Shown here: in pieces, positions 1 to 64,000 of the stretch
How positions within the stretch are numbered: position 1 is the first letter of the stretch
Layout: each line of letters begins with the position of its first letter
Origin: Corallococcus soli
GTDB lineage: Bacteria; Myxococcota; Myxococcia; Myxococcales; Myxococcaceae
NCBI RefSeq assembly: GCF_014930455.1
Contig: NZ_JAAIYO010000002.1
Span: forward strand, 310,001 to 374,000
DNA length: 64,000 nucleotides
Direction: 5' to 3'
Translations under genes and position numbers: made by a program
Notes under the pieces: generated by a model
Told to the model about the DNA's origin: nothing
Database searches by the model: none
Seen by the model: the letters and a program-made list of their open reading frames with translations, nothing else

Positions 1-350
1 AGCAGCCGGCGGTAGTCCTCGCTCGCGTATTGACTGCCGCAGGCGGAGTGATGGGGCCGGTGAGTGTCAAGGTAGTTGTGTGATGCCTGGAGGAAGCCAT
101 GGACCCGTAGGGTGAAAGTCCCGAGGCGGCAACAGGTCGAAGCCGCAGAGCTGGGGTGGCGCCGACAGGGGAGACCCCTGCGGTGAAGCCCACCGACAAA
201 GCCCCGTCTCAGCGAGGTGAGCGAGTGCGCGGGCCGTAACGACGCGTGACTGCCCAGTCGAGGCCCCGTCAATTGATGCCTCCGGGTGCCGAGCCGCCAC
301 AACTACGGCGAAGGCAGCAGGGCGTCCCCGCAGAATGACCGAGGGGCCGC
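1..350 (+). other. Possible group II intron domain I remnant
   Basis: No protein-coding frame looks real here. The stretch carries purine-rich, structured blocks (GGGTGAAAGTCCC near 109-121 and several GC-rich complementary pairs) of the kind seen in the 5' ribozyme half of bacterial group II introns, and the next features are insertion-sequence debris. I see no reverse transcriptase gene and no domain V, so if it is an intron it is a 5' fragment cut off by the left window edge or by later insertions. It could equally be unrelated intergenic DNA. The call rests on motif resemblance only. Confidence 0.25.
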
Positions 351-369
351 ACCCACTTCTCCGGCGCAC

Positions 370-465
370 GATCCGCTTGGCCGACCCTGGGGCGATCCGC
401 TTGGCCGACCCGGCTACGAACAGCTTGGCCGACCCGACTGCGATCCATTACCCCGGCCCGTTACA
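370..465. repeat. 24-bp tandem repeats (4 units, last one degenerate)
   Basis: Four consecutive 24-bp units start at 370, 394, 418 and 442. Units 1-3 share the core GCTTGGCCGACCC; the fourth keeps the period but has drifted. The array abuts the truncated tnpB of an IS66-type element and overlaps its last five bases (461-465). Short direct repeats are common at transposase-binding ends of mobile elements, so this may be the end of another element that truncated the IS66 copy. That role is inference; the periodicity is seen directly. Confidence 0.75.
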
Positions 466-565
466 ACGCCGTGCGCACCAGCGCCATGAGCCCGTCGATG
501 GACTTGCGCATGTCCACCGGCTCGGTCGCCAGCACCACGCGCATCGACGCAGGCAGCGTGAACAC
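461..565 (-). pseudogene. IS66-type TnpB (Orf2), N-terminal fragment
   Basis: This short reading frame starts with GTG four bases downstream of the tnpA-like gene. It encodes 34 residues matching the start of the IS66 TnpB family: VFTLPASMRVVLATEPVDMR, then KSIDGLMALVR. The family is normally about 110-120 residues. Here it stops at TAA where the 24-bp tandem repeats begin, so it is truncated. No TnpC transposase follows, so the element cannot move by itself. Order and spacing (tnpA then tnpB, same strand) are as in intact IS66 elements. Confidence 0.75.
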
Positions 566-569
566 CGCC

Positions 570-884
570 TCACCGCCCCAGCGCCGCGACGAGTTGCGCG
601 ACGTACCCCACGTCGGTGCCCATGGCGAATCGCACGCGCGCTCCGCTTGCCGCCATCACCTCCAGCATGGACTCGGACGCCACGGGGCTCGTCGCCACCT
701 GCACTGGCAACAATCGCACCGGCTCGGCTCGCGCCGTCGCGGCCCGCCGCCTCCGGTACACCCACGACTGCAGCGTGCTCAACCTCACGCCCCGAGCCAA
801 CGCGAACTCCCGCTGCGTCTGGCCGCTGGCCTCGAACGATTCCGCGATGCGCGCCCACTCCGGCTTCTCCACCTGCTTCGACAT
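570..884 (-). CDS. IS66-family accessory protein TnpA (Orf1)
   Basis: This 104-aa protein is the first accessory gene of an IS66-type insertion sequence. Its N-terminal half has the helix-turn-helix signature of the family, running from the EWARIAESFEASGQTQREFA segment to LSTLQSWVYRRRR. The C-terminal half is the variable part (VRFAMGTDVGYVAQLVAAL). I chose the ATG at 884 because family members begin around MSKQVEKPEW; upstream in-frame codons belong to the terminal repeat region. It is followed by a truncated tnpB, and the element's outer end is at 927-953. It is probably intact as a reading frame but belongs to a dead element. Confidence 0.8.
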   Translation of the reverse strand: MSKQVEKPEWARIAESFEASGQTQREFALARGVRLSTLQSWVYRRRRAATARAEPVRLLPVQVATSPVASESMLEVMAASGARVRFAMGTDVGYVAQLVAALGR

Positions 885-926
885 GCCCGGAAGCGTCCGT
901 CGCGTGCCGCGCCCCCGGCAATCCCT

Positions 927-953
927 CACGGCACGTCGTTGGCCGGACGGTTA
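927..953 (-). repeat. IS66-type terminal inverted repeat (element extends leftwards)
   Basis: Read on the minus strand this begins GTAACCGTCCGGCCAACG. IS66-family ends typically begin with GTAA. It lies just upstream of the tnpA-like gene and marks the exact point where the IS5-type transposase reading frame to its right is interrupted. A 21-bp identical core in opposite orientation is present at 6693-6713. Confidence 0.65.
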
Positions 954-1253
954 CCGCGAGAGGTCCACCTTGCCGCGCAGTCCGAACTCATCCATCAGCC
1001 GCGCCTGGAGCTGTTCCCACGCGCCGGCCCGGGTCCATTCCTCCAACCTGCGCTAGGCTGTCATGCCCGACAGGCCGAACTGCTTGCGAGGCAGCATCTC
1101 CCACGGGATGCCGCTTCTGAGCACAAAGACGATGGCCTCCAGCGCCGCCCTATCGTCCGCCCGAGGACGGCCCAGCTTCTTCTTGGGCCGGGGCGGTGGT
1201 AACAAGGGAGCTACGCGCTGCCAGAAGGCGTCGGGAACGAGTTCGCGGACCAT
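954..1253 (-). pseudogene. IS5-family transposase, N-terminal part, nonsense mutated and truncated
   Basis: The frame from the ATG at 1253 begins MVRELVPDAFWQRVAPLLPP and continues through GRPRADDRAALEAIVFVLRS and GIPWEMLPRKQFGLSGMTA. This is the N-terminal domain of IS5-family (IS4/IS5 superfamily) DDE transposases. At 1053-1055 an in-frame TAG stands where the family usually has a tryptophan codon (TGG). The same frame then continues with RRLEEWTRAGAWEQLQARLM. It is cut at 954 where IS66-like sequence begins, so the catalytic DDE core is missing. Two inactivating events are therefore visible: a nonsense change and an insertion. Confidence 0.8.
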
Positions 1254-1317
1254 ACGCCTCAACCTGGGGACGCCCCTTCCGCTCGGCCAGTCCGGCCCTG
1301 ACTTTAGTTGGTCGCTG

Positions 1318-3060
1318 TTAGCGACTCGAACGTCCGTCCGGAAAGAGATTCTCCCACTCAGCAGCGAGGAATTGATGCAGTGATGCCGCCGCCGTATAGG
1401 CAGCATAAGGTTGCCACGCATCGTTTTTGTTGTTGTCGGCGAAGTCGCATACTGACTTGAAGGCCAGGTACGGAATTTCAGGGGAGACCGTGTCGCGACA
1501 GGCACAATGCACTGCGTATGCTTCCATTTCGAGGCCGATAAGCTTGCGCCAATGCAGCTCAATGTCGTCAACCACCTTGCGGGTAGCGACGACATTGGGA
1601 CCCGAGGCGAGCGGGCCAATGACTAATTTGGGTGGCCGCTCAGGCTTGGGGCCAGCCCAATTGCGCCAGACATCATACAGCCCGCGACCGTTGGCTTGCC
1701 ACTCCTTTAGTAAGGACAAGAGCCGCGAATTGATATGGGCCGGATTGGGGTCCGGGCTGAATGCGAGCTTCTCTCCGTCATCGGTGAGTTTTCCCGAGGT
1801 GTAGTCAAACGTAATGTTTGGCGAGAGTACGTCACCGAAGCCTCCGGAGTCCACGCGGGACCCGGCTGCGATGCCTACCATTGCAACGAGCCGAGGCTTG
1901 AAGCGGAGGATCATTTTTGTGGCCAGCGCGGCAGAGGCGGGGGCGCCCATGTGGTTGGGTGCAGCCGCGATCACCTGTAGGCGTGTGCCCGCTGTGGTCG
2001 TGTAGCCACCTTGATGGTAGGCCTGTGGGTCGCTGGTATTGCCAGGAAGCTTCTTCCATGGCTCTTCACCTGTCTTGAGCACCTTCTCGAGTTCCGGTAC
2101 ACGCAAGGCGCAGATGATAGCTACGTCGAACGGTGGCTCTTGGGTGGACATGTTTGACTCACCTTTTGCCGCATTCAGAAATGATGTGAATTGTTGGGGA
2201 GGGGCGAATTGGCTCGTGGATGAGCGAGGTGAGGTCGCGGAATCGGCCTGCGTGTATAGATCAATTCGTTTGAGCAGAGCACCGATCCCATAATGTGCCT
2301 TGCTGAGTGCTTCAAGGAGCTGGTTGCCTGAATACTGGTGGACGGCACTGGGCCGAACCAGCGCGGTCCTTAGTTGATTCAATATCTCTTGCGCAAGGGG
2401 GGAAATATTGGGCAAGAGTTTTTCAAAGGCATGTGAGGCATTCTGAGTCCATGATTGAGCAAGTCGAAGGGAGTCGTCGAATTCAAGCTCCGACTCGATG
2501 GGCATTCGGAGGATTCTTTCGAGCTGCTCCTCGATACTTTTTAGTTGGTGGCGCGCATCCTCAGTCTTGCTGACGGGAGTATGAGGCGTGGCGGGCGTCT
2601 CCGATACAGGTAGCTGAACTGACGTCTTGCTCAGGCTCGCTAAATCGACGTTCTCCATTCGGACCAGGCGTGGTGGATCGATCTGAAAAATGATGCCCGC
2701 TTTGCCTAGTAGTTGGTTGACGACGTGGTGAGATGGAACGATGTGGCCACTTGCGCGGAGATCCTCAATAGCCATCCAGAGCTTGTCCACGAATCCAGGG
2801 GCATTACCGATTGACCGGCGAAGTGCCCGGCCCATGTCCGTCTCAGCCCAGGACGCGTCACTACTCATTCCAGGGTTTCCAAATCGGCGCTTGACTGTTT
2901 CGTACACCTCTTGGGGATCGTCAGATGAGCCAACGATCTCTTCGACAAGGCGCTCGACCGCCGATACCGCCTCGTTTGGCACAGGAAATACTCCCTCGGA
3001 GAAGCGCCAGTCGCTCGGATAGTTCAGGGGCATACGAGCCAATCCTACCGCGTTCGCCAC
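1318..3060 (-). CDS. Probable conflict-system protein: AbiJ/effector-associated-like N-terminal domain + nucleoside phosphorylase-fold nucleosidase
   Basis: This 580-aa protein has two parts. Residues ~1-110 form a compact helical domain (SWAETDMGRALRRSIGNAPG ... VPSHHVVNQLLGKAG ... IDPPRLV) resembling AbiJ N-terminal or effector-associated domains of bacterial conflict systems; this is recalled resemblance, not a search. Residues ~110-310 are a helical linker. From ~315 the phosphorylase superfamily fold of MTA/SAH nucleosidases is clear: DVAIICAL, MVGIAAG, the ribose-site LEMEAYAV and the catalytic-Asp motif SVCDFAD. Such nucleosidases act as suicide effectors that cleave adenine nucleosides or NAD in several antiphage systems; that role here is inference. 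GTG at 3060 is used; ATG at 3033 is a credible alternative. Its codon use and GC are visibly lower than the core genes, which suggests transfer. It has no same-strand partner gene. Confidence 0.75.
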   Translation of the reverse strand: MANAVGLARMPLNYPSDWRFSEGVFPVPNEAVSAVERLVEEIVGSSDDPQEVYETVKRRFGNPGMSSDASWAETDMGRALRRSIGNAPGFVDKLWMAIEDLRASGHIVPSHHVVNQLLGKAGIIFQIDPPRLVRMENVDLASLSKTSVQLPVSETPATPHTPVSKTEDARHQLKSIEEQLERILRMPIESELEFDDSLRLAQSWTQNASHAFEKLLPNISPLAQEILNQLRTALVRPSAVHQYSGNQLLEALSKAHYGIGALLKRIDLYTQADSATSPRSSTSQFAPPQQFTSFLNAAKGESNMSTQEPPFDVAIICALRVPELEKVLKTGEEPWKKLPGNTSDPQAYHQGGYTTTAGTRLQVIAAAPNHMGAPASAALATKMILRFKPRLVAMVGIAAGSRVDSGGFGDVLSPNITFDYTSGKLTDDGEKLAFSPDPNPAHINSRLLSLLKEWQANGRGLYDVWRNWAGPKPERPPKLVIGPLASGPNVVATRKVVDDIELHWRKLIGLEMEAYAVHCACRDTVSPEIPYLAFKSVCDFADNNKNDAWQPYAAYTAAASLHQFLAAEWENLFPDGRSSR

Positions 3061-3521
3061 GGGGGTAGCCCCCCATTTCGAACGGACAAGTTACTAACGC
3101 ATGGGACCAAGCTAGGATTGGACGCGAAAGCACTCGAGGGGAAGTCAACCTGCCTGTCTGTCCGGAACATCGGCGGCGATTCGGCGCCGATTGGCCGCTC
3201 CCGTCCTTGTCTCCCGTCGCCTCTATGGGCGGAGCCGAGCCGACCGCGTCAGATTGCTGATGGTTCAGCTCGCGACCACCCGGTACTCGGCTTCTCGTTC
3301 CGGCTGGGTAAGGAGGGCTTCGACCTGGACGCGAAATACCCAACGGGCCCAACCGGGCGCGATGCACAAAGCCACCTTCGCCGTGTCGTCTGCTGGCGGA
3401 GAAGGGGGAACTGTGGGACGCCCTGGGCCTGTGTCCACCGCGTTCGCCGTTGCCGCCTACCTCCCCTGGGCGATTGACGCCAGCCGCGCTCCCAACGCCT
3501 ACTGCTGTCGGAGGTGGCCCC
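3061..3521. other. Intergenic; no supported gene
   Basis: This is the upstream region of the nucleosidase-domain gene. Several open frames exist but none has convincing codon bias, a recognisable domain or a good ribosome-binding site. The promoter of the divergent left-hand gene should lie here. I see no clear terminator, repeat or RNA. Confidence 0.4.
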
Positions 3522-3735
3522 ATGCGGATGCGACTGACGCGGGATGTGGAGCAGGAGGCCGACGGCCGGCGGGAGCTGACGGTGGAGGTCTTCGTCCCTG
3601 AGCGGCGAAAGCGGCGTCGCTGAGTTCCAGCCCGCGGGCGCTGAGTGGTGCGTGCGCTGGCTGAGTGGAACGGCGGACCTCAACCGCCAGGGCAACGGCA
3701 CGGCCACGGTGCGGGTGACGGAGCCGGGGCTGTAA
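3522..3735 (+). pseudogene. Possible small frameshifted gene of unknown function
   Basis: A GGAGGTG ribosome-binding motif sits 5-6 bases before an ATG at 3522. The first frame reads MRMRLTRDVEQEADGRRELT then VEVFVPER and stops at 3623. The +1 frame takes over with SGESGVAEFQPAGAEWCVRW and continues to TAA at 3735 with similar composition. This looks like one gene of about 70 codons broken by a single-base shift near 3590-3600. I do not recognise the family. It may instead be two unrelated short frames. Confidence 0.25.
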
Positions 3736-3799
3736 CGCGTGCGGAGCGTTGCGAGTGCCCGGTGCTCCCTGGACGCCTATGTCGAGGTGACGGAACAGG

Positions 3800-3886
3800 A
3801 TGGTTGTCGCTACCCGCTACGACAAGATGGCGACCAGCTACCTCGCCGTCCTGCATGTCGCAGCCATGCTTCTATGGCTGCGTTAA
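3800..3886 (+). pseudogene. IS5-family transposase, C-terminal scrap
   Basis: The 28 codons VVATRYDKMATSYLAVLHVA then AMLLWLR match the C-terminal end of IS5-family transposases (the RYDK...YLA...HLAA...WLR pattern). No catalytic core is present upstream. It is on the plus strand, opposite to the N-terminal fragment at 954-1253, so the two pieces are not halves of one simple copy. It shows repeated insertion and decay around the cargo genes. Confidence 0.6.
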
Positions 3887-4216
3887 CCAGGGACAGCCCC
3901 CAGTCCCCTTCAAGGTTCGGGACCGCTGGGCGTTCTACGCACTTGCCGAGCGCAACGAAAGCTGGGCGTGCTACCCTTGCAGACATGACGCTGGCGACGT
4001 GCGGCCCGAAGGCCAGTTCACCGCCAAGCTGTGGCTGAAATACTGCGCCATGATGCCGCCCTACACGGACAAGATGCAGAAGCTTCTAACCAAGGAATGG
4101 GCGGGGCCCTATACGGCCGCTACAGAACCTGAACGTTCACCGACCGACTAACGCGGCGCTCCGCACATCACCGACGCCGTCGGGACTCGCCTCGTTCGAC
4201 CTACAAACGCCGCCAC
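3887..4216. other. Intergenic; no supported gene
   Basis: This region lies between the transposase scrap and the DUF4238 gene. Open frames exist, one of them cysteine-bearing (CFYGCVNQG), but nothing can be tied to a family. It probably carries the end of the IS5 copy and the promoter of the downstream gene. Confidence 0.35.
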
Positions 4217-6652
4217 ATGTCCATCACACGCGATAACCATTACGTCCCGATCTGGTACCAGCGCGGCTTTCTCGAGACGGGTTGCACCCAGCTCGCGTAT
4301 CGTGACCTTCGGCCGAAAGCCCATCATCTGCCAGATGGGAGTCTCAAGCCCGGCCGTTCCCGCTTCAAATCCTCGCCCAAGCAATGCTTTGTCCAGCGCG
4401 ATTTATACACGACGGCGTTCGGCGACCTACTGAACGACGAAATTGAACGGCGGCTCTTCGGCCAGATAGACGCCGACGGCGCTCCGGCGGTTAAGGCACT
4501 CATCGGGGAGGACCCGAGTGCCTGGCACACGCACTTCGAGATGATGTTCCGCTTCATCGACATCCAGAAGTTGCGGACGCCCAAGGGGCTCGACTGGCTG
4601 AAGATGAGCTACCCCCGCCTATCCCAGAACGAGTTGATGATGGAGATGCAGGGCATTCAGGCGATGCACTGCACAATCTGGATGGAGGGCGTGCGCGAGA
4701 TCGTGTCTGCTGCGGATTCGGAAGTGAAGTTCATCATCAGCGACCATCCCGTTACCATCTACAACCATGGTGTGCCGCCGACTGCCGCCGGCTGTCGCTA
4801 CCCACTCGATCCATCGATTGCGCTCAAGGGCTCGCAGACGATCTACCCCCTCGATCGTGACCATTGCCTGATCCTTACCAACTTCGAATACGCGAAGGAC
4901 AAGAACGCCGCGCCGCTTGAGAGGCGCACCTTCGCGCGGAACTTCCGCACCTCGTTCACGAGGACGGACACGTTCGTACGGACGCGCCGGCTCAGCGCAG
5001 ATGATGTCCGCCGAATCAACCGCGTGATCAAGGTGCGCGCTCACCGCTACGTCGCCGCAGGTCGCGAGGAGTGGCTGGACCCCGAGGTGGGCGACATGAC
5101 TCCATGGGATTCACTGAGGGAGGTGCTCCGCCCTCCCCAGGAGGCTCTCTGGCGCTTCGGCGGCGACCTCTTCGCCGGCTTCGAGGACGGGCGCGTCTAC
5201 TACCAGGACGCGTTCGGTCGGACCGAGAAGGAGGCTGATTTCCTCAAGAAACCGCCGCCGAAGGTCGATCTGTCTCCTCGTGACGTCTGTGGTTGCGGCT
5301 CAGGTAAGTTGTTTGGCGTCTGCTGCCAGCCATTGCCGCAGCAGCTCCGGCCAATCTGGACCGAGCGCGGGATTCGCGAGCGCAACCTTATGCTTTATCG
5401 AGGGATCGAGGGAATACTTGGGCTCGGCAAGGCGCCAGATTGGCTGGAAGTGAGGCGCGCCCTGTCGGACGAGCAGATCCGCGATGTTCACAGCCTCTAC
5501 CGAGCGCTGTGGCCGATCGAGACCGACATCCTGAAGCTCCTGCCGAAACCCGACGGCCGACCTCGCGCGGTCTACACCGGGCTTCTACATCCCATGGCTA
5601 TCATGGAGTTTGCCTTTGGTTCGGCGCTCTACTTCGGTGAACTCATCATCGAGAGCCCGTTCCTCCACGCGGCGAACATGCGCCCAGAGTTCAGCCCGAT
5701 CGAAAATCCCCGCAGATACCATCAGGAATTCATCAAGACCGTGTTCCTGTTCCTGAAGCTGATGCCGTTGGTCGAGGCGGGTTACGTCAATCTGATTCCT
5801 AATCCGACGGTGTTCGACATCTACCTGCAGCAGCAGATGATGCAGATGGCGAATGTGCGGTCGGCCGGCAGTCGCATCTCCCCGGCCGAAGATAAGCGCG
5901 CGATGCGGTTGATGGACCAGGACTGTCGCCGCAGCCTGATGTCGATGCCCGAGGAATACCACCTTGCGCAGTTTCGAAAGATGTCGCCAAAATTGGACGC
6001 CTATGGCCGCGACGCAGCCATCGCTGGCTTCCGGCGACTTCGGGAGCTCGACCCGTTAGCGGCGGTGCAGGACGGACTGATGGATGGGGGGAAAGATAGC
6101 GGCCAGTACAGCAGTTTTAGGATGGCGCCGAACTTTGAGATGGCTCTTTACCTCGCCCAGGCCACGGGCGCCTCGATCGTCACCGACTCACCGCACCGCT
6201 GGAAGGAAGTTCAACTGGCCGTGCTGCGCCAGGGTGGCTGCCAGCCCCCTGAGGTCGCCGAGTTCGCCCGCGCTCTTGCCGCGACGCCTCTTGGGTTCGT
6301 TAATGAAATCGAGGACTATATGCGCGTCTCGGCGACGGGCGCTTACGAAGGTTACGGACCGCTGTTCCGCGACGTGTTCAGCTGTCTCTCCGAACTGGGC
6401 CATCAGGGCGCGAAGCCCAACTGGGATGCCCAGCTCGCTAGTCGGCTGGAGCAGCTCAACCGCGAGGCGCAAAGGCAGATGAGGCAGACCGTCCCCTCCT
6501 TTACTCAGGGCGTGGTGCGCGGCATCTTTCCCACTCACGGCATCCAGCACAACAACGTCAGCCGGCTGCTGCTGATGTCCAGCTCTGAGCACCACCTGCC
6601 CAGCGTGCCGATGGCCTTCTTCATCGAGCCGGCGCCCGACCAGAAGGCGTAA
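4217..6652 (+). CDS. DUF4238 domain + SEC-C motif protein, 811 aa
   Basis: The N-terminal ~290 residues fit the DUF4238 family. They begin with the diagnostic DNHYVPIWYQRGFL and contain IISDHPVTIYNHG, a typical internal motif in which a small domain scans for its own start. At about residues 357-370 there is a perfect SEC-C zinc-binding motif, CGCGSGKLFGVCC (C-x-C-x-S-G-K-x4-C-C). The remaining ~440 residues form a mostly helical region I do not recognise, with no transmembrane segment. Usual DUF4238 proteins are about 250-350 aa, so this is a large fusion. The codon use is less GC3-biased than the core genes. It sits between insertion-sequence ends next to a nucleosidase effector-like gene, so a defence role is plausible but unproven. 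The ATG is supported by the conserved start. Confidence 0.75.
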   Translation: MSITRDNHYVPIWYQRGFLETGCTQLAYRDLRPKAHHLPDGSLKPGRSRFKSSPKQCFVQRDLYTTAFGDLLNDEIERRLFGQIDADGAPAVKALIGEDPSAWHTHFEMMFRFIDIQKLRTPKGLDWLKMSYPRLSQNELMMEMQGIQAMHCTIWMEGVREIVSAADSEVKFIISDHPVTIYNHGVPPTAAGCRYPLDPSIALKGSQTIYPLDRDHCLILTNFEYAKDKNAAPLERRTFARNFRTSFTRTDTFVRTRRLSADDVRRINRVIKVRAHRYVAAGREEWLDPEVGDMTPWDSLREVLRPPQEALWRFGGDLFAGFEDGRVYYQDAFGRTEKEADFLKKPPPKVDLSPRDVCGCGSGKLFGVCCQPLPQQLRPIWTERGIRERNLMLYRGIEGILGLGKAPDWLEVRRALSDEQIRDVHSLYRALWPIETDILKLLPKPDGRPRAVYTGLLHPMAIMEFAFGSALYFGELIIESPFLHAANMRPEFSPIENPRRYHQEFIKTVFLFLKLMPLVEAGYVNLIPNPTVFDIYLQQQMMQMANVRSAGSRISPAEDKRAMRLMDQDCRRSLMSMPEEYHLAQFRKMSPKLDAYGRDAAIAGFRRLRELDPLAAVQDGLMDGGKDSGQYSSFRMAPNFEMALYLAQATGASIVTDSPHRWKEVQLAVLRQGGCQPPEVAEFARALAATPLGFVNEIEDYMRVSATGAYEGYGPLFRDVFSCLSELGHQGAKPNWDAQLASRLEQLNREAQRQMRQTVPSFTQGVVRGIFPTHGIQHNNVSRLLLMSSSEHHLPSVPMAFFIEPAPDQKA

Positions 6653-6686
6653 ACGAGGCTGCGCAGCCCGATGTCGTTCGGCATTT

Positions 6687-6713
6687 GGTATTCGTCCGGC
6701 CAACGACGTGCCG
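6687..6713 (+). repeat. Second IS66-like terminal repeat (solo end, faces right)
   Basis: The sequence beginning GGTATTCGTCCGGCCAACG is identical over 21 bp (6693-6713) to the inverse of 929-949 and differs by two bases in the outer GTAA part. No IS66 genes follow on the right, so this is a solo or decayed end. Together with 927-953 it brackets the cargo region 954-6686. Confidence 0.7.
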
Positions 6714-7293
6714 AGAGGCGCTGAGTGAGGCGTCGGCGCGGTGGACCGCCAGGCGCGCGGATACCTCACACGCCAGCGCCACGGGCCCTGGCTGTCTCTC
6801 GCCCGCTGGCAGTACGTCTCGAAGCGCTCCATGTGGCGATGGGTGCGGCCGGCGTCGTAGGGCGTCCTCTGGGTAGAGCTGCGCTGGCGTAGGGCGCTCC
6901 AAGATTCGTTTCTTGAGCGGACCAGCTCCCCTGTCGCTGCTCGAAATACGAACGCTTCGAAGGCACAGCGTGCGGGAAACGATGCCTCGTGGTCCGATTG
7001 CCTCGTAGGCGCATCTCTCGACCGGATGATGGGCGGCGGTAGCCTCTGACCTCGATTCTGCGGCGCAGTGGCTGGCTCTGAGCAGGCGTGACTACCGGAT
7101 ATTCGGGGCTAGCGAGAAGCATGCGTCGGCGACGCGTCATTGCATGCACAGTCCTACGGATGGGTCCGGAGAATGCTGGACTTGACGGCGTGGAGGTGGG
7201 TGAGCGTGCGCAGTTGCCTCTGTGATGCCATGCGGTCCGCACGGGGCGCGGCAGAATTCTGGCGTGCTGGCTACGGTCGGGAAGAATTGCCGG
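6714..7293. other. Intergenic remnant; no supported gene
   Basis: This ~580-bp stretch has no believable reading frame. It lies between a solo IS66-like end and a dead integrase-core transposase, so it most likely consists of decayed mobile-element ends. I could not define the left end of the transposase element inside it. Confidence 0.4.
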
Positions 7294-8331
7294 ATGAGGG
7301 CCTTCGTAAAGGCGCTGGCTCAGACGTTGCGCTCGGTCTTGCGGAGCCGTTCGGAACTGGCTCTGGAGAATTTAGCTCTTTGTCAGCAACTCGCGGTCTT
7401 TCGCGAGAATCGCCCATCACCGAGGCTTGCACGGGGAGATCGCCTCTTCTGGGTATTTCTCCAGCGCTTCTGGCAGGGATGGCGGCGTCCACTGTACCTG
7501 GTGCAGCCGGCGACGGTGGTGAAGTGGCATCGGATGGGCTTTCGGCTCTTCTGGCGCTGGAAGTCCCGAAGTCGGGTGGGACGTCCTCGGGCAACCCTGG
7601 AGCTGAGGACGTTGACTTGGCGCATGGCCGAAGCCAACCCAACATGGGGCGCCCCGCGCATTCACGGGGAGTTGCTGAAGTTGGGGATGGAGGTAGGCCA
7701 GACAACGGTCGCTCGTTACATGCCCAGACCGAGAAGGGGAGCGCCGAAACCATCACCAACATGGCGGAACTTCTTGCGCTTGCATCTGACGGAGTCCGCA
7801 GGGATGGACTTCTTTGCCATTCCGACTGCGACGTTTGGAGTGCTGTTGGGATTTGTGGTTGTTAGTCACCGAGACAGGTGAATTCGCCACCTCAATGTGA
7901 CAGCGCACCCGACGGAGGAATGGACGAAGCAGCAGTTGCGAGAGGCCTTTCCCTGGACCAGTGCTCCGAGATACTTGCACCGAGATCGGGACAATCTCTA
8001 CTCCGAGGGCGTTCGCGCCACGCTTACCCATTTGGGGATTCGCGAGGTGCCGAGTGCAGCACGGTGTCCGTGGCAGAATCCCTATGCGGAGAGAGTCATC
8101 GGCTCGATACGTAGGGAGCTGCTGGACCATGTCGTCGTCCTGAACGAAACTCACGCTCGGCGCCTGCTGCGCGAGTACCAGCGCTACTACAACGCGAGCC
8201 GGACGCACCTGTCGCTCGGGAAAGATGCGCCCGAGACGCGTGAGGTGCAGGGCCCGGAGCGTGGAGCCAAGGTGATAGAGCTACGGGAAGTCTTCGGGCT
8301 CCACCACCGGTACGAGCGCCGCGCTGCGTAG
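7294..8331 (+). pseudogene. Integrase-core (rve, IS481/IS3-like) transposase with in-frame stop
   Basis: One frame runs from ATG 7294 (MRAFVKALAQTLRSVLRSRS) to 8331, broken only by TGA at 7879-7881. Before the stop it has the helical DNA-binding part (VGRPRATLELRTLTWRMAEA, NPTWGAPRIHGELLKLGMEV) and the first catalytic Asp (GMDFFAIPTATFGVLLGF). After the stop it continues with RHLNVTAHPTEEW, LHRDRDNLYSEGVRATLTHL and the NPYAERVIGSIRREL block, giving the second Asp and the Glu of the DDE triad. The expected residue at the TGA is probably arginine (CGA). The total of ~345 codons is normal for the family. A single nonsense change has killed an otherwise full-length gene, so the inactivation is recent or the codon is a sequencing error. 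Confidence 0.85.
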
Positions 8332-8743
8332 CGTCTCGGTCCTTCCAACAACACCCTCGCAGATCGCGCGTGCTGCACCAGCCTACCTGCGTTCGCAGGA
8401 CGGGAGGGGAGTGTCCACACGCGGGCAGAGAGGTGTTGAGGCGTCTGAGTCGGGCGTAATTCCGACCTCTATCAAATGGAAGAGAGGACCCAGCGGCTCG
8501 TCATGCGCATCGCTCACGTCATGACGCGCGTTTTGACGCAGCTTTAACGCACTCATGACGCAGCGACCGAATTTTGGATAGGCACAGGTCCAGAGGGCCC
8601 AATCGGCGGTGGAGGAGAGGGGGCATCTCGCTCTGCGGGATAGAGCGCCGAGAGCGCTCTCTTCGTCACCGCGAGCCAGAATCCCTTGGGATTCAACGGC
8701 TTAAGCACGAAGGCCCCGCGATGTTCATCGCGAAGCCTGTGAA
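8332..8743. other. Intergenic between transposase remnant and tRNA-Asn
   Basis: No supported gene. The region contains helically phased T(G/A)ACGC repeats (8516-8562) and GC-rich inverted repeats near 8590-8680. It probably holds the right end of the transposase element and the old boundary with core chromosome. Confidence 0.4.
8516..8562 (+). repeat. Phased TGACGC/TAACGC direct repeats
   Basis: T(G/A)ACGC hexamers start at 8522, 8534, 8545 and 8556, that is every 11-12 bp, so all would face the same side of the helix. The first overlaps a perfect palindrome CGTCATGACG (8517-8526). Such arrays are typical of protein-binding sites or mobile-element ends. No gene starts immediately downstream on either strand, so the function is unknown. 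Confidence 0.6.
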
Positions 8744-8776
8744 AAACAAAAGGGCCCTACCGGTTGGTAGGGCCCT
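8744..8776 (-). terminator. Rho-independent terminator of tRNA-Asn
   Basis: On the minus strand an 11-bp perfect stem (AGGGCCCTACC with its complement, 4-base loop) is followed by a T-rich tail (TTTTGTTTTT). It lies nine bases after the tRNA-Asn 3' end. Confidence 0.85.
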
Positions 8777-8784
8777 TCGTTCAG

Positions 8785-8857
8785 CTCCCCGACGTGGACT
8801 CGAACCACGGACATGGTGATTAACAGTCACCCGCTCTACCAGCTGAGCTATCGGGGA
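8785..8857 (-). tRNA. tRNA-Asn (anticodon GTT)
   Basis: This 73-nt cloverleaf has a 7-bp acceptor stem (TCCCCGA/TCGGGGA), D-arm GCTCAGCTGGTAGAGC, anticodon loop CTGTTAA with GTT, and T-arm with GGTTCGAGTCC. CCA is not encoded. It marks the boundary between the mobile-element patch on the left and the core chromosome on the right; tRNA genes are frequent integration sites, but I found no duplicated 3' end to prove that. Confidence 0.95.
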
Positions 8858-8920
8858 ATATGTCCCGTCGCGGCGGTGCGCTGCCGTGACGGACGCGATT
8901 TCTAGAGAACCGAGCCTGCC

Positions 8921-10195
8921 GTGTCAACTGTCCCGTTCAATCCGCTCTTCCGACTCTCCTCGCAGCCCTGGTCCGCCCTCGACGGGCTGGGCCCGATCGC
9001 CTCCGAGGCGCTTGCCCGGATCCTCTCGGGGGATCCCGCCGAGCGCGTCCTCGACCGGACCCTGCGCGCCCACCGGGAGCTGTCCCGCGATGGACGTCAG
9101 GCTCTGAAGGAGGCCGTCTTCAACGTGGGCCTCTGGCGCCGCCGCCTCGCGTTCCTCCTGGGGACGGGGGATGCGTCGCCTCCTGCGCTCCTGTTCGCGC
9201 TCCTCCACGGCCTGGGAGGTGTTCCTGCCCCGGAGGCCGCGTCCTGGGCAGGCCTGGAGGCCCCGGTGCCGCTTCGCACCGGGGAACCCCCATCGCTGGC
9301 GCTCCGGGCCTCTCTGCCGGACTGGCTCGCGGACCACCTCACCCAGGAGCTGGGTCCCGAGGCCGAGGACTTCTGCGCCCACCTCAACGTCCCGGGCCCC
9401 ATCACCCTCCGGGTGAATCCCGCCCGTATCTCCCGTGAAGCCCTGGCCGCGCGCCTTGCCTCGGAAGGGGTCTCCACCCGTCCCGGCTCCTGGAGCCCCC
9501 TGGCGCTCCAGGTGGAGGGCCCCCGGCCGAACCTCTACGGACTGGCCTCCCTGCGCGAGGGCCTGTTCGAGGTCCAGGACGAGGGCAGCCAGCTCCTGGG
9601 GCTCCTCGTGGAGGCCCGTCCCGGGGAGACGGTGCTGGACCTGTGCGCGGGGGCAGGGGGGAAGACCCTCCAATTGGGGGCGGCGATGGCGGATTCGGGC
9701 CGCCTGCTGGCCTATGACCCGGATCCGGAGCGGTTGGACCGACTCCAGCAACGTGCCTCCCGCGCCGGACTCACCCGCGTCCACGTGCTCCGGACGCCTC
9801 CCGCGCCTGGCCTGGGGGCGGACCGCGTCCTCGCGGACGTGCCCTGTTCCGAGCTGGGATCGCTCCGACGGGGCCCGGACCTGCGCTTCCGGCTCGCCCC
9901 GGACGTGCTCTCCCGGTTCATCCCCACCCAGCGCGACATCCTGGCCCGGGCCGCGGACGCCGTGCGCCCCGGCGGCCGGGTCGTCTACGCGACCTGCACC
10001 GTCAACCGCGCGGAGAACCAGGACGTCGTCGCGGACTTCCTCCGCTCCCGCCCGGACTTCCGCCTCGCCCCTCCCGGCGCCGGGTGGCTTCCAGACGCGT
10101 GCGTCCAGGACGGTTTCCTCTTCGTCACGCCACACCGGCACGGCACGGATGGCTTCTTCGCCGCCGTGCTCGAACGCGCGAATGCCGCAGGGTAG
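8921..10195 (+). CDS. RsmB/NOP2-family RNA (cytosine-5) methyltransferase
   Basis: This 424-aa SAM-dependent methyltransferase probably makes 5-methylcytosine in ribosomal RNA. The N-terminal ~150 residues resemble the NusB-like/RNA-binding part of RsmB. A PUA-like linker follows (FCAHLNVPGPITLRVNPARI). The Rossmann core has the SAM loop LDLCAGAGGKTLQLGA, the VPCSELGSLRRGPDLRFR motif IV with its Pro-Cys, and the catalytic-cysteine motif YATCTVNRAENQ at ~residue 358. Both cysteines of the NOP/Sun family are present. The start is GTG. It stands alone, with a 132-bp gap to the next gene. It could be RsmB itself or a paralogue. Confidence 0.88.
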   Translation: MSTVPFNPLFRLSSQPWSALDGLGPIASEALARILSGDPAERVLDRTLRAHRELSRDGRQALKEAVFNVGLWRRRLAFLLGTGDASPPALLFALLHGLGGVPAPEAASWAGLEAPVPLRTGEPPSLALRASLPDWLADHLTQELGPEAEDFCAHLNVPGPITLRVNPARISREALAARLASEGVSTRPGSWSPLALQVEGPRPNLYGLASLREGLFEVQDEGSQLLGLLVEARPGETVLDLCAGAGGKTLQLGAAMADSGRLLAYDPDPERLDRLQQRASRAGLTRVHVLRTPPAPGLGADRVLADVPCSELGSLRRGPDLRFRLAPDVLSRFIPTQRDILARAADAVRPGGRVVYATCTVNRAENQDVVADFLRSRPDFRLAPPGAGWLPDACVQDGFLFVTPHRHGTDGFFAAVLERANAAG

Positions 10196-10327
10196 GGCGC
10201 CCGCTTCCGGATTTCTGGGGAGCAGCCGACCGAGCGCTCCACGGGGCCTCGTTCCGCCTGGCAGCGGTACTCAACGCTTCGGGCCGGGCCCTCCCTGAAT
10301 CACCGTGTCGCCTGCGCCCCCGGTGCT

Positions 10328-11242
10328 ATGAAGCGCAGCGTGCGTTGGCTCAAGCCTCTCCCACTCCGCCCCCGCGACACGGTTCATGTCGTCGCTCCCG
10401 CTGGCCCCTTCGAGCAGGCTCCCTTCGAGGCCGGCCTCCGGATCCTCTCCGAGCGCTACTCGCCGGTGCTCCGGCCCGACCTGGGCGCCTCGCACCGCTA
10501 CCTTGCCGGTGACGACGCCCGCCGCCAGGAGGAGCTGTCCCACGCGTTCCTCGACCGCGCCTCCCGCGCCATCTTCTGCGCCCGGGGTGGCTACGGCAGC
10601 TCGCGGCTGCTCCCCGAACTGCCGCTCGACAAGGCCGGGTCCGTCGCCTTCACCGGCTTCTCCGACCTGACGTCCATCCACTGCGCGCTCCAGGCGCTGG
10701 GCCGCGTCTCCTTCCACGCGCCCGTCCTCACCCAGCTCGGGCGGCAGTCGTCCCAGGTCCACGACTACCTCTTCCGCCTCCTCGAATCCTCGGAGGCTCC
10801 GCCGCCCCTCCACGGCAATGCCACCTACGTCCCCGGCACCGCCGAGGGCGTCCTCGTAGGCGGCAACCTGTCCGTCTTTTCCCGGCTGCTGGGCACGCCC
10901 TACATGCCGCCGCTCGACGGCGCCGTGCTCCTGCTGGAGGACGTCACCGAGCGCCCCTACCGCATCGACCGCATGTGGACCCACCTGCGCCTCGCCGGCG
11001 TCTTCGCCCGCGTGCGCGGCATCGTCCTGGGCGACTTCACCGCCTGCGAGGAGAAGGACGGCGGGTACTCCAGCGCGGACGTGCTGCGCGAGCTGGCCCG
11101 GGACGCGAAGCTGCCCTGCGCCGCGGGCTTCCCCATCGGCCACGGGGCCATCAACTACCCCGTGGCGCTCGGCACGCGCGTGCGCCTGGACGCCGACGCC
11201 GCCCGCCTCACCTTCCTCGAAGGCGCGGTGAGCCCCGGATGA
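10328..11242 (+). CDS. LD-carboxypeptidase, peptidase family S66
   Basis: This 304-aa enzyme removes the terminal D-Ala from murein tetrapeptides (LdcA) or acts on related peptides (MccF group). The family fold is clear from VHVVAPAGPF, AIFCARGGYGSSRLL, the nucleophile elbow GFSDLTSIHCA, GVLVGGNLSVFSRLLGTP, the catalytic Glu region LLLEDVTERPYRIDRM and the catalytic His in FPIGHGAINYPVALG. The Ser-Glu-His triad is complete. Its stop codon overlaps the start of the next gene (ATGA), so translation is coupled. With the downstream beta-lactamase-fold gene and Mpl it makes a murein-peptide recycling operon. It lacks a signal peptide, as expected for the cytoplasmic recycling enzyme. Confidence 0.9.
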   Translation: MKRSVRWLKPLPLRPRDTVHVVAPAGPFEQAPFEAGLRILSERYSPVLRPDLGASHRYLAGDDARRQEELSHAFLDRASRAIFCARGGYGSSRLLPELPLDKAGSVAFTGFSDLTSIHCALQALGRVSFHAPVLTQLGRQSSQVHDYLFRLLESSEAPPPLHGNATYVPGTAEGVLVGGNLSVFSRLLGTPYMPPLDGAVLLLEDVTERPYRIDRMWTHLRLAGVFARVRGIVLGDFTACEEKDGGYSSADVLRELARDAKLPCAAGFPIGHGAINYPVALGTRVRLDADAARLTFLEGAVSPG

Positions 11243-12402
11243 ACCCGCACCCCGTCGCCAACCTCCAGGCCGTGCTGGATGACGGCGTGGAGCTGGGCAT
11301 CTTCCCCGCCGCCCAGGCGGTGGTGCTCCACAAGGGGATGCAGGTCTTCGGCGGCGTCGCGGGCAATGCGACCGGCGACACGCGCTTCGACCTGGCGTCC
11401 CTCACCAAGGTCCTCTCCACCACGGCGCTCTTCCTGCGCCTGTGGACCGAAGGCAAGGTGGGCCCCAACACGCTCGTGTCCCGCTACCACCCCGGCTCCC
11501 CGGCCGGCGACGCGGGCGTCACCGTCGCGGACCTGCTCTACCACCGCTCCGGCCTGCCCCCCTTCGTCCCGTTCTTCGCGGACGCCCTCATGGCCCGGCC
11601 GGAGCTGCTCGATGCCGGCTGCTCCGCGAACGTGCGCACCCAGGCCCGCGAGGACGTGCTGCGCGCCGCCGCCGCCACGCCGCTGGAGGCCCCCGTGCGC
11701 ACGCGCACCGCGTACAGCGACGTGGGCTTCATCCTCCTGGGCGACATCCTCTCCCGCGCCGCGGACGCCCCGCTGGACACGCTGTTCTCCCGCCACGTCG
11801 CGGAGCCCCTGGGCCTCAACGCCCGCTTCCACCGCCTCACCGACTTTCCCGTGGACGGCACCACCGCGCACACCGGCGCGATGCGCCCCCGCGAGCCCGC
11901 GCCCGGCCAGGAGTCGCTGTGGAAGGACGTGCCCTCGCGGCCTTCACGCCCCGGTGAGGTGGACGACGACAACGCCTGGGTGCTGGACGGCGTCGCGGGC
12001 CACGCGGGCCTCTTCGGCACCGCCGTGGACGTGGCGCGCTTCGGCCAGGCCGTGCTGGAGGGCTGCGCGGGCACCCATGCCGCACTGGCACCCGCGCCCC
12101 TGTGGCACCGCCTGCTCGCCACGGATCCGCTCCTGGAGGGCAGCACCCGCTCCATGGGCTTCGACTCGCCTTCGCGCGGCCACTCCAGCGCGGGCCGCTT
12201 CATTGGCGACACGCCCCCGGGCGCCGTGGGCCACCTGGGCTTCACCGGCACCAGCCTCTGGGTGGACCTGCGACGCTCGCTCGTGGTCGCCCTCATCACC
12301 AACCGCGTGGCCCAGGGTCGCCAGGACCTGCGCATCCGCGACTTCCGCCCCGCCTTCCACGAACTGGTCGTGGAGGCGCTCGACCTCACCGCACTCCCTT
12401 AA
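11239..12402 (+). CDS. Serine beta-lactamase-fold hydrolase (class C/AmpC-like penicillin-binding family)
   Basis: This 387-aa protein belongs to the beta-lactamase/DD-peptidase-like serine hydrolases. The SxxK motif is SLTK at ~residues 53-56 (RFDLASLTKVLSTTALFLRL). The YxN position is YSD (TRTAYSDVGFILLGDILSRA), and the third motif is HLGFTGTS near the C-terminus. No export signal is visible, so it likely acts in the cytoplasm or is exported another way. Placed between an LD-carboxypeptidase and Mpl, it may trim or hydrolyse murein fragments (EstB or N-acetylmuramic-peptide type activity). This role is inferred from context; esterase function is also possible. The ATG overlaps the previous stop. 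Confidence 0.85.
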   Translation: MNPHPVANLQAVLDDGVELGIFPAAQAVVLHKGMQVFGGVAGNATGDTRFDLASLTKVLSTTALFLRLWTEGKVGPNTLVSRYHPGSPAGDAGVTVADLLYHRSGLPPFVPFFADALMARPELLDAGCSANVRTQAREDVLRAAAATPLEAPVRTRTAYSDVGFILLGDILSRAADAPLDTLFSRHVAEPLGLNARFHRLTDFPVDGTTAHTGAMRPREPAPGQESLWKDVPSRPSRPGEVDDDNAWVLDGVAGHAGLFGTAVDVARFGQAVLEGCAGTHAALAPAPLWHRLLATDPLLEGSTRSMGFDSPSRGHSSAGRFIGDTPPGAVGHLGFTGTSLWVDLRRSLVVALITNRVAQGRQDLRIRDFRPAFHELVVEALDLTALP

Positions 12403-12410
12403 GGGACAGC

Positions 12411-13883
12411 ATGGCTGACGACAACGGCAACGTCCTCGACACCCTCGACCCGAAGTCCGTGCGCCGCATCCACCTGGTGGGCGTGGCCGGCACCGGCATG
12501 GGCTCCTTCGCCGGCATGCTCAAGGCCGCCGGCTACGACGTCACCGGCAGCGACGAGAACGTCTACCCGCCCATGAGCGACATGCTCCAGGCGTGGGGCA
12601 TCCCCGTGCGCACCCCGTACGCGCCCGCCAACCTGGACGCGGCGAACCCGGACCTGGTCATCATCGGCAACGTCATCCGCCGCGTGAACCCGGAAGCCAC
12701 CGCCGTGCGCGAGCGCGGCCTCAAGCAGATGAGCTTCCCCGCCGCCCTGGGCACGCTCTTCCTGGACCGCTCGCACTCCGTCGTCGTCGCCGGCACCCAC
12801 GGCAAGACGACGACGTCCTCGCTCATGGCCCACGTGCTGGTGGCCGCCGGCAAGGACCCGTCCTTCCTCGTGGGCGGCGTCACCCAGAACTACGCGGGCA
12901 ACTACCGCGTCGGAAAGGGCCCGCACTTCGTCGTCGAAGGCGACGAGTACGACACCGCCTACTGGGACAAGGGCTCCAAGTTCCTCCACTACCGCCCGCG
13001 CACCGCCATCGTCACCAGCGTGGAGTTCGACCACGCGGACATCTTCCGCGACCTGCCCCACTACGAGGCCACGTTCGAGAAGTTCGTGCGCCTGGTCCCG
13101 AAGGACGGCCAGCTCGTCGTCTGCGCCGCGTACCCCAACGCCGTGCGCATCGCGCGGGACGGCGGCACCGCCCCCGTCATCACCTACGTGGCGAAGGAGG
13201 GCGCGGACGCGGACTTCACGCCGAAGGGCGTCTCCTTCGGTCCGGACGGCGCCCGCTTCGACGTGGTGGAGCGCGGCCAGGTGCTGGGCACCGTGACGCT
13301 GCCGATGTCCGGCGCGCACAACGTGGAGAACGCGCTGGCCGTCATCGCCGCCGCGCGCGGCCTGGGCCTCACCTTCGCTGAAATCCAGCAGGGCCTGTCC
13401 ACCTTCCAGGGCGTGAAGCGCCGGCAGGAGGTGCGCGGGGACGTGGGCGGCGTGCTGGTGGTGGACGACTTCGCGCACCACCCCACCGCGGTGCGGGAGA
13501 CCATCGCCGCCATCCACCACCGCTACCCGGACCGGCGCCTGTGGGCCATCTTCGAGCCGCGCTCCAACACCAGCCGCCGCAACATCCACCAGGAGGACTA
13601 CGCGCACGCCTTCCCCGGCGCCACGCGCGCCAGCCTCAAGGTGCCCGAGCGCCACGACAAGGTGCCCGAGGGCGAGGAACTCAACGTCCCGAAGCTCATC
13701 GAGGCGCTGAAGGCCCAGGGCATCGCCGCGGACGGAGCCACGGACGTGCCCACGCTGGTGGAGCGCGTGGCCTCCGAAGCGAAGCCCGGGGACGTGCTGC
13801 TCGTCATGAGCAACGGCGCCTTCGGTGGCTTCATCGACAAGCTGCTCGCCGCCCTGAAGGCCCGGGCCGGGAAGGGGACCTGA
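12411..13883 (+). CDS. mpl: UDP-N-acetylmuramate:L-Ala-gamma-D-Glu-meso-DAP ligase (Mpl)
   Basis: This 490-aa Mur ligase attaches recycled tripeptide to UDP-MurNAc. It starts with the Rossmann-like HLVGVAGTGMGSFAGMLKAA. The ATP-binding P-loop is VVVAGTHGKTTTSSLMAHVL, followed by the Mpl-type EGDEYDTAYWDKGSKFLHY, which distinguishes it from MurC. The C-terminal ligase domain has DDFAHHPTAVRETI and IFEPRSNTSRRNIHQEDY. The length fits Mpl (~450-490). The gene lies 8 bp after the beta-lactamase-fold gene; LdcA-type enzymes produce exactly the tripeptide substrate that Mpl uses. This makes the three-gene recycling unit convincing. Confidence 0.93.
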   Translation: MADDNGNVLDTLDPKSVRRIHLVGVAGTGMGSFAGMLKAAGYDVTGSDENVYPPMSDMLQAWGIPVRTPYAPANLDAANPDLVIIGNVIRRVNPEATAVRERGLKQMSFPAALGTLFLDRSHSVVVAGTHGKTTTSSLMAHVLVAAGKDPSFLVGGVTQNYAGNYRVGKGPHFVVEGDEYDTAYWDKGSKFLHYRPRTAIVTSVEFDHADIFRDLPHYEATFEKFVRLVPKDGQLVVCAAYPNAVRIARDGGTAPVITYVAKEGADADFTPKGVSFGPDGARFDVVERGQVLGTVTLPMSGAHNVENALAVIAAARGLGLTFAEIQQGLSTFQGVKRRQEVRGDVGGVLVVDDFAHHPTAVRETIAAIHHRYPDRRLWAIFEPRSNTSRRNIHQEDYAHAFPGATRASLKVPERHDKVPEGEELNVPKLIEALKAQGIAADGATDVPTLVERVASEAKPGDVLLVMSNGAFGGFIDKLLAALKARAGKGT

Positions 13884-13887
13884 GCCC

Positions 13888-14469
13888 ATGCGCCACCCGT
13901 TCATCGCCTCGCTGGGGCTGCTGACGCTCGTCGCCGGCTGCTCCGCCGCGCCCAGGCCGCTGCCGCCGCTCACCGACTCGCAGGGCGCGGGCGGTCCCCG
14001 CACCAGCGCCTCCGCCCTGGAGTCGGAGCGCGGTCCGAACACGCCGCTCGACTTCCAGGTGAAGCGCTACCCGGACAACAGCCCGTATGACTTGAAGAGC
14101 GACCGGGGTCAGGTCGTCCTCCTGGACGTGTGGGCCACGTGGTGCGAGCCCTGCAAGGACGCGCTGCCCATGTACGGCCAGCTCCAGCGCGAGTACGGCA
14201 AGCGGGGCTTCAAGGCCTACGCCCTCAACGTGGACGAGGACGTGCGCGCCATTCCGCCCTTCCTGGAGGAGTCGAAGGTGGAGGTGCCCATCCTCCTGGA
14301 CGCCAATGCGCTGGTGTCCGAGCGCCTGCTGAAGGTCCGGCTGATGCCCACCACCTTCCTGATTGACCGGCGGGGCGTCGTGCGGCACGTGCACGAGGGC
14401 TTCGCGGAGGAGTTCCTCCAGATGTTCCAGACGGAAATCGAAGCGCTGCTCGCCGAGCCCGCGCCCTGA
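13888..14469 (+). CDS. TlpA-like thioredoxin-fold lipoprotein
   Basis: This 193-aa protein carries a lipoprotein signal (SLGLLTLVAGC, lipobox LVAGC at residues ~14-18). Its thioredoxin/AhpC-TSA domain contains the redox-active WCEPC (VVLLDVWATWCEPCKDALPM) and the cis-proline region RLMPTTFLIDRRG. This is the TlpA/ResA pattern for thiol-disulfide reduction in the periplasm. The lipobox predicts membrane anchoring. The gene is only 4 bp downstream of mpl, so it is probably cotranscribed. Substrates are unknown; cytochrome maturation is only one option. Confidence 0.88.
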   Translation: MRHPFIASLGLLTLVAGCSAAPRPLPPLTDSQGAGGPRTSASALESERGPNTPLDFQVKRYPDNSPYDLKSDRGQVVLLDVWATWCEPCKDALPMYGQLQREYGKRGFKAYALNVDEDVRAIPPFLEESKVEVPILLDANALVSERLLKVRLMPTTFLIDRRGVVRHVHEGFAEEFLQMFQTEIEALLAEPAP

Positions 14470-14515
14470 TGGCCCGCGCGGCCGCTTGAGCCTCACCTCG
14501 AAGGGGAATGCACCC

Positions 14516-15349
14516 ATGGCCCAGGACTCCGACACACCCGCCGCCCTGCGCCGCACCGCGGAGGAGGGCGCCCGGCTGGCCGGCCGCATCCTCCGGGAGC
14601 GCTTCCCCCTGCACCGCACCATCGAGTTCAAGGGCGGCATCGACCTGGTGACGGACGCGGACCGGGCCTCCGAGGCCGCGCTCCTGGACTTCCTCCGGGC
14701 GCGTCACCCGCACCACGCCATCCTCGCTGAGGAGAGCGGCGAGAGCGGCGCCTGGCAGGGGACGGACACCTTCCGCTGGCTGGTGGATCCGCTGGACGGC
14801 ACCACCAACTACGCCCACCAGGTGCCGCACTTCTGCGTCAGCGTGGCGGTGGAGGGGCCGGACGGGGTGGTGGCCGGCGCCGTCTATGATCCGATGCTGG
14901 ACGAGCTGTTCTCCGCCGCGAAGGGGGAGGGCGCCACCCTCAACGGCCACCCCCTGAAGGCCAGCCCCGCGGACCGCCTGGAGCGGGCGCTCCTGTGCAC
15001 GGGCTTCCCCTACGACGTGCGCGAGCGCCCGGACCTGCCCGTGGGCCTCTTCACCCAGCTCATCCTCCTGGCGCAGGGCATGCGCCGCACCGGCAGCGCC
15101 GCGCTGGACCTGGCGTACGTCGCGGCGGGCCGCTTCGACGGCTACTTCGAGTTCGGGTTGAAGCCCTGGGACATCGCCGCGGGCAGCCTGCTGGTGTCGG
15201 AGGCGGGCGGCGTCATCGTGCACATCGACGGGGGGCCCTTCGACGTGCTCAAGGGCGACGTGCTCGCGAGCGGCGCCGCGCTGCACCCGCTGCTCCAGGC
15301 GCAGGCGAAGCGCTTCCTGGCGGAGCTGGGCTGGAAGTCGCGCGACTAG
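14516..15349 (+). CDS. Inositol monophosphatase family protein
   Basis: This 277-aa Mg-dependent phosphatase shows every family signature: the metal-binding EESGESG, the core [20 protein letters not shown] and the C-terminal [20 protein letters not shown]. It may act on myo-inositol-1-phosphate or related phosphates (SuhB-like). The ATG at 14516 is preceded by AAGGGGAATG-type purine-rich sequence. Its stop codon shares the palindrome CTAG with the stop of the convergent OPX gene, so the two genes overlap by 4 bp tail to tail. Confidence 0.9.
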
Positions 15350-16002
15350 AAGAAGCTCTCCGGCACGAAGACGATGTCGCCGGCCTGGAGCAGGAAGTTG
15401 CGCTCGCGGCCCACGCCGATGTCCTCCACGGGCACGCGAATCTTGCGCTCCTGCCCGTCCACCACGCGCGTGACGAGCGTGTTGTTCTTCGCCGCCAGCT
15501 TGGTGAAGCCGCCCGCCAGGGTGATGGCCTGGATGATGGACACCTCGCCGTCCACCGGGAACGTGCCGGGCTTCTGCACCTCCCCGAAGACGAAGATCTT
15601 CTGCGAGTTGTACTCCCGCACCAGCACCGACACCTGCGGCCGGCGCAGGTAGCGCGTCAGGCAGTCGCTCAGCACGTCCGCCGCGGAGCTGGCGGTGCGC
15701 CCCGACAGCGGCACCTTGCCGCACAGCGGATAGTCGATGGTGCCCTCCGGCGACACGCGCCAGGTGCCGGAGTGCTCAGGCTCCTGGAAGACGCGCACCT
15801 CCACCACGTCACCAGGGCCCAGGCTCCCGCCGGACGTCTTCGCGCGCTCCGTGGCCGAGGCCGGCGTGGGAGGCGGCGGGGGCGGGCGCGTCTGCGCGTG
15901 GCACGCCACCAGGAGGGCCAGCAGGCCCGGGACCAGGAGGCGTGAGGCGGCAGGGGCGACGCGCCTGCGCGCGGCCTCAGTACGTGGCGGACAGCCGCGC
16001 AT
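15346..16002 (-). CDS. wzaB: Short OPX (Wza-like) polysaccharide export lipoprotein, WzaB type
   Basis: This 218-aa outer-membrane polysaccharide export protein has a lipoprotein signal ending LLALLVACH. It then has the poly_export domain ([20 protein letters not shown] ... [17 protein letters not shown]) and one SLBB domain ([20 protein letters not shown] ... [11 protein letters not shown]). It ends soon after, at FVPESFF, so it lacks the C-terminal helix of E. coli Wza that forms the outer-membrane pore. Such short OPX proteins pair with a separate beta-barrel, and one is encoded directly upstream with a 26-bp overlap. Gene order relative to mglA matches my recollection of WzaB/WzpB in M. 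xanthus (biosurfactant polysaccharide export); the symbol rests on that. Confidence 0.8.
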
Positions 16003-17233
16003 AGCCTTCGTTGCGGGTGAAGTTGAGGCCCCTGGCGTCCAGGGAGGAGGAGCGGGTGCTCAGCCGGTAGCCCACCGCGCCCAGCAGCCACGGGCGGATC
16101 TGGTACTCCGGGCCCAGGTCCAGCGTCACCAGCGTGTCGCTCCGGTCACCGGAGAACGAGAGGAAGTCCAGCGCGCCCGCCGCGTGGAGCGCCAGCCGCG
16201 TGCCCATCAGCGAGCGCGCCTCCGCGTAGAAGCGATCATCGCGGAAGGTGCCGTAGGCGGCCACGGGCTCGAAGGAGCGCATGTAGCCACCCTTCAAGGT
16301 GAGCGACGGGCCCCACAGGTACGTGCCCTCCGCCAGCGCCACCAGGGAGCCGCCGCCGCCCGAGGCCAGGTTCTGGCTCCAGCCCGCCTTCGCCGCCAGC
16401 GTGATGCGCGGCGACACGAGCCCCGCGACGCCCGCCATCGCGTGCAGCAGGGCCGCGCCAGGCGTCGTCGTGTCGTTGAAGTAGCCGCGGTACGTGAGCC
16501 CCGTGTCCGCCACCAGCGCCGTCTTCGGCAGGAAGCGCCAGCGGCCCTCCACGCCCAGCCGCAGGTTGCCGTAGTTGAACTGGCTGGCGGCGAGCGGATC
16601 ACACTCCGCCTCCGTGCAGCCCACCGCGGGCAGGCCGCCCAGGGGCTCGAAGAACTCCATCGCGTACGCCAGCGCGGGCGTCAGCTCCAGCGCGCCGCCG
16701 CCGGGCTTCCACTGCGCCCGGATGCGCGCCTCGTTGTAGAGCGACAGGATGCCCGCGCCCAGCGCCACCGAGCGCGTGCGGTCCGAGCGCGTGAGCTGGT
16801 CGCCGACCTCCACGGACAGCGTGCCCTCTGGGTCGAAGCGCAGCGCCAGGTCCGCCATGCCGCCGAGGTAGGACGCCGCGCTGGAGTTCGGCGTCAGCAG
16901 CCCGGTGTAGGCGACGTATTCCAGGTTGCCGCGCAGCGAGAGCGCCACCTTGCGCGACGGCACGTCCAGCATCAGCCCGGGGCGCACATGCAGGGCCAGC
17001 TCGCCGGACAGGTCCGGGGACAGCGGGCCCGTGCCCTGGTCGAGGAAGTAGCCGACGCCGCTGTCCAGCCGCGTCTCCAAATCCAGCGTCGGGTGCAGCC
17101 GCCCGCTGCCCACCTTGAAACCGTTGCCGCCCGGCGGACGTCCGCCCAGGACCTGGGCCGCCGCGCTCCACGGCAGCAGCGCCGCGAGCACCAGGGCCGT
17201 GAGGGCCAGACGGAATGTCCCAGGCTGCATCAT
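15977..17233 (-). CDS. wzpB: Outer-membrane beta-barrel partner of OPX protein, WzpB type
   Basis: This 418-aa protein has a signal peptide ([20 protein letters not shown]) followed by alternating amphipathic strands to the C-terminus, ending in the aromatic GYARLSATY typical of barrel insertion signals. Strands such as [38 protein letters not shown] and [15 protein letters not shown] recur about every 10-12 residues. It overlaps the short OPX gene, matching the Wzp/EpsX-type barrels that myxobacteria use with short OPX proteins as a composite export translocon. No synthesis or Wzx/Wzy genes lie nearby, so polymerisation must be encoded elsewhere. The ATG at 17233 gives the signal peptide; the barrel size (about 18 strands) is estimated. 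Confidence 0.75.
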
Positions 17234-17343
17234 GGATTCAGGGGCGTTGCGCAAGAGGAGGCGGTCGGCATAGCACGCGATTTTCCCCACCGGGAACAAA
17301 CGCTCTTCGGCCGGGACGCGGCGCGGGGGGAGGGGCCGGGCAC

Positions 17344-17916
17344 TCAGTCGATGGGGCTGGCGGGCGGAGGCCGCACCACCAGGTCCGGCGGCGGCGCGGG
17401 GCGCGTGGGGTCGCCACCGGGGAGGTTGTCGGGCTCCTCCACTTCCACGAAGAGGTTCTCGTCGGTGCGGAAGGCGAGCTGGCCGATGCACTCCTCCGCC
17501 TCCGAGCGCAGCTGTCCCACCTTCTGCTGGGCGATCATCACCTTGGTGAATTCGTGCTCGCCGGGCGCCGCCTCCTGCTTGCTGACGGCCTCCTGGAGCG
17601 CCACGTCCGCCTGCTCGGAGATGCGCAGCAGGCCTTTAATCTGCGTGAGCTTCTCGTTGGCGCAGTTGAGCTTCACCACGTCCTTGGTGCCACGCGCCTC
17701 CTCCACCTTCTCCAGCACCTGGCGCAGGGCTTCGCGCATGGTGCCCAGGGCCTGGGTGCTGCGCGCCACCTTCTCGCTGTCCGGCACGTCGCTGGCCCTG
17801 TCCAGCACCGGCGACGGCGGGCGGGCCGGGGTGGGGGCGGGCGCGGGTGCTTGCGCGAACGCCATCCCGGTGGTCATCACCACGACGAGCATTCCAAGGG
17901 TGCGCATGCGCCTCAC
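17344..17916 (-). CDS. Secreted helical protein of unknown function
   Basis: This 190-aa protein has a signal peptide (RTLGMLVVVMTTGMAFAQ), a proline-rich stretch and a central helical, charged domain (ALRQVLEKVEEARGTKDVVK ... LTQIKGLLRISEQADVALQE) with two cysteines (NCANEK and EECIGQ) that could form a disulfide. The tail is proline-rich. I do not recognise a family. The start is taken as GTG at 17916, with GGAAGG 4 bases upstream; the in-frame ATG at 17907 is an alternative. It lies between the cyclic-nucleotide-binding gene and the polysaccharide-export barrel on the same strand. Confidence 0.7.
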   Translation of the reverse strand: MRRMRTLGMLVVVMTTGMAFAQAPAPAPTPARPPSPVLDRASDVPDSEKVARSTQALGTMREALRQVLEKVEEARGTKDVVKLNCANEKLTQIKGLLRISEQADVALQEAVSKQEAAPGEHEFTKVMIAQQKVGQLRSEAEECIGQLAFRTDENLFVEVEEPDNLPGGDPTRPAPPPDLVVRPPPASPID

Positions 17917-18020
17917 AAGTCCTTCCGGCCCCTAACGTTACGGGAATCGAGCGTAGGAGCGGGGGGGTGGGGTGTCAACGCAATGCCCCATCGTCCTGGC
18001 GTCCGTTGCCCCACGGCGCC

Positions 18021-18467
18021 TCATTCCGGCGGGGCCAGCCGGGCGTTGGCGTCCCGCAGCCGCGCGGAGAGGCTGCGCGCGATGTTCACGACGATGAAGG
18101 TGAACCCCTCCGCGTGAGCAAGTCGGAAGGTGCGCAAATCCTGTGCGGTGAGCTGGAGCAGCTCCACCTCGCCCAGGGCGCGCACGGTGGCGGAGCGGTG
18201 GTCCTTGTCGATGAGGCCCATCTCCCCGAAGAACTCCGGGGGCCCCAGCACGGTGAGCGGCTTCGTCCCGTTGCCCGGGCCGCGGCGCACCACCTCCACC
18301 TGGCCGCGCACGATGACGAAGAGGCTGTCGCCCAGGTCGCCTTCCTCGAACACGACCTCCCCGTCCGCGTACCGGTACAGCCGCGCCAGCTCCGCCAGCC
18401 GCGCCAGCTCCGGGGGCGCGAGCATCTCGAAGAGGGGGGATGTGGCGATGACGGCCAGCTTCTCCAT
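18021..18467 (-). CDS. Cyclic-nucleotide-binding domain protein, no output domain
   Basis: This 148-aa single-domain protein has the CAP_ED fold: SPLFEMLAPPELARLAELAR, the beta-roll YADGEVVFEEGDLGDSLFVI, and a phosphate-binding cassette FFGEMGLIDKDHRSATVRA with the FGE...R.A pattern. No DNA-binding helix-turn-helix follows, so it is not a CRP-type regulator by itself. It may act through a partner. ATG 18467 is preferred because GGGGAG lies just upstream. It follows the Glt-like operon on the same strand. Whether it binds cAMP, c-di-GMP or nothing cannot be told. Confidence 0.85.
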   Translation of the reverse strand: MEKLAVIATSPLFEMLAPPELARLAELARLYRYADGEVVFEEGDLGDSLFVIVRGQVEVVRRGPGNGTKPLTVLGPPEFFGEMGLIDKDHRSATVRALGEVELLQLTAQDLRTFRLAHAEGFTFIVVNIARSLSARLRDANARLAPPE

Positions 18468-18514
18468 GTGCTCCCCGCGGGTCCGGCGCATCCGGAGGGT
18501 CCGGACAGTCGAGC

Positions 18515-19855
18515 CTAATCTCCTGACGAGAAGATGAACGGGTACGAGACGGGGACGTCGTCACTCGGTTTGAAAGGGAACGTCCAGCCGCGGATGGTGG
18601 TGATGATGCAACTGCTGACGCCCTCGGAGCGCAGGGTGCTCTGCTCCACCTCGATGTTTTCCGCGCGACCGTTGGGCTTGAGGTTGAAGCGGACCATGAC
18701 CCTGCCCTTGAGGGTGGGGTCCCGCTTGAGCTCCTTCTCGTAGCAGCGCTGGATGGACGCCTTCATGCGCTGGATGAAGCGCGCCATGTCCTTGGGGCTG
18801 ACCTCGGAGCTGTCCACCTCCGCCGCCGCGTCCGCCACCTGGGGCGCCCGGACGGTCTGCCGGGTGCCGGTGTCCACCTTGCCCGCACCCGTCGTGCCCT
18901 GCACGCCGATGGCCGCCACCTTGCCGCCGGTGTCACCCTGGGGGTTGGCGATGCCGTTGCCGCCGGAGCCCACCGCGAGCGCGCCGTCGCCAGACTTCGC
19001 GCCGGAGAGCGCTTCCGCCACGCTGGTGCCGCCCATGTCGCCGCCGAGCACGTTCTCCAGGGCCCCGCCTTCGCCCTTGCTGCCCAGGATCTTGAGCAGG
19101 CCCGTGCCGGCCACCCTCGACGCCAGCCGCTCACGCTGCTCCGCAGGATTGCCCGCGGGCGCGGCGGTCGCGGTGGCGGTCTTCTTCGGCGGGGCCTTGG
19201 GTTCGTCCGTCTTCTTCTCCGGGCTGGTGCCGGTGTCCTTCGGCTGCTCCTTCACGGGGGCCTGGGGCGGGATGAAGGCGCGCACGAAGCGGTCTTCCAG
19301 CTGCTCCAGTTCGACCTCCGCCTCCACCGCCGGGGGCCGGGTGACGATGAGCGCGATGCTGAGCACGTAGAGCACCAGCATCGCCGTGAGGATGACGAAG
19401 AAGAGCTGATCCAATGTGCGCCAGGAGCTGGACTTCAGCTCCGGCGGGAGGACGGGCTTGGAGCCCTCCGGGGGCGCGGGGACGAAGTGGAAGAAGAGCG
19501 TCGCGTCGGCGAGCTCCACCTTGCCGCGCGCGCTCTCCTGGAGGGGCAGGTCGAAGGTGGCGTCCTCGCGGCGCGTGGCGAGGCCCTGCGAGCGCAGCGC
19601 GTCGAAGTCCACGTCGGACGAGCCCAGGTTGACGCGGCCCTGCATGTGCTCGTCGATGATGAGGTGGAACTGGTTGGAGCGGTTCTCCAGCACCTTGAAG
19701 CGCCCGGGGCGCTCCTGGGCCGCGGGCAGGACGATGGTGTTGCGGGCGTCATCGCCGATGGTGACGGAGTCGTGGAGGACGTGATGCTCCTCGACGATGC
19801 GGCCATCCTGGATGACGCCGACGCGCAGCAGCTTGTGGGCGGTTTGAAGGGCCAT
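18515..19855 (-). CDS. FHA-like/AgmX-PglI C-terminal domain protein, GltG/NfsG-like
   Basis: This 446-aa single-pass protein has an FHA-like N-terminal domain (VTIGDDARNTIVLPAAQERP ... FKVLENRSNQFHLIIDEH). One transmembrane helix follows near residue 155 (TLDQLFFVILTAMLVLYVLSIALIV), then a Pro/Lys/Ala linker and glycine-rich region. It ends with a TonB-like AgmX/PglI C-terminal domain (DMARFIQRMKASIQRCYEKE ... GRVMVRFNLKPNGRAENIEV). This is the architecture of GltG/PglI of the gliding machinery and NfsG of spore-coat assembly. It closes a run of genes with the same order as gltD-E-F-G. It could span the periplasm and carry energy from the inner membrane; that is inference by analogy. Confidence 0.75.
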   Translation of the reverse strand: MALQTAHKLLRVGVIQDGRIVEEHHVLHDSVTIGDDARNTIVLPAAQERPGRFKVLENRSNQFHLIIDEHMQGRVNLGSSDVDFDALRSQGLATRREDATFDLPLQESARGKVELADATLFFHFVPAPPEGSKPVLPPELKSSSWRTLDQLFFVILTAMLVLYVLSIALIVTRPPAVEAEVELEQLEDRFVRAFIPPQAPVKEQPKDTGTSPEKKTDEPKAPPKKTATATAAPAGNPAEQRERLASRVAGTGLLKILGSKGEGGALENVLGGDMGGTSVAEALSGAKSGDGALAVGSGGNGIANPQGDTGGKVAAIGVQGTTGAGKVDTGTRQTVRAPQVADAAAEVDSSEVSPKDMARFIQRMKASIQRCYEKELKRDPTLKGRVMVRFNLKPNGRAENIEVEQSTLRSEGVSSCIITTIRGWTFPFKPSDDVPVSYPFIFSSGD

Positions 19856-19859
19856 GGCG

Positions 19860-20138
19860 CTAGAAGGGATCCTGATCCACGCTCTGGACCACCTTGGGCA
19901 CGAAGCTCTCGGTGCGGTTCAGGTCGTCGAAGCTCGGCTTGGAGCGGTCGAGAAAGTAGAAGGCTTCCGGTTTCTGGATGCGGCCCTCGACGGTGATGGC
20001 ATCCAACTGGATGGCCTTGGGCGCCTTCTTCGTCGCGGCGGGGGTCGCGCTGGCCTCGGACTTCGGGGCAGGCGCGGGGTCCTCCGCCCGGGACGGACGG
20101 GCGGCGACGAGCAGGAGCAGGAGGAGGGCGGGGCGCAT
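19860..20138 (-). CDS. Small secreted protein, GltF/NfsF-like
   Basis: This 92-aa protein has a signal peptide (MRPALLLLLLVAARPSRAED), an Ala/Lys/Pro-rich segment and a conserved C-terminal half (AITVEGRIQKPEAFYFLDRS, then KPSFDDLNRTESFVP). Size and position, between the TPR lipoprotein and the FHA/TonB-like protein, match the small GltF/NfsF component. It lies 14 bp from its upstream neighbour and 4 bp from its downstream neighbour, so it is tightly operonic. The function is unknown beyond that parallel. Confidence 0.7.
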   Translation of the reverse strand: MRPALLLLLLVAARPSRAEDPAPAPKSEASATPAATKKAPKAIQLDAITVEGRIQKPEAFYFLDRSKPSFDDLNRTESFVPKVVQSVDQDPF

Positions 20139-20152
20139 GGGCGTGGGCAGGG

Positions 20153-21631
20153 CTACCGGACTTCGGAGGGAACCTTAGCCGAGGCCGCGGGCCGGGCGGC
20201 AGGGGGCCCCGGGGAGGGGGCAGGGGTCGTGGCGGCCTCGGGGGCCTTGGCCGGGGGCGCGGCGGGCTTCGGCGCCCCGGAAGGCGTCGAGGGCTCGGGG
20301 GACTTCGCGGTGGCGCCAGTCGGCTTGACGGAGGCGTCAGGCGGCTTCGCGGGGGCTTCGGCGGGCTTCGCGGGGGCTTCGGCGGGCTTCGCGGCGGCTT
20401 CGGCGGCCTTGCGCAGGCCTTCCTTGCGTTCGCGCTCGCGGCGGCGGGTCTCCCGGTCGATGCCCTTGTTCGCGTCCTTCACGTACTGGGCGGTGCGCTC
20501 GTCGTCGCCGCCCCGGGCCTGGTACTCGGCCAGGTAGGACACGGCCTTCTGGAGGCGCTCCAGCGTGTCCATGCCGGCGGGCTCCAGGTCCAGGTGGAGG
20601 ATGGCCAGGTTGAAGTACGGGTCCTTGCCGTCGGGCTGGAGCTGGAGCACGCGCTCGTACTCCGCCAGGGCGCGGGCGAAGTCCCCTTCCCCGCGCAGGG
20701 CGTTGCCCAGGTTGAGGTGGGCGGAGGCGAAGTCCGGCGCGGCGCGCACGGCGGCCTCCAGCTCCACGCGGGCGGCGGCGTAGTCCTCGCCCTCGTTGAG
20801 CAGGGTGCCCAGGTTGTTGCGCGCCTCCGCGAAGTCCGGGCGCAGGGCGATGGCCTGACGGAAGCGCTCCAGTGCCAGCGGGCGCTCCTTGAGGCCCAGG
20901 TGCACGAGCCCCAGCGCGTTGAGCGTGGCCGCGTCTTGCGCGTCGATGGCGAGCGCGTTGCCCAGCACCATGGACGCCAGCTCGTACTTGCCCTCGCGGG
21001 CGTACACCTGCGCGAGCACCTGCATCGCGGGCACGTGCTGCTCGTTGGCCTGGAGCGCGCGGCGGGCCTCGGTGACGGCGGGCGCGTGCTTCTTCTGCAG
21101 GAGGAGCGCGAGCGCGAGCGCCGTGCGCCGCGCCACCGAGTCCTCCCTGGCCAGCGACTCGCGCAGCTCCGCTTCCAGCGAGGCCACGCGGCCGGTGCGC
21201 GCGGACAGCCGCACCAGGCAGTCCCAGGCGCTCTCCAGAGAGGAATCCAGCGCGAGCGCCTGCCGGTAGGAGCGCTCCGCGTCGGGCAGGCGGCCCTGGC
21301 GCTCCTGCACGATGCCCAGGTTCGTCCACGCGGGCGCGAGCTTCGGCGACCGCTCCAGCAGGGCCTTGAGCGCCGTCTCCGCGATGCTCAGCTCCCCGCG
21401 CCGGGCGATCTCCACCGCGCGGGTGAAGTCCTTCTCCTGGCCGGAGGTGGACCTGGGCGAAGGGGCTGCCTCCTTTGCCTCGGGGGCGGACTTGGCGGCC
21501 GTGCTCGGGCTCGCGATGGCGCCCGCCGTGGGGCCGGTGAGCGCCGGGTCCGTGCGCGTCGCGGGAGCGGAGGCGCAGGCGGACAGCCAGAGCGTCAGGC
21601 CCGTGAGCGTGAATCGCTGGAGGTGGCTCAT
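20153..21631 (-). CDS. TPR lipoprotein, GltE/NfsE-like
   Basis: This 492-aa protein starts MSHLQRFTLTGLTLWLSACA, with lipobox LSAC, so it is predicted to be an outer-membrane or periplasm-facing lipoprotein. Residues ~85-410 hold about eight tetratricopeptide repeats (AWTNLGIVQERQGRLPDAER, TLNALGLVHLGLKERPLALE, ARNNLGTLLNEGEDYAAARV, AHLNLGNALRGEGDFARALA). The tail is a Lys/Ala/Pro linker containing near-identical KPAEAPA repeats. The start ATG overlaps the stop of the upstream TPR gene (ATGA). Its place in the order large TPR - TPR lipoprotein - small secreted protein - FHA/TonB-like protein parallels gltD-E-F-G. Confidence 0.78.
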   Translation of the reverse strand: MSHLQRFTLTGLTLWLSACASAPATRTDPALTGPTAGAIASPSTAAKSAPEAKEAAPSPRSTSGQEKDFTRAVEIARRGELSIAETALKALLERSPKLAPAWTNLGIVQERQGRLPDAERSYRQALALDSSLESAWDCLVRLSARTGRVASLEAELRESLAREDSVARRTALALALLLQKKHAPAVTEARRALQANEQHVPAMQVLAQVYAREGKYELASMVLGNALAIDAQDAATLNALGLVHLGLKERPLALERFRQAIALRPDFAEARNNLGTLLNEGEDYAAARVELEAAVRAAPDFASAHLNLGNALRGEGDFARALAEYERVLQLQPDGKDPYFNLAILHLDLEPAGMDTLERLQKAVSYLAEYQARGGDDERTAQYVKDANKGIDRETRRRERERKEGLRKAAEAAAKPAEAPAKPAEAPAKPPDASVKPTGATAKSPEPSTPSGAPKPAAPPAKAPEAATTPAPSPGPPAARPAASAKVPSEVR

Positions 21632-24600
21632 CGCGCGCCTTCTTCCGTCAGCCGGGGCGCCGGACCGGTTTCGATGCGCGCGGGGGCCACATGCGGGGTG
21701 AGGCTGCCCACGAGGCCATCCGGGTACACGGTCTCCTGCGCGATGGCGCCCTTGGCCGCCTTGAGGACGGGGTACTCCTTGGGGCGGAAGCGGTTGAGCG
21801 CTTCGAGCGTGCGGTGCGTCCACGCGTTGGAGACGCGGTGCTTGCGCGCTTCCTTGAGCGTGTCGGCGTAGCTCTGCACGGCGCGCTCCTCCAGCTCGAC
21901 GGTGCGCTGGGTGAGCATGTCCTGGTACGTCAGCACCGCGTCGTCACCCAGGCGCTTCACCTCGGGCGGCACGGGGGCCTCCAGCAGCGTGTTGCCGAAG
22001 CGCTCCAGCGCGTACCCGCGCCGGTAGAACGAGGCCAGCGACCACTCCAGCTGCTTGTACGGCAGCACCTTCCCGTACGCCTCGTTCACCGCCTTCAGCG
22101 CCTCCGTCTTCTTCGTGAAGCTCTTCTCCAGGGACTTGCCGGAGCCGGTGATCTTCAGCGCGTCGAAGCGCTGGAACACGGCCTCCGCCTGCTGGAAGCG
22201 GCTGTAGGCGGCGGCCTCGGCGGCGCGCAGCTGCGTGTCGGGCTTCAGGCGGCGCCGGTCGAACTCGTCGGCCGCGGCGGCGTACGCGCGCTGGGCCTCC
22301 TTCGCGTTGCCCCGCTTCGCCCACGCGTCGCCCATGCGCCGCTTCGCGTCCACCACCAGCTCCGCCTGGTCCGCCTTGCTCGCGAACTTGCGGACGAACG
22401 CCTCCAGCGCCTTGATTTCACCCTTCGTGTCGCCCTGCTTCTCCAGGATGCGGGCCGCGCGGTACTGGTTCTCCGGCGCGTTCTTGCCGTGGGGGAACAG
22501 CTCCACGCAGCGCTGGAAGGCGGCCGCGGCCTCCGCGTAGCGCTGCTGGCCTTCGAGCAGGGCCGCCGCGTTGTAGAGCGCCGCCTCGCGCTCCTCCGCC
22601 GCCGGGTAGTCCTTCACCAGCTTCTGGTAGCTGGTGACGGCCTTGTCGAAGTCGTAGGACTTGTGCGCGTTGATGGCCACGCGGAACAGGGCGGTGTGCG
22701 CCCACTGCGACTTCGGATAGTCGCGGTACACGCGCTCGTAGAGCTTCATCGCCGAGTCGAACCGGCGCAGCTCCTCGTAGGACACCGCCGCGTTGTTGAG
22801 CGCCTTGTCGGCGAACTCGTGGCGCGGGGCCTCGTCCACCAGTTGGAGGTACTTCTTCGCCGCCTCGTCGTAGCGCTTCTGCGCCGCCAGCTGTTCGGCC
22901 AGGTTGAAGCGCCCGGCCAGCTTGAAGCGCATCAGCTCGCGGTGCTGCTCGCTGCCCGGGGCCACCACCTGCGTGTTGCTGGCCAGCCGCGCGCTGACCT
23001 CCTCCACGCTCTTCCAGTCCTGGTCGACGAGGAACGACTCGATGATGAGGTTGGTGGCGTAGCCCGCCACCGCGTGCCCCGGGTAGGCCTGCACCACGCG
23101 CTCGAAGCGCGGCCGGGCCTGGGCGAAGTCGTCGTGCGTGTAGAACAGCTCCGCGGCCTGGTAGGCGATGGCGGGCGCGGCCTCCTCCTTCGGGAGCATG
23201 GCCACGTAGGCGTCGGACGCCTTCACCAGCCGCGCCTCCGTCTCCGCCAGGGCCACGGGCGCGTGCGCGCTGTCCTTCGGGCGCTCGGTGGCGCGCAGCG
23301 GCTTGCGCTCCGGCACGCGGCCCTCCTTCACGTCCCGGTCGAGCTGGGCCTTCCACGCGAGCACCGCGTTGTGCGCGGACACGTGGCGGTAGGCGTCGTC
23401 CTGGTTGGAGTCGCGCACCAGCTCGTAGGAGCGCGCCGCCGCGTCGAACTGGTCGGAATTGAAGAGGCTCTCCGCGTGGAAGAAGCGCATGGCGTACGCG
23501 CTCTTGCTGCGCGGGAAGCGCTCCAGGTAGGTGCCGTACGCGCGGGCGGCGGACGCGTAGGTGGTCCGGGCCTGGTCGCCCTTGCCCTCCTTCTGGAACA
23601 CCTGCGCCTGCTGGTGCTGGTACGAGGCGGCGGAGAACAGGCTCTGTTCGGCGAGCGTCTGCGCGTTGGACAGCGCGTTCGGGTCGCCCTTGTTCTTCTC
23701 GTACCAGGCGCCGCCGGGCAGGTAGTCGTTGGAGAGCTTCTCGGACTCCAGCGCGTACAGGTCCATGCGCCGGTCGCGCTCGTAGGCCTGGACGATGCGC
23801 TGCTGGAGGCGCGGCGCGTCCGGGGCCAGCGGCTCCCTGGCCAGCACCTGCTGGTACGCGGCGATGGCGTCCGGGTAGCGCAGCTGCTCGAAGTAGACGT
23901 TGCCCAGGCGCCGGTAGACCTCCGCCTCGTAGGGGCGTCCGCCCCGCTTCGCGAAGACTTCACGGGCGCGGGCCATGCCGCCCCAGGACTCGTCGGCCAG
24001 CGACAGCGCGATGTACTGGAGCGCTTCGATGCGCAGGTCGCCCTCGTCCGCCTTGTCGCCGGACTGCTGGTGCGACTGGTAGTGGTCCAGCAGCAGCACG
24101 AAGCTGTCCACGGACTCCTCGAACCAGTCCATCCGGTAGTACGTCCAGGCGAGCTTGTAGCGGGCCTTGTCGTAGAACCGGTGGGACGTGTCGCGCGTGG
24201 CGGCGGTGTACGCGTCGGCGGCGTTGCGCAGCGCCGCGGGGTCCGTCTCGTCCTCGAACCAGTACTCGCCGATGCGCGTCCACGCGTCGGTGGCGAAGCG
24301 GCTCTTCGGGTAGCGCGTGGTGAGCTGCTGGTAGGTGGCGAGGCTCTCCTCGTCCTTGTGCTGTTCGGAGAGGCAGTAGGCCAGCAGGTACAGCGAGCCG
24401 TCGTTGAGCTTGTAGTCGGGGAACTGCGCGAGCAGCTTGCGGTACAGCGCGATGGACGGGGTGAAGTCCACCTCCGGCTCCGGCGGCAGGTCCGCCATGG
24501 CCTCGTCGGACAGCGTCCGCACGCGCTCCGTGTAGTCCTTGCGCGCGAGCTGGTTCTCGTCCGCCGAGCGCTCGTAGTACAGCTCCGCCAGCCGGAACAT

Positions 24601-25056
24601 CACGTCCGGCGTGGCGCGAGGCTCGTTCGGGTAGCGGCGCAGGAAGTCCTCGAAGCGGGAGATGGCATCCAGCCGGTTCGTGCGCTCCTGCGACTCCAGC
24701 GCGGTGAGGGACTTCTCGTAGGAGCTGGAGAGCGCGGAGCGCTTCTGCGCGTAGCGGCGCTCCACCAGCTGCTTCACCTCGCGGTGGAAGGCGCGCGACT
24801 CCGCTTCGTACGCCTCCAGCGCGCGGCTGACCTCGCCCAGCAGCTTCTCCTGTTCGGGCGTGCGCCCCAGGCCGTCCAGGTAGCGGGAGGAGGGGGCGGC
24901 GACCGGCGCGGGGGCCGGGGCGCTCTTCGGAGCGATGGGGGGCGCGGCTTGCGGCGCGGCCTTGCGGGCGTTCTTGCCCCGGACCTTCGCGGGCGCGGCA
25001 TGGCCGGCCACGGGCGTGAGGACGAGGAGGAGGAGGGCGAGGAAGGAGCGGCGCAT
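21628..25056 (-). CDS. Large periplasmic TPR protein, GltD (AgmU)/NfsD-like
   Basis: This 1142-aa protein has a signal peptide (MRRSFLALLLLVLTPVAGHA) and a basic/Ala-rich stretch. It then consists of tetratricopeptide or TPR-like repeats to the end (DVMFRLAELYYERSADENQL, SLYLLAYCLSEQHKDEESLA, RLGNVYFEQLRYPDAIAAYQ, ALYNAAALLEGQQRYAEAAA). Its length is close to GltD/AgmU. In gliding motility GltD is a periplasmic scaffold; a paralogue next to mglA suggests a related scaffold. It is 6 bp downstream of the 800-aa TPR gene and overlaps the next start by 4 bp. Assignment to gliding rather than another envelope task is not settled by sequence alone. Confidence 0.75.
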   Translation of the reverse strand: MRRSFLALLLLVLTPVAGHAAPAKVRGKNARKAAPQAAPPIAPKSAPAPAPVAAPSSRYLDGLGRTPEQEKLLGEVSRALEAYEAESRAFHREVKQLVERRYAQKRSALSSSYEKSLTALESQERTNRLDAISRFEDFLRRYPNEPRATPDVMFRLAELYYERSADENQLARKDYTERVRTLSDEAMADLPPEPEVDFTPSIALYRKLLAQFPDYKLNDGSLYLLAYCLSEQHKDEESLATYQQLTTRYPKSRFATDAWTRIGEYWFEDETDPAALRNAADAYTAATRDTSHRFYDKARYKLAWTYYRMDWFEESVDSFVLLLDHYQSHQQSGDKADEGDLRIEALQYIALSLADESWGGMARAREVFAKRGGRPYEAEVYRRLGNVYFEQLRYPDAIAAYQQVLAREPLAPDAPRLQQRIVQAYERDRRMDLYALESEKLSNDYLPGGAWYEKNKGDPNALSNAQTLAEQSLFSAASYQHQQAQVFQKEGKGDQARTTYASAARAYGTYLERFPRSKSAYAMRFFHAESLFNSDQFDAAARSYELVRDSNQDDAYRHVSAHNAVLAWKAQLDRDVKEGRVPERKPLRATERPKDSAHAPVALAETEARLVKASDAYVAMLPKEEAAPAIAYQAAELFYTHDDFAQARPRFERVVQAYPGHAVAGYATNLIIESFLVDQDWKSVEEVSARLASNTQVVAPGSEQHRELMRFKLAGRFNLAEQLAAQKRYDEAAKKYLQLVDEAPRHEFADKALNNAAVSYEELRRFDSAMKLYERVYRDYPKSQWAHTALFRVAINAHKSYDFDKAVTSYQKLVKDYPAAEEREAALYNAAALLEGQQRYAEAAAAFQRCVELFPHGKNAPENQYRAARILEKQGDTKGEIKALEAFVRKFASKADQAELVVDAKRRMGDAWAKRGNAKEAQRAYAAAADEFDRRRLKPDTQLRAAEAAAYSRFQQAEAVFQRFDALKITGSGKSLEKSFTKKTEALKAVNEAYGKVLPYKQLEWSLASFYRRGYALERFGNTLLEAPVPPEVKRLGDDAVLTYQDMLTQRTVELEERAVQSYADTLKEARKHRVSNAWTHRTLEALNRFRPKEYPVLKAAKGAIAQETVYPDGLVGSLTPHVAPARIETGPAPRLTEEGAR

Positions 25057-25062
25057 GGCTTC

Positions 25063-27465
25063 TCAGTCCCCCCCTTCGGTCGTCAGGACGTCCCGGAACT
25101 CGGTGTCCAGCGCGCGCAGGGCGTCGCTCTTCTCCTTGGCGATCTTCTGGATGGTCGCCGCGTTGTCCTGCGTGCGGCTGAAGGCCACGTCCACCGTGCC
25201 GGTGTCGGCCTTGAGCACCAGCTCGTAGAACTGCTGCCGCACGCGGCGGAAGCTCTCGTAGGCGATGCGGCCCACCAGGTTGCGCGCGTCCCCGGAGGCC
25301 GTCGCCACCTCCTGCTCGTAGCCCTGGAGGAGCGCCTGTTCGGCCCGCACCTTGTCGCGGATGGACCGCAGGCGGTGCTCCAGCCGCGCGCGCAGCGCCA
25401 CCCGGGCCACCGCCACCCGGCCCCGGAGCACGTCCGTGCGCGAGCGCACCGCGTGCATGCGCAGCAGCACGCGGGTGTCCTCGCCGGACAGCCGGCTTTC
25501 GCCCGCGTGCAGCATCGCGTGCTCCTGCTGGAGCGCGGCGCCGTACCGGGCGCGGATGGCGGCCTCGCCCTCCAGCGACGTGTCCGTGGACTGCCGCTCG
25601 CTCGCGAGCCGGGCGCGGGTGCGGTCCAGCTCCGACTGCAAATCGCGCAGCGCGGCGATCTCCGCCTGCAACTGCACGAGGAACTCCCGCTCCTCCGCGG
25701 GGTCCGCCCGCCGCTCGTCGCGGGTGTCCTCCACCCACTTGCGCACGGCGGCCGCGTTGGCGTGCAGGCTCTGCAGTTCGTACCCCAGCCGGAAGGCCTC
25801 GCGGTCCACCGCGTCCACGCGCGCCTGCATGCGCTGACGGCGCGCGTCCAGCTCCAGGCTGGTGGTGGGCAGCGACGTGAACCGCTGGCGCTGGGCCTCG
25901 CGCACACCCTGGGCGACGAGCAGCTTCTCGCGCTCGGCGGGCGTCAGCTTCTCCGCCACCAGCGCGGTCTCCGCCTGCACCAGGGACTGCTCCACCAGCG
26001 TGAGCGCCGTGTCCACCGCCTCCGCGCGGGTGTAGCCCTCCTGCAGCTCCGGGAACGCCTCCAGCCCGCGCGCGTCCAGCGCCTCCAGGATGCGCTCCGC
26101 GATGGCCTTCGCCTCGCCCGCGCCCTGACGGCCGCTGTCGAGGTCGCCCACCATCTTCACCGCGTTCGCGACCTCCTTCTGCGTGGACGCGTACTGGAGC
26201 GCCAGCGGCGGCAGCAGCGTGCTCACGTCCAGGGAGCGCTCGTTGCGCGCCAGGAGGTTGTCGAAGTACGCGACGGGGTCCTGGTTCACGCGCAGGAGTG
26301 CGTCCACCTTGTCGCGCGCCGGGGCGAACGTGCGCGCCACGCCGTCATAGGTCTCCAGCGCCTCTTCGTACTGGCGCAGCTTCTGGAGCAGGTGGCCCTG
26401 GAGGATCTGCGCCTCGGGGGCCAACTGGGAGCGGGGCGCGACGAGCAGCAGGATGTCCGTGGCGTTCTTCGCCTGGGTGAAGTCCTGCTTGCGCACGTAC
26501 GTCCACGCCACCTCCAGCAGCGACTCCGGGAAGCGCTCGCTCTCGCGCGGCACCTGGCTGTACTGGTCCAGGGCCTCCTCGTAGCGGCCCAGCTCGTAGA
26601 ACAGCCGCCCCAGCGACAGCCGCGCCAGCTCCCGGAAGCGCTGGGCCTCCGGCTCCGGCAGGTGGGTGGACACCACCGCGTCCGGCCCGGGGGCGACGAT
26701 GCGCTGGAACTGCGCGATGGCCGCGGGCAGGTCCCCGGACTGAACGCTCAGCACGCCCAGGTGGTAGACGGCCTGCACGCGGAAGCGGCCCGGCGTCTGC
26801 GCCAGCGGGGCGAACAGCGCGCGCGAGCGCTGCTGGTGCTCCTCCGGCGACAGGTCCATGCGCTTGAAGGTGCCGCGCGCGTGCACGTAGGCGATGTCCG
26901 GGGCCAGCACGCCGCCGGACAGCTGGCGGACCTTCTCCACGTACGCGTCGATGCCCTCGAACTGCTGGAGCCGCCCGGCCACCGCCAGGTAGCGGCTCAC
27001 CGCTTCCTTGTAGCGCTGCGGCGTCAGGGGCAGCGCCAGCACGTCGCGCAGGTACACGCGCGCGCCAATGTCGTTCTTCTGCTGGTAGAGCGCGTCCGCC
27101 AGGTAGAAGACGGCCTCCGGGTAGCGCGGGTTGGACTTGAAGTCCGGGTCGCTCACCAGGTCATAGAAGAGGACGGACGCGGCGGGCCAGTCCCCCAGCA
27201 GCGAGTACAGCTCGCCTTCGGAGAAGCGCTTCTGCTGGGAGTCGGTGCTGCTGGGCTCGGGGCGCTCGGTGAACTGCGCCTCCACGAAGCGCAGGCCCTG
27301 TTCGGCTGCGCGCAGCTGGGCCTCCACCGCCTCCACGGACGCGGCGCGGCTGCTCAGCGACGCGGGCAGCGGCGGCAGCGCGGCCCCCGGCTTGGGCGCA
27401 GGGGAGGGCGCGGGCGCGGCCCCGAGGGACAGGGCGAGGGCCAGGGCGTGCAGCGTCGCGGTCAC
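25063..27465 (-). CDS. Periplasmic TPR and coiled-coil protein
   Basis: This 800-aa protein starts at GTG with a short hydrophobic signal (LHALALALSLGAAPA). The N-terminal ~370 residues contain degenerate TPRs (AVFYLADALYQQKNDIGARV, AVYHLGVLSVQSGDLPAAIA, LGRLFYELGRYEEALDQYSQ). The C-terminal half is long charged helix, likely coiled coil (REFLVQLQAEIAALRDLQSE, RLASERQSTD, RAEQALLQGYEQEVAT). It stands where gltC/nfsC-type TPR proteins occur in related clusters, but I would not equate them without alignment. It lies 12 bp after the upstream secreted-protein gene and 6 bp before the next. Confidence 0.7.
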   Translation of the reverse strand: MTATLHALALALSLGAAPAPSPAPKPGAALPPLPASLSSRAASVEAVEAQLRAAEQGLRFVEAQFTERPEPSSTDSQQKRFSEGELYSLLGDWPAASVLFYDLVSDPDFKSNPRYPEAVFYLADALYQQKNDIGARVYLRDVLALPLTPQRYKEAVSRYLAVAGRLQQFEGIDAYVEKVRQLSGGVLAPDIAYVHARGTFKRMDLSPEEHQQRSRALFAPLAQTPGRFRVQAVYHLGVLSVQSGDLPAAIAQFQRIVAPGPDAVVSTHLPEPEAQRFRELARLSLGRLFYELGRYEEALDQYSQVPRESERFPESLLEVAWTYVRKQDFTQAKNATDILLLVAPRSQLAPEAQILQGHLLQKLRQYEEALETYDGVARTFAPARDKVDALLRVNQDPVAYFDNLLARNERSLDVSTLLPPLALQYASTQKEVANAVKMVGDLDSGRQGAGEAKAIAERILEALDARGLEAFPELQEGYTRAEAVDTALTLVEQSLVQAETALVAEKLTPAEREKLLVAQGVREAQRQRFTSLPTTSLELDARRQRMQARVDAVDREAFRLGYELQSLHANAAAVRKWVEDTRDERRADPAEEREFLVQLQAEIAALRDLQSELDRTRARLASERQSTDTSLEGEAAIRARYGAALQQEHAMLHAGESRLSGEDTRVLLRMHAVRSRTDVLRGRVAVARVALRARLEHRLRSIRDKVRAEQALLQGYEQEVATASGDARNLVGRIAYESFRRVRQQFYELVLKADTGTVDVAFSRTQDNAATIQKIAKEKSDALRALDTEFRDVLTTEGGD

Positions 27466-27477
27466 GGCGCCTGCTCC

Positions 27478-28263
27478 CTACTTCGTCTCGCTGGAGGTGG
27501 AGGCCGGCAGCACGCCCGGCGCGCCCTGCGTCCCGGAGGTGGCGGGCGGCTTGGGGGGCGGCGTGCGCGTGTCCTTGGCCACTTCGATGTCGTATCGCAC
27601 CGCGGGCCGGTCCTTCAGGTCGGTGGTGAGGCCGCCCTTCTCCACGCCCACCACGTTCACCGTGGTGACCTTCCCGGACTCCGCGTTGAAGGTGTAGCTG
27701 GATTGCACCTTGAACTTGTAGCCTTCCAGGTAGCTGAACACGCCGTAGCCGCTGCCCCGGTAGACCAGCCGCACCGCGAGCTGGTGCTGTCCCGGCACGA
27801 TGCGGCCGTTGAAGACCTCCAGCGCCTGGTGCCGGTTCAGGTCCCCCTGCGTGTCCACCTGGGTGAAGATGGGCGCGCCGTCCAGCGCGTACACCACCGA
27901 CTCCAACTGGAACGCGTTGCCCATCTCGTTCTTGTGCACCAGCACCGCGCGGGCGCCGGTGGACAGGTCGCCGCCCATCACCGTCTCCTGCAGCAGCAGC
28001 AGGCGCGCCTTGGAGCGGAAGATCTTCTCCTTCAGGTCGACGACCTGCTCCTCCAGCGTCTTGACCCGGGAGGTGAAGGCCTCGTCCGCGGTCTGCTCAC
28101 CGGCCGGAGCCTGGGGCGCGACGCCGGTGGGCGCGGCCGGCGCGGACGTGGCGGCGGCAGGAGGAGGAGGAGCGGCAGGGGAAGCCCCTTGCGCGAACAC
28201 CGGCCCGCAAAGGCCAGCGCTCAGGAGCGCGAGGAGACGGAAGGTGGCGGATGCGACGCGCAC
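27478..28263 (-). CDS. Secreted protein with coiled coil and beta domain, mgl-linked
   Basis: This 261-aa protein starts at GTG 28263 (GAGG 8 bases upstream) with signal peptide ATFRLLALLSAGLCGPVFAQ. A Pro/Ala-rich linker follows, then a short coiled coil (RVKTLEEQVVDLKEKIFRSK) and a beta-rich domain (AVLVHKNEMGNAFQLESVVY ... VPGQHQLAVRLVYRGSGYGV). The frame is open further upstream to mglA, but the signal peptide supports this start. It is the first gene after mglA, 107 bp away, on the same strand. The family is not recognised. Its place suggests a role with the TPR envelope proteins downstream. Confidence 0.7.
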   Translation of the reverse strand: MRVASATFRLLALLSAGLCGPVFAQGASPAAPPPPAAATSAPAAPTGVAPQAPAGEQTADEAFTSRVKTLEEQVVDLKEKIFRSKARLLLLQETVMGGDLSTGARAVLVHKNEMGNAFQLESVVYALDGAPIFTQVDTQGDLNRHQALEVFNGRIVPGQHQLAVRLVYRGSGYGVFSYLEGYKFKVQSSYTFNAESGKVTTVNVVGVEKGGLTTDLKDRPAVRYDIEVAKDTRTPPPKPPATSGTQGAPGVLPASTSSETK

Positions 28264-28370
28264 GGTACGACCTCGGAAGGCGGCTCTGCCCGACGGCACG
28301 AGGTCATACCATCCTTTGACGGGGGCTGCCCGGAGGCAAGCCGCCCGCCGGGCAGGGAAGCAGGCGGCGA

Positions 28371-28958
28371 TCAACCGCCCTTGCGCAGCTCGGTGAGCAC
28401 GAGCTTCGCGACGGCCTTGAGCGTGTCGAAGACACCCACACCCGTCGGGGCCACGGCCTGGTACTCCGGCATGTTCCGGGGGTTGAGCGTCTTGTGCATC
28501 TCTTCGGTCGTGACGGCGTTGGGCAGGTCACGCTTGTTGTACTGCATGACGGCCGGAATCTTGTTCAGGTCGTAGCCCTGCTCGGCCAGGTTGATGCGCA
28601 GGTTCTCGAACGATTCCATGTTCGCTTCCATGCGCTCAATCTGACTGTCGGCCACGAACACCACGCCGTCCACGCCCTTGAGGATGAGCTTGCGGCTGGC
28701 GTCGTAGAACACCTGACCGGGCACCGTGTAGAGGTGGAAGCGCGTCTTGAAGCCGCGGATCTCACCCAGCGACAGGGGCAGGAAGTCGAAGAAGAGCGTG
28801 CGGTCCGTCTCCGTGGAGAGCGAGATGAGCTTGCCCTTCGTGTCGGCCGCCGTCTTGTTGTAGATGTACTGGAGGTTCGTGGTCTTCCCGCAGAGCCCCG
28901 GCCCGTAATAGACAATCTTGCAGTTGATTTCGCGGGATGAGTAATTGATGAAGGACAT
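28371..28958 (-). CDS. mglA: Ras-like small GTPase MglA
   Basis: This 195-aa master regulator of gliding and type IV pilus polarity recruits motility machinery to the leading pole when GTP-bound. The P-loop is YYGPGLCGKTTNLQYIY. Switch II carries the hallmark YTVPGQ, where a threonine replaces the usual Asp of DxxG in Ras. The base-recognition motif is NKRD. The C-terminus (VLTELRKGG) has no lipid anchor. It is 11 bp downstream of mglB, its GTPase-activating partner. The sequence is essentially textbook MglA. Confidence 0.97.
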   Translation of the reverse strand: MSFINYSSREINCKIVYYGPGLCGKTTNLQYIYNKTAADTKGKLISLSTETDRTLFFDFLPLSLGEIRGFKTRFHLYTVPGQVFYDASRKLILKGVDGVVFVADSQIERMEANMESFENLRINLAEQGYDLNKIPAVMQYNKRDLPNAVTTEEMHKTLNPRNMPEYQAVAPTGVGVFDTLKAVAKLVLTELRKGG

Positions 28959-28969
28959 GGCTTCCCGGG

Positions 28970-29449
28970 TTACTCGCTGAAGAGGTTGTCGATATCGTCG
29001 TCGGAGATCTCGGCGAACGGCGAACCGGCTCCGGGGCTGTCGGTCTTCTTCACGAGGCTTTCGAAGATCTTCGTCAGCTCGTCGCTGGCCTTCTTGATGC
29101 GCAGGCGCACCAGACCCAGGCTCGTGCGGTTGTCGAAGATGACGACCAGCACCACCCGGCTGCCGACGATGGTCATGTAGAGGCTGTCCTTCGCCCCTTC
29201 ATGGAACTGGTTGGGAAATTCGTTCTCCCCGATGAGCTTCGCCAGTCCGCCCATGGCGGCCACGTTGCCGGCCGTCAGCGACGCGAGCGACGTGGTGTCG
29301 ATGTTCTGCGTCTGGCCCGCCGAGGAGATGAGCTGGCCGTTCTTGTCGACGAGGAAGACCACCTTCGCGTTCGCGTCCTTGGTGAGCCGGTCGCAAACGG
29401 CGTTGATCTTGGTGAACTCCTCTTCGTACATCACCAGTTGCGTGCCCAT
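28970..29449 (-). CDS. mglB: MglB, roadblock-type GTPase-activating protein
   Basis: This 159-aa Roadblock/LC7-domain protein (VMYEEEFTKINAVCDRLTKD, AKVVFLVDKNGQLISSAGQT, LTAGNVAAMGGLAKLIGENE, LYMTIVGSRVVLVVIFDNRT) stimulates GTP hydrolysis by MglA and marks the lagging pole. The acidic C-terminal tail (AEISDDDIDNLFSE) is present. It is first in the mglBA operon. The 184-bp gap to the divergent gene on the right should hold the promoter, which I could not identify. Confidence 0.97.
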   Translation of the reverse strand: MGTQLVMYEEEFTKINAVCDRLTKDANAKVVFLVDKNGQLISSAGQTQNIDTTSLASLTAGNVAAMGGLAKLIGENEFPNQFHEGAKDSLYMTIVGSRVVLVVIFDNRTSLGLVRLRIKKASDELTKIFESLVKKTDSPGAGSPFAEISDDDIDNLFSE

Positions 29450-29633
29450 GGGCGTATGCGCTCCTCAGCGTTCGCTCGCCCCGCTCACGGCGGCGCTCCG
29501 ATGTTTCTGGAGTGAATCCCGGAGGTTAGACGAGGCGCTACCGACCGCCGTCATGCTTAGCAAAGCAGTTCCACTCCAGCAAGAAGCCAGCCGTGATCCG
29601 CGCCGCTTCTTGAAGGAATGACGGCATCGCGGG

Positions 29634-31250
29634 TTGGGACACCTGCCCTCCTTCTCTATACTCCGCCGGGTCTTGCGCCGCCCGATCCCCCTCACCGCCC
29701 TGCTTCCGCGCCTGCTCGTCCTCCTCCTGGCGCTGCTCTGTCCCCGACCCGTGAGGGCGGAGCCCCCGGAGCCGGAGCGCGCCTCGCTGCGCCTCCGCTA
29801 CGGCCTGTCCGTGCGCCAGGGGCAGCAGGTGGATGTAGGGCCCGGGCTCACCTACAAGGGTGTGACCCCCAACGATGGGGCGCTGACGTTGACGGGCTGG
29901 GCGGCGGGCCCGGTGGGGCACCACCTGGGCGTCCAGCTGGACCTCCAGCGCGAATCGTTCGACTTGAAGGACGCGTCCGTGCGGGTGACGGGCGGCAGCC
30001 TCACGCGCGGTTCGGTGGGGCCGCGCGGGCGCCTGTTCCTGGGACCGGTGCGGCTGGAGGTGGGCGCGGGCTACGGCTTCGCGCAGCTGCCGCTGTTCGG
30101 GGGCTTCTCCTCCGCGCCGGTGTTGCAGCGGGGCGTGCGGCACGCGGCGCTGGTGTCGGGCCGGGTGGCGGTGTCGCTGCCGGCGGACTTCCAACTGGAG
30201 GCGCGGGGCGAGCTGCCGCTGACGCTCTCCGCGCACGCTGCCGGAGGGCTGGAGGCGACCTCCACGGGCTACGTCGTGGGGGCGGCGCTGCTGCACCCGG
30301 TGGTCCAGCGGGGCGCGTGGACCGGGACGCTGCTGCTGGACGTGCAGCAGGCGCACGACACGATGACCCTGGAGGCGACGGGCCTGCGCTCCGAGCAGCG
30401 GCTGCGCAGGATTGGCCTGGCGCTGGAGGTCTCATGGCGCGACGACGCGAGAGCGTCCCGTCCGGTGGAGGGGCCGACCCAGGGCTTCGTCCCGATGCGC
30501 GTGGTGGACGCGGAGACGGGCGCGCCGCTCGCGGGGGCGCGGGTGCGGGTGCCTTCCATGCGGACGCCCGGCGCGAGCGAGGAGCTGGTGACGGACGCGC
30601 AGGGCCAGGTGCGGGCCCTGCTGCCTTCGGGGGCGCAGTCCGCGCGGGTGAGCGTGGAGGGCTATGAGGAGGTGACGGAGCAGGCCACGGTCAGCGGCAC
30701 CGGGGAGAACGCCCCGGTGCAGATCCGCCTGCGCAAGAAGGCGCCGCCCACCGGGTCCCTGAAGGTGAAGGTGGTGCAGGGCCGCGGCGGCGCGCCGCTT
30801 CCGGACGTGCGCATCAGCGCGGGCGCCGTGGAGGCGCGCACGGACGTGAAGGGAGAGGCGCTGCTGGAGGGGCTTGCGCCCGGGCCGGTGGCCGTCTCCG
30901 CGACGGCGCAGGGCTTCCGCGCGGCGGAGGAGGCCGCGGTGGTGGTGGAGGGCCAGTCCTCGGAGCTGGTGGTGGTGCTGTCCCAGGAGCGCAAGGGCGA
31001 GCTGGCCACGCTGCTGGGTCAGGTGCGCAGCGCTCGGAGCGGCCAGCCGCTGGTGGCGACGGTGTCCATCCCCCAGGCGAAGGTGCGCTCGCGCACGGAC
31101 AAGGCCGGGAGCTTCACGGCGCGCGTCCGGGGCGGGACGTACCGCATCACCCTGTCCGCGCCCGGCTACCGGCCGCAGACCAAGACCGTCACCGTGCGCG
31201 ACGGCGAGCAGGCCATCTTCAACGTCGACTTGTTCCCGAGGGCCCGGTAG
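29634..31250 (+). CDS. Outer-membrane-type protein with carboxypeptidase-regulatory-like (CNA-B-like) repeats
   Basis: This protein of about 530 aa has an N-terminal hydrophobic signal (LLPRLLVLLLALLCPRPVRA). A beta-strand-rich domain of ~230 residues follows, looking like a barrel (HHLGVQLDLQRESFDLKDAS, RLEVGAGYGFAQLPLFGGFS). Then come three beta-sandwich repeats of the carboxypeptidase regulatory type (MRVVDAETGAPLAGARVRVP, VKVVQGRGGAPLPDVRISAG, GQVRSARSGQPLVATVSIPQ), each followed by a TD..G motif. The open frame begins at TTG 29634, and the real start may be a later non-ATG codon. The downstream FecR-type lipoprotein and kinase are on the same strand. The function is unknown; cell-surface adhesion or signalling is possible. 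Confidence 0.7.
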   Translation: MGHLPSFSILRRVLRRPIPLTALLPRLLVLLLALLCPRPVRAEPPEPERASLRLRYGLSVRQGQQVDVGPGLTYKGVTPNDGALTLTGWAAGPVGHHLGVQLDLQRESFDLKDASVRVTGGSLTRGSVGPRGRLFLGPVRLEVGAGYGFAQLPLFGGFSSAPVLQRGVRHAALVSGRVAVSLPADFQLEARGELPLTLSAHAAGGLEATSTGYVVGAALLHPVVQRGAWTGTLLLDVQQAHDTMTLEATGLRSEQRLRRIGLALEVSWRDDARASRPVEGPTQGFVPMRVVDAETGAPLAGARVRVPSMRTPGASEELVTDAQGQVRALLPSGAQSARVSVEGYEEVTEQATVSGTGENAPVQIRLRKKAPPTGSLKVKVVQGRGGAPLPDVRISAGAVEARTDVKGEALLEGLAPGPVAVSATAQGFRAAEEAAVVVEGQSSELVVVLSQERKGELATLLGQVRSARSGQPLVATVSIPQAKVRSRTDKAGSFTARVRGGTYRITLSAPGYRPQTKTVTVRDGEQAIFNVDLFPRAR

Positions 31251-31298
31251 GTCGCGGGGCTCCCCGTCCCGCGCCGCCCGTCCGTCGCCGAGGTTCCA

Positions 31299-33278
31299 GT
31301 GAGTCCTGTCCGCATCCTGGCGCTGTCGCTGCTCGTCCTCGTCTCCGGCTGCGCGGGGTGTGAGCGCGAGGAGGCGCCGAAGCCCGCGCCGGTCGCGGAC
31401 GTGGACGCGGGCGCCCCCGCGGCGCCGCTGGCCCAGTTGGAGGGCCTGTCCGGCGACGTGCGCCTGGAGCGCGCGGGCAAGGTGGGGCCGGCGGTGCCCG
31501 GGCCCCTGCTCGCGGGCGACGCGGTGGAGACGGGCGACCAGGGCTCCGCGGTGGTGCGCTTCCCGGGCGGACGCACGGTGGAGGTGGGCCGCGAGGGCCG
31601 GTTCGCGCTGGGCTCGGATTCGACGGGCGTGGTGATGAAGGTGGAGCGCGGCATCGTGCTGTCGCGCGTGCCGGCGGGCGGAGGCGGCGGCGCGGCCGGC
31701 CCGGGCTCCAAGGTGACGCTGAGCATCCTCACGCCCTTCGGCCTCACGCGGGTGGGCTCTGAGCCGTCCGAGGTGAAGGTCGCGGTGGCGGAGGACTCCG
31801 CGCGGGTGGAGGTGATGCTGGGCGCCATCGAGCTGGTCTCCAAGGACGGGCGCACGCTGAAGGCGGCGGAGGGGGACGCGGTGGACCTGACCTCCGAGCG
31901 CGCGGAGGTGGTGAAGGCGGCCCCGCGCGTCGTGGAGCTGGCGCCCATCGCGGTGACGGTGCGCGCGGCGTCGGGAGGCACCGCGGAGGTGAAATCGAAG
32001 GCCACGGGCCGCTGGCGCAAGGCGCGGCGTGAGGGGGAGGTGCTCTCCTTCGGCGACGGCGTGCGCACGAAGGGCGGGGAGGCGGTGCTGTCGCTCAAGG
32101 ACAGCGACTCGCTCTTGACGCTGTCCCCCGGCGCGGAGGCGGTGCTGGAGGGCGCGGGGCAGGAGGGCGTCACCGACGAGGCGCGCATCAACCTGCTTCA
32201 GGGCATGCTGGCCGTGCAGCTCGCCACGGGGCGCACCAGCCGCGTGGTGCTGCCGGAGCTGATGCTGGAGGGCGGCGGCGCGGCGAAGCTGGAGATCCGA
32301 CGCACCGGCTCCGGCTTCCTGGTGGCGGCGCACACGGGCGACGTGACGCTGCGGCGGGGCGACACGCGGCAGGCGCTGCGCGCGGGCGAGCGCGCCACGG
32401 TGGAGAACGACGGCACGGCGAAGGTGGAGCTGCTGGAGGCGGCGGTGGTCGCGCTGGGGCCGGGCGAGGGCGCGGAGGTGTATCACCGGGGCCTGTCCGA
32501 GGTGGCGCTCACCTGGGAAGGGGAGGGCGACACGGTGGTGGAGGCGGCGCTGGACGCGGGCTTCACGCGCCGGGTGCTGTGGGGCCGGGTGCACCGCGCG
32601 TCCGTCAACGTGTCGGCGCCGGCGCGGGGCACGCTCTACTGGCGGGTGAAGAAGGAGGACGGCACCCCGGTGTCGTCGGGCAGCGCCCGCTTCGCCCCGG
32701 AGTCGCCCACGAACGCCCTGGCGCGGGTGCGCAACGTGGTGCCCGAGGGGCCGGAGAAGACGACCATCTTCTACCAGGACAAGCCCCCGGCGGTGACGTT
32801 CACCTACGGCGCGGAGCCGCAGGCCAGCACCTACCGCGTGGCGGTGTACAAGGCGGGCTCGCTGACGACGCCCGTGGCCCAGCGCACGGTGGCGGAGACG
32901 CGCGCGGCGCTGGAGGCCGGGGCCCTGGGCGAGGGCAGCTACCTGTGGTCCGTCACGCCGCTGTCGCAGGCGGGGGCGGCGCTCAAGGGCGGGCGCATGA
33001 ACAAGCTGGAGCTGGTCTACGACAACTCCGTGGAGGGGCTCGTCGTGGACAGTCCGCGTCAGGGGACAGCGTCGGCGGAAAAGGTGCGTGCGGCGGGAGT
33101 CGCGCCCGTGAATGCTCGCCTGTCCATCAACGGACGGGCCGTGCCCCTGGACGCCAAGCACCGCTTCGATACATGGGTGGCCCCCATGGGAACGCCCCCC
33201 CTTCTGGTGTTTAAGATGACGCGTCCCGGTGCCCCGGACGTACTCACGGTGCGCACCCTGAAAACGCGAGGGCCTTGA
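31299..33278 (+). CDS. FecR-domain lipoprotein
   Basis: This 659-aa protein starts at GTG with lipoprotein signal LALSLLVLVSGCAGC. It has at least two FecR-like beta-helical modules, which bind or sense at the periplasmic face: LLAGDAVETGDQGSAVVRFP ... TVEVGREGRFALGS, then LSFGDGVRTKGGEAVLSLKD ... LTLSPGAEAVLEGA. A third stretch resembles it (VAAHTGDVTLRRGDTRQALR). The C-terminal part has fibronectin-like segments (ALTWEGEGDTVVEAALDAGF, VTFTYGAEPQASTYRVAVYK). It lies only 4 bp before the kinase gene, so the two are probably cotranscribed and functionally linked. No sigma factor or TonB receptor is adjacent, so this is not a classical FecIRA set. Confidence 0.8.
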   Translation: MSPVRILALSLLVLVSGCAGCEREEAPKPAPVADVDAGAPAAPLAQLEGLSGDVRLERAGKVGPAVPGPLLAGDAVETGDQGSAVVRFPGGRTVEVGREGRFALGSDSTGVVMKVERGIVLSRVPAGGGGGAAGPGSKVTLSILTPFGLTRVGSEPSEVKVAVAEDSARVEVMLGAIELVSKDGRTLKAAEGDAVDLTSERAEVVKAAPRVVELAPIAVTVRAASGGTAEVKSKATGRWRKARREGEVLSFGDGVRTKGGEAVLSLKDSDSLLTLSPGAEAVLEGAGQEGVTDEARINLLQGMLAVQLATGRTSRVVLPELMLEGGGAAKLEIRRTGSGFLVAAHTGDVTLRRGDTRQALRAGERATVENDGTAKVELLEAAVVALGPGEGAEVYHRGLSEVALTWEGEGDTVVEAALDAGFTRRVLWGRVHRASVNVSAPARGTLYWRVKKEDGTPVSSGSARFAPESPTNALARVRNVVPEGPEKTTIFYQDKPPAVTFTYGAEPQASTYRVAVYKAGSLTTPVAQRTVAETRAALEAGALGEGSYLWSVTPLSQAGAALKGGRMNKLELVYDNSVEGLVVDSPRQGTASAEKVRAAGVAPVNARLSINGRAVPLDAKHRFDTWVAPMGTPPLLVFKMTRPGAPDVLTVRTLKTRGP

Positions 33279-33282
33279 GGCA

Positions 33283-35118
33283 ATGGCACCCCCCCAGCCC
33301 ACCGTTCCCATCCCGGATCCCGCCGGGGCTTCGTCCGTGCCGCTGCTGCAGCCCTACGGTCAGTACGTCCTCGTGCGCAAGCTGGCGGAGGGCGGCATGG
33401 CGGAGATCTTCCTCGCCAAGCTGCTGGGCGCGGACGGCTTCGAGCGCAACGTGGTGCTCAAGCGGATGCTGCCGGCGCTGTCGGCCATCCCCGACTTCGT
33501 GGAGATGTTCCGCGACGAGGCGCGGCTCGCGGCGAAGCTGTCGCACCCGCACATCATCCAGATCCACGAGCTGGGCTTCACCGAGGGCTGCTACTACATC
33601 TGCATGGAGTACCTCGCGGGCGAGGACTTCTCCACGACGCTGCGGCTGGCGGGGCGCCGACGCCAGTACGTGCCGGTGCCGGTGGTGCTGCGGGTGCTCA
33701 TCGACGCGGCGCGGGGCCTGCACTACGCGCACACCTTCACCAACGAGCAGGGCCAGCCGCTGCACGTGGTGCACCGGGACGTGTCGCCCTCCAACCTGTA
33801 CGTGACGTACCAGGGGCAGGTGAAGGTGCTGGACTTCGGCATCGCCAAGGCCGAGTCGCGGCTGGTGCAGACGCGCACCGGCGTGGTGAAGGGCAAGTAC
33901 ATCTACATGGCGCCGGAGCAGGCGCAGGGCAAGGAGGTGGACCCCCGCGCGGACGTGTTCTCGCTGGGCGTCAGCCTCTACGAGGCCGTGACGCACGTGC
34001 GGCCCTTCTCGCGAGAGAACGACCTGGCGGTGCTCAACGCGCTGCTGCAGTGCGAGTTCGAGAAGCCGCGCGCCCTGCGGCCGGACCTGCCGGAGGGCCT
34101 GGAGGCCATCATCCTGAAGGCGATGGCCTTCAAGCCGGAGGACCGGTACGCGACCGCGGACGACTTCGCGGACGCGCTGGAGGCCTTCGCGGCGGAGCTG
34201 CAAGGGGGCGTGGCCGGTGCGCCGGCGCTCGGGTCCTTCCTGCGCAGCCACTTTGGCGAGGAGCGCTACACAGAGAAGATGCGCATCCCGACGCTGGCCA
34301 CGCTCACGGCCGCGCGTCCGACGGATCCCGAGTTCGCGGCGGTGGTGCCCCCTGTCCCGGGCACGGGTGCCTACGGCCAGCCCGCGCGCGCGAGCGGCAC
34401 GGGCATGCGCCCCGTCACCGTGCACGGCAGGACGAGCGGCTCCGTTCCCGCCGTGGCCCCGCCCCCTGCGCCGGTGGAGGTGGCCCCGGTGGTCAGGACG
34501 GGCTCCCGCCGCTGGCTGGCGGGGCTCGTGGGCGGGGTGGGGCTGGTGCTCGCGGGCGTGGCCTTCGTCGTCGCGCGCCCGGCCTTCGTGCAGGCGCCAG
34601 CAGCCCCGGTGCAGGCCCAGCCCCCGGAGCCCGTGAAGGTGGCCGCTCCGGTTCCGGCCGCGACGCCCCCGGTGGTCGCGGCCCGGCAGGACCCGGCGCC
34701 GACGGGGGACGTGTCGCCCGTTCCCGGCGGGGACACCGTGGCCACGTCGGTGACGGACGTGCCCCGGACGGACGACGGGCCGGACGAGCCGTCCTCGCGC
34801 AAGACGGTCGCGCGCGTGCCCAAGGAGAAGGTGACGCTGGGCATCGAGGACATCCAGCGGGTGGTGTCGAACGGCCGCTCGCAGATCACCGGCTGCTTCG
34901 AGCGCTACAAGTCCAACCTGCCGGCGACAGCGGGCGAGGTGCAGGTGCAGCTCACCATCGTGTCGTCGGGCAAGGTGCGCGCGGGCACGCGGGGGCCGCT
35001 GGCGTCCACGGACGTGGGCCGCTGCCTGGAGACCCAGGCGCAGCGCCTGCGCTTCCCGGCGCACCGCGACCAGGAAGTCACCGTGCTGATGCCGTTCTCG
35101 TGGAAGGTGACGCAGTAG
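33283..35118 (+). CDS. Transmembrane Ser/Thr protein kinase with AgmX-like C-terminal domain
   Basis: Residues ~25-305 of this 611-aa protein are a Hanks-type kinase: glycine-rich KLAEGGMAEIFLAK, ATP lysine in VVLKRM, catalytic loop HRDVSPSN, DFGIAKAESR, APEQAQGKEVDPRADVFSLG. The Ser in place of the usual loop Lys (HRDLKPxN) is common in myxobacterial kinases. A Pro-rich juxtamembrane region, one transmembrane helix (WLAGLVGGVGLVLAGVAFVV, ~residue 410) and a periplasmic Pro/Ala linker follow. It ends with an AgmX/TonB-like domain (IEDIQRVVSNGRSQITGCFE ... VQLTIVSSGKVRAGTRGP). That domain may be the sensor or anchor. The kinase follows the FecR lipoprotein, a likely periplasmic partner. Confidence 0.9.
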   Translation: MAPPQPTVPIPDPAGASSVPLLQPYGQYVLVRKLAEGGMAEIFLAKLLGADGFERNVVLKRMLPALSAIPDFVEMFRDEARLAAKLSHPHIIQIHELGFTEGCYYICMEYLAGEDFSTTLRLAGRRRQYVPVPVVLRVLIDAARGLHYAHTFTNEQGQPLHVVHRDVSPSNLYVTYQGQVKVLDFGIAKAESRLVQTRTGVVKGKYIYMAPEQAQGKEVDPRADVFSLGVSLYEAVTHVRPFSRENDLAVLNALLQCEFEKPRALRPDLPEGLEAIILKAMAFKPEDRYATADDFADALEAFAAELQGGVAGAPALGSFLRSHFGEERYTEKMRIPTLATLTAARPTDPEFAAVVPPVPGTGAYGQPARASGTGMRPVTVHGRTSGSVPAVAPPPAPVEVAPVVRTGSRRWLAGLVGGVGLVLAGVAFVVARPAFVQAPAAPVQAQPPEPVKVAAPVPAATPPVVAARQDPAPTGDVSPVPGGDTVATSVTDVPRTDDGPDEPSSRKTVARVPKEKVTLGIEDIQRVVSNGRSQITGCFERYKSNLPATAGEVQVQLTIVSSGKVRAGTRGPLASTDVGRCLETQAQRLRFPAHRDQEVTVLMPFSWKVTQ

Positions 35119-35166
35119 CCAGCGGCAGGGCCCGTCCCGCGTGGGCCACGCGGGACGGACAGGCCG

Positions 35167-35760
35167 TCACAGGTCGCGGCGGGCGGACAGCGCCTTGGCG
35201 AGCGTGGCCTGGTCGGCGAACTCCAGGTCCCCGCCCATGGGCAGGCCCTGGGCGAGGCGGGTGACGCGCAGCCCTATCGGCTTGAGGAGCCGGGTGAGAT
35301 AGAGCGCGGTCGCCTCGCCTTCGATGTCCGGGTTGGTGGCAAGGATGATCTCCTCCACCCGGCTGTCGTTGAGGCGCTCCAGGAGCTCCTTGATGCGCAG
35401 CTGCTCCGGGCCCACGCCTTCGAGCGGGGACAGCACGCCGTGCAGCACGTGGTAGCGGCCCTTGAACTCGCGGGTGCGCTCCAGCGCCATCAAGTCGGAG
35501 TACGTCTCCACGACGCACAGCGAGCGCTCATCGCGGCGCGAGTCGCGGCAGAAGCCGCAGAGCTCCGAGTCGGTGAGGCAGAAGCAGCGCACGCACAGGT
35601 GCACCTTCTCCTTCACCTCGCGGATGGCGAGGGAGAGGTCGACGGCGTACTCGCCCGGCGCTCGCAGGATGTGGAAGGCGAGGCGCTGGGCCGTTTTTTC
35701 GCCAATGCCCGGCAGCTTCGCGAGCTGGGCGACCAGGCGGTTCAGCGGATCGGGCGTCAT
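35167..35760 (-). CDS. recR: Recombination protein RecR
   Basis: This 197-aa protein of the RecFOR pathway has an N-terminal helix-hairpin-helix (LAKLPGIGEKTAQRLAFHIL), a four-cysteine zinc finger (CVRCFCLTDSELCGFC), a Toprim domain (LCVVETYSDLMALERTREFK ... EEIILATNPDIEGEATALYL) and the C-terminal GLPMGGDLEFADQATLAKAL. It is full length. Downstream of dnaX and ybaB it completes the widespread dnaX-ybaB-recR cluster; ybaB ends 6 bp before it. Confidence 0.97.
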   Translation of the reverse strand: MTPDPLNRLVAQLAKLPGIGEKTAQRLAFHILRAPGEYAVDLSLAIREVKEKVHLCVRCFCLTDSELCGFCRDSRRDERSLCVVETYSDLMALERTREFKGRYHVLHGVLSPLEGVGPEQLRIKELLERLNDSRVEEIILATNPDIEGEATALYLTRLLKPIGLRVTRLAQGLPMGGDLEFADQATLAKALSARRDL

Positions 35761-35766
35761 CCGGTT

Positions 35767-36084
35767 TTAATTAATGCCGGGGATCTTGATGCCGCCGGAG
35801 ATCTTCGCCAGCTCGCTGTTCATGTGCTGACGGCTGTTCGCCAGGGCAGCATTCACGGCGGCGGTGATGAGGTCCTCGAGCATCCCGGGGTCGTTGGGGT
35901 CGATGGCGCTCTTGTCGATCTTGATGCTGCGGACTTCCTGCACGCAGTTGACGACGACCGTCACGAGTCCATCGCCGGACTTCGCCTCGACGGTCTCTTC
36001 CGCGAGCTGCTTCTTCCGCTCCTCGATCTTCTCGGTGAGCTTGTTCGCCTGCCGGATGAAGTAGTTCAGGTCGATGCCGGGCAT
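35767..36084 (-). CDS. YbaB/EbfC nucleoid-associated protein
   Basis: This 105-aa DNA-binding protein starts MPGIDLNYFIRQANKLTEKI. It has the family core EETVEAKSGDGLVTVVVNCV and SIKIDKSAIDPNDPGMLEDL, then ITAAVNAALANSR. It lies in the conserved dnaX-ybaB-recR order, 6 bp before recR, and is probably translated with it. Confidence 0.95.
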   Translation of the reverse strand: MPGIDLNYFIRQANKLTEKIEERKKQLAEETVEAKSGDGLVTVVVNCVQEVRSIKIDKSAIDPNDPGMLEDLITAAVNAALANSRQHMNSELAKISGGIKIPGIN

Positions 36085-36181
36085 GTGCTTCCTCGGTCCC
36101 CGGGCGTGGGAGCGCGGGCCGCCATGGCGCCGCTCGGGGCAGGGACGTTGTGGCGCACCCTAGCGGGGCCCGGGGGCGTTG

Positions 36182-38088
36182 TCAGTCCTCAGGAGCGGCA
36201 GGGATGTCCGTGAGGACGGCCGCTGGGCGCTCGGGCTCGTAGACCTGGATGTGCTCGATTTCGCCGCCCAGCATCTTGAGGATGGCCCGGACGGACGGGT
36301 GTCCGCGCACCTTGCCCTCGGTGGACTTCTCGTGGGTGGCGCGGCTGTGGGAGTCCTGCTCGGAGATGCTCATCCCCAGGCCGTGGGCTTCCTGGGCCTG
36401 GGCCACGTCCTGGATGGTGAGCTTCACGGGCCGGCCGAAGTGCGAGGCCAGGGCCGCGTCGACGGTGGCCTTGCCCGCGGCGGCCGTCACGGCGGCCTTG
36501 TGGAAGGCGGCGGAGGGCGGGAAGCCGAGGATGATTTCGCCCGCCTTCATGGACAGGAGGCGTCCATTGGCGAGCGCCGTGCCATGGCGCACGGACGTGG
36601 ACTTCACGCTGTCCACGGCGGCGCGCCAGCGCTCGGGAAGCGAGCGGTTGGGGTTGTCACGTCCGGAGGCGACGGGCGCCGCCGGAGGTGGCTCGGGCTC
36701 CGGAGGTTCCGGTTCGAGCGCTGCGGGAGGTGGCGCGAAGGGGCGGGGGGGCGCGACGGCCGCCGGAGCCGGAGTGCGCGCGGCGGGGGGCGGCGCAGGG
36801 GTGAAGGCGGCGGGGGGCGTGGACGCGGTGGAGACGGGGTGCGCGCCGACGCTGGGCCCTGGAGGCGCGAACGGGGCGGGCGTCGGCGCGGCCACGGGCG
36901 ATGAAGGGACGAATGCGGTGGAGGCCGGCGCGGTCGGTGCCGGAGTGAATGCGGCGGGCGCCTGCAGGGGCTCGGTCGATGAAGGGACGAAGGCCGCAGG
37001 CTCCGACGCGGACGCATGGCCGGTCGGAGTGAAGGCGCCAGAGGTCGAAGTCAGCGGCGCGGTTGGTTCCGGAGTGAACGCGACGGGTTCCTCGGACGGG
37101 ATGCACTCGCCGGAGGCACAGCCCTCCGCGGAGCCTTCCTCCGGGAAGAGACGCTCGTCGGCCTCGTCGTCGTAGGGCTGGGGTTCGGGCGGGCCCTCCG
37201 GTTCGGGCCGGCGCATGTTGGTGATGCGCACCATGGGCCCAGGGGAGACGGGCGCGGCTTCGGTGGCGGAGGTGGAAGCGCCGGCACCGTGCGGAGCAGG
37301 CGCCAGTCCCATGTCGTGAGCCAGCGGAGCGGTTTCGTGGCCCTCCGAGAGGGGCATGGGCGCAGGCGCCGATGAAGGCTGAGCGCCGCCGTTGCGCAGG
37401 AACGAAAGCGGTCGTGCCGCCGACGGGGGCAGGTCGTCCATCACCACGGGCGCGGGAGGCACGCTGGCGGGAGTCGGCACGGGCGCGCCTGCGGCGCCGC
37501 CGTTGCGCAGGAAGGAGAGGGGCCGGGCCGCGGTGGGGGACAGTCCCTCCATGAGCGCGGCTGGAGGCATCCGCGCCGCGACCGGGTGCTCCCCGTGAGG
37601 CGCTGGCCCCGCCTCAGGCCTGGCGAAGGACGGGGGCGACACCGGTGCTCGCGCGGAGGGCGCGACACCTGGCGCAGCCCCTGCGCGAGCCACGCCGTTC
37701 GCGGGTGCGGAGGTTCCAGGAGACTCGAACGGTCGTGGAGCCCCCTGGCCGTCGCCCGCACGCGGTGCCGTGCCCTGCGCGTCGAACGGGCGCGGCGTGG
37801 CGCCTGCGTAGGCCGAGGGACTCGGGGCCTCGAACGGCCGCGAGGACACGCCCGCATGCACGGAGGCCGCGCCCTGTCCTTCGAACGGCCGCGCGGTGGC
37901 GCCCGCATAGGCGGCAGGGCCCTGCGCATCCACCGGGCGTGCGGGGGCCGTCACGGGCGCGGAAGCCGCGCGCACGTCGGACGAACGGGACGGGGGAGGC
38001 TCGGAGGGTGCCTCAGACGCGAAAGTTCGACGGACCGGAGCGACCTCCTGGCGCTCCGGAGGTGCTCTTCGCGGCGCCTTCCGCGCCA
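36182..38088 (-). CDS. DnaX C-terminal (tau-like) part, in a shifted frame
   Basis: This frame, +1 relative to the dnaX N-terminal gene, stays open for ~630 codons past the region of overlap. It begins with a ~450-residue Pro/Ala linker with internal repeats (AARPLSFLRNGG twice, several RPFE/DxxG units). It ends in the recognisable DnaX C-terminal domain (SLPERWRAAVDSVKSTSVRH ... GEIILGFPPSAAFHKAAVTA). No start codon with a ribosome-binding site marks it as a separate gene. It is therefore the 3' part of dnaX, reached by a programmed shift, a genuine frameshift mutation or an assembly error. The left coordinate is the stop; the right one is approximate. Confidence 0.75.
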
Positions 38089-39236
38089 AGGCCCGCTGAC
38101 AGCCGCTCCACGCGGGCCAGCAGGTCGGGAATCGAGCCGGCGGGGGACAGCTGGATGGCCTTGAGCAGCGCCATCTCCAGAGCCAGCCGGGGCTGGGCAG
38201 CGCGGGACACGTCCCAGATGCAGCCGTGCACGATGTCGAACAGGCGCGACAGCTGCGCCGTGTCCGCTTCCTTCGCGAGCGCCAGCAGCGCCTTCTGCTC
38301 GGACTCCGCCAGCTCCTGGGGCGCCTCACCCAGCGACTTGGTGACGAACAGGTGCCGCAACTGCAGCGCCAGCTCCTCCGCCAGCCGCTTCAGGTCCAGG
38401 CCCCGGTTGAACACCTCGTCCACCCGGCCCAGCACGCGCTTGGCATCCTTGCGGACCAGCGCCTCCGCGAAGTCCTGCACCACCGTGCGGTCGATGGCGC
38501 CCATCGCCTCCGCGACGGCCTCGTCCGTGGGGTTGGGACCGCACGACGCGAGAATCTGGTCCAACAGGCTCAGCGCGTCGCGCATGCCGCCTTCGGACTG
38601 ACGCACCACCAGGGACAGGGACTGCTCGGAGATGCCCGCCTTCTCCGCCAGGCTGATCTCCTTGAGCCGCTGGAGCATCCGCGCCGCGGTGATGCGGCGG
38701 AAGTTGTGGCGCTGGCAGCGCGACAGGATGGTGTCCGGGAGCTTGTGCGCCTCCGTCGTCGCGAAGATGAACTTCACGTGACCGGGCGGCTCCTCCAGCG
38801 TCTTCAGGAGCGCGTTGAACGCGGCCCCGGAGAGCATGTGCACCTCGTCGATGATGTAGATCTTATGGCGGTCGCGCTGCGGCAGGTACTTCGCGTTCTC
38901 GCGAATCTCGCGCACGTTCTCCACGCCGTTGTTGGACGCGCCGTCGATCTCCGCCACGTCCACGCTGGTGCCGGAGGTGATCTCCGTGCACGCCCGGCAG
39001 GTGCCGCAGGGATTCGCCGTGGGCCCCTGCTCGCAGTTGAGGGCCTTGGCGAGCAGGCGGGCGGCCGTCGTCTTGCCCACCCCTCGAGGGCCACAGAACA
39101 GGTACGCGTGCGCGACCCGGTCCATCTTGATGGCATTCCCGATGGTCCGGACGACGTGCTCCTGTCCGGTCATGTCATCGAACGTCTGCGGGCGCCATTT
39201 CCGGGCGAGGACGAGGTAGCTCATGGGGGATGTCAT
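38013..39236 (-). CDS. dnaX: DNA polymerase III subunit gamma (DnaX N-terminal product)
   Basis: This 407-aa clamp-loader ATPase has the DnaX start (MSYLVLARKWRPQTFDDMTG), Walker A GPRGVGKTTAARLLAK, the four-cysteine zinc module (LNCEQGPTANPCGTCRACTE), Walker B IIDEVHML, sensor FATTEAHKLPDTILSRCQR and the collar domain (LRHLFVTKSLGEAPQELA). The zero frame stops at 38013, soon after the collar, giving a product like E. coli gamma (431 aa). The next frame encodes the tau-type extension. ATG at 39224 (MSYLV) is the conserved start; 39236 is the longest. No A-rich slippery heptamer is present near the overlap. Confidence 0.92.
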   Translation of the reverse strand: MTSPMSYLVLARKWRPQTFDDMTGQEHVVRTIGNAIKMDRVAHAYLFCGPRGVGKTTAARLLAKALNCEQGPTANPCGTCRACTEITSGTSVDVAEIDGASNNGVENVREIRENAKYLPQRDRHKIYIIDEVHMLSGAAFNALLKTLEEPPGHVKFIFATTEAHKLPDTILSRCQRHNFRRITAARMLQRLKEISLAEKAGISEQSLSLVVRQSEGGMRDALSLLDQILASCGPNPTDEAVAEAMGAIDRTVVQDFAEALVRKDAKRVLGRVDEVFNRGLDLKRLAEELALQLRHLFVTKSLGEAPQELAESEQKALLALAKEADTAQLSRLFDIVHGCIWDVSRAAQPRLALEMALLKAIQLSPAGSIPDLLARVERLSAGLGAEGAAKSTSGAPGGRSGPSNFRV

Positions 39237-39301
39237 CTAAACACGGCGGGACGAATGATCCATGGAACGTCCATTCCTCCCGCCGTGAGACGCACTCCGC
39301 C

Positions 39302-40840
39302 TCAGCGTCCGAGCGCCTGTAGCACCACGTTGGCCGCGTTGTGGCCCGCCGCGCCGATGACGCTGCCCGCCGGGTGGCAGCCCGCGCCGCAGAAGTAGAG
39401 CCCCTGCACGGGCGTCTCATAGGGCAGCCGGTCGGTGAACCCCAGCTTGTTGTCCACGTGGTGGATGTGGCCGCGCGTGATGCCGAAGTGGGATTCAATC
39501 TTCGGGGGCGTGAGCGCGAAGTACTCCTGCACCAGGTCACTGGTGCCCGGAGCGAAGCGGTCGCAGATGGACAGCAGCTGCTTCACGTACCGGTCCTCCT
39601 CCTTCTCCCACGTCGTGCCCTCCAGCTTCTCCGGCACCCACTCCACGAAGAGGGCGGAGTTGTGGTGGCCTTCCGCGTCCTTCAGCGTCGGGTCCACGGT
39701 GGTGTGCACGTACCACTCGATGGAGGGGAACTCCGCGAGCCGTCCCGCCTTGGCCTCCTTGTACCCGTGCGCGAGCGCCCCCAGCACGTCGTCCTCCTGG
39801 GGCAGCAGGTGGATGGTGGGACCGAACTGGCCCCGGTCCTCCGGCAGGCAGGTGAAGGTGGGCAGCTTCTTGAGGCACAGGTTCACCTTCAGCGTGGTGC
39901 CCGGCGCGGACATGCCGTCCACCTTGCGGCGGTAGTCGGCGGGCACCGCGGCCGGGTCCACCCAGGTGAGCGTGCGGAAGGGGTCCGCGTTGGAGATGAC
40001 CACCTTGGCGGAGAGCTCCTCGCCGTTCTCCAGCACCACGCCCTTCACAACGCCCGCGTCCACGCGCACGGAGGCCACCTTCGCGTTCGTGCGGATGTCC
40101 GCGCCGTGCTTGCGCGCCAGCTGCGCGATGCGCTGGGTGACGGTGCCCATGCCGCCTTCGACGATCATCCACGTGCCGCCGCTGCCCGGCAGCCGGCAGA
40201 GGTTGTGCACCAGCAGGTTCATGCCCGTGCCCGGCGTGTCGTAGCCGCCGTCCAGGCCGGAGAACGCGTCGGTGACGGCGTACATCGCCTTCACGAAGTC
40301 GGACTGGTAGCCGAAGCGCTCCAGGTACTCGCGCGCGGTGCCGCGACACAGCCGGATGAAGTGCTGGCGCAGGGCAGGGCGCACGTAGCGCTCCGCCGTC
40401 GCCTCCAGGGACAGGGGCGGCAGGAGCCACGCGGGGGCCAGGTCCTCGCGCAGCGCGGCCAGCTCCGTGTTCATCGCCACGTGGGCGTTCCAGTCCGCCT
40501 CGGAGAAGTACTCGCGGAACTGCCGCTCCAGCTCGCGCTCGTCCGAACCGAACAGCAGGTAGCGCTTGCCCGTCGTGGGCAGGAAGTAGTGCGGATCCCT
40601 GCGCTTGAGGGGCAGGTCCAGCTGGAGCTCCTGGAGCAGCTCCGGCGGCATCAGCCCCAGCAGGTAGGCGCCGGTGGAGACCCCCAGCTTCGGCGCGGTG
40701 CGGAACGGGTACTCCGTCTTGCACGCGCCGCCCACCATGGCCTTCTCTTCCAGCACGGTGACCGACAGGCCCCGGCGCGCGAGCATCGCCGCCGTGACAA
40801 GTCCGTTGTGGCCCGCACCCACCACGATGACGTCTGGCAT
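39302..40840 (-). CDS. FAD-dependent phytoene-desaturase-like oxidoreductase
   Basis: This 512-aa amine-oxidase/phytoene-desaturase family protein starts with the FAD dinucleotide motif DVIVVGAGHNGLVTAAMLAR and ends with the family's LYFCGAGCHPAGSVIGAAGH. AGGAGG six bases before the ATG at 40840 sets the start firmly. The middle resembles PYROXD2-like enzymes rather than carotenoid CrtI (GLDGGYDTPGTGMNLLVHNL, VEGGMGTVTQRIAQLARKHG). The substrate is unknown. It is divergent from the GT22-type gene. Confidence 0.85.
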   Translation of the reverse strand: MPDVIVVGAGHNGLVTAAMLARRGLSVTVLEEKAMVGGACKTEYPFRTAPKLGVSTGAYLLGLMPPELLQELQLDLPLKRRDPHYFLPTTGKRYLLFGSDERELERQFREYFSEADWNAHVAMNTELAALREDLAPAWLLPPLSLEATAERYVRPALRQHFIRLCRGTAREYLERFGYQSDFVKAMYAVTDAFSGLDGGYDTPGTGMNLLVHNLCRLPGSGGTWMIVEGGMGTVTQRIAQLARKHGADIRTNAKVASVRVDAGVVKGVVLENGEELSAKVVISNADPFRTLTWVDPAAVPADYRRKVDGMSAPGTTLKVNLCLKKLPTFTCLPEDRGQFGPTIHLLPQEDDVLGALAHGYKEAKAGRLAEFPSIEWYVHTTVDPTLKDAEGHHNSALFVEWVPEKLEGTTWEKEEDRYVKQLLSICDRFAPGTSDLVQEYFALTPPKIESHFGITRGHIHHVDNKLGFTDRLPYETPVQGLYFCGAGCHPAGSVIGAAGHNAANVVLQALGR

Positions 40841-40960
40841 GGTCTTCCTCCTTGGGTAACGCTTGGGGAAAAGGTCGTTCCTACCCGAGCCGGGGGTTCC
40901 CCGCCAAACGCCGCGCGCCTTGCTTCGGCCGTCGGGTCCAGAAAGAGTCGCGCCCGTCCC

Positions 40961-42439
40961 GTGAACGCCTCCGCCCCCGACGAGCCCTCCTCCTCCGGCC
41001 CGCTCCAGGCGCCTCCGGAGCCCCTCCCTTCCGTTGACGCGCCTACCCGGGCGGGGCTGCCCGGGAGCCTGGAGCTGCTGGGCCTGCTCGCGGTGGCGCT
41101 GGTGCCCATCGTCGTGGCGGTGCGCGAGTTGGGCCGCATCCACCCGGACGAGGTCTTCCAGGCGCTGGAGCCCGCATGGTGGCGCGTGCACGGCTACGGC
41201 GTCCTGGCCTGGGAGTGGCGCGAGGGCCTGCGCAACTGGGCCTTTCCCGGAGTGCTGGCGGCCTTCCTGAAGCTGGCGGCGGTGCTCGGCGTCACCGACC
41301 CCCGCGTCTACCGGGGCGTGGTGGCCATCCCCCAGTTCGCCCTGCACGCGTGGAGCCTGTGGGCGGTGTACCGCTTCGCCGCGCGCCGCGCCGGGCCCTC
41401 CGGGGGCGCGCTCGCCGTGCTGCTGCTGGGGCTGTGTGGGCCGGTGCTCCTCTTCGCCGGACGCACGCTGTCGGAGTCCATCTCCGCGTCCTTCCTGCTC
41501 GTGGCCATGGAGGCCCTGGACCGGCCGGACACCGGGACGGCTGGAGGGACACGGCGCGCGGGACTCCTGGGCGGCCTGGCGCTGGGGCTCGCGGTGGTGG
41601 CGCGCTACCCGTCCGCCCTCTTCGTGCTGGCCGCGCTGGGCTGGCTCCTCTTCGCGCGCCGGTGGCGCCTGCTCGCCTTCACCTGTGGGGGCGGGGCCGG
41701 GGTGGCGCTGGCGCTGGGTCTGCTCGACCAGGCCACCTGGGGCTCGCCCTTCCACTCGTTCCTGGCCTACGTGCGCTTCAACGTGCTGTCGGATGAGGCG
41801 GCCTCCGCGTTTGGCGCCTCGCCGCCGGGGTTCTACGCAGAGCCCCTGCTCCGGGCCGTGCCCCTGTGGGCGTGGGCGGCCCTGCCGCTGTCCGTGGGGA
41901 CGCTGCTGCGCTGGCGCACGGTCTCCCTGCCGCTCACGTGCGCGGCCGTCTACACCGCCGTCCTCCTGGCGACGCCTCACAAGGAGGAGCGCTTCCTCTA
42001 CCCGGCGCTCGTGCTGGGGCTGCTCGCGGCCGCGTCCCAGGTGGCCGCCGCCCTCATGAGCCTCCAGCGGCCCGTGCTCAGGGGGAATCTCACCGTGCTC
42101 GCGCTAATCCTGGGCTTCGTGAACGCTCGGGGCTACCCGTCCCAGGACCTGCGCCGGGACCAGCTCCGCGCCATCGTCCAGGCCACCCGGGGGGACGCGA
42201 CGGGGCTCCTCATCGTCAACGAGGGCCTCTGGGGCTCCGGGGGTTTCTTCTACATCGGCCGGAAGATCCCCTGGCGCACCTGCGACTGGCCCCACGACGC
42301 GGCGTTCCAAGCCTCCATGCGCGACCGAGCCTTCAACCGCGCCGTCACCTTCGAAGGCCGCGCCCTGCCGGAGCTCCAGGCCGCCGGCTTCCGCGTCGTC
42401 CGCCAGGTGGAGCGCGAAACCATCCTCGTCCGCGACTGA
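40961..42439 (+). CDS. GT22-type (Alg9/PigB-like) mannosyltransferase, multi-pass
   Basis: This 492-aa membrane protein has roughly ten hydrophobic segments (LLGLLAVALVPIVVAV, ALAVLLLGLCGPVLLF, LLGGLALGLAVVAR). Two signatures identify family GT22. The first luminal loop has HPDEVFQALEPAWWRVHGYG (the acidic HPDE/HFQ motif). About residue 340 has HKEERFLYPALVLGL (the HKEXRF motif). These enzymes move a sugar from a lipid-phosphate donor to a lipid-linked acceptor at the membrane. Family members are best known from eukaryotic N-glycan and GPI-anchor synthesis; a bacterial copy suggests mannosylation of a lipid, glycan or protein. GTG 40961 is used because MLxx starts are absent; ribosome-binding evidence is weak. 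Confidence 0.8.
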   Translation: MNASAPDEPSSSGPLQAPPEPLPSVDAPTRAGLPGSLELLGLLAVALVPIVVAVRELGRIHPDEVFQALEPAWWRVHGYGVLAWEWREGLRNWAFPGVLAAFLKLAAVLGVTDPRVYRGVVAIPQFALHAWSLWAVYRFAARRAGPSGGALAVLLLGLCGPVLLFAGRTLSESISASFLLVAMEALDRPDTGTAGGTRRAGLLGGLALGLAVVARYPSALFVLAALGWLLFARRWRLLAFTCGGGAGVALALGLLDQATWGSPFHSFLAYVRFNVLSDEAASAFGASPPGFYAEPLLRAVPLWAWAALPLSVGTLLRWRTVSLPLTCAAVYTAVLLATPHKEERFLYPALVLGLLAAASQVAAALMSLQRPVLRGNLTVLALILGFVNARGYPSQDLRRDQLRAIVQATRGDATGLLIVNEGLWGSGGFFYIGRKIPWRTCDWPHDAAFQASMRDRAFNRAVTFEGRALPELQAAGFRVVRQVERETILVRD

Positions 42440-42478
42440 GCGGAGGGGCGGGCAGGGGAGGGCCTGCCCGCAAAGCAG

Positions 42479-42513
42479 AAGCGCCGGTGTCCCTCGAAGG
42501 GACACCGGCGCTT
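42479..42513 (-). terminator. Terminator hairpin after SRP RNA
   Basis: A perfect 15-16-bp stem (AAGCGCCGGTGTCCC with its complement) with a tiny loop lies 17 bases past the 3' end of the SRP RNA on the minus strand. The T-tract is short, so it may act in both directions and also end the mannosyltransferase transcript. Confidence 0.7.
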
Positions 42514-42529
42514 CATGTCAAAACAGAAC

Positions 42530-42609
42530 GGCCGGGACACACGCGGAAGTACGCTACCGTTGCTTCCTTCCGGACCTGGCGGGGTTCGCGCCCCCACGTT
42601 GTCCCGACC
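42530..42609 (-). ncRNA. ffs: Small bacterial SRP RNA (4.5S)
   Basis: On the minus strand the apical domain carries the invariant CCAGGTCCGGAAGGAAGCA. The ends pair over 10 bp (GGTCGGGACA with TGTCCCGGCC, one G-U). The ~80-nt hairpin fits the small 4.5S type that binds Ffh. It is last in a minus-strand run of serS, tRNAs and tadA, and a strong hairpin follows. Confidence 0.92.
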
Positions 42610-42636
42610 ACAAACCTGTTACTTCGAAGCTAACAA

Positions 42637-42723
42637 CGGAGAGGGTGGGATTCGAACCCACGATACCCTTTCAGATATGCACGCGTTCCAGGCGTGTGCC
42701 TTCAACCGCTCGGCCACCTCTCC
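42637..42723 (-). tRNA. tRNA-Ser (anticodon GGA)
   Basis: This 87-nt class II tRNA has acceptor GGAGAGG/CCTCTCC, anticodon loop CTGGAAC with GGA, a long variable arm and T-arm GGTTCGAATCC. It reads UCC/UCU. It is adjacent to the SRP RNA and tRNA-Ser(CGA). Confidence 0.95.
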
Positions 42724-42736
42724 AAGGACATTGGAG

Positions 42737-42823
42737 CGGAGAGCGTAGGATTCGAACCTACGGTACCGTTACCGGTACGCCTGATTTCGAGTCAGGTGCC
42801 TTCGACCACTCGGCCAGCTCTCC
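42737..42823 (-). tRNA. tRNA-Ser (anticodon CGA)
   Basis: This 87-nt class II tRNA has acceptor GGAGAGC/GCTCTCC, anticodon loop CTCGAAA with CGA and a long variable arm. It reads UCG. It starts 6 bp after the tadA stop codon. Confidence 0.95.
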
Positions 42824-42829
42824 AAGTAT

Positions 42830-43297
42830 TCAGTTTTCACGTCGCTTCGCGCGCAAGCGCTCGAAGAACGTCTTGAGAAGCTGGCGAGAGTCCTCCGCCA
42901 GGATACCGCTTGTGACCTGGAGCCGGTGGTTGTGTCGCGGCTCCTCTACGAGATTGTACAGCGAACCGACCGCGCCCGCCTTGGGGTCCATCGTACCAAA
43001 GACGAGCCGGGTGACACGAGACTGCACCAACGCGCCGGCGCACATGGCGCACGGCTCCAGCGTCACATACAGGGTGACGCCAGAGAGGCGCCAGGCACCG
43101 CGTGCTTTCGCAGCGGCATCCAGCGCGAGCATCTCTGCGTGGGCGAAGGGGTTTCGGTCGCACTCGCGCCGGTTGAAGCCCGTGCCCACGACGTTTCCGT
43201 CCAGCACCGCTACCGCACCGACGGGTACTTCTCCGAGTGAAGCTGCTTCCCGCGCGAGCACAAGTGCCTGCTGCATGAAAGCGATGTCGTCACTCAT
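42830..43297 (-). CDS. tadA: tRNA-specific adenosine deaminase TadA
   Basis: This 155-aa zinc deaminase converts A34 to inosine in tRNA-Arg(ACG). The zinc site and catalytic Glu are in AHAEMLAL, with the two cysteines in EPCAMCAGAL. NPFAHAE and FGTMDPKAGAVGSLYNLVEE are typical of TadA rather than cytidine deaminases. Its substrate gene, tRNA-Arg(ACG), is 30 bp upstream on the same strand. Placement inside a tRNA array suggests cotranscription and liberation of its mRNA by tRNA processing. Confidence 0.96.
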   Translation of the reverse strand: MSDDIAFMQQALVLAREAASLGEVPVGAVAVLDGNVVGTGFNRRECDRNPFAHAEMLALDAAAKARGAWRLSGVTLYVTLEPCAMCAGALVQSRVTRLVFGTMDPKAGAVGSLYNLVEEPRHNHRLQVTSGILAEDSRQLLKTFFERLRAKRREN

Positions 43298-43327
43298 GAG
43301 TCCTGCGCCACAAAAAAAAGAAGATGG

Positions 43328-43401
43328 CGCTCCCTGGAGGATTCGAACCTCCGGCCTTCGGATTCGTAGTCCGACGCTCTATCCAGCTGAGCTAAGGGAG
43401 C
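43328..43401 (-). tRNA. tRNA-Arg (anticodon ACG)
   Basis: This 74-nt tRNA has acceptor GCTCCCT/AGGGAGC, anticodon loop CTACGAA with ACG and T-arm GGTTCGAATCC. It reads CGU, CGC and CGA only after A34 is deaminated to inosine by TadA, encoded directly downstream. Confidence 0.95.
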
Positions 43402-43432
43402 AATGTCTTCCGGTGCTGCTTACGACAAGTGG

Positions 43433-43519
43433 CGGAGAGAGAGGGATTCGAACCCTCGATACCCTTACGAGTATGCAGGTTTAGCAAACCTGTGCCTTCA
43501 GCCTCTCGGCCATCTCTCC
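43433..43519 (-). tRNA. tRNA-Ser (anticodon GCT)
   Basis: This 87-nt class II tRNA has acceptor GGAGAGA/TCTCTCC, anticodon loop TTGCTAA with GCT and a long variable arm. It reads AGC/AGU. Confidence 0.95.
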
Positions 43520-43561
43520 AACTGTTCTCTGTCAAAGAACCGTGAAACTCAAGCCCAAAAT

Positions 43562-43648
43562 CGGAGGCGGTAGGATTCGAACCTACGGAAGGCTTTCACC
43601 TTCTGCGGTTTTCAAGACCGCTGCCTTCAACCGCTCGGCCACGCCTCC
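43562..43648 (-). tRNA. tRNA-Ser (anticodon TGA)
   Basis: This 87-nt class II tRNA has acceptor GGAGGCG/CGCCTCC, anticodon loop CTTGAAA with TGA and a long variable arm. It reads UCA (and, by wobble, other UCN codons). It is the first tRNA after serS. Confidence 0.95.
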
Positions 43649-43774
43649 ACATCTTGTGCCGACGGTTCCCCGCTGGCCGACCGCGCCCGTGGGGCCGCCC
43701 TTCTACATCATTTCGGTTCGCGTGCAAGATGGTTGTTGGCCCCTTTTCCTGACGGGGCCCCATCTTTTCGCGCG

Positions 43775-45199
<1,425 letters not shown>

Positions 45200-48100
45200 T
45201 CAGTGTTCGAGGTCGTAGATTTCGTCCTCGATGTCCTTCTTGTCCGCCGCGTCCGGCTTCTTCACCAGGTACTCCTTGAAGGCGGAGATGGCGTCCTTGC
45301 GCTTGTTGCGCTCCTTGTAGGCGAAGCCCAGGTAGTAGAACGGCTGCGGGTTCTGGGGCTCGGCGGCGGTGGCCTTGCGGTACCAGTCAATGGCCTTGGC
45401 GTGCTGGGCCTGCTCGGAGAAGGCGCGCGCGACCTTGTAGTAGACGTACGTGAGCTTCGGATCCGCCTTGATGGCCGCCTGGTAGCGGCGCACGGCGTCG
45501 TCCCAGCGGGCGGCGTTGAAGAGCGCGTCGCCAATGGCGCCCATCACCCGCGTGCGCTGTGGATCCGCCTTGAGCGCGGACTCGAAGGAGGCGATGGCGC
45601 CGTCGAAGTCGCCCCTCTCCATGTACGCGTGCCCCAGGGCTTCGTGCGCGTCCGCGTAGTTGGCGTCCAGCTCCACGGCGGCCTTCCACTGCCCCACGGC
45701 CTCCGGCAGCTTCTTCGCGTCGCGCAGGATGACGCCGTAGGCGTAGTGGTAGTCCGGGCGCTTGGGCGCGCGCTCCACCGCGCTCTTCATGCTGTCGATG
45801 GCCTGGGTGTACTCGGAGCGCTTCGCGCGCACGAGGCCCAGGTAGTAGAGCGCCTCGTGGTTGGAGGGCTCGTTGCGCAGCGCGAGGCCCAGGTTGCTCT
45901 CAGCGCCGGGCAGGTCGCCCTTCTCCAGGAGCACCGCGCCCAGGGTGATGGGAGTGGTGGTGGAGCGGGGGTCCTCCTGCTTGGCCTTCTCCAGCTCCGC
46001 CGCGGCCTCGTCCAGCCGGTGCAGCCGCCAGAGCACCAGCCCGCGCTGCAGCCGGCCGTCCTTCAAGAGGTGCGGGTCCAGCTCCAGGGCCCGGTTGGCC
46101 TCCGTCTCCGCGCGGGCCGCGTCGCCTCCCAGCAGGGCCACGCGCGACAGGCCCAGGTGGGCGTCCGCGAGGTTGGGGTCCAGCTGCACGGCGCGGTCGA
46201 ACTCCTGCTGCGCCAGCAGGCTGTTGTTCTCCGCGAGCGCCAGCTCTCCCAGGCCCGCGTGCACGCCCGCGTGGTCCGGCGCCTGCTTGGCGGCGGCCTC
46301 CAGCAGGGCGCGGGCGTCCGCGTTGCGATGCTGCCGCAGGTACAGGCGGCCCAGGTAGAGGCCTGCGTCCACGAGCTTCGGATCCGCGGCGTTGGCGCGC
46401 TTGAAGTGGCCCTCCGCGTCCAGGGGCTTGTCGAGCGCGTCCTCGATGCGGCCGTAGAGGTACGCGATGCGCGCCTCGTTGGGGAAGCCCTTGCTGGCGG
46501 CCTCCACGGCGGCGAGCGCGTCCTGCATCTTGCCCGTCATCACCAGCGAGGTGATGTGGCCGTCCACGTACTCCAGGTTGCCGCCGTCCTCCTTCGCGAG
46601 CGACTCGAAGAGGGGCCGCGCGCCGTCGTAGTCGCGCTGGGAGCGCAGCACCTGGGCGAGCTGCGCCTTGATGAAGGTGGAGTCCTCGTTGTCCTTGAGG
46701 GCTGCCTTCAGCTCGGCTTCGGCTTCCTTGGGCTTGAACTGCTGGAAGAGGGCCACGCCCTTGAGGCCGCGGGCGCGGGCGCGCTCGGCGGGCCCCAGCT
46801 CGTTCTGCAGCGTGAGGGCGCTCTCCACCGCCTGGACGCCCTGCGCGATGTCCGCCTTGCGCACCAGCAGCTCCACCGCGGCCAGCTCCACCGCGGACGC
46901 GGCGTGCTGCGGGTCGGCCTTGAGCGCGGCGGCGTAGGCCTGGGCGGCCTCGTCGGCCTTGCCCGCCGCCTGGTACAGGTTGCCCAGCGCGTGGTGGGCC
47001 TTGGCGGACTGCGCGTCCCGCTCCAGCACCTTCTTCAGCGTGGCGATGGCGTTGTCATTGTCCTTCTGCTGCGCGTATGTCTCCGCCAGGAGGAAGGCGA
47101 GCTCCAGGTCGCCCTGGTTGCCCTCACGGCTGTAGGCGTCCTTCAGGCGGGCCTGCACGTCCGCGCCCTTGCGCGTGTTGAGCGCGAGCCCGGCGGTCGT
47201 CTTGAGGACCTCCACGTTCTTGTCGCCCAGCAGCGCGATGTCCTCCAGGCGCTTGTCGCAGGTGTTGAGGTCGGCGCGCTCCGCGGCGGCGTAGCGGCGC
47301 TGCAGGTAGGCCACGGACTGGCACCAGAGGGCGCGGACCTCCGGGTACTCCTTGCCCTTCAGCACCTGCGCGCTCTTGCTCCGCGCTTCCTGGTAGCTGG
47401 CGTAGGTGTCCTTCAGCAGGCCCTGCTTCGCCTCCGCGACCAGCTTCGCCTGGGGCGAGCCGGCGGCGACGGTGGCGGGGAAGAACTTGTGGCGGCCGAA
47501 GGCGCCATAGCGGCTGGCCTCGAAGGCCGCGCCCGTGCCCAGCACGAGCACCGACACGCCCGCGGCCACCAGGAAGGGGATGCGCTTCTTCCACTTGAGG
47601 TCGGCGGCGCTGCGGTCCACGACGGACACCGCGGCCATGCGGCCTTCGTAGAGCTGGCGCAGCCGCTCCATGCTGGCCTGGCCGTTCGCGGGCTCCGTGC
47701 TGGCGGCGTCCGGGCCCGGCTGGGCGGAGGAGGTCGCGACGGGGATGGCCTTGGACGGGCCCTCCATCAGCCGCTGGATGGCGGAGGCGAAGATGGGCAC
47801 CGTGCCGATGGCGGACCAGCTCTCCGAGTCGGCAGAGACGTCCTCGTTGCCCAGCAGCTGGCCGTCCTCGAGCATCTTGACGATGACGCCCTCTTCGAAC
47901 GGGCCGAACATCTTCCCGGAGCGGCGGCGCACGTGGAAGCGCTTCACCTGCGAGCGTCCACCGGCTTCCTTGCCGGCGGCGTCGTCGATGAAGCTGAGCA
48001 TCTCCAGGCCGTCCGTGGGGCCCGCGGCGGGCGGGGGCGGCAGCGGCGCGGAGAGGTCCGCCTCCAAATCATCCAGGGGGGCGGCGGTGGGGTCGAACTC

Positions 48101-50236
48101 CAGCGCGTCCGGCAGGCCCACCGGGGGGGAGGTGGACGGGGAGGGGTCCCCGAAGTCCACGTCGCCGAAGTCCGTCGCCGGGTTGACGCGGGAGGGCGGC
48201 GGCGCGGCCGGGGCGGGGTCTCCGAAGTCGAGCTGGAAGTCCGTCGCGGGCGGCGCGCCCGCGGGCGGGGACGAGAAGTCCACCGCGAACGGGTCCCCTT
48301 CGGGCATGGGCGTCTGGCCGTACGCGGGGGCCGGCGCTTCGGCGAAGTCGAAGGACACGGCCTGCGACGCGGCGGGCGAGGGCAGGTCGGAGAAGTCCAT
48401 CGCCTGGGAGGACGCGGGCGAGGGCAGGTCGGAGAAGTCCATGCCGGGCGAGGGCGGCAGGGCGAACGGGTCGTCTCCGGCGGCGGGCAGGCCCCCCATG
48501 TCGTAGGACGACGGGCCGGACGCTGGCGGCGGGGGCAGGGCGAACGGGTCGGCTTCGGGGACGGATGCCTGGGCGTAGTCGGACGGCGGGGGCAGGCCGA
48601 AGGGATCCGCTTCGGGCTCGTAGCTGGGGGGCGGCGCCATCGCGAAGGCGTCCGCCTGGGGCTCGGAGCCGTAGCCGTACGTCTGGGGCTGGGGCCGCGA
48701 GGCCGCGGGGCCGTGGGCGTTGGACGGGTCGTTGATGTCGAAGGTGAACGCGTCTTCCGGGGAGGGCGCGGGGACGGGGAGGTTGTCGCCTTCCGCGAAG
48801 TCGAAGTCGGGCGTGCTGCCGAAGTCGGACTCGGGTTCGGGGGCGCCGACGGGGGCTTCGGAGAAGTCGAAGTCGCGCGCGGTGCCGGCCGGCTCGTGGG
48901 TGCCGTAGGCGGCGGGCTCGCGGTAGGCGGCGTTGGGGACGGGGATGGTGACGACGCGGGTCACGTCCTCGCGCTCGGTGAAGCCCTGGGGGTCGGCTTC
49001 GAGCGAGGAGAACTCGCCGCTGCCCACCTCGGAGAAGTCGTCTTCCGCGGCCATGGGCGCGGCCTGCGGCGGCGCGGCGTCCATGTCGAAGCTGAAGGAG
49101 TCGTCGGGCAGGGCCACCGGCGCGGACGGGCCCGCGTCGAGCGAGATGGCCCGGGGCGCGGCCACGCCCGGCGAGGCGTAGGACGGGACCTCATCGTCGA
49201 AGGAGAACGGATCCTCCGACGGGACGGGCGGCAGCGCGATGGCGGCGGGCGGGGCGGCACCGCCGGGCAGCGGAATGGCCGCGGACGAGGGCCCCGCGCC
49301 CATCGGGATGGCGGCCTGGGGGGCGGCGCTTCCGGGCAGGGGGATGGCGGCGGCACGAGGCGCGGCGCTGCCGGGCAGCGGAATCGCGGCGGGGCCGGTA
49401 CCCATGGCGATGGGCGCGGACTTCGGGGCGGCGCTGCCGGGCAGGGGGATGGCGGCGGGACCGGCGCCCATCGGAATCGCGGCGGCCTGCGGTGCGGCGC
49501 TGCCGGGCAGGGGAATGGCGGCGGGACCGGCGCCCATCGGAATCGCGGCGGCCTGCGGTGCGGCGCTGCCGGGCAGGGGAATGGCGGCGGGACCGGCGCC
49601 CATCGGAATGGCGGCGGCCTGCGGTGCGGCGCTGCCGGGCAGCGGAATGGCGGCGGCCTGCGGTGCCGCGCTGCCCGGGAGAGGGATGGCGGCGGCACGG
49701 GGGGCGGCGCTGCCGGGCAGGGGGGACGGTCCGGCGCCCATCGGGATGGCGGCGGCCTGGGGCACGGTGCTGCCGGGCAGGGGGATGGCGGCGGCGCGTG
49801 GGGCCGCGGTGCCCGGGAGGGGGATGGCGGCGGCCTGGGGCGCGGCACTGCCGGGCAGGGGAATCGCGGCGGCCTGGGGCGCCGCACTGCCCGGGAGGGG
49901 GATGGCGGCGGCGCGGGGGGCGGCACTTCCCGGGAGCGGAATCGCGGCGGCCTGGGGCGCGGCACTGCCCGGGAGGGGGATGGCGGCGGCCTGGGGCGCG
50001 GCGCTGCCGGGCAGGGGAATCGCGGCGGCCTGGGGCGCGGCACTGCCCGGGAGAGGAATCGCGGCGGCCTGGGGCGCGGCAGGCGGCGCGGCCTCCGGGG
50101 CGTCTGCGCTCACGCCCTCGGCCTTGATGGGGAACGTGGTCTGGCACCGGGCACACTTGAGCTTCGCGCCCCCGGGCGGGATCCGCCTGTCATCGATGTT
50201 GTAGTTCGTCTGGCACGACGGGCAGGAGACTTTCAT
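45200..50236 (-). CDS. Giant zinc-ribbon / GYF / TPR membrane protein with 13-aa repeats
   Basis: This 1678-aa protein begins with an MJ0042-type zinc ribbon (MKVSCPSCQTNYNIDDRRIP ... KCARCQTTF; CxxC...CxxC). Residues ~57-330 are AIPLPGSAAPQAA-type repeats. A long acidic, Pro-rich region with Phe-Asp motifs (DFSDLPSPA, DPFALPPP) follows. A GYF_2 domain is at ~765-815 (GKMFGPFEEGVIVKMLEDGQ), one transmembrane helix at ~880 (FLVAAGVSVLVLGTGAAF) and some 18 TPRs to the end (KAHHALGNLYQAAGKADEAA, ALYYLGLVRAKRSEYTQAID). The zinc ribbon plus GYF plus single TM resembles the cytoplasmic part of gliding protein GltJ (AgmX), but with TPRs outside instead of TonB domains. Function unknown; a trans-membrane signalling scaffold is plausible. 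Confidence 0.8.
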   Translation of the reverse strand: MKVSCPSCQTNYNIDDRRIPPGGAKLKCARCQTTFPIKAEGVSADAPEAAPPAAPQAAAIPLPGSAAPQAAAIPLPGSAAPQAAAIPLPGSAAPQAAAIPLPGSAAPRAAAIPLPGSAAPQAAAIPLPGSAAPQAAAIPLPGTAAPRAAAIPLPGSTVPQAAAIPMGAGPSPLPGSAAPRAAAIPLPGSAAPQAAAIPLPGSAAPQAAAIPMGAGPAAIPLPGSAAPQAAAIPMGAGPAAIPLPGSAAPQAAAIPMGAGPAAIPLPGSAAPKSAPIAMGTGPAAIPLPGSAAPRAAAIPLPGSAAPQAAIPMGAGPSSAAIPLPGGAAPPAAIALPPVPSEDPFSFDDEVPSYASPGVAAPRAISLDAGPSAPVALPDDSFSFDMDAAPPQAAPMAAEDDFSEVGSGEFSSLEADPQGFTEREDVTRVVTIPVPNAAYREPAAYGTHEPAGTARDFDFSEAPVGAPEPESDFGSTPDFDFAEGDNLPVPAPSPEDAFTFDINDPSNAHGPAASRPQPQTYGYGSEPQADAFAMAPPPSYEPEADPFGLPPPSDYAQASVPEADPFALPPPPASGPSSYDMGGLPAAGDDPFALPPSPGMDFSDLPSPASSQAMDFSDLPSPAASQAVSFDFAEAPAPAYGQTPMPEGDPFAVDFSSPPAGAPPATDFQLDFGDPAPAAPPPSRVNPATDFGDVDFGDPSPSTSPPVGLPDALEFDPTAAPLDDLEADLSAPLPPPPAAGPTDGLEMLSFIDDAAGKEAGGRSQVKRFHVRRRSGKMFGPFEEGVIVKMLEDGQLLGNEDVSADSESWSAIGTVPIFASAIQRLMEGPSKAIPVATSSAQPGPDAASTEPANGQASMERLRQLYEGRMAAVSVVDRSAADLKWKKRIPFLVAAGVSVLVLGTGAAFEASRYGAFGRHKFFPATVAAGSPQAKLVAEAKQGLLKDTYASYQEARSKSAQVLKGKEYPEVRALWCQSVAYLQRRYAAAERADLNTCDKRLEDIALLGDKNVEVLKTTAGLALNTRKGADVQARLKDAYSREGNQGDLELAFLLAETYAQQKDNDNAIATLKKVLERDAQSAKAHHALGNLYQAAGKADEAAQAYAAALKADPQHAASAVELAAVELLVRKADIAQGVQAVESALTLQNELGPAERARARGLKGVALFQQFKPKEAEAELKAALKDNEDSTFIKAQLAQVLRSQRDYDGARPLFESLAKEDGGNLEYVDGHITSLVMTGKMQDALAAVEAASKGFPNEARIAYLYGRIEDALDKPLDAEGHFKRANAADPKLVDAGLYLGRLYLRQHRNADARALLEAAAKQAPDHAGVHAGLGELALAENNSLLAQQEFDRAVQLDPNLADAHLGLSRVALLGGDAARAETEANRALELDPHLLKDGRLQRGLVLWRLHRLDEAAAELEKAKQEDPRSTTTPITLGAVLLEKGDLPGAESNLGLALRNEPSNHEALYYLGLVRAKRSEYTQAIDSMKSAVERAPKRPDYHYAYGVILRDAKKLPEAVGQWKAAVELDANYADAHEALGHAYMERGDFDGAIASFESALKADPQRTRVMGAIGDALFNAARWDDAVRRYQAAIKADPKLTYVYYKVARAFSEQAQHAKAIDWYRKATAAEPQNPQPFYYLGFAYKERNKRKDAISAFKEYLVKKPDAADKKDIEDEIYDLEH
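49246..50068 (-). repeat. Coding minisatellite, 39-bp and 66-bp units
   Basis: On the coding strand this encodes about 20 copies of a 13-residue unit AAAIPLPGSAAPQ, several extended to 22 residues with IPMGAGPAAIPLPGS. Units differ mostly at silent or single positions. All unit lengths are multiples of three, so copy changes keep the frame. Copy number is likely to vary between strains. Confidence 0.9.
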
Positions 50237-50466
50237 TGTTTTCCTTCGACGAGACCGGCTGGCGCGCGCACGCGCAGCAATGAATTGGTGCGGTGCGATG
50301 GTCCGCGCGGCGCGTGCAGGCTAGCAGAGCCGTTTCAAGCCCGGAAAGAACGCGCCCCCGGGCGCAGAGTCGTCACCCGGCCGGGCAGGAGGGCGGGCGC
50401 CCGCCCCTACCGGCAGTGTGCCTTCGTTTTCCAGCGTCCCGGCCGAGGTGGTAGACCCGACGGCGC

Positions 50467-51780
50467 ATGGATCCCATCGTCATCCTCGGGGCGGGCCTGG
50501 CGGGCCTGTCCACTGCGCATTTCCTCAAGCGCCCCTGGCGCCTTATCGAGAAGTCGGACCGGGTTGGCGGCCTCATCAAGACCGAGGTCATCGACGGGTG
50601 TTACTTCGACCCCACCGGCCACTGGCTCCACCTGCGGGACCCTGAGATCCAGGAGCTGGTCAACACCCTCTGGATGCCGGACCAGATGGTGCGCATCCAG
50701 CGCCGCGCCGCGGTGTTCTCGCGCGGCACCTTCACGCGCTTCCCCTATCAGGTGAACACCCACGGGCTGCCGCCGGAGGTCGTGGCGGAGAACCTGGTCG
50801 GCTACGTGGAGGCCATCTACGGCGAGAAGGGCCGGGCCCTGCGCGAGCGCGAGCCGGTCAACTTCGAGGAGTTCATCCTCCGCTACATGGGTGAAGGCTT
50901 CGCGAAGAACTTCATGCTGCCCTACAACCAGAAGCTGTGGACCGTGCACCCGCGCGAGATGTCCGCCAACTGGGTGGGCCGCTTCGTGCCCCGGCCCACC
51001 CTCAAGGAGGTCGTCGACGGGGCGCTCGGGGCCGGCAGCGACCAGCTGGGCTACAACGCGTCGTTCCTCTACCCGCGCGAGGGCGGCATCGAGAGCCTGG
51101 CGCGCGCGATGAAACAGCACCTGCGCGGCGGCGAATTGAGCGTGCACACCGAGCCCGTCTCCATCGACTGGAAGGCGAAGCAGGTCGTGCTGTCGGACGG
51201 GCGCACGCAAGGCTACTCGGGGCTCGTGTCCTCCATCGCGCTGCCCACGCTGGTGCAGTTGATCGCACGCGGTGCCTCCGGAGCCCCGGAGGAGGTGCAG
51301 GCTGCGGCGAAGCGCCTGCGCGCCTTCACCGTCACGTACGTGTGCGTGGGCGCGAAGGGCGCGAACCGTCAGCCCTGGCATTGGATCTACCTGCCGGAGC
51401 CGGAGTTCCATGCGTACCGCATCGGCTCGCCCTCGGCGGTGTACGCGCCCCTGGCCCCTGCCGACACGGCCAGCTTCTCCGTGGAGTTCAGCCACCACGG
51501 CGAGCTGTCGCTGGAGGACGCGGAACGCAAGGCGGTGGAGGACCTGCTGCGCTCGCAGATGATCCACTCGAAGGACGACGTCCTCTTCGCCAAGGCGAGG
51601 GAGATCCCCAACGCGTACGTGCTCTACGACGACGCCTATGGGCCCGCGAAGGCGGAGGTCGCCCGCTTCCTGGAGCACGCGGGCATCCTCACTGCGGGGC
51701 GCTACGGCCAGTGGGAGTACTCGTCCATGGAGGACGCCATCCTGGGCGGGCGGGCCTGCGCCCGGACGCTGAACGGCTGA
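50467..51780 (+). CDS. FAD/NAD(P)-binding amine-oxidase-like protein of a glycan cluster
   Basis: This 437-aa protein has the FAD motif PIVILGAGLAGLSTAHFLKR and the second GG motif (EKSDRVGGLIKTEVIDGCYF). It lies between the protoporphyrinogen-oxidase-like and UDP-galactopyranose-mutase-like groups (TRFPYQVNTHGLPPEVVAEN, YNQKLWTVHPREMSANWVGR); the latter motif favours sugar or lipid-sugar enzymes. The C-terminus GRYGQWEYSSMEDAILGGRA is typical of the family. It is followed by a GT2 glycosyltransferase and a polysaccharide deacetylase on the same strand, which supports a role in glycan modification. A tetrapyrrole role is less likely. Confidence 0.8.
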   Translation: MDPIVILGAGLAGLSTAHFLKRPWRLIEKSDRVGGLIKTEVIDGCYFDPTGHWLHLRDPEIQELVNTLWMPDQMVRIQRRAAVFSRGTFTRFPYQVNTHGLPPEVVAENLVGYVEAIYGEKGRALREREPVNFEEFILRYMGEGFAKNFMLPYNQKLWTVHPREMSANWVGRFVPRPTLKEVVDGALGAGSDQLGYNASFLYPREGGIESLARAMKQHLRGGELSVHTEPVSIDWKAKQVVLSDGRTQGYSGLVSSIALPTLVQLIARGASGAPEEVQAAAKRLRAFTVTYVCVGAKGANRQPWHWIYLPEPEFHAYRIGSPSAVYAPLAPADTASFSVEFSHHGELSLEDAERKAVEDLLRSQMIHSKDDVLFAKAREIPNAYVLYDDAYGPAKAEVARFLEHAGILTAGRYGQWEYSSMEDAILGGRACARTLNG

Positions 51781-51860
51781 CGCAAGGGGTCATCTCCTTG
51801 TCGACGGGTGGGTTGGGGCCGTGCTAGGCCCCAGACCTACCTTTCGCTTCTTCTGGAACC

Positions 51861-52571
51861 ATGGCCCTGCACCTCTCCGTCGTCATCCCCGTCTACAACG
51901 AGGAGTCCATCATCGCCCAGGCAGCCGAGGAACTGCGTCAGGGGCTGGATGCGCGCGGGCTCGACTACGAAATCATCTTCGCGGAGAACGGGTCGCGCGA
52001 CTCGACGCCGGCGCTCCTGGAAGAGCTGTGCGCCAAGAACCCGCGCCTGCGCTGGTTCCACTCGGAGACGCCCAACTACGGCGTGGCGCTGAAGGCCGGC
52101 ATCCTCAAGGCCCGGGGCGCCTACGTGGTGTGTGATGAGATCGACCTGTGCGACCTGACCTTCTACGACGCGGCGCTGCCCCGTCTGGAGCGCGGTGAGG
52201 CGGACATGGTCGTGGGCTCCAAGGCGGCCAAGGGCGCGAGCGACCAGCGCCCCCTCGTCCGCCGCGCGGCCACGCGGGTGCACAACAAGCTGCTGCGCGT
52301 GGCGCTGGGCTTCCAGGGCACCGACACGCACGGCCTGAAGGCGTTCCGGCGTGAGGCGCTGCTGCCCGTCATCCAGAAGTGCGTGGTGGACATGGACGTG
52401 TTCGCCAGCGAGTTCGTCATCCGCGCGTGGCGCGAGGGGCTCAACGTGATGGAGATCCCCATCCAGCTCCACGAGAAGCGCCAGCCGTCCATCCACCTGT
52501 TCCGGCGCGTGCCCAACGTGCTCAAGAACGTGGGCAAGCTGTTCTACGTCATCCGCGTTCGCGGGACCTGA
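51861..52571 (+). CDS. Family 2 glycosyltransferase (dolichyl-phosphate-mannose-synthase-like)
   Basis: This 236-aa GT-A enzyme starts LHLSVVIPVYNEESIIAQAA. It has the donor-binding FAENGSRDST, an acidic motif DEIDLCD in place of canonical DxD, and the acceptor-side GTDTHGLKAFRREALLPVI. It is short and lacks membrane helices, like polyprenyl-phosphate sugar synthases. It may load a sugar on a lipid carrier. It lies 14 bp before the deacetylase gene. Confidence 0.87.
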   Translation: MALHLSVVIPVYNEESIIAQAAEELRQGLDARGLDYEIIFAENGSRDSTPALLEELCAKNPRLRWFHSETPNYGVALKAGILKARGAYVVCDEIDLCDLTFYDAALPRLERGEADMVVGSKAAKGASDQRPLVRRAATRVHNKLLRVALGFQGTDTHGLKAFRREALLPVIQKCVVDMDVFASEFVIRAWREGLNVMEIPIQLHEKRQPSIHLFRRVPNVLKNVGKLFYVIRVRGT

Positions 52572-52584
52572 AGAGGAGCCCTCC

Positions 52585-53532
52585 ATGCCGGCGGCGCGAC
52601 TGGCGTCCATCTCCGTCGACCTGGATTCGCTGCCGCACTACTGCCGGATCCACGGGCTGCCCGAGTCGCTGCTGGATGCGCGGGCCCGCACGCTGATCCA
52701 CCGCGTGGCGGTGCCCCGCTTCCGCGACCTGCTGGCCTCCGTGGGCGCGCCCGGGACGTTCTTCGCCATCGGGGAGGACCTGGAGGCGGACCCCGGCGCG
52801 GCGGACGGCATGCGGCGGGCCCACGCGGCGGGCATCGAGGTCGCGAGCCACAGCCACGCCCATGACTACGCGCTCACACGGCGTGGACCGGACGCCATCG
52901 CCGAGGACCTGGCGCGCGCGGACGCGGCCATCCTGAAGGCCACCGGCGTGCGGCCCTCCGGCTTCCGGGCCCCCGGCTACACGCTGAACGCGGACCTGTA
53001 CGCGGCCACCGTGGCACAGGGATACCTGTACGGCTCCTCCACGTTCCCGGCGGCGCCGTACTACGCGGCGAAGGCGGCGGTGATGGGGGCGCTCGCGGCG
53101 CTGGGAAGGCCCTCGCGCTCCGTGCTGGACACGCCCCGCGTGCTGCTCGCGCCGCGCGTGCCGTACCGGCCGGACCCCGCCCAGCCCTACCGCCGGGGCG
53201 CGGGCGCGGTGGTGGAGCTGCCCATGACGGTGACGCCGGTGGTGCGCTTCCCATTCATCGGCACCTTCGCGACCACGCTGCCTCGCGGCACCATGCGCGC
53301 CGCCTACCGGGCGTGCCGGGCGGATGCCTTCTTCAACTTCGAGCTGCACGGCGTGGACGTGCTGGACGCGGCGGACGGCATCCCGCCGGAGCTCGTGCGC
53401 CAGCAGCGCGACCTGCGGGTGAGCGCCGCGAAGAAGCAGGAGCGGCTGCGCAGCATCTTCCAGTGGCTGAAGGACGACTTCGACGTCGTCACCCTGCGCG
53501 ACGCGGCGGGGCGGCTCTCCGCGACGCTGTGA
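52585..53532 (+). CDS. Polysaccharide deacetylase (NodB/CE4)
   Basis: This 315-aa metal-dependent deacetylase has motif 1 ASISVDLDSLP at ~residues 7-17, the metal-binding histidines in EVASHSHAHDYALT and the catalytic GFRAPGYTLNADLYA. No signal peptide is evident, so the substrate may be a cytoplasmic lipid-linked sugar. It follows the GT2 enzyme, suggesting sequential action. The stop is 86 bp before the convergent DUF2252 gene. Confidence 0.88.
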   Translation: MPAARLASISVDLDSLPHYCRIHGLPESLLDARARTLIHRVAVPRFRDLLASVGAPGTFFAIGEDLEADPGAADGMRRAHAAGIEVASHSHAHDYALTRRGPDAIAEDLARADAAILKATGVRPSGFRAPGYTLNADLYAATVAQGYLYGSSTFPAAPYYAAKAAVMGALAALGRPSRSVLDTPRVLLAPRVPYRPDPAQPYRRGAGAVVELPMTVTPVVRFPFIGTFATTLPRGTMRAAYRACRADAFFNFELHGVDVLDAADGIPPELVRQQRDLRVSAAKKQERLRSIFQWLKDDFDVVTLRDAAGRLSATL

Positions 53533-53617
53533 GGGCCTCACCGTGGGCGGCCCCGGGGGCGCCACTTCGTGCCCCGCCTCAGCCCCTTCGAGAGACACGG
53601 GGACTCCGCCTCGCGGA

Positions 53618-55018
53618 TCAGCGCGCCGCCTTCAGGGCCTTCCAATCCGCTTCGGCTTGGTCCGCATAGGCCCGCGCGAAGGCGGTGAGCCGCTTCGTGG
53701 CCTCCTGCGTGTCGCCGCCCAGCCACGACTCCAGCCGCGTGGCCTGCTCCCGCGTGTGCCCGTGCGCCCGGGCCAGCACCACGCCCGCCTGTTCGACGGT
53801 GGAGTGCAGCGCCTTCTTCTTGGAGAGCGCGCCGTCGTCCAGCTTGCCCTTCTCCGGCTCCACCTCGCGCACGAGGAAGGCCCGGCCGCCCATGCTCACC
53901 GCGCCCGTGAGCGGGTTCACGTCACCGGCCAGCTCCCGCTGTGCCTCCACGACGTCCGCGCCGTTCGCGGGGCTCGGGGGCGAACCCACGCTGGGGGCCA
54001 GCAGCTCCTTCAATTCCAGCAGCACGGGGGGAGCGTTCGGCTCCTTCGCGCCCACGAGCGCGCAGTCGCGCTCCAGGCCGTAGCTGCTGCCCCCCGCGTC
54101 CAGACGCCCCGCGAGGTCCAGGACGTTCAGGGGGACGGCCACGCCCTCGGTGCCCTTCAGGGACGTCGCGTACTCCGCCAGCGCCGCTTGCACCGCGGCC
54201 TTCCGCGTCGCCTCCAGGGGCCTGAGCGTGTCCGTGGTGAGGAAGCGGGGCCCCTTGGATCCGTCGAACTTCACGTACTTCGCCAGCAGGTCCTTCGCCG
54301 ACGTGTCGCGCGAGTCACTGATGAGGTCCTTCACGGGGCCGGACGACTCCTTTCGGGTCAGGAACGCGCCCGGGTTCGCATCCCCGTCCGCCAGCAGCTC
54401 CAGCGTCTCGACGTAGGCCTCCGCCAGCGTCCGCACCGCCTCCGCCTGCTCCGTGGCCGACAGGCCCGCCCCGCGCGCGGTGAGCACGGCACTGGTGGCC
54501 AGCCGCGTGAGGTCCGCCTCCGGCGACGCGGTGCCCGCCTGGTCGAAGTCGTTGAGCCCCCACACCGCCTTGCCCTCCGGTCCCCGGAACGTGCCCAGGT
54601 TGCCCAGGTGGGCATCGCCCATCACCAGGATGTCGGGGGCCGGCCGGTCCACCAGCTTCGCCGCCTGCGCGTACGGGCCCCGGAGGTCGGAGTGGAAGAG
54701 GGCGGGCATCGCCCGGAACATCGCCGACGGGCTCTCGCGCATCATCGCGAGCTTCTCCTTCAGGCGCGCCGGTGGCAGGTCCAGCTTCGCGTTGAAGTCG
54801 CGCACGAAGGCCACCCCCTGGGCGGGCTCCCGCGCGAGTCCTGTCTGGAGCCGCCCCGGGGCGTTCGAGGCCACGGCCCCGTGAGGGCGCGCGGAAGGGG
54901 GCAGGGGCGCCTGGGGCTGGAGGGCGCTCGCGGAGGCCAGCGTCAGCACCGTCACCACGAGGGTGGCGCCAGCGGAGGGCATCCGGGGGGCTGGCGGGGG
55001 CTTGGGCGGGATGCGCAT
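53618..55018 (-). CDS. DUF2252 family (kinase-like fold) protein, probably exported
   Basis: This 466-aa protein has an N-terminal hydrophobic segment (ATLVVTVLTLASASAL) that looks like a signal or anchor. It then has DUF2252: MFRAMPALFHSDL, the catalytic-like GDAHLGNLGTF, and NDFDQAGTASPEADLTRLAT, which recall the HxDxxxxN and DxD loops of aminoglycoside-phosphotransferase-like folds. The C-terminus has VVLARAHGHTREQA. The family's activity is not established. An exported form would be outside the ATP pool, which is odd for a kinase. The gene is monocistronic and convergent with the glycan cluster. Confidence 0.82.
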   Translation of the reverse strand: MRIPPKPPPAPRMPSAGATLVVTVLTLASASALQPQAPLPPSARPHGAVASNAPGRLQTGLAREPAQGVAFVRDFNAKLDLPPARLKEKLAMMRESPSAMFRAMPALFHSDLRGPYAQAAKLVDRPAPDILVMGDAHLGNLGTFRGPEGKAVWGLNDFDQAGTASPEADLTRLATSAVLTARGAGLSATEQAEAVRTLAEAYVETLELLADGDANPGAFLTRKESSGPVKDLISDSRDTSAKDLLAKYVKFDGSKGPRFLTTDTLRPLEATRKAAVQAALAEYATSLKGTEGVAVPLNVLDLAGRLDAGGSSYGLERDCALVGAKEPNAPPVLLELKELLAPSVGSPPSPANGADVVEAQRELAGDVNPLTGAVSMGGRAFLVREVEPEKGKLDDGALSKKKALHSTVEQAGVVLARAHGHTREQATRLESWLGGDTQEATKRLTAFARAYADQAEADWKALKAAR

Positions 55019-55109
55019 GGACGACCTTCCGACAGGTTATCGTCAGAAGCGCGGCGCGGGTTGCCGGCCCACTCCCGGCGTGCGTGCCGGGGTGCTAAGG
55101 AGCCAGCCC

Positions 55110-55964
55110 ATGCTGGAGCGTTTCAGCGACAAGGTGAAGAAGGGCCTGCGCGGCTGGACCGAGCGCATGGCGGGCGAAGCACAATCCGGCGAGCTCCAGG
55201 GCCTGGCCCGGACGGAGAACGAGTACGGGGTGGATCCGTTCGGGTTCAACCTGGACTACAGCCTGGCGGCCATCGCCCCGTTCCTGTGGCTCTACCGCCA
55301 CTACTTCCGCGTGGAGGCCTACGGCGCGGACCGCATCCCCGCCGGGCGCGTGCTGCTGGTGTCCAACCACTCCGGCCAGCTGCCCATGGACGGCGCGATG
55401 ATTGGCATCGCCCTGATGGTGGAGGGCTCTCCGCCGCGCGCCATCCGCAGCATGGTGGAGAAGTGGGTGCCGTCGCTGCCCTACGTCTCCACCTTCATGG
55501 CGCGCGTAGGCCAGATTGTCGGCACGCCGGAGAACTGCCGCCGCCTGCTGGAGGCCGAGGAGGCCATCCTCGTGTTCCCCGAAGGCACGCGCGGCCTCAA
55601 CAAGCTGTGGCCCCAGCGCTACCAGCTCCAGGAGTTCGGCCTGGGCTTCATGCGGCTGGCCCTGGAGACGAACACGCCCATCGTCCCCATCGCCGTGGTG
55701 GGCGCGGAGGAGCAGGCCCCCGCGCTGATGAACTTGAAGCCCCTGGCGAAGCTTCTGGGCATGCCGTCCTTCCCCATCACGCCCACGGGCGCGGCCTTCC
55801 CGCTGCCCACGAAGTACCGGATCTACTTCGGAGACGCGCTGCACTTCACCGGCCGCGCGGACGACGAGGACAGTGAACTCGACAAGAAGGTGCGCACCGT
55901 GAAGGCCTCCATCCAGGGGATGCTCCAGCAGGGGCTCAAGGAACGCCGGAGCGTGTTCTGGTGA
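55110..55964 (+). CDS. Lysophospholipid acyltransferase (PlsC-like)
   Basis: This 284-aa protein follows the ribosome-binding site AAGGAG. The acyltransferase block I is NHSGQLPMDG, with six rather than the usual four residues between His and Asp. Block III is FPEGTRGLNKLW, and block IV (NTPIVPIAVVGAEE) is present. It probably transfers fatty acyl groups to a glycerolipid. Its TGA overlaps the GTG start of the SDR gene (GTGA), so the pair is translationally coupled. Confidence 0.87.
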   Translation: MLERFSDKVKKGLRGWTERMAGEAQSGELQGLARTENEYGVDPFGFNLDYSLAAIAPFLWLYRHYFRVEAYGADRIPAGRVLLVSNHSGQLPMDGAMIGIALMVEGSPPRAIRSMVEKWVPSLPYVSTFMARVGQIVGTPENCRRLLEAEEAILVFPEGTRGLNKLWPQRYQLQEFGLGFMRLALETNTPIVPIAVVGAEEQAPALMNLKPLAKLLGMPSFPITPTGAAFPLPTKYRIYFGDALHFTGRADDEDSELDKKVRTVKASIQGMLQQGLKERRSVFW

Positions 55965-56926
55965 GCGCCCCGCACGAGGAGGAGAAGGAGGGCGGGGACG
56001 CGAAGAAGCCCGCCGTCGTCGTCACCGGCATCAGCGGCAACCTGGGCCGCACCCTGGCGAAGATGCTGCACAAGCGCGAGCGCATCATCGGCATCGACCG
56101 GCGCCCCTTCCTGGGCAAGCCGAAGGACGTCGAGATGCACCAGATGGACCTGCGCAAGAAGAAGGCGGAGGACGTCTTTCGCAAGAACGAGATCCGCGCC
56201 GTCATCCACATGGGCATCATGCACGACCCGCGCATGAGCGAGGAGGAGCACCACTCCTTCAACGTCGTGGGCACCACGCGCCTGCTGGAGTACTGCGCGA
56301 AGTACGGCGTGAAGAAGGTGGTCGTCCTGTCCTCGGCCAACGTCTACGGCCCCAGCCCGGACAACTCCAACTTCCTCACCGAGGACGCGCCGCTGATGGC
56401 CGCCAGCCGCTTCTCCGGCGTGCGCGACCTCATCGAAGTGGACATGCTGGCGCACAGCTTCTTCTGGAAGCATCCGCACATTGAGACGGTCATCCTGCGG
56501 CCCGTCCACATCGTCGGGCCCACCATCAAGAACGCGCCGTCCAACTACCTGCGGCTGCGCTACCCGTGGACGCTCGCGGGCTTCGACCCGATGGTGCAGC
56601 TCATCCACGTGGAGGACGTGGCGCGCGCGATGGTGGAGGCCCTGCGCCCGGAGCCCAAGGGCGTCTACAACGTCGTCGGCCCCGGCCAGGTGCCCCTGTC
56701 CGCGGTGCTGGGAGAGCTGGGCCACACCGCCATCCCTGTGCCGCACCCGGTGGCCCGCCCGCTCCTGGGCCTGATGTTCCGCTACCGCCTGGCCAACTTC
56801 CCGCCCCCGGAGCTGGACCACATCCAGTTCCTCTGCGCCGTGGACGGCAACCGGTGGGTCCAGGACGTCGGCTGGAAGTCCCGGTACTCCATGCGCGACA
56901 CCATCCGCTCCGTGGTGGGCGAGTAG
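55961..56926 (+). CDS. Extended SDR (NAD-dependent epimerase-like) with altered catalytic residues
   Basis: This 321-aa protein has the NAD-binding VVVTGISGNLGRTLAKML (GxxGxxG), a GIDRR beta-2 end and SSANVYGPSP. Where extended SDRs carry the catalytic YxxxK, this one reads FSGVR (SRFSGVRDLIEVDML), so both Tyr and Lys are replaced by Phe and Arg. The rest of the fold (VILRPVHIVGP, VQLIHVEDVARAMVEALRP, VYNVVGPGQVPLSAVL) is intact. It may bind a nucleotide or lipid without redox catalysis, or use different residues. Coupled translation with the acyltransferase suggests a joint role in lipid metabolism. Confidence 0.82.
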   Translation: MSAPHEEEKEGGDAKKPAVVVTGISGNLGRTLAKMLHKRERIIGIDRRPFLGKPKDVEMHQMDLRKKKAEDVFRKNEIRAVIHMGIMHDPRMSEEEHHSFNVVGTTRLLEYCAKYGVKKVVVLSSANVYGPSPDNSNFLTEDAPLMAASRFSGVRDLIEVDMLAHSFFWKHPHIETVILRPVHIVGPTIKNAPSNYLRLRYPWTLAGFDPMVQLIHVEDVARAMVEALRPEPKGVYNVVGPGQVPLSAVLGELGHTAIPVPHPVARPLLGLMFRYRLANFPPPELDHIQFLCAVDGNRWVQDVGWKSRYSMRDTIRSVVGE

Positions 56927-56957
56927 CGGATTTCCCATGGGCCGCCCCCGTATCCCC

Positions 56958-57016
56958 TGACACGGATGTCATTGGGAGGGTGGTGGGGTGGCAGGGGGCC
57001 CCTGACAGGACTGTCA
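56958..57016. promoter_or_regulatory. Two TGACA-N4-TGTCA operators (enhancer-type sites)
   Basis: Identical dyads TGACA-N4-TGTCA occur at 56958-56971 and 57003-57016, 45 bp centre to centre. The second extends to CCTGACAG-GA-CTGTCAGG. They lie about 95-145 bp upstream of the sigma-54 promoter at 57105, the usual distance for enhancer-binding proteins. They probably bind the activator or a repressor of the sRNA. Confidence 0.65.
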
Positions 57017-57104
57017 GGAGGGGCCCGGTGGTGGTGGGGGGCTCGGGCACGCAAGTGTTTGATTTCCCAGGGAGGCTGAGGGCGGGGCAGGGGGGCGCGA
57101 AGGT

Positions 57105-57120
57105 TGGCACCACCCTTGCT
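57105..57120 (+). promoter_or_regulatory. Sigma-54 promoter (-24/-12)
   Basis: TGGCAC-N5-TTGCT matches the sigma-54 consensus TGGCAC-N5-TTGC exactly, with correct GG-GC spacing. Transcription should start near 57131 on the plus strand. No coding gene begins downstream; a terminator follows ~125 bp later, defining a small RNA. Confidence 0.85.
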
Positions 57121-57130
57121 CATGTCCCTG

Positions 57131-57260
57131 GCAACACGGCGAGGTCGCAGCGGGCCTGAGCAACACCGCGCGGCACCGTCACCCTGGTAGGGGGTTCCAT
57201 TGGGGAACCCTCGACGCCCACCGTCTCGGCCGGCCCCGAGGCGGTGGGCGACTTTTTTTC
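57131..57260 (+). ncRNA. pxr: Sigma-54-dependent ~130-nt sRNA, Pxr-like
   Basis: The transcript from the sigma-54 promoter to the oligo-T terminator is about 130 nt. It folds into a GC-rich 5' region (57131-57180), a middle hairpin (GGGTTCC/GGAACC, ~57190-57211) and a long terminator hairpin. This matches what I remember of Pxr, the 132-nt sigma-54-dependent RNA that blocks fruiting-body development in fed Myxococcus xanthus and is conserved in Cystobacterineae. I recognise it by architecture and size, not by alignment. It ends against the convergent lipoprotein gene. Confidence 0.65.
57211..57259 (+). terminator. Rho-independent terminator of the sRNA
   Basis: A stem CGCCCACCG / CGGTGGGCG with an inner CTCGG/CCGAG stem is followed by seven T residues (57253-57259). 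It is an unusually complete intrinsic terminator for this GC-rich genome. Confidence 0.9.
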
Positions 57261-57685
57261 TACTCCAGCTCGCCCGCGAACGGGCCCGCCTGCTGCTTCT
57301 CCAGCAGCCAGACGCCGTCCCGGAAGACGAACTCCGAGGTGACGGCCTCGGTCTGTTCGGAGGCGGAGGGCAGGCGCATCCACTGGATGCGGCTGTGGAC
57401 GGTGGCGCGCTTGCCGTCCTCGGAGAGCTTCACGGATTCGATTTCGTAGTCCGTGACGGTGAGGTCGCGGTCGTCGTGCAGCTCGCGGCGCTGGCGCTCG
57501 AAGTCCTGGCGCTCCTCGGGGACGAGGAAGGTGGACAGGGCGCGGTAGTTGCGCCAGCGCAGGTTCTTGTGGAAGCCCTCCACGACGGGGCGGAGCGCGT
57601 CCAGGTCCGAGGACGGCGGCGTGTGGGCGCACGCCCCACCGAGGAGCAGGGCGAACATCAGGGCAGGCAGGCGGTTCACCTGCAC
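57260..57685 (-). CDS. Small lipoprotein of unknown function
   Basis: This 141-aa protein has lipoprotein signal RLPALMFALLLGGACAH (lipobox GGAC). A single domain follows (VVEGFHKNLRWRNYRALSTF, DLTVTDYEIESVKLSEDGKR, ATVHSRIQWMRLP), reminiscent of NTF2-like or DUF folds that carry an alpha+beta cone; I cannot name the family. Its stop codon touches the T-tract of the convergent sRNA terminator, so the two transcripts end together. Confidence 0.75.
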   Translation of the reverse strand: MQVNRLPALMFALLLGGACAHTPPSSDLDALRPVVEGFHKNLRWRNYRALSTFLVPEERQDFERQRRELHDDRDLTVTDYEIESVKLSEDGKRATVHSRIQWMRLPSASEQTEAVTSEFVFRDGVWLLEKQQAGPFAGELE

Positions 57686-57769
57686 GATGCTACCACCCGC
57701 CGCGTGCGTGGGACGAGGGCGGTGCTATGGTCCGCACTTCCCGCCCGAGCACCGGAGTCGCGACTCAAC

Positions 57770-60700
57770 ATGGCCAAGTCGATGGTGGAGCGCTACGAGC
57801 AGCTCCTCCGGCAGGACCCGACCTCTTCCGTCTTCGTGGAGTTGGCGAAGGCGTTGTTGGAGAAGGGAGACGCGGCGCGCACGATTGAAGTGTGCACCCA
57901 AGGCATCACCCACCACCCCACGTCCACCGTGGGACGGGTGCTGTGGGGCAAGGCCCTCATCCAACTGGGCCGTCCCGCGGAGGCGATGGAGCAGTTCGAC
58001 CAGGCCATCGCCATCGAGAAGGACAACCCCTACGCCTACAACCTCATTGGCGAGGTGTTGTTGCAGCGCGGGCTGTTCCGCTCGGCGCTGCCCATCCTTC
58101 GCAAGGCCGTGGCGCTCCAGCCCAACAACGGGCGCGTGAAGCAGTGGCTGGACCAGGCCCAGCAGGCGCTGTCGGGTGGGCCGGCGCCCATCTTCGCGGA
58201 CCTGGGCACGCTGGCCGTTCCAGCGGCGGCCCCGGACGACGACGAAGCGCCGGCGCCGGCGACCGAAGCGCAGCCCTCCGCGTTCGGTGCGCGAGCTGCC
58301 GCGGCCGCGGGGCTGGAGCCGCGTCGGGCCCGGGCGGAGACGCCAGCAGGAGGCCTGGAGCATGCCGCGTCCGGCACCGCGCCGACGAGCGGAGAGGCCC
58401 CGACGGCGGCGGATTCCGGTACCCCGGCGGAGGCACGTGCTTCGGCGGGACCTGCGTCCCCAGACGGAATGGAGGGCTCCACCGGCCCGGGCTCCGAGCG
58501 CACGGCGCAGGGACGCGACACGGCTCCTGGCACCGGGAGCACGGCACAGGGGAGCGACGCGGATCCGGACTCCGAGCACACGGAACAGGGAAGTGACGCG
58601 GATCCAGCTTCCGAGCGCTCGGCGCAGGGAAGTGACGCGGATCCGGCTTCCGAGCTGATGGGGCAGGACGGGGCCAGGACTTCTTCCAGGCGCTCGACGC
58701 GGGACGGGGCCACGACCTCCGGAGAGCCGGAGCAGGGCCTCCCCACGGAGCCTGGTTCCGAGGGTACGGCGCAGGGCGGTGCCCCGGAACAGGGGGCCGA
58801 GCGCGCGGCGCAGGATGGCGCCGCCGCGCAGGGGACCGGGACCGAGGGTGGCCCGCCGGCGCCGGGGAGCGGCCGGGGACGCTCGTCCGGAATGCTCGCG
58901 GACCTCCCGGAGCTCCCGGCCGACGAGCCCGCCTCGTCGCAGGGGAGTGGACTGCTCGGGAACCTTCCAGGCCCCGAGGCGGTCCGGCCCCGGGCCGCCG
59001 CACCGGTGGCGCCCGTGGCGGCGACGCCGGGTGGCAAGCGCTCACTGCTGGATGACATCCCGGACGCCTCGGACCTGGCGGCGGCCGCGGCTCGCAACAA
59101 GGCGGCGGCGAACGCGAAGGACACGGAGGCGCTCGCCGCGAAGTACGAGCGCGAGATGCACGAGAAGATCGCCAAGGAGCGGGCGAAGCAGTCCCTCCTG
59201 GAGCGCTACGGCACGAAGACCGTGGCCCTCTTCGTCGCGGTCATCTTCCTCATCGCGAGCGCGGGCTTCTTCGTCCTCTACCGCTCCCGCAGCGGCGGCC
59301 AGACGCTGTCGGAGACGCTGGAGCTGGCGCGGCGCGCGGTGGCGCAGGACACGGGCGCGTCGCTGGACGAAGCGCTCCGGCAGCTTGAACGCGCGCGCGA
59401 CATGGACGAGTCCAGCGCGCAGGCCTGGGCGCTGACGGCCTACGCACACGCGCTGCGCTACCAGGACCACGGCGGTGCTTCCGAGGACCGACGTCAGGCG
59501 CTGGAGGCGCTGGAGAGGCCGGGCGTGAAGGACGGCTTCGGGGGCCTGGCGCTGGCCACCAACGAGCTGGTGGCGGACGAGCGGGGCCGCGAATCGACGC
59601 GCCGCGCGCTGCTCGCCTCGCAGGACGAGGTGACGGAGGTGCACGCGCTGGCGGGCAACCTGCTGCTGGCGGCGAAGGACGAGAAGCAGGCCCTGGACCG
59701 CTTCGACCGGGCGCTCAAGGCGTCGCCGGGCAACGTCCGCGCGCTGGTGTCCCTGGGCGGCTACTACCTGGCCTCCGAGGACTTCGCGCAGGCGCTGGAG
59801 ATGTTCAAGCGCGCGCGAGACGTCTCCAAGGAGCACCCGGCCGCCCGCATCGGCATGGCCGAAAGCCGGCTCGCGCTGGAGCAGGAGCTGGACGCCGCCC
59901 TGGCGGAGGTGGCGCCGTTGGCGAAGGATCCGCGGCTGCCTCCCGCGCTCAAGCCCCGTCAGCAGCTCGTGCACGGTGAGCTGCTGTCCGCGCTGGGCCG
60001 GTACGAGGAGGCGCGCCCGCTGCTCTCCCAGGGCACGCAGGGGCCGCTGGCCATGGACTTCCAGCTCGCGCTCGGCGCCGCGGGCCGGGCCGCCGGCAAG
60101 CTGGAGGCCGCGCAGCAGGCCTACGAGGCCGCCTTGAAGCTCCAGCCCAAGAGCGAGACCGCGAAGGAAGGCCTGGGCCGCACGCTGCTGGACCGCGACC
60201 GCGAGCGCGAGGCGCTCCAGCGGCTGGAGGTGGATGGTGGCCGCAAGGTGGCGCTGGTGCGAGGCGCGGCGTACGCGCGGCTCGGGGACTGGAAGAAGGC
60301 CCGCCTGGAGCTGGCCCGCACGCGCGTGAACGACCGCTACCCGCCGGAGGCCGTCGCCTGGCTGGCGCTGGCGGACGCGAACGAAGGCAACGGCGCCCAG
60401 GCGCGCGACGTGCTGGAGAAGGCGCTGGCGAAGCGGCCGCGCACCGACCTGCGCGTGGCGTTGGGTCAGGTGTACTGGCGTGAGCGCGCGCTGGACAAGG
60501 CGCAGGCCCAGTTCGACGAGGCGCTGAAGGACCCGCGCGACTACGAAGGCGCGTGTTCGCTGGGGCGGCTGCTGCTGGCGCGCGGCCTGCCGGACATGGC
60601 CCTCAAGCCGCTGACGCAGGCGGTGGAGCGAAACGGCGCGCACGGCGAAGCCCGCGATGCGCTGGGCCGGGCGCTGCTGGCCCTGGGCCGCACGCCGGAG

Positions 60701-61528
60701 GCGCTGAAGCAGTTCGAGGCGTGGCAGCTGGACAACCCGGGCAACGCGGCGGCGCACAAGGGCTTCGCGCTGGCGCTGTACCAGTCCGGCCGCCGCAAGG
60801 AGGCGGAAGGGGCGTCCGGCCGCGCGGTGAAGCTCGCGCCGGATGACGCGGAGGGGCAGCGGCTGCGCGCGGCGCTCCTGTTCAGCAACGGCGACGCGAG
60901 GGGCGGCTTCTCGGCGCTGGAGCGCGCCAACAAGCTGGACTCCAAGGACCCCGACACCTTCTGTGAAATCGCCCAGGCCTTCCTGCGCCAGGGCCAGGTG
61001 GAGAGCGCGGACGCGGCCTTCGCGGCGGCGCGGCGCGAGGGGCCGGACGCGACGTGCGGCCGCGTGGGAGAGCTGTACGCGCAGCTGCCCGGCGGAGGCC
61101 GTGGGGCGTCGCGCACGCTGAAGGACCTGGCCGACAAGGCGCCCACCGTCTGGGACAAGGCCTTCGCCCAGACGACGCTGGCGCGGGTGCTGCTGGGCGC
61201 CGGTCTGGTGAAGGAGGCGCGGGTGGCGGCCGACGAAGCCGTGAAGCTGGCCCCCTTCAGCGGCCGGGCGCACCTGGCGCTGGGGCTGGTGGCCTTCAAG
61301 CAGCGGCAGGAGGCGCCCGCGCGCGAGGCGCTGGCCAAGGCGGTGGAGCTGGAGCCCACGGACGGCATGGCGCACCTGGCGCTGGCGGACGTCCTGGCAC
61401 GCGAGACGGCGGAGCTGCCCCGGGCGGTGGAGTCCTACGAGGCCTTCCTCAAGCTCGCCGGGGGCGCGCCGGAAGCCGCCCGCGTGAAGAAGGCCCTTCC
61501 GCTCCTCAAGCGTCGGGCGTCGAGATAG
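57770..61528 (+). CDS. Large single-pass TPR protein
   Basis: This 1252-aa protein starts MAKSMVERYEQLLRQDPTSS. Residues ~1-130 hold three to four cytoplasmic TPRs (FVELAKALLEKGDAARTIEV, NLIGEVLLQRGLFRSALPIL). A ~300-residue low-complexity acidic/Ala-rich linker with 13-aa repeats follows, then a charged helix. One transmembrane helix is at ~484-504 (TVALFVAVIFLIASAGFFVL). About 18 TPRs fill the periplasmic C-terminus (HALAGNLLLAAKDEKQALDR, LGGYYLASEDFAQALEMFKR, AHLALGLVAFKQRQEAPARE). The layout (cytoplasmic domain, disordered linker, TM, long TPR) copies the 1678-aa zinc-ribbon/GYF protein upstream, minus the zinc ribbon. It probably scaffolds an envelope complex. Confidence 0.8.
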   Translation: MAKSMVERYEQLLRQDPTSSVFVELAKALLEKGDAARTIEVCTQGITHHPTSTVGRVLWGKALIQLGRPAEAMEQFDQAIAIEKDNPYAYNLIGEVLLQRGLFRSALPILRKAVALQPNNGRVKQWLDQAQQALSGGPAPIFADLGTLAVPAAAPDDDEAPAPATEAQPSAFGARAAAAAGLEPRRARAETPAGGLEHAASGTAPTSGEAPTAADSGTPAEARASAGPASPDGMEGSTGPGSERTAQGRDTAPGTGSTAQGSDADPDSEHTEQGSDADPASERSAQGSDADPASELMGQDGARTSSRRSTRDGATTSGEPEQGLPTEPGSEGTAQGGAPEQGAERAAQDGAAAQGTGTEGGPPAPGSGRGRSSGMLADLPELPADEPASSQGSGLLGNLPGPEAVRPRAAAPVAPVAATPGGKRSLLDDIPDASDLAAAAARNKAAANAKDTEALAAKYEREMHEKIAKERAKQSLLERYGTKTVALFVAVIFLIASAGFFVLYRSRSGGQTLSETLELARRAVAQDTGASLDEALRQLERARDMDESSAQAWALTAYAHALRYQDHGGASEDRRQALEALERPGVKDGFGGLALATNELVADERGRESTRRALLASQDEVTEVHALAGNLLLAAKDEKQALDRFDRALKASPGNVRALVSLGGYYLASEDFAQALEMFKRARDVSKEHPAARIGMAESRLALEQELDAALAEVAPLAKDPRLPPALKPRQQLVHGELLSALGRYEEARPLLSQGTQGPLAMDFQLALGAAGRAAGKLEAAQQAYEAALKLQPKSETAKEGLGRTLLDRDREREALQRLEVDGGRKVALVRGAAYARLGDWKKARLELARTRVNDRYPPEAVAWLALADANEGNGAQARDVLEKALAKRPRTDLRVALGQVYWRERALDKAQAQFDEALKDPRDYEGACSLGRLLLARGLPDMALKPLTQAVERNGAHGEARDALGRALLALGRTPEALKQFEAWQLDNPGNAAAHKGFALALYQSGRRKEAEGASGRAVKLAPDDAEGQRLRAALLFSNGDARGGFSALERANKLDSKDPDTFCEIAQAFLRQGQVESADAAFAAARREGPDATCGRVGELYAQLPGGGRGASRTLKDLADKAPTVWDKAFAQTTLARVLLGAGLVKEARVAADEAVKLAPFSGRAHLALGLVAFKQRQEAPAREALAKAVELEPTDGMAHLALADVLARETAELPRAVESYEAFLKLAGGAPEAARVKKALPLLKRRASR
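58541..58657 (+). repeat. Three 39-bp in-frame tandem repeats
   Basis: Three 39-bp units (58541, 58580, 58619) encode the 13-aa motif (T/S)-x-QGSDADPxSE. They lie in the linker of the TPR protein. Unit length is a multiple of three, so copy changes would keep the frame. Confidence 0.85.
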
Positions 61529-61529
61529 C

Positions 61530-61916
61530 GTGACCGACGTGCGCGAGCGGCCCCCGTCTTCACCCCTGCTGCAGGTCATGTGGGGCAACGCCTTCCTGCT
61601 GTCGGTGCTCTACCTGCTGGTGGGCATCGTGGTGGAGCTGCTCCGGCGACAGTTCCGCTCGCCGCTGGTCGAACGCCTGTCCATGGCGCTCGACTCCCTG
61701 CCGGCGCGGGCGCTGGAGGTGGTGCACGGCCTGGAGCCGCTGCGCGCGGCCTACTTCGACGGCCGCATCTCCGACCTGGGGGTGCGCGTCCTCTTCGGCG
61801 TCGTCACCGTGGTGGTCATCTTCCTGCTCGCGCTCGTGGTGGGCGCCATCATGGGCGTGCTGCGCTGGGCCATCCTTCGCGCCGCCAGCCACAGGGGCGG
61901 CCCGCCCCCGGCCTGA
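61530..61916 (+). CDS. Small integral membrane protein
   Basis: This 128-aa protein starts at GTG, 1 base after the TPR gene stop. It has two transmembrane helices (FLLSVLYLLVGIVVELL and VLFGVVTVVVIFLLALVVGAIMGVL) separated by a ~55-residue loop (RRQFRSPLVERLSMALDSLP ARALEVVHG). The family is not recognised. Tight coupling to the large TPR protein suggests they work together. Confidence 0.75.
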   Translation: MTDVRERPPSSPLLQVMWGNAFLLSVLYLLVGIVVELLRRQFRSPLVERLSMALDSLPARALEVVHGLEPLRAAYFDGRISDLGVRVLFGVVTVVVIFLLALVVGAIMGVLRWAILRAASHRGGPPPA

Positions 61917-61926
61917 CGGCCTGGAC

Positions 61927-63987
61927 TCACATGGGGCGGCGCAGCTTCGACTTGCGCACGCGCGGCGGCACCGGCGTGGCCTGCGGCTCATGGCCCGCGG
62001 CGCGCGCCATCATGCAGATCTCCACCACCTTGGGGCCGAAGCGCTCCCAGCGGCTCTCCCCGGTGCCCTTCACCGCGAGGAAGGACTCCCGGTCCACCGG
62101 CAGCGCGGAGGCGATGCCCAGCAGCGTCGCGTCGTTGAAGATGATGAAGGGCGCGATGCCCAGGTCCTTCGCCAGGTCCTTGCGCCAGCGGCGCAGCTCC
62201 GTGGACGCAAGCTCGCTGTAGACCATCACGGGCGCGCCGGCCCCCGCGGATGAGGAGCGCGAGGAGGACCCGGACGGCTTGGGCATCATGCTGCCCGCGC
62301 ACCGGTCGCACGTCCCGCACACGGCCGCTGCGTCCGCCTGCCCGAAGTAGCTGAGGATGAACGCGCGCCGGCACTTCGGCGTGTACGCGTAGTCCGTCAT
62401 CCGCTTGAGCATCAGCAGGTTGTGTCGCTCCTGCGTGCGAACGCGGCTCAAGTCCACGCTCAGGCCGCGGAACGGCACGCGCTCCAGCGCGCGGATGGAG
62501 CGCCCCGCGAAGGGCTTGCGCACCCGCACCACGCCCGCCTTCTCCAGGAGGCCCAGCGCGTGCCGGACCTCGTCCTCCGACAGCGCCGTGCGCCGGGCGA
62601 GGATGGGCAGCTCCGTGGTGGTCTGCCGCCCCACGGGGAACGTCTCCAGCAGCGAGCGCAAAAGCCGCTGGGTCTCTGGCGCGTGCGGTTGGGCGGAGGC
62701 CGCCTTGTCCGTCAACGTCAGGCCGTACTCGCCCTCGCCGCGCCCGCCGCGCTCCAGCTTGCCCTCGCGCTCGAAGATGCGCAGCGCGGCGGAGACCTCG
62801 AACTCGCTGGCCCCCACCATGCCCGCCAGCGCGTGCACGCCCCGGTCGAACTCCTCCACGCCCTGGAGCGCGGTCCACACGTCGGACAGCACGGCTTCGG
62901 ACGGGTGGCTGCTCTCGATGAGGCGCTCCTGCGTGTACACGTCCGCGTGGTTGAACAGCAGCACCGCCGTGGCGGGGTTGCCGTCCCGGCCCGCGCGGCC
63001 AATCTCCTGGTAGTACGCCTCCACCGCCCGGGGGATGTTGGCGTGCGCGACGAAGCGGATGTCCGGCTTGTCGATGCCCATCCCGAAGGCGTTGGTGGCC
63101 ACCGCCACCGCGTCCTTCGCGGACATGAAGTCCTCCTGCGCGCGGCGGCGGGCGTCGTCCTCCATGCCCGCGTGGTAGAGCACCGCGCGCACCTTGCGCG
63201 TCACGAGCGCGGAGTGCATCCCTTCCGCGGCCTTGCGCGTGGAGCAGTAGATGATGCCGCTGCCCCCCTTCGCCGCCAGCTGCGTGCAGGCCTCCCGGCG
63301 CTCTTCGTCCCCGTTGACGTTCACCACGTCGAGGAAGAGGTTCGGCCGATCAAAGCCCTGGGCGAACACCCGGGGCTCCTTCATCAGCAGCACGCGGACG
63401 ATGTCGTCGCGCACCTCCGGCGTCGCCGTGGCGGTCAGGGCCACCGTGCGCGGGGGGCGCAGCCGCTTGCGCACCTGGCCCAGCAGCGCGTAGTCCGGCC
63501 GGAAGTCATGGCCCCACTGGGAGATGCAGTGCGCCTCGTCCACGGCGAACAGCTCCACGCCCAGCTCCGCGACCAGCTCCAGGAAGCTCCCGCTGCGGAA
63601 GCGCTCCGGCGCGACGTAGAGCAGCTTGTACTCGCGGGCGCGCAGCTTGCGCAGGCGCTCCGCCCGCTCCAGGTCCGACAGCGACGAGTTGATGAAGGTG
63701 GCCGGGATACCCTTCGCGGTGAGCTGCTCCACCTGGTCCTTCATCAGCGCGATGAGCGGCGACACCACCAGCGTGATGCCCGGCAGCAGCAGCGCCGGGA
63801 GCTGGTAGCACAGGCTTTTGCCCGCGCCCGTGGGCATCACCACCACGGTGTTGCGGCCGCTGAGCACCGAGTTGATGACGGAGGCCTGGCCGGGACGGAA
63901 CTCCGACAGGCCGAAGTACCGCACCAGTCCCCGCTGGGCATCTTCGAGGAAGGGCAGGGACTCCAGCATCGCGCGCATGTTCATCAT
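61927..63987 (-). CDS. recQ: RecQ-family ATP-dependent DNA helicase
   Basis: This 686-aa superfamily 2 helicase has the Q-motif FGLSEFRPGQASVINSVLSG, Walker A MPTGAGKSLCYQLP, DEAH box FAVDEAHCISQWGHDFRPDY, motif III ALTATATPEVRDDI and motif VI QEIGRAGRDG. A winged-helix/zinc region (CRRAFILSYFGQADAAAVCG TCDRC) and a C-terminal HRDC domain (ELRRWRKDLAKDLGIAPFII) complete it. It unwinds DNA in recombination and repair. The Arg finger and zinc cysteines are present. ATG 63987 lies 13 bases before the window edge; a start a few codons in (MRAMLESL) is possible. Confidence 0.94.
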   Translation of the reverse strand: MMNMRAMLESLPFLEDAQRGLVRYFGLSEFRPGQASVINSVLSGRNTVVVMPTGAGKSLCYQLPALLLPGITLVVSPLIALMKDQVEQLTAKGIPATFINSSLSDLERAERLRKLRAREYKLLYVAPERFRSGSFLELVAELGVELFAVDEAHCISQWGHDFRPDYALLGQVRKRLRPPRTVALTATATPEVRDDIVRVLLMKEPRVFAQGFDRPNLFLDVVNVNGDEERREACTQLAAKGGSGIIYCSTRKAAEGMHSALVTRKVRAVLYHAGMEDDARRRAQEDFMSAKDAVAVATNAFGMGIDKPDIRFVAHANIPRAVEAYYQEIGRAGRDGNPATAVLLFNHADVYTQERLIESSHPSEAVLSDVWTALQGVEEFDRGVHALAGMVGASEFEVSAALRIFEREGKLERGGRGEGEYGLTLTDKAASAQPHAPETQRLLRSLLETFPVGRQTTTELPILARRTALSEDEVRHALGLLEKAGVVRVRKPFAGRSIRALERVPFRGLSVDLSRVRTQERHNLLMLKRMTDYAYTPKCRRAFILSYFGQADAAAVCGTCDRCAGSMMPKPSGSSSRSSSAGAGAPVMVYSELASTELRRWRKDLAKDLGIAPFIIFNDATLLGIASALPVDRESFLAVKGTGESRWERFGPKVVEICMMARAAGHEPQATPVPPRVRKSKLRRPM

Positions 63988-64000
63988 CCTGGGTCGGCCG

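Follow-up and report, generated by a model that had tools for sequence, protein, structure and literature searches.

A stretch of intergenic DNA of Corallococcus soli carries a predicted sigma-54-dependent small RNA (sRNA) gene whose product, as judged from comparative sequence analysis, is a new RNA family. The family is of a known kind, is distinct from the Pxr sRNA and has no Rfam entry. The window, that is the whole stretch of 64,000 nucleotides that was analysed, covers positions 310001-374000 of contig C2 of a 9.4 Mb genome, and all window coordinates below refer to it.

A predicted sigma-54-dependent sRNA gene

The intergenic region runs from an SDR/epimerase-like gene through two dyads and a sigma-54 promoter to the predicted RNA, which is followed by a convergent gene. 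The features are as follows.

55961-56926: SDR/epimerase-like gene, upstream neighbour of the RNA
56958-56971, no strand: distal dyad TGACACGGATGTCA, probable enhancer site (read from the sequence; paired and conserved in homologs)
57003-57016, no strand: proximal dyad TGACAGGACTGTCA, lying 102 bp upstream of the -24 element
57105-57119, plus strand: sigma-54 promoter TGGCAC-N5-TTGC, TGGCACCACCCTTGC (read from the sequence)
57131-57259, plus strand: predicted small RNA, ~129 nt (promoter position and T run; fold z -3.7)
57138-57180, plus strand: HP0, hairpin in the 5' leader (loop GGGCC), restricted to relatives with long leaders
57190-57212, plus strand: HP1, 9-bp hairpin with the pentaloop AUUGG (AUNGG in the family; alignment and covariation)
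57215-57250, plus strand: HP2 and terminator stem, 15 bp, apex CGG-CCGGCC-CCG (terminator scan and covariation)
57253-57259, plus strand: T run of the terminator (sequence and terminator scan)
57260-57685, minus strand: hypothetical gene, convergent with the RNA

The first-pass annotation had described an sRNA gene with a -24/-12 element, a span of ~130 nt, a terminator and two identical dyads 45 bp apart, and most of this description was borne out. The promoter element matches the consensus TGGCACG-N4-TTGC(T/A) as printed in PMC7910581 and places the predicted +1 at 57131, from which the end of the T run at 57259 gives a length of 129 nt. The terminator scan returned one terminator, a stem of 15 pairs at 57215-57250 and then the T run, where 0.3 are expected in shuffles, and the fold of the 130-nt RNA is 3.7 sd better than dinucleotide shuffles. 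A sequence scan detected no sigma-70-type promoter at the locus. The dyads have identical arms and stand 45 bp apart, start to start, but their 4-base spacers differ, so that they are not identical throughout. With a -24/-12 promoter, upstream activator sites and a terminator all present, the locus fits the general kind of a sigma-54-dependent sRNA gene. The dyads are probable enhancer-type sites, since the pair is kept in homologs at above-chance frequency; for their activator we found no name.

Elsewhere in the window there is a group II intron D1-D4 match (89 bits; 106-244, plus strand), and an ordinary small SRP RNA lies beside five tRNA genes (42522-43648, minus strand).

The RNA is distinct from Pxr

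The first-pass annotation had also named the RNA as probable Pxr, an identity suggested by the sigma-54 promoter, the terminator, the similar size and the myxobacterial host. A different locus, however, fits the Pxr primers and the Pxr neighbourhood. According to PMC5684412 and PMC5568312, pxr is directly downstream of the NtrC-like gene pxrR/nla19, and one Pxr primer from PMC5684412 finds a single place in this genome with 1 mismatch, C1:1113201, which sits ~0.3 kb behind a sigma-54 activator gene. Three of the four Pxr primers have 1-2 mismatches at the C1 place versus 7-8 at the window locus, while the fourth fits neither (8 mismatches at each). The window RNA gene follows the SDR/epimerase-like gene and not an NtrC-like pxrR/nla19. 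BLASTN between the two RNAs, the alignment that had been suggested as a check, gave matches of 7-10 nt only, and Pxr-like DNA is located elsewhere in 87/96 Myxococcaceae genomes, compared with 95/96 that carry the window RNA. Primer fits, neighbourhood and BLASTN thus refute Pxr as the family assignment, and we see virtually no chance that the window RNA is Pxr. The 265 bp upstream of pxr in this genome contain no TGACA-N4-TGTCA dyad, even with 2 mismatches allowed.

The window RNA resembles the Pxr of Myxococcus xanthus, a developmental switch that blocks the formation of fruiting bodies, in being myxobacterial, in its sigma-54 promoter, stem loops and terminator and in showing repeated copies in some genera, but differs from it in locus, neighbours, loops and sequence. 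The pxr gene of this genome was placed at C1:1113115-1113266 (L033, L201). Some genera, such as g3 and g6, carry as many as five repeats of Pxr-like DNA. By eye, 8 bases of HP1 (GGGGAACC, window 57202-57209) are complementary to the Pxr SL1 region of L033 (GGTTCCCC); this HP1 stretch is not conserved in Myxococcus HP1.

Distribution and copy number of the family

A DNA search found the window RNA in 16/16 genomes of the genus and in 102/145 genomes of the order, comprising 95/96 Myxococcaceae and 7 weak matches outside that family (E 2e-5 or worse). A covariance model made from 86 distinct rows was then applied to 195 genomes of the phylum with a cut-off of E<=0.001. It matched 102 of them, including 95/96 Myxococcaceae, 1 genome of family f7 and 5 of f8, where the f7 and f8 figures are match counts and not fractions; a partial match in f3 (E 7e-4) was taken as chance. 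The single Myxococcaceae genome with no model match, G069, is 79% complete. In a pattern scan of named genomes, the matches listed included Corallococcus, Myxococcus, Pyxidicoccus, Archangium, Hyalangium and Cystobacterineae records as well as many unrelated chance matches. In f7 the RNA follows the SDR gene; in f8, at the g23 loci and at a second copy in genome G057 it does not.

By the covariance model, the C. soli genome has one full copy of the RNA. It also has three weak matches (E up to 5), one of which is the reverse strand of the same hairpin. Genus g19 (Myxococcus/Pyxidicoccus type) has 2-4 copies in 27/27 genomes, and these are adjacent at ~71 bp in at least seven genomes inspected. 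M. xanthus strain AM003 has two modules. G057, G122 and G138 have two matches each, on different contigs, those of G122 being partial or at a contig end. The locus L323 (G057:C6:375223-375298) is a second, diverged copy with its own dyad and -24/-12 element, in which the stems differ and the loops are unchanged. L128 (BNCN01000011.1), titled Comamonas sp. KCTC 72670, holds three tandem copies of the myxobacterial RNA; the Comamonas label is probably wrong and the genome of the Myxococcus type.

No Rfam 15 family reached its gathering threshold in window 56920-57300. The sub-threshold match to ncS035 (E 0.002 for the 381-base stretch, 23 bits versus a threshold of 79) was taken as chance, as were those to Pab19, BLi_r0872, mir-204 and mir-2766. 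Our searches of the open-access literature turned up no recognisable description of the RNA, which may be listed in the survey of M. xanthus non-coding RNAs by Whitworth and Swain 2020 (cited in PMC8538405).

Two hairpins with fixed apical motifs

The core alignment was built from 90 candidate rows, from which 4 judged false by eye (L010:933-1008, L039:3917-3992, L040:4017-4092 and L193:1901-1976) were removed. In the 86 rows that remained, which are distinct sequences and not independent species, some genomes being present under two names, 94.9% of cells are paired, 14/24 pairs have double changes and there are 182 doubly changed cells versus 55.7 in shuffles. Further pair types are not beyond shuffles (61/500 shuffles reach the observed value). 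An alignment fitted to the covariance model, with 21 distinct rows from three families, is 96.0% paired and has 17 pairs with double changes and 75 doubly changed cells versus 22.3 in shuffles. Two pairs (columns 9-25 and 40-57) are often unpaired. Changes in the 76-column core follow the stems, and a coding reading is disfavoured.

The loops are fixed. The HP1 loop reads AUNGG in 22/22 rows, while its closing pair varies between C-G, A-U and G-C, and the HP2 apex CGGCCGGCCCCG (CGG-CCGGCC-CCG) is identical in 22/22; outside the loops these 22 rows hold no fixed unpaired stretch. The first rows were gathered by a pattern that required much of the apical motifs, with up to 4 changes allowed, and the f7 and f8 rows are the fairer test of fixed loops because they were found by the model. 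As demonstrated by these alignments, the RNA core comprises two predicted hairpins that are kept by compensatory changes and carry two fixed apical motifs.

Folded alone, the window RNA gives the same two hairpins, HP1 and HP2, as the family core. For L038, whose RNA has three modules, the fold of the RNA by itself favours an extended pairing of the first module with the second, a result that gives no support to independent modules. The leaders at 22 loci are of several kinds: long ones of 55-59 nt that form a hairpin with a GGGC(C) loop (14 loci), short ones of 8-17 nt (5 loci) and others (3 loci).

The promoter and dyads accompany the RNA

We took a census of the upstream regions of the homologs, in which 85 rows included two false loci (L072 and L101, with no dyad) and gave 83 distinct upstreams after their removal. 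The -24/-12 element is strict in 80/83 and strict or loose in 83/83. A dyad with at most 1 mismatch occurs in 75/83, whereas a shuffled set of 85 yields 0.4. In 70 of these 75 the start of the proximal dyad is 99-113 bp ahead of the -24 element, and dyad pairs have a spacing of 45 bp in 43/48. The paired form was found in 34/96 Myxococcaceae genomes, and a control pattern gave 0 matches in the same 96.

The 8 upstreams with no such dyad consist of 5 with weaker TGACA-like sites and 3 g23 rows (L213, L214, L050) with GTTGC-N5-GCAAC-type dyads where TGACA-N4-TGTCA otherwise stands, and the TGACA operator is therefore not universal. The names of the g23 small-genome isolates are, as we take it, those of termite-gut bacteria. 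In f7 and f8, inspection by eye indicated that a TGACA-N4-TGTCR dyad is kept in 6/7 copies, and neither a clear dyad nor a promoter was seen upstream of the RNA in L318. The census demonstrates that the predicted promoter and, in the majority of homologs, one or two TGACA-N4-TGTCR dyads at a near-fixed distance travel with the RNA across genera and in two other families.

These data also bear on the idea that there is no separate RNA here and that the hairpins merely terminate the SDR operon or the convergent gene. In its favour, a terminator is there, and 57260 is where the convergent gene ends. Against it, a sigma-54 promoter accompanies the hairpins in all 83 upstreams and dyads do so in 75 of them, and HP1 is a covarying hairpin that is not the terminator. 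Together with the 2-4 repeated modules and the presence of the same RNA beside other genes in f8, this makes the terminator explanation very unlikely.

Dyad sites elsewhere and a putative regulon

The exact dyad TGACANNNNTGTCA occurs at 6 places in this genome, versus 1 for a reversed control pattern. Two of these are at the RNA locus, two lie between OMP-barrel and lipoprotein genes, and two are single sites on C7 and C12 that by eye fall inside apparent coding frames. A search of the genome for the dyad near other sigma-54 promoters had been proposed in the first-pass annotation, and it yielded this second pair, the only other one in the genome. The pair (C6:356156-356234) stands between a lipoprotein-like frame, for which no family was found, and an OMP-barrel gene (PF13505), and is flanked on either side by a sigma-54-like element (TGGCCCGCTTCGTGC and TGGCCGTGCCCTTGC), which gives the appearance of divergent promoters. 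It is found at the same locus in five Corallococcus genomes, one of which is cut off on the OMP side; in one genome the lipoprotein-side -24 reads CGGC.

Relaxed TGACA-N4-TGTCG sites number 11. Of these, 4 are followed after 69-98 bp by a sigma-54-like TTGC element; at 3 others there is nothing beyond a weak TGGC-N9-GC match (at 30, 54 and 168 bp), and the remaining 4 have no sigma-54-like element downstream. The four sites with a TTGC element lie before the following frames.

OMP-like gene (27.3 bits, below Pfam's 28.7)
Membrane-protein-like frame (no family)
Cysteine-rich frame (no family)
Short frame (TTGC-type element in a weaker TGGT form)

The putative regulon perhaps has members beyond the C6 locus, at these single, relaxed sites. 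The apparent link of the dyad-bearing genes to the envelope is fair but soft.

Candidate activators

This genome has 49 sigma-54 activator matches, 43 of them above 160 bits; strong activators number six per g23 genome and five to seven in the small f8 genomes. Our comparison covered 42/44 of the genome's own loci (without L282 and L285) and 15/18 g23 loci (without L241, L242 and L243), and hence five of the six g23 groups; in completeness, two of the f8 genomes reach 89% and one of the g23 genomes 88%. Within this scope, two orthologue groups are present in both clades.

The NtrC-type response regulator encoded at C7:133774-135177 has orthologues with 72% identity in two g23 genomes and 63-66% in three f8 genomes. 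Its recognition helix reads IAARTIYRKL here and in 2/3 f8 genomes, ISPRTIYRKL in the third, and IATRTIYRKL in g23, whose dyad is a different one. The gene is located before gspC-D-E-F (type II secretion), and the region upstream of gspC (L375:6691-6853) contains a perfect sigma-54 promoter, TGGCACCTGCCTTGC. Within 160 bp it also holds three TGACA/TGTCA half sites versus 0.18 expected, a comparison made only once the sites had been noticed. No full TGACA-N4-TGTCA dyad within 2 mismatches was found in the 13 kb around this regulator, where only half sites occur, and the g23 gspC regions likewise have no full dyad and have kept their TGACA half sites although the RNA dyads changed. No orthologue was found among the proteins recovered from G127 (g23), and the regulator is rated lower as activator for that reason. 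We put it forward tentatively, as a possible activator of the RNA.

The activator might instead be the FHA-type enhancer-binding protein at C7:151008 (L258). No other group was recovered from each of the six small genomes (three g23, three f8), in which its identities are 51-53% (g23) and 42-43% (f8). Its recognition helix, however, is unchanged in g23, where the dyad changed, and different in f8, where the dyad is the same, a pattern opposite to that of the dyad, and we regard L258 as a rather unlikely activator. The published sites of NmpR (GCGCA-N5-TGCGC) and Nla28 (CT(C/G)CG(C/G)AG) do not fit the dyad. The enhancer-binding protein L281, ~7 kb from the OMP/lipoprotein locus, is not favoured; its best small-genome match is 34%.

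Proposed mode of action

The reading that we favour, with slightly more than an even chance, is that of a trans-acting sRNA under one enhancer-binding protein and sigma-54, with an envelope regulon and an action based on its loops. One enhancer-binding protein would bind the dyads and, with sigma-54 RNA polymerase, would switch on the RNA and a few envelope genes, namely the OMP-barrel and lipoprotein genes and perhaps the second OMP-like gene and the membrane-protein gene. With less certainty, the RNA may work through its hairpin loops rather than through a linear seed. The most likely form of such action is that the loops bind and titrate an RNA-binding protein, in which case the 2-4 modules of g19 might offer it more sites to bind; the fixed loops and the copy number are the two arguments for titration.

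The same gene and control could also serve a Qrr-type antisense regulator, whose loops, with the HP0 GGGCC loop where present, would kiss mRNAs, for example those of envelope proteins. Fixed loops fit loop-loop pairing as well as they fit protein binding, and published sigma-54 sRNAs such as Qrr (PMC10162802) and Pxr act on mRNAs. On the other hand, there is no fixed unpaired stretch outside the loops, loops of 5-6 nt are short seeds, and Hfq is reported absent from myxobacteria in PMC5684412 and PMC5568312. An antisense role is possible but less likely.

The Qrr sRNAs of Vibrio have a sigma-54 promoter, upstream dyads for the activator LuxO (TTGCA-N3-TGCAA) and a terminator. The window RNA shares the promoter, the activator-type dyads and the terminator, but its operator is TGACA-N4-TGTCA and not of the LuxO type, its repeats are adjacent modules, and neither a conserved linear pairing region nor an Rfam match at threshold was found for it. 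CrcZ and CrcY of Pseudomonas and Azotobacter are sigma-54 sRNAs thought to titrate protein by repeated motifs, which in CrcZ are unpaired A-rich motifs for Hfq/Crc. The titration by repeated motifs proposed here would be similar, whereas the motifs would be fixed hairpin loops in a group of bacteria from which Hfq is reported absent. GlmY of Escherichia coli, as described in PMC7073468, has a sigma-54 promoter, is driven by a response regulator and acts as a RapZ decoy. The sigma-54 promoter, the proposed response-regulator activator and the proposed protein binding are points of likeness to GlmY; the overlapping sigma-70 promoter of GlmY is absent here, and the window RNA has no Rfam match.

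Pxr was the sole myxobacterial sRNA of established function to emerge from our searches of the open-access literature. In a more far-reaching picture, the window RNA would be an sRNA of nearly all myxobacteria, more widespread than Pxr and preserved even in genomes of 2.1-2.7 Mb, that titrates an RNA-binding protein via its AUNGG and CCGGCC loops with a valency set by the module number, forms the RNA arm of a sigma-54 envelope/secretion regulon and is partly why sigma-54 is vital in Myxococcus xanthus; as a whole, we consider this picture a long shot. The family, present in 95/96 sampled Myxococcaceae with a clean promoter, a rare operator and few candidate envelope genes, would provide a direct route to the activator and a route to how bacteria reported to be without Hfq use sRNAs. 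Deletion of sigma-54 is reported to be lethal in M. xanthus (PMC12316311), and, given that report, a sigma-54 output as widely kept as this one is a candidate to examine for essentiality.
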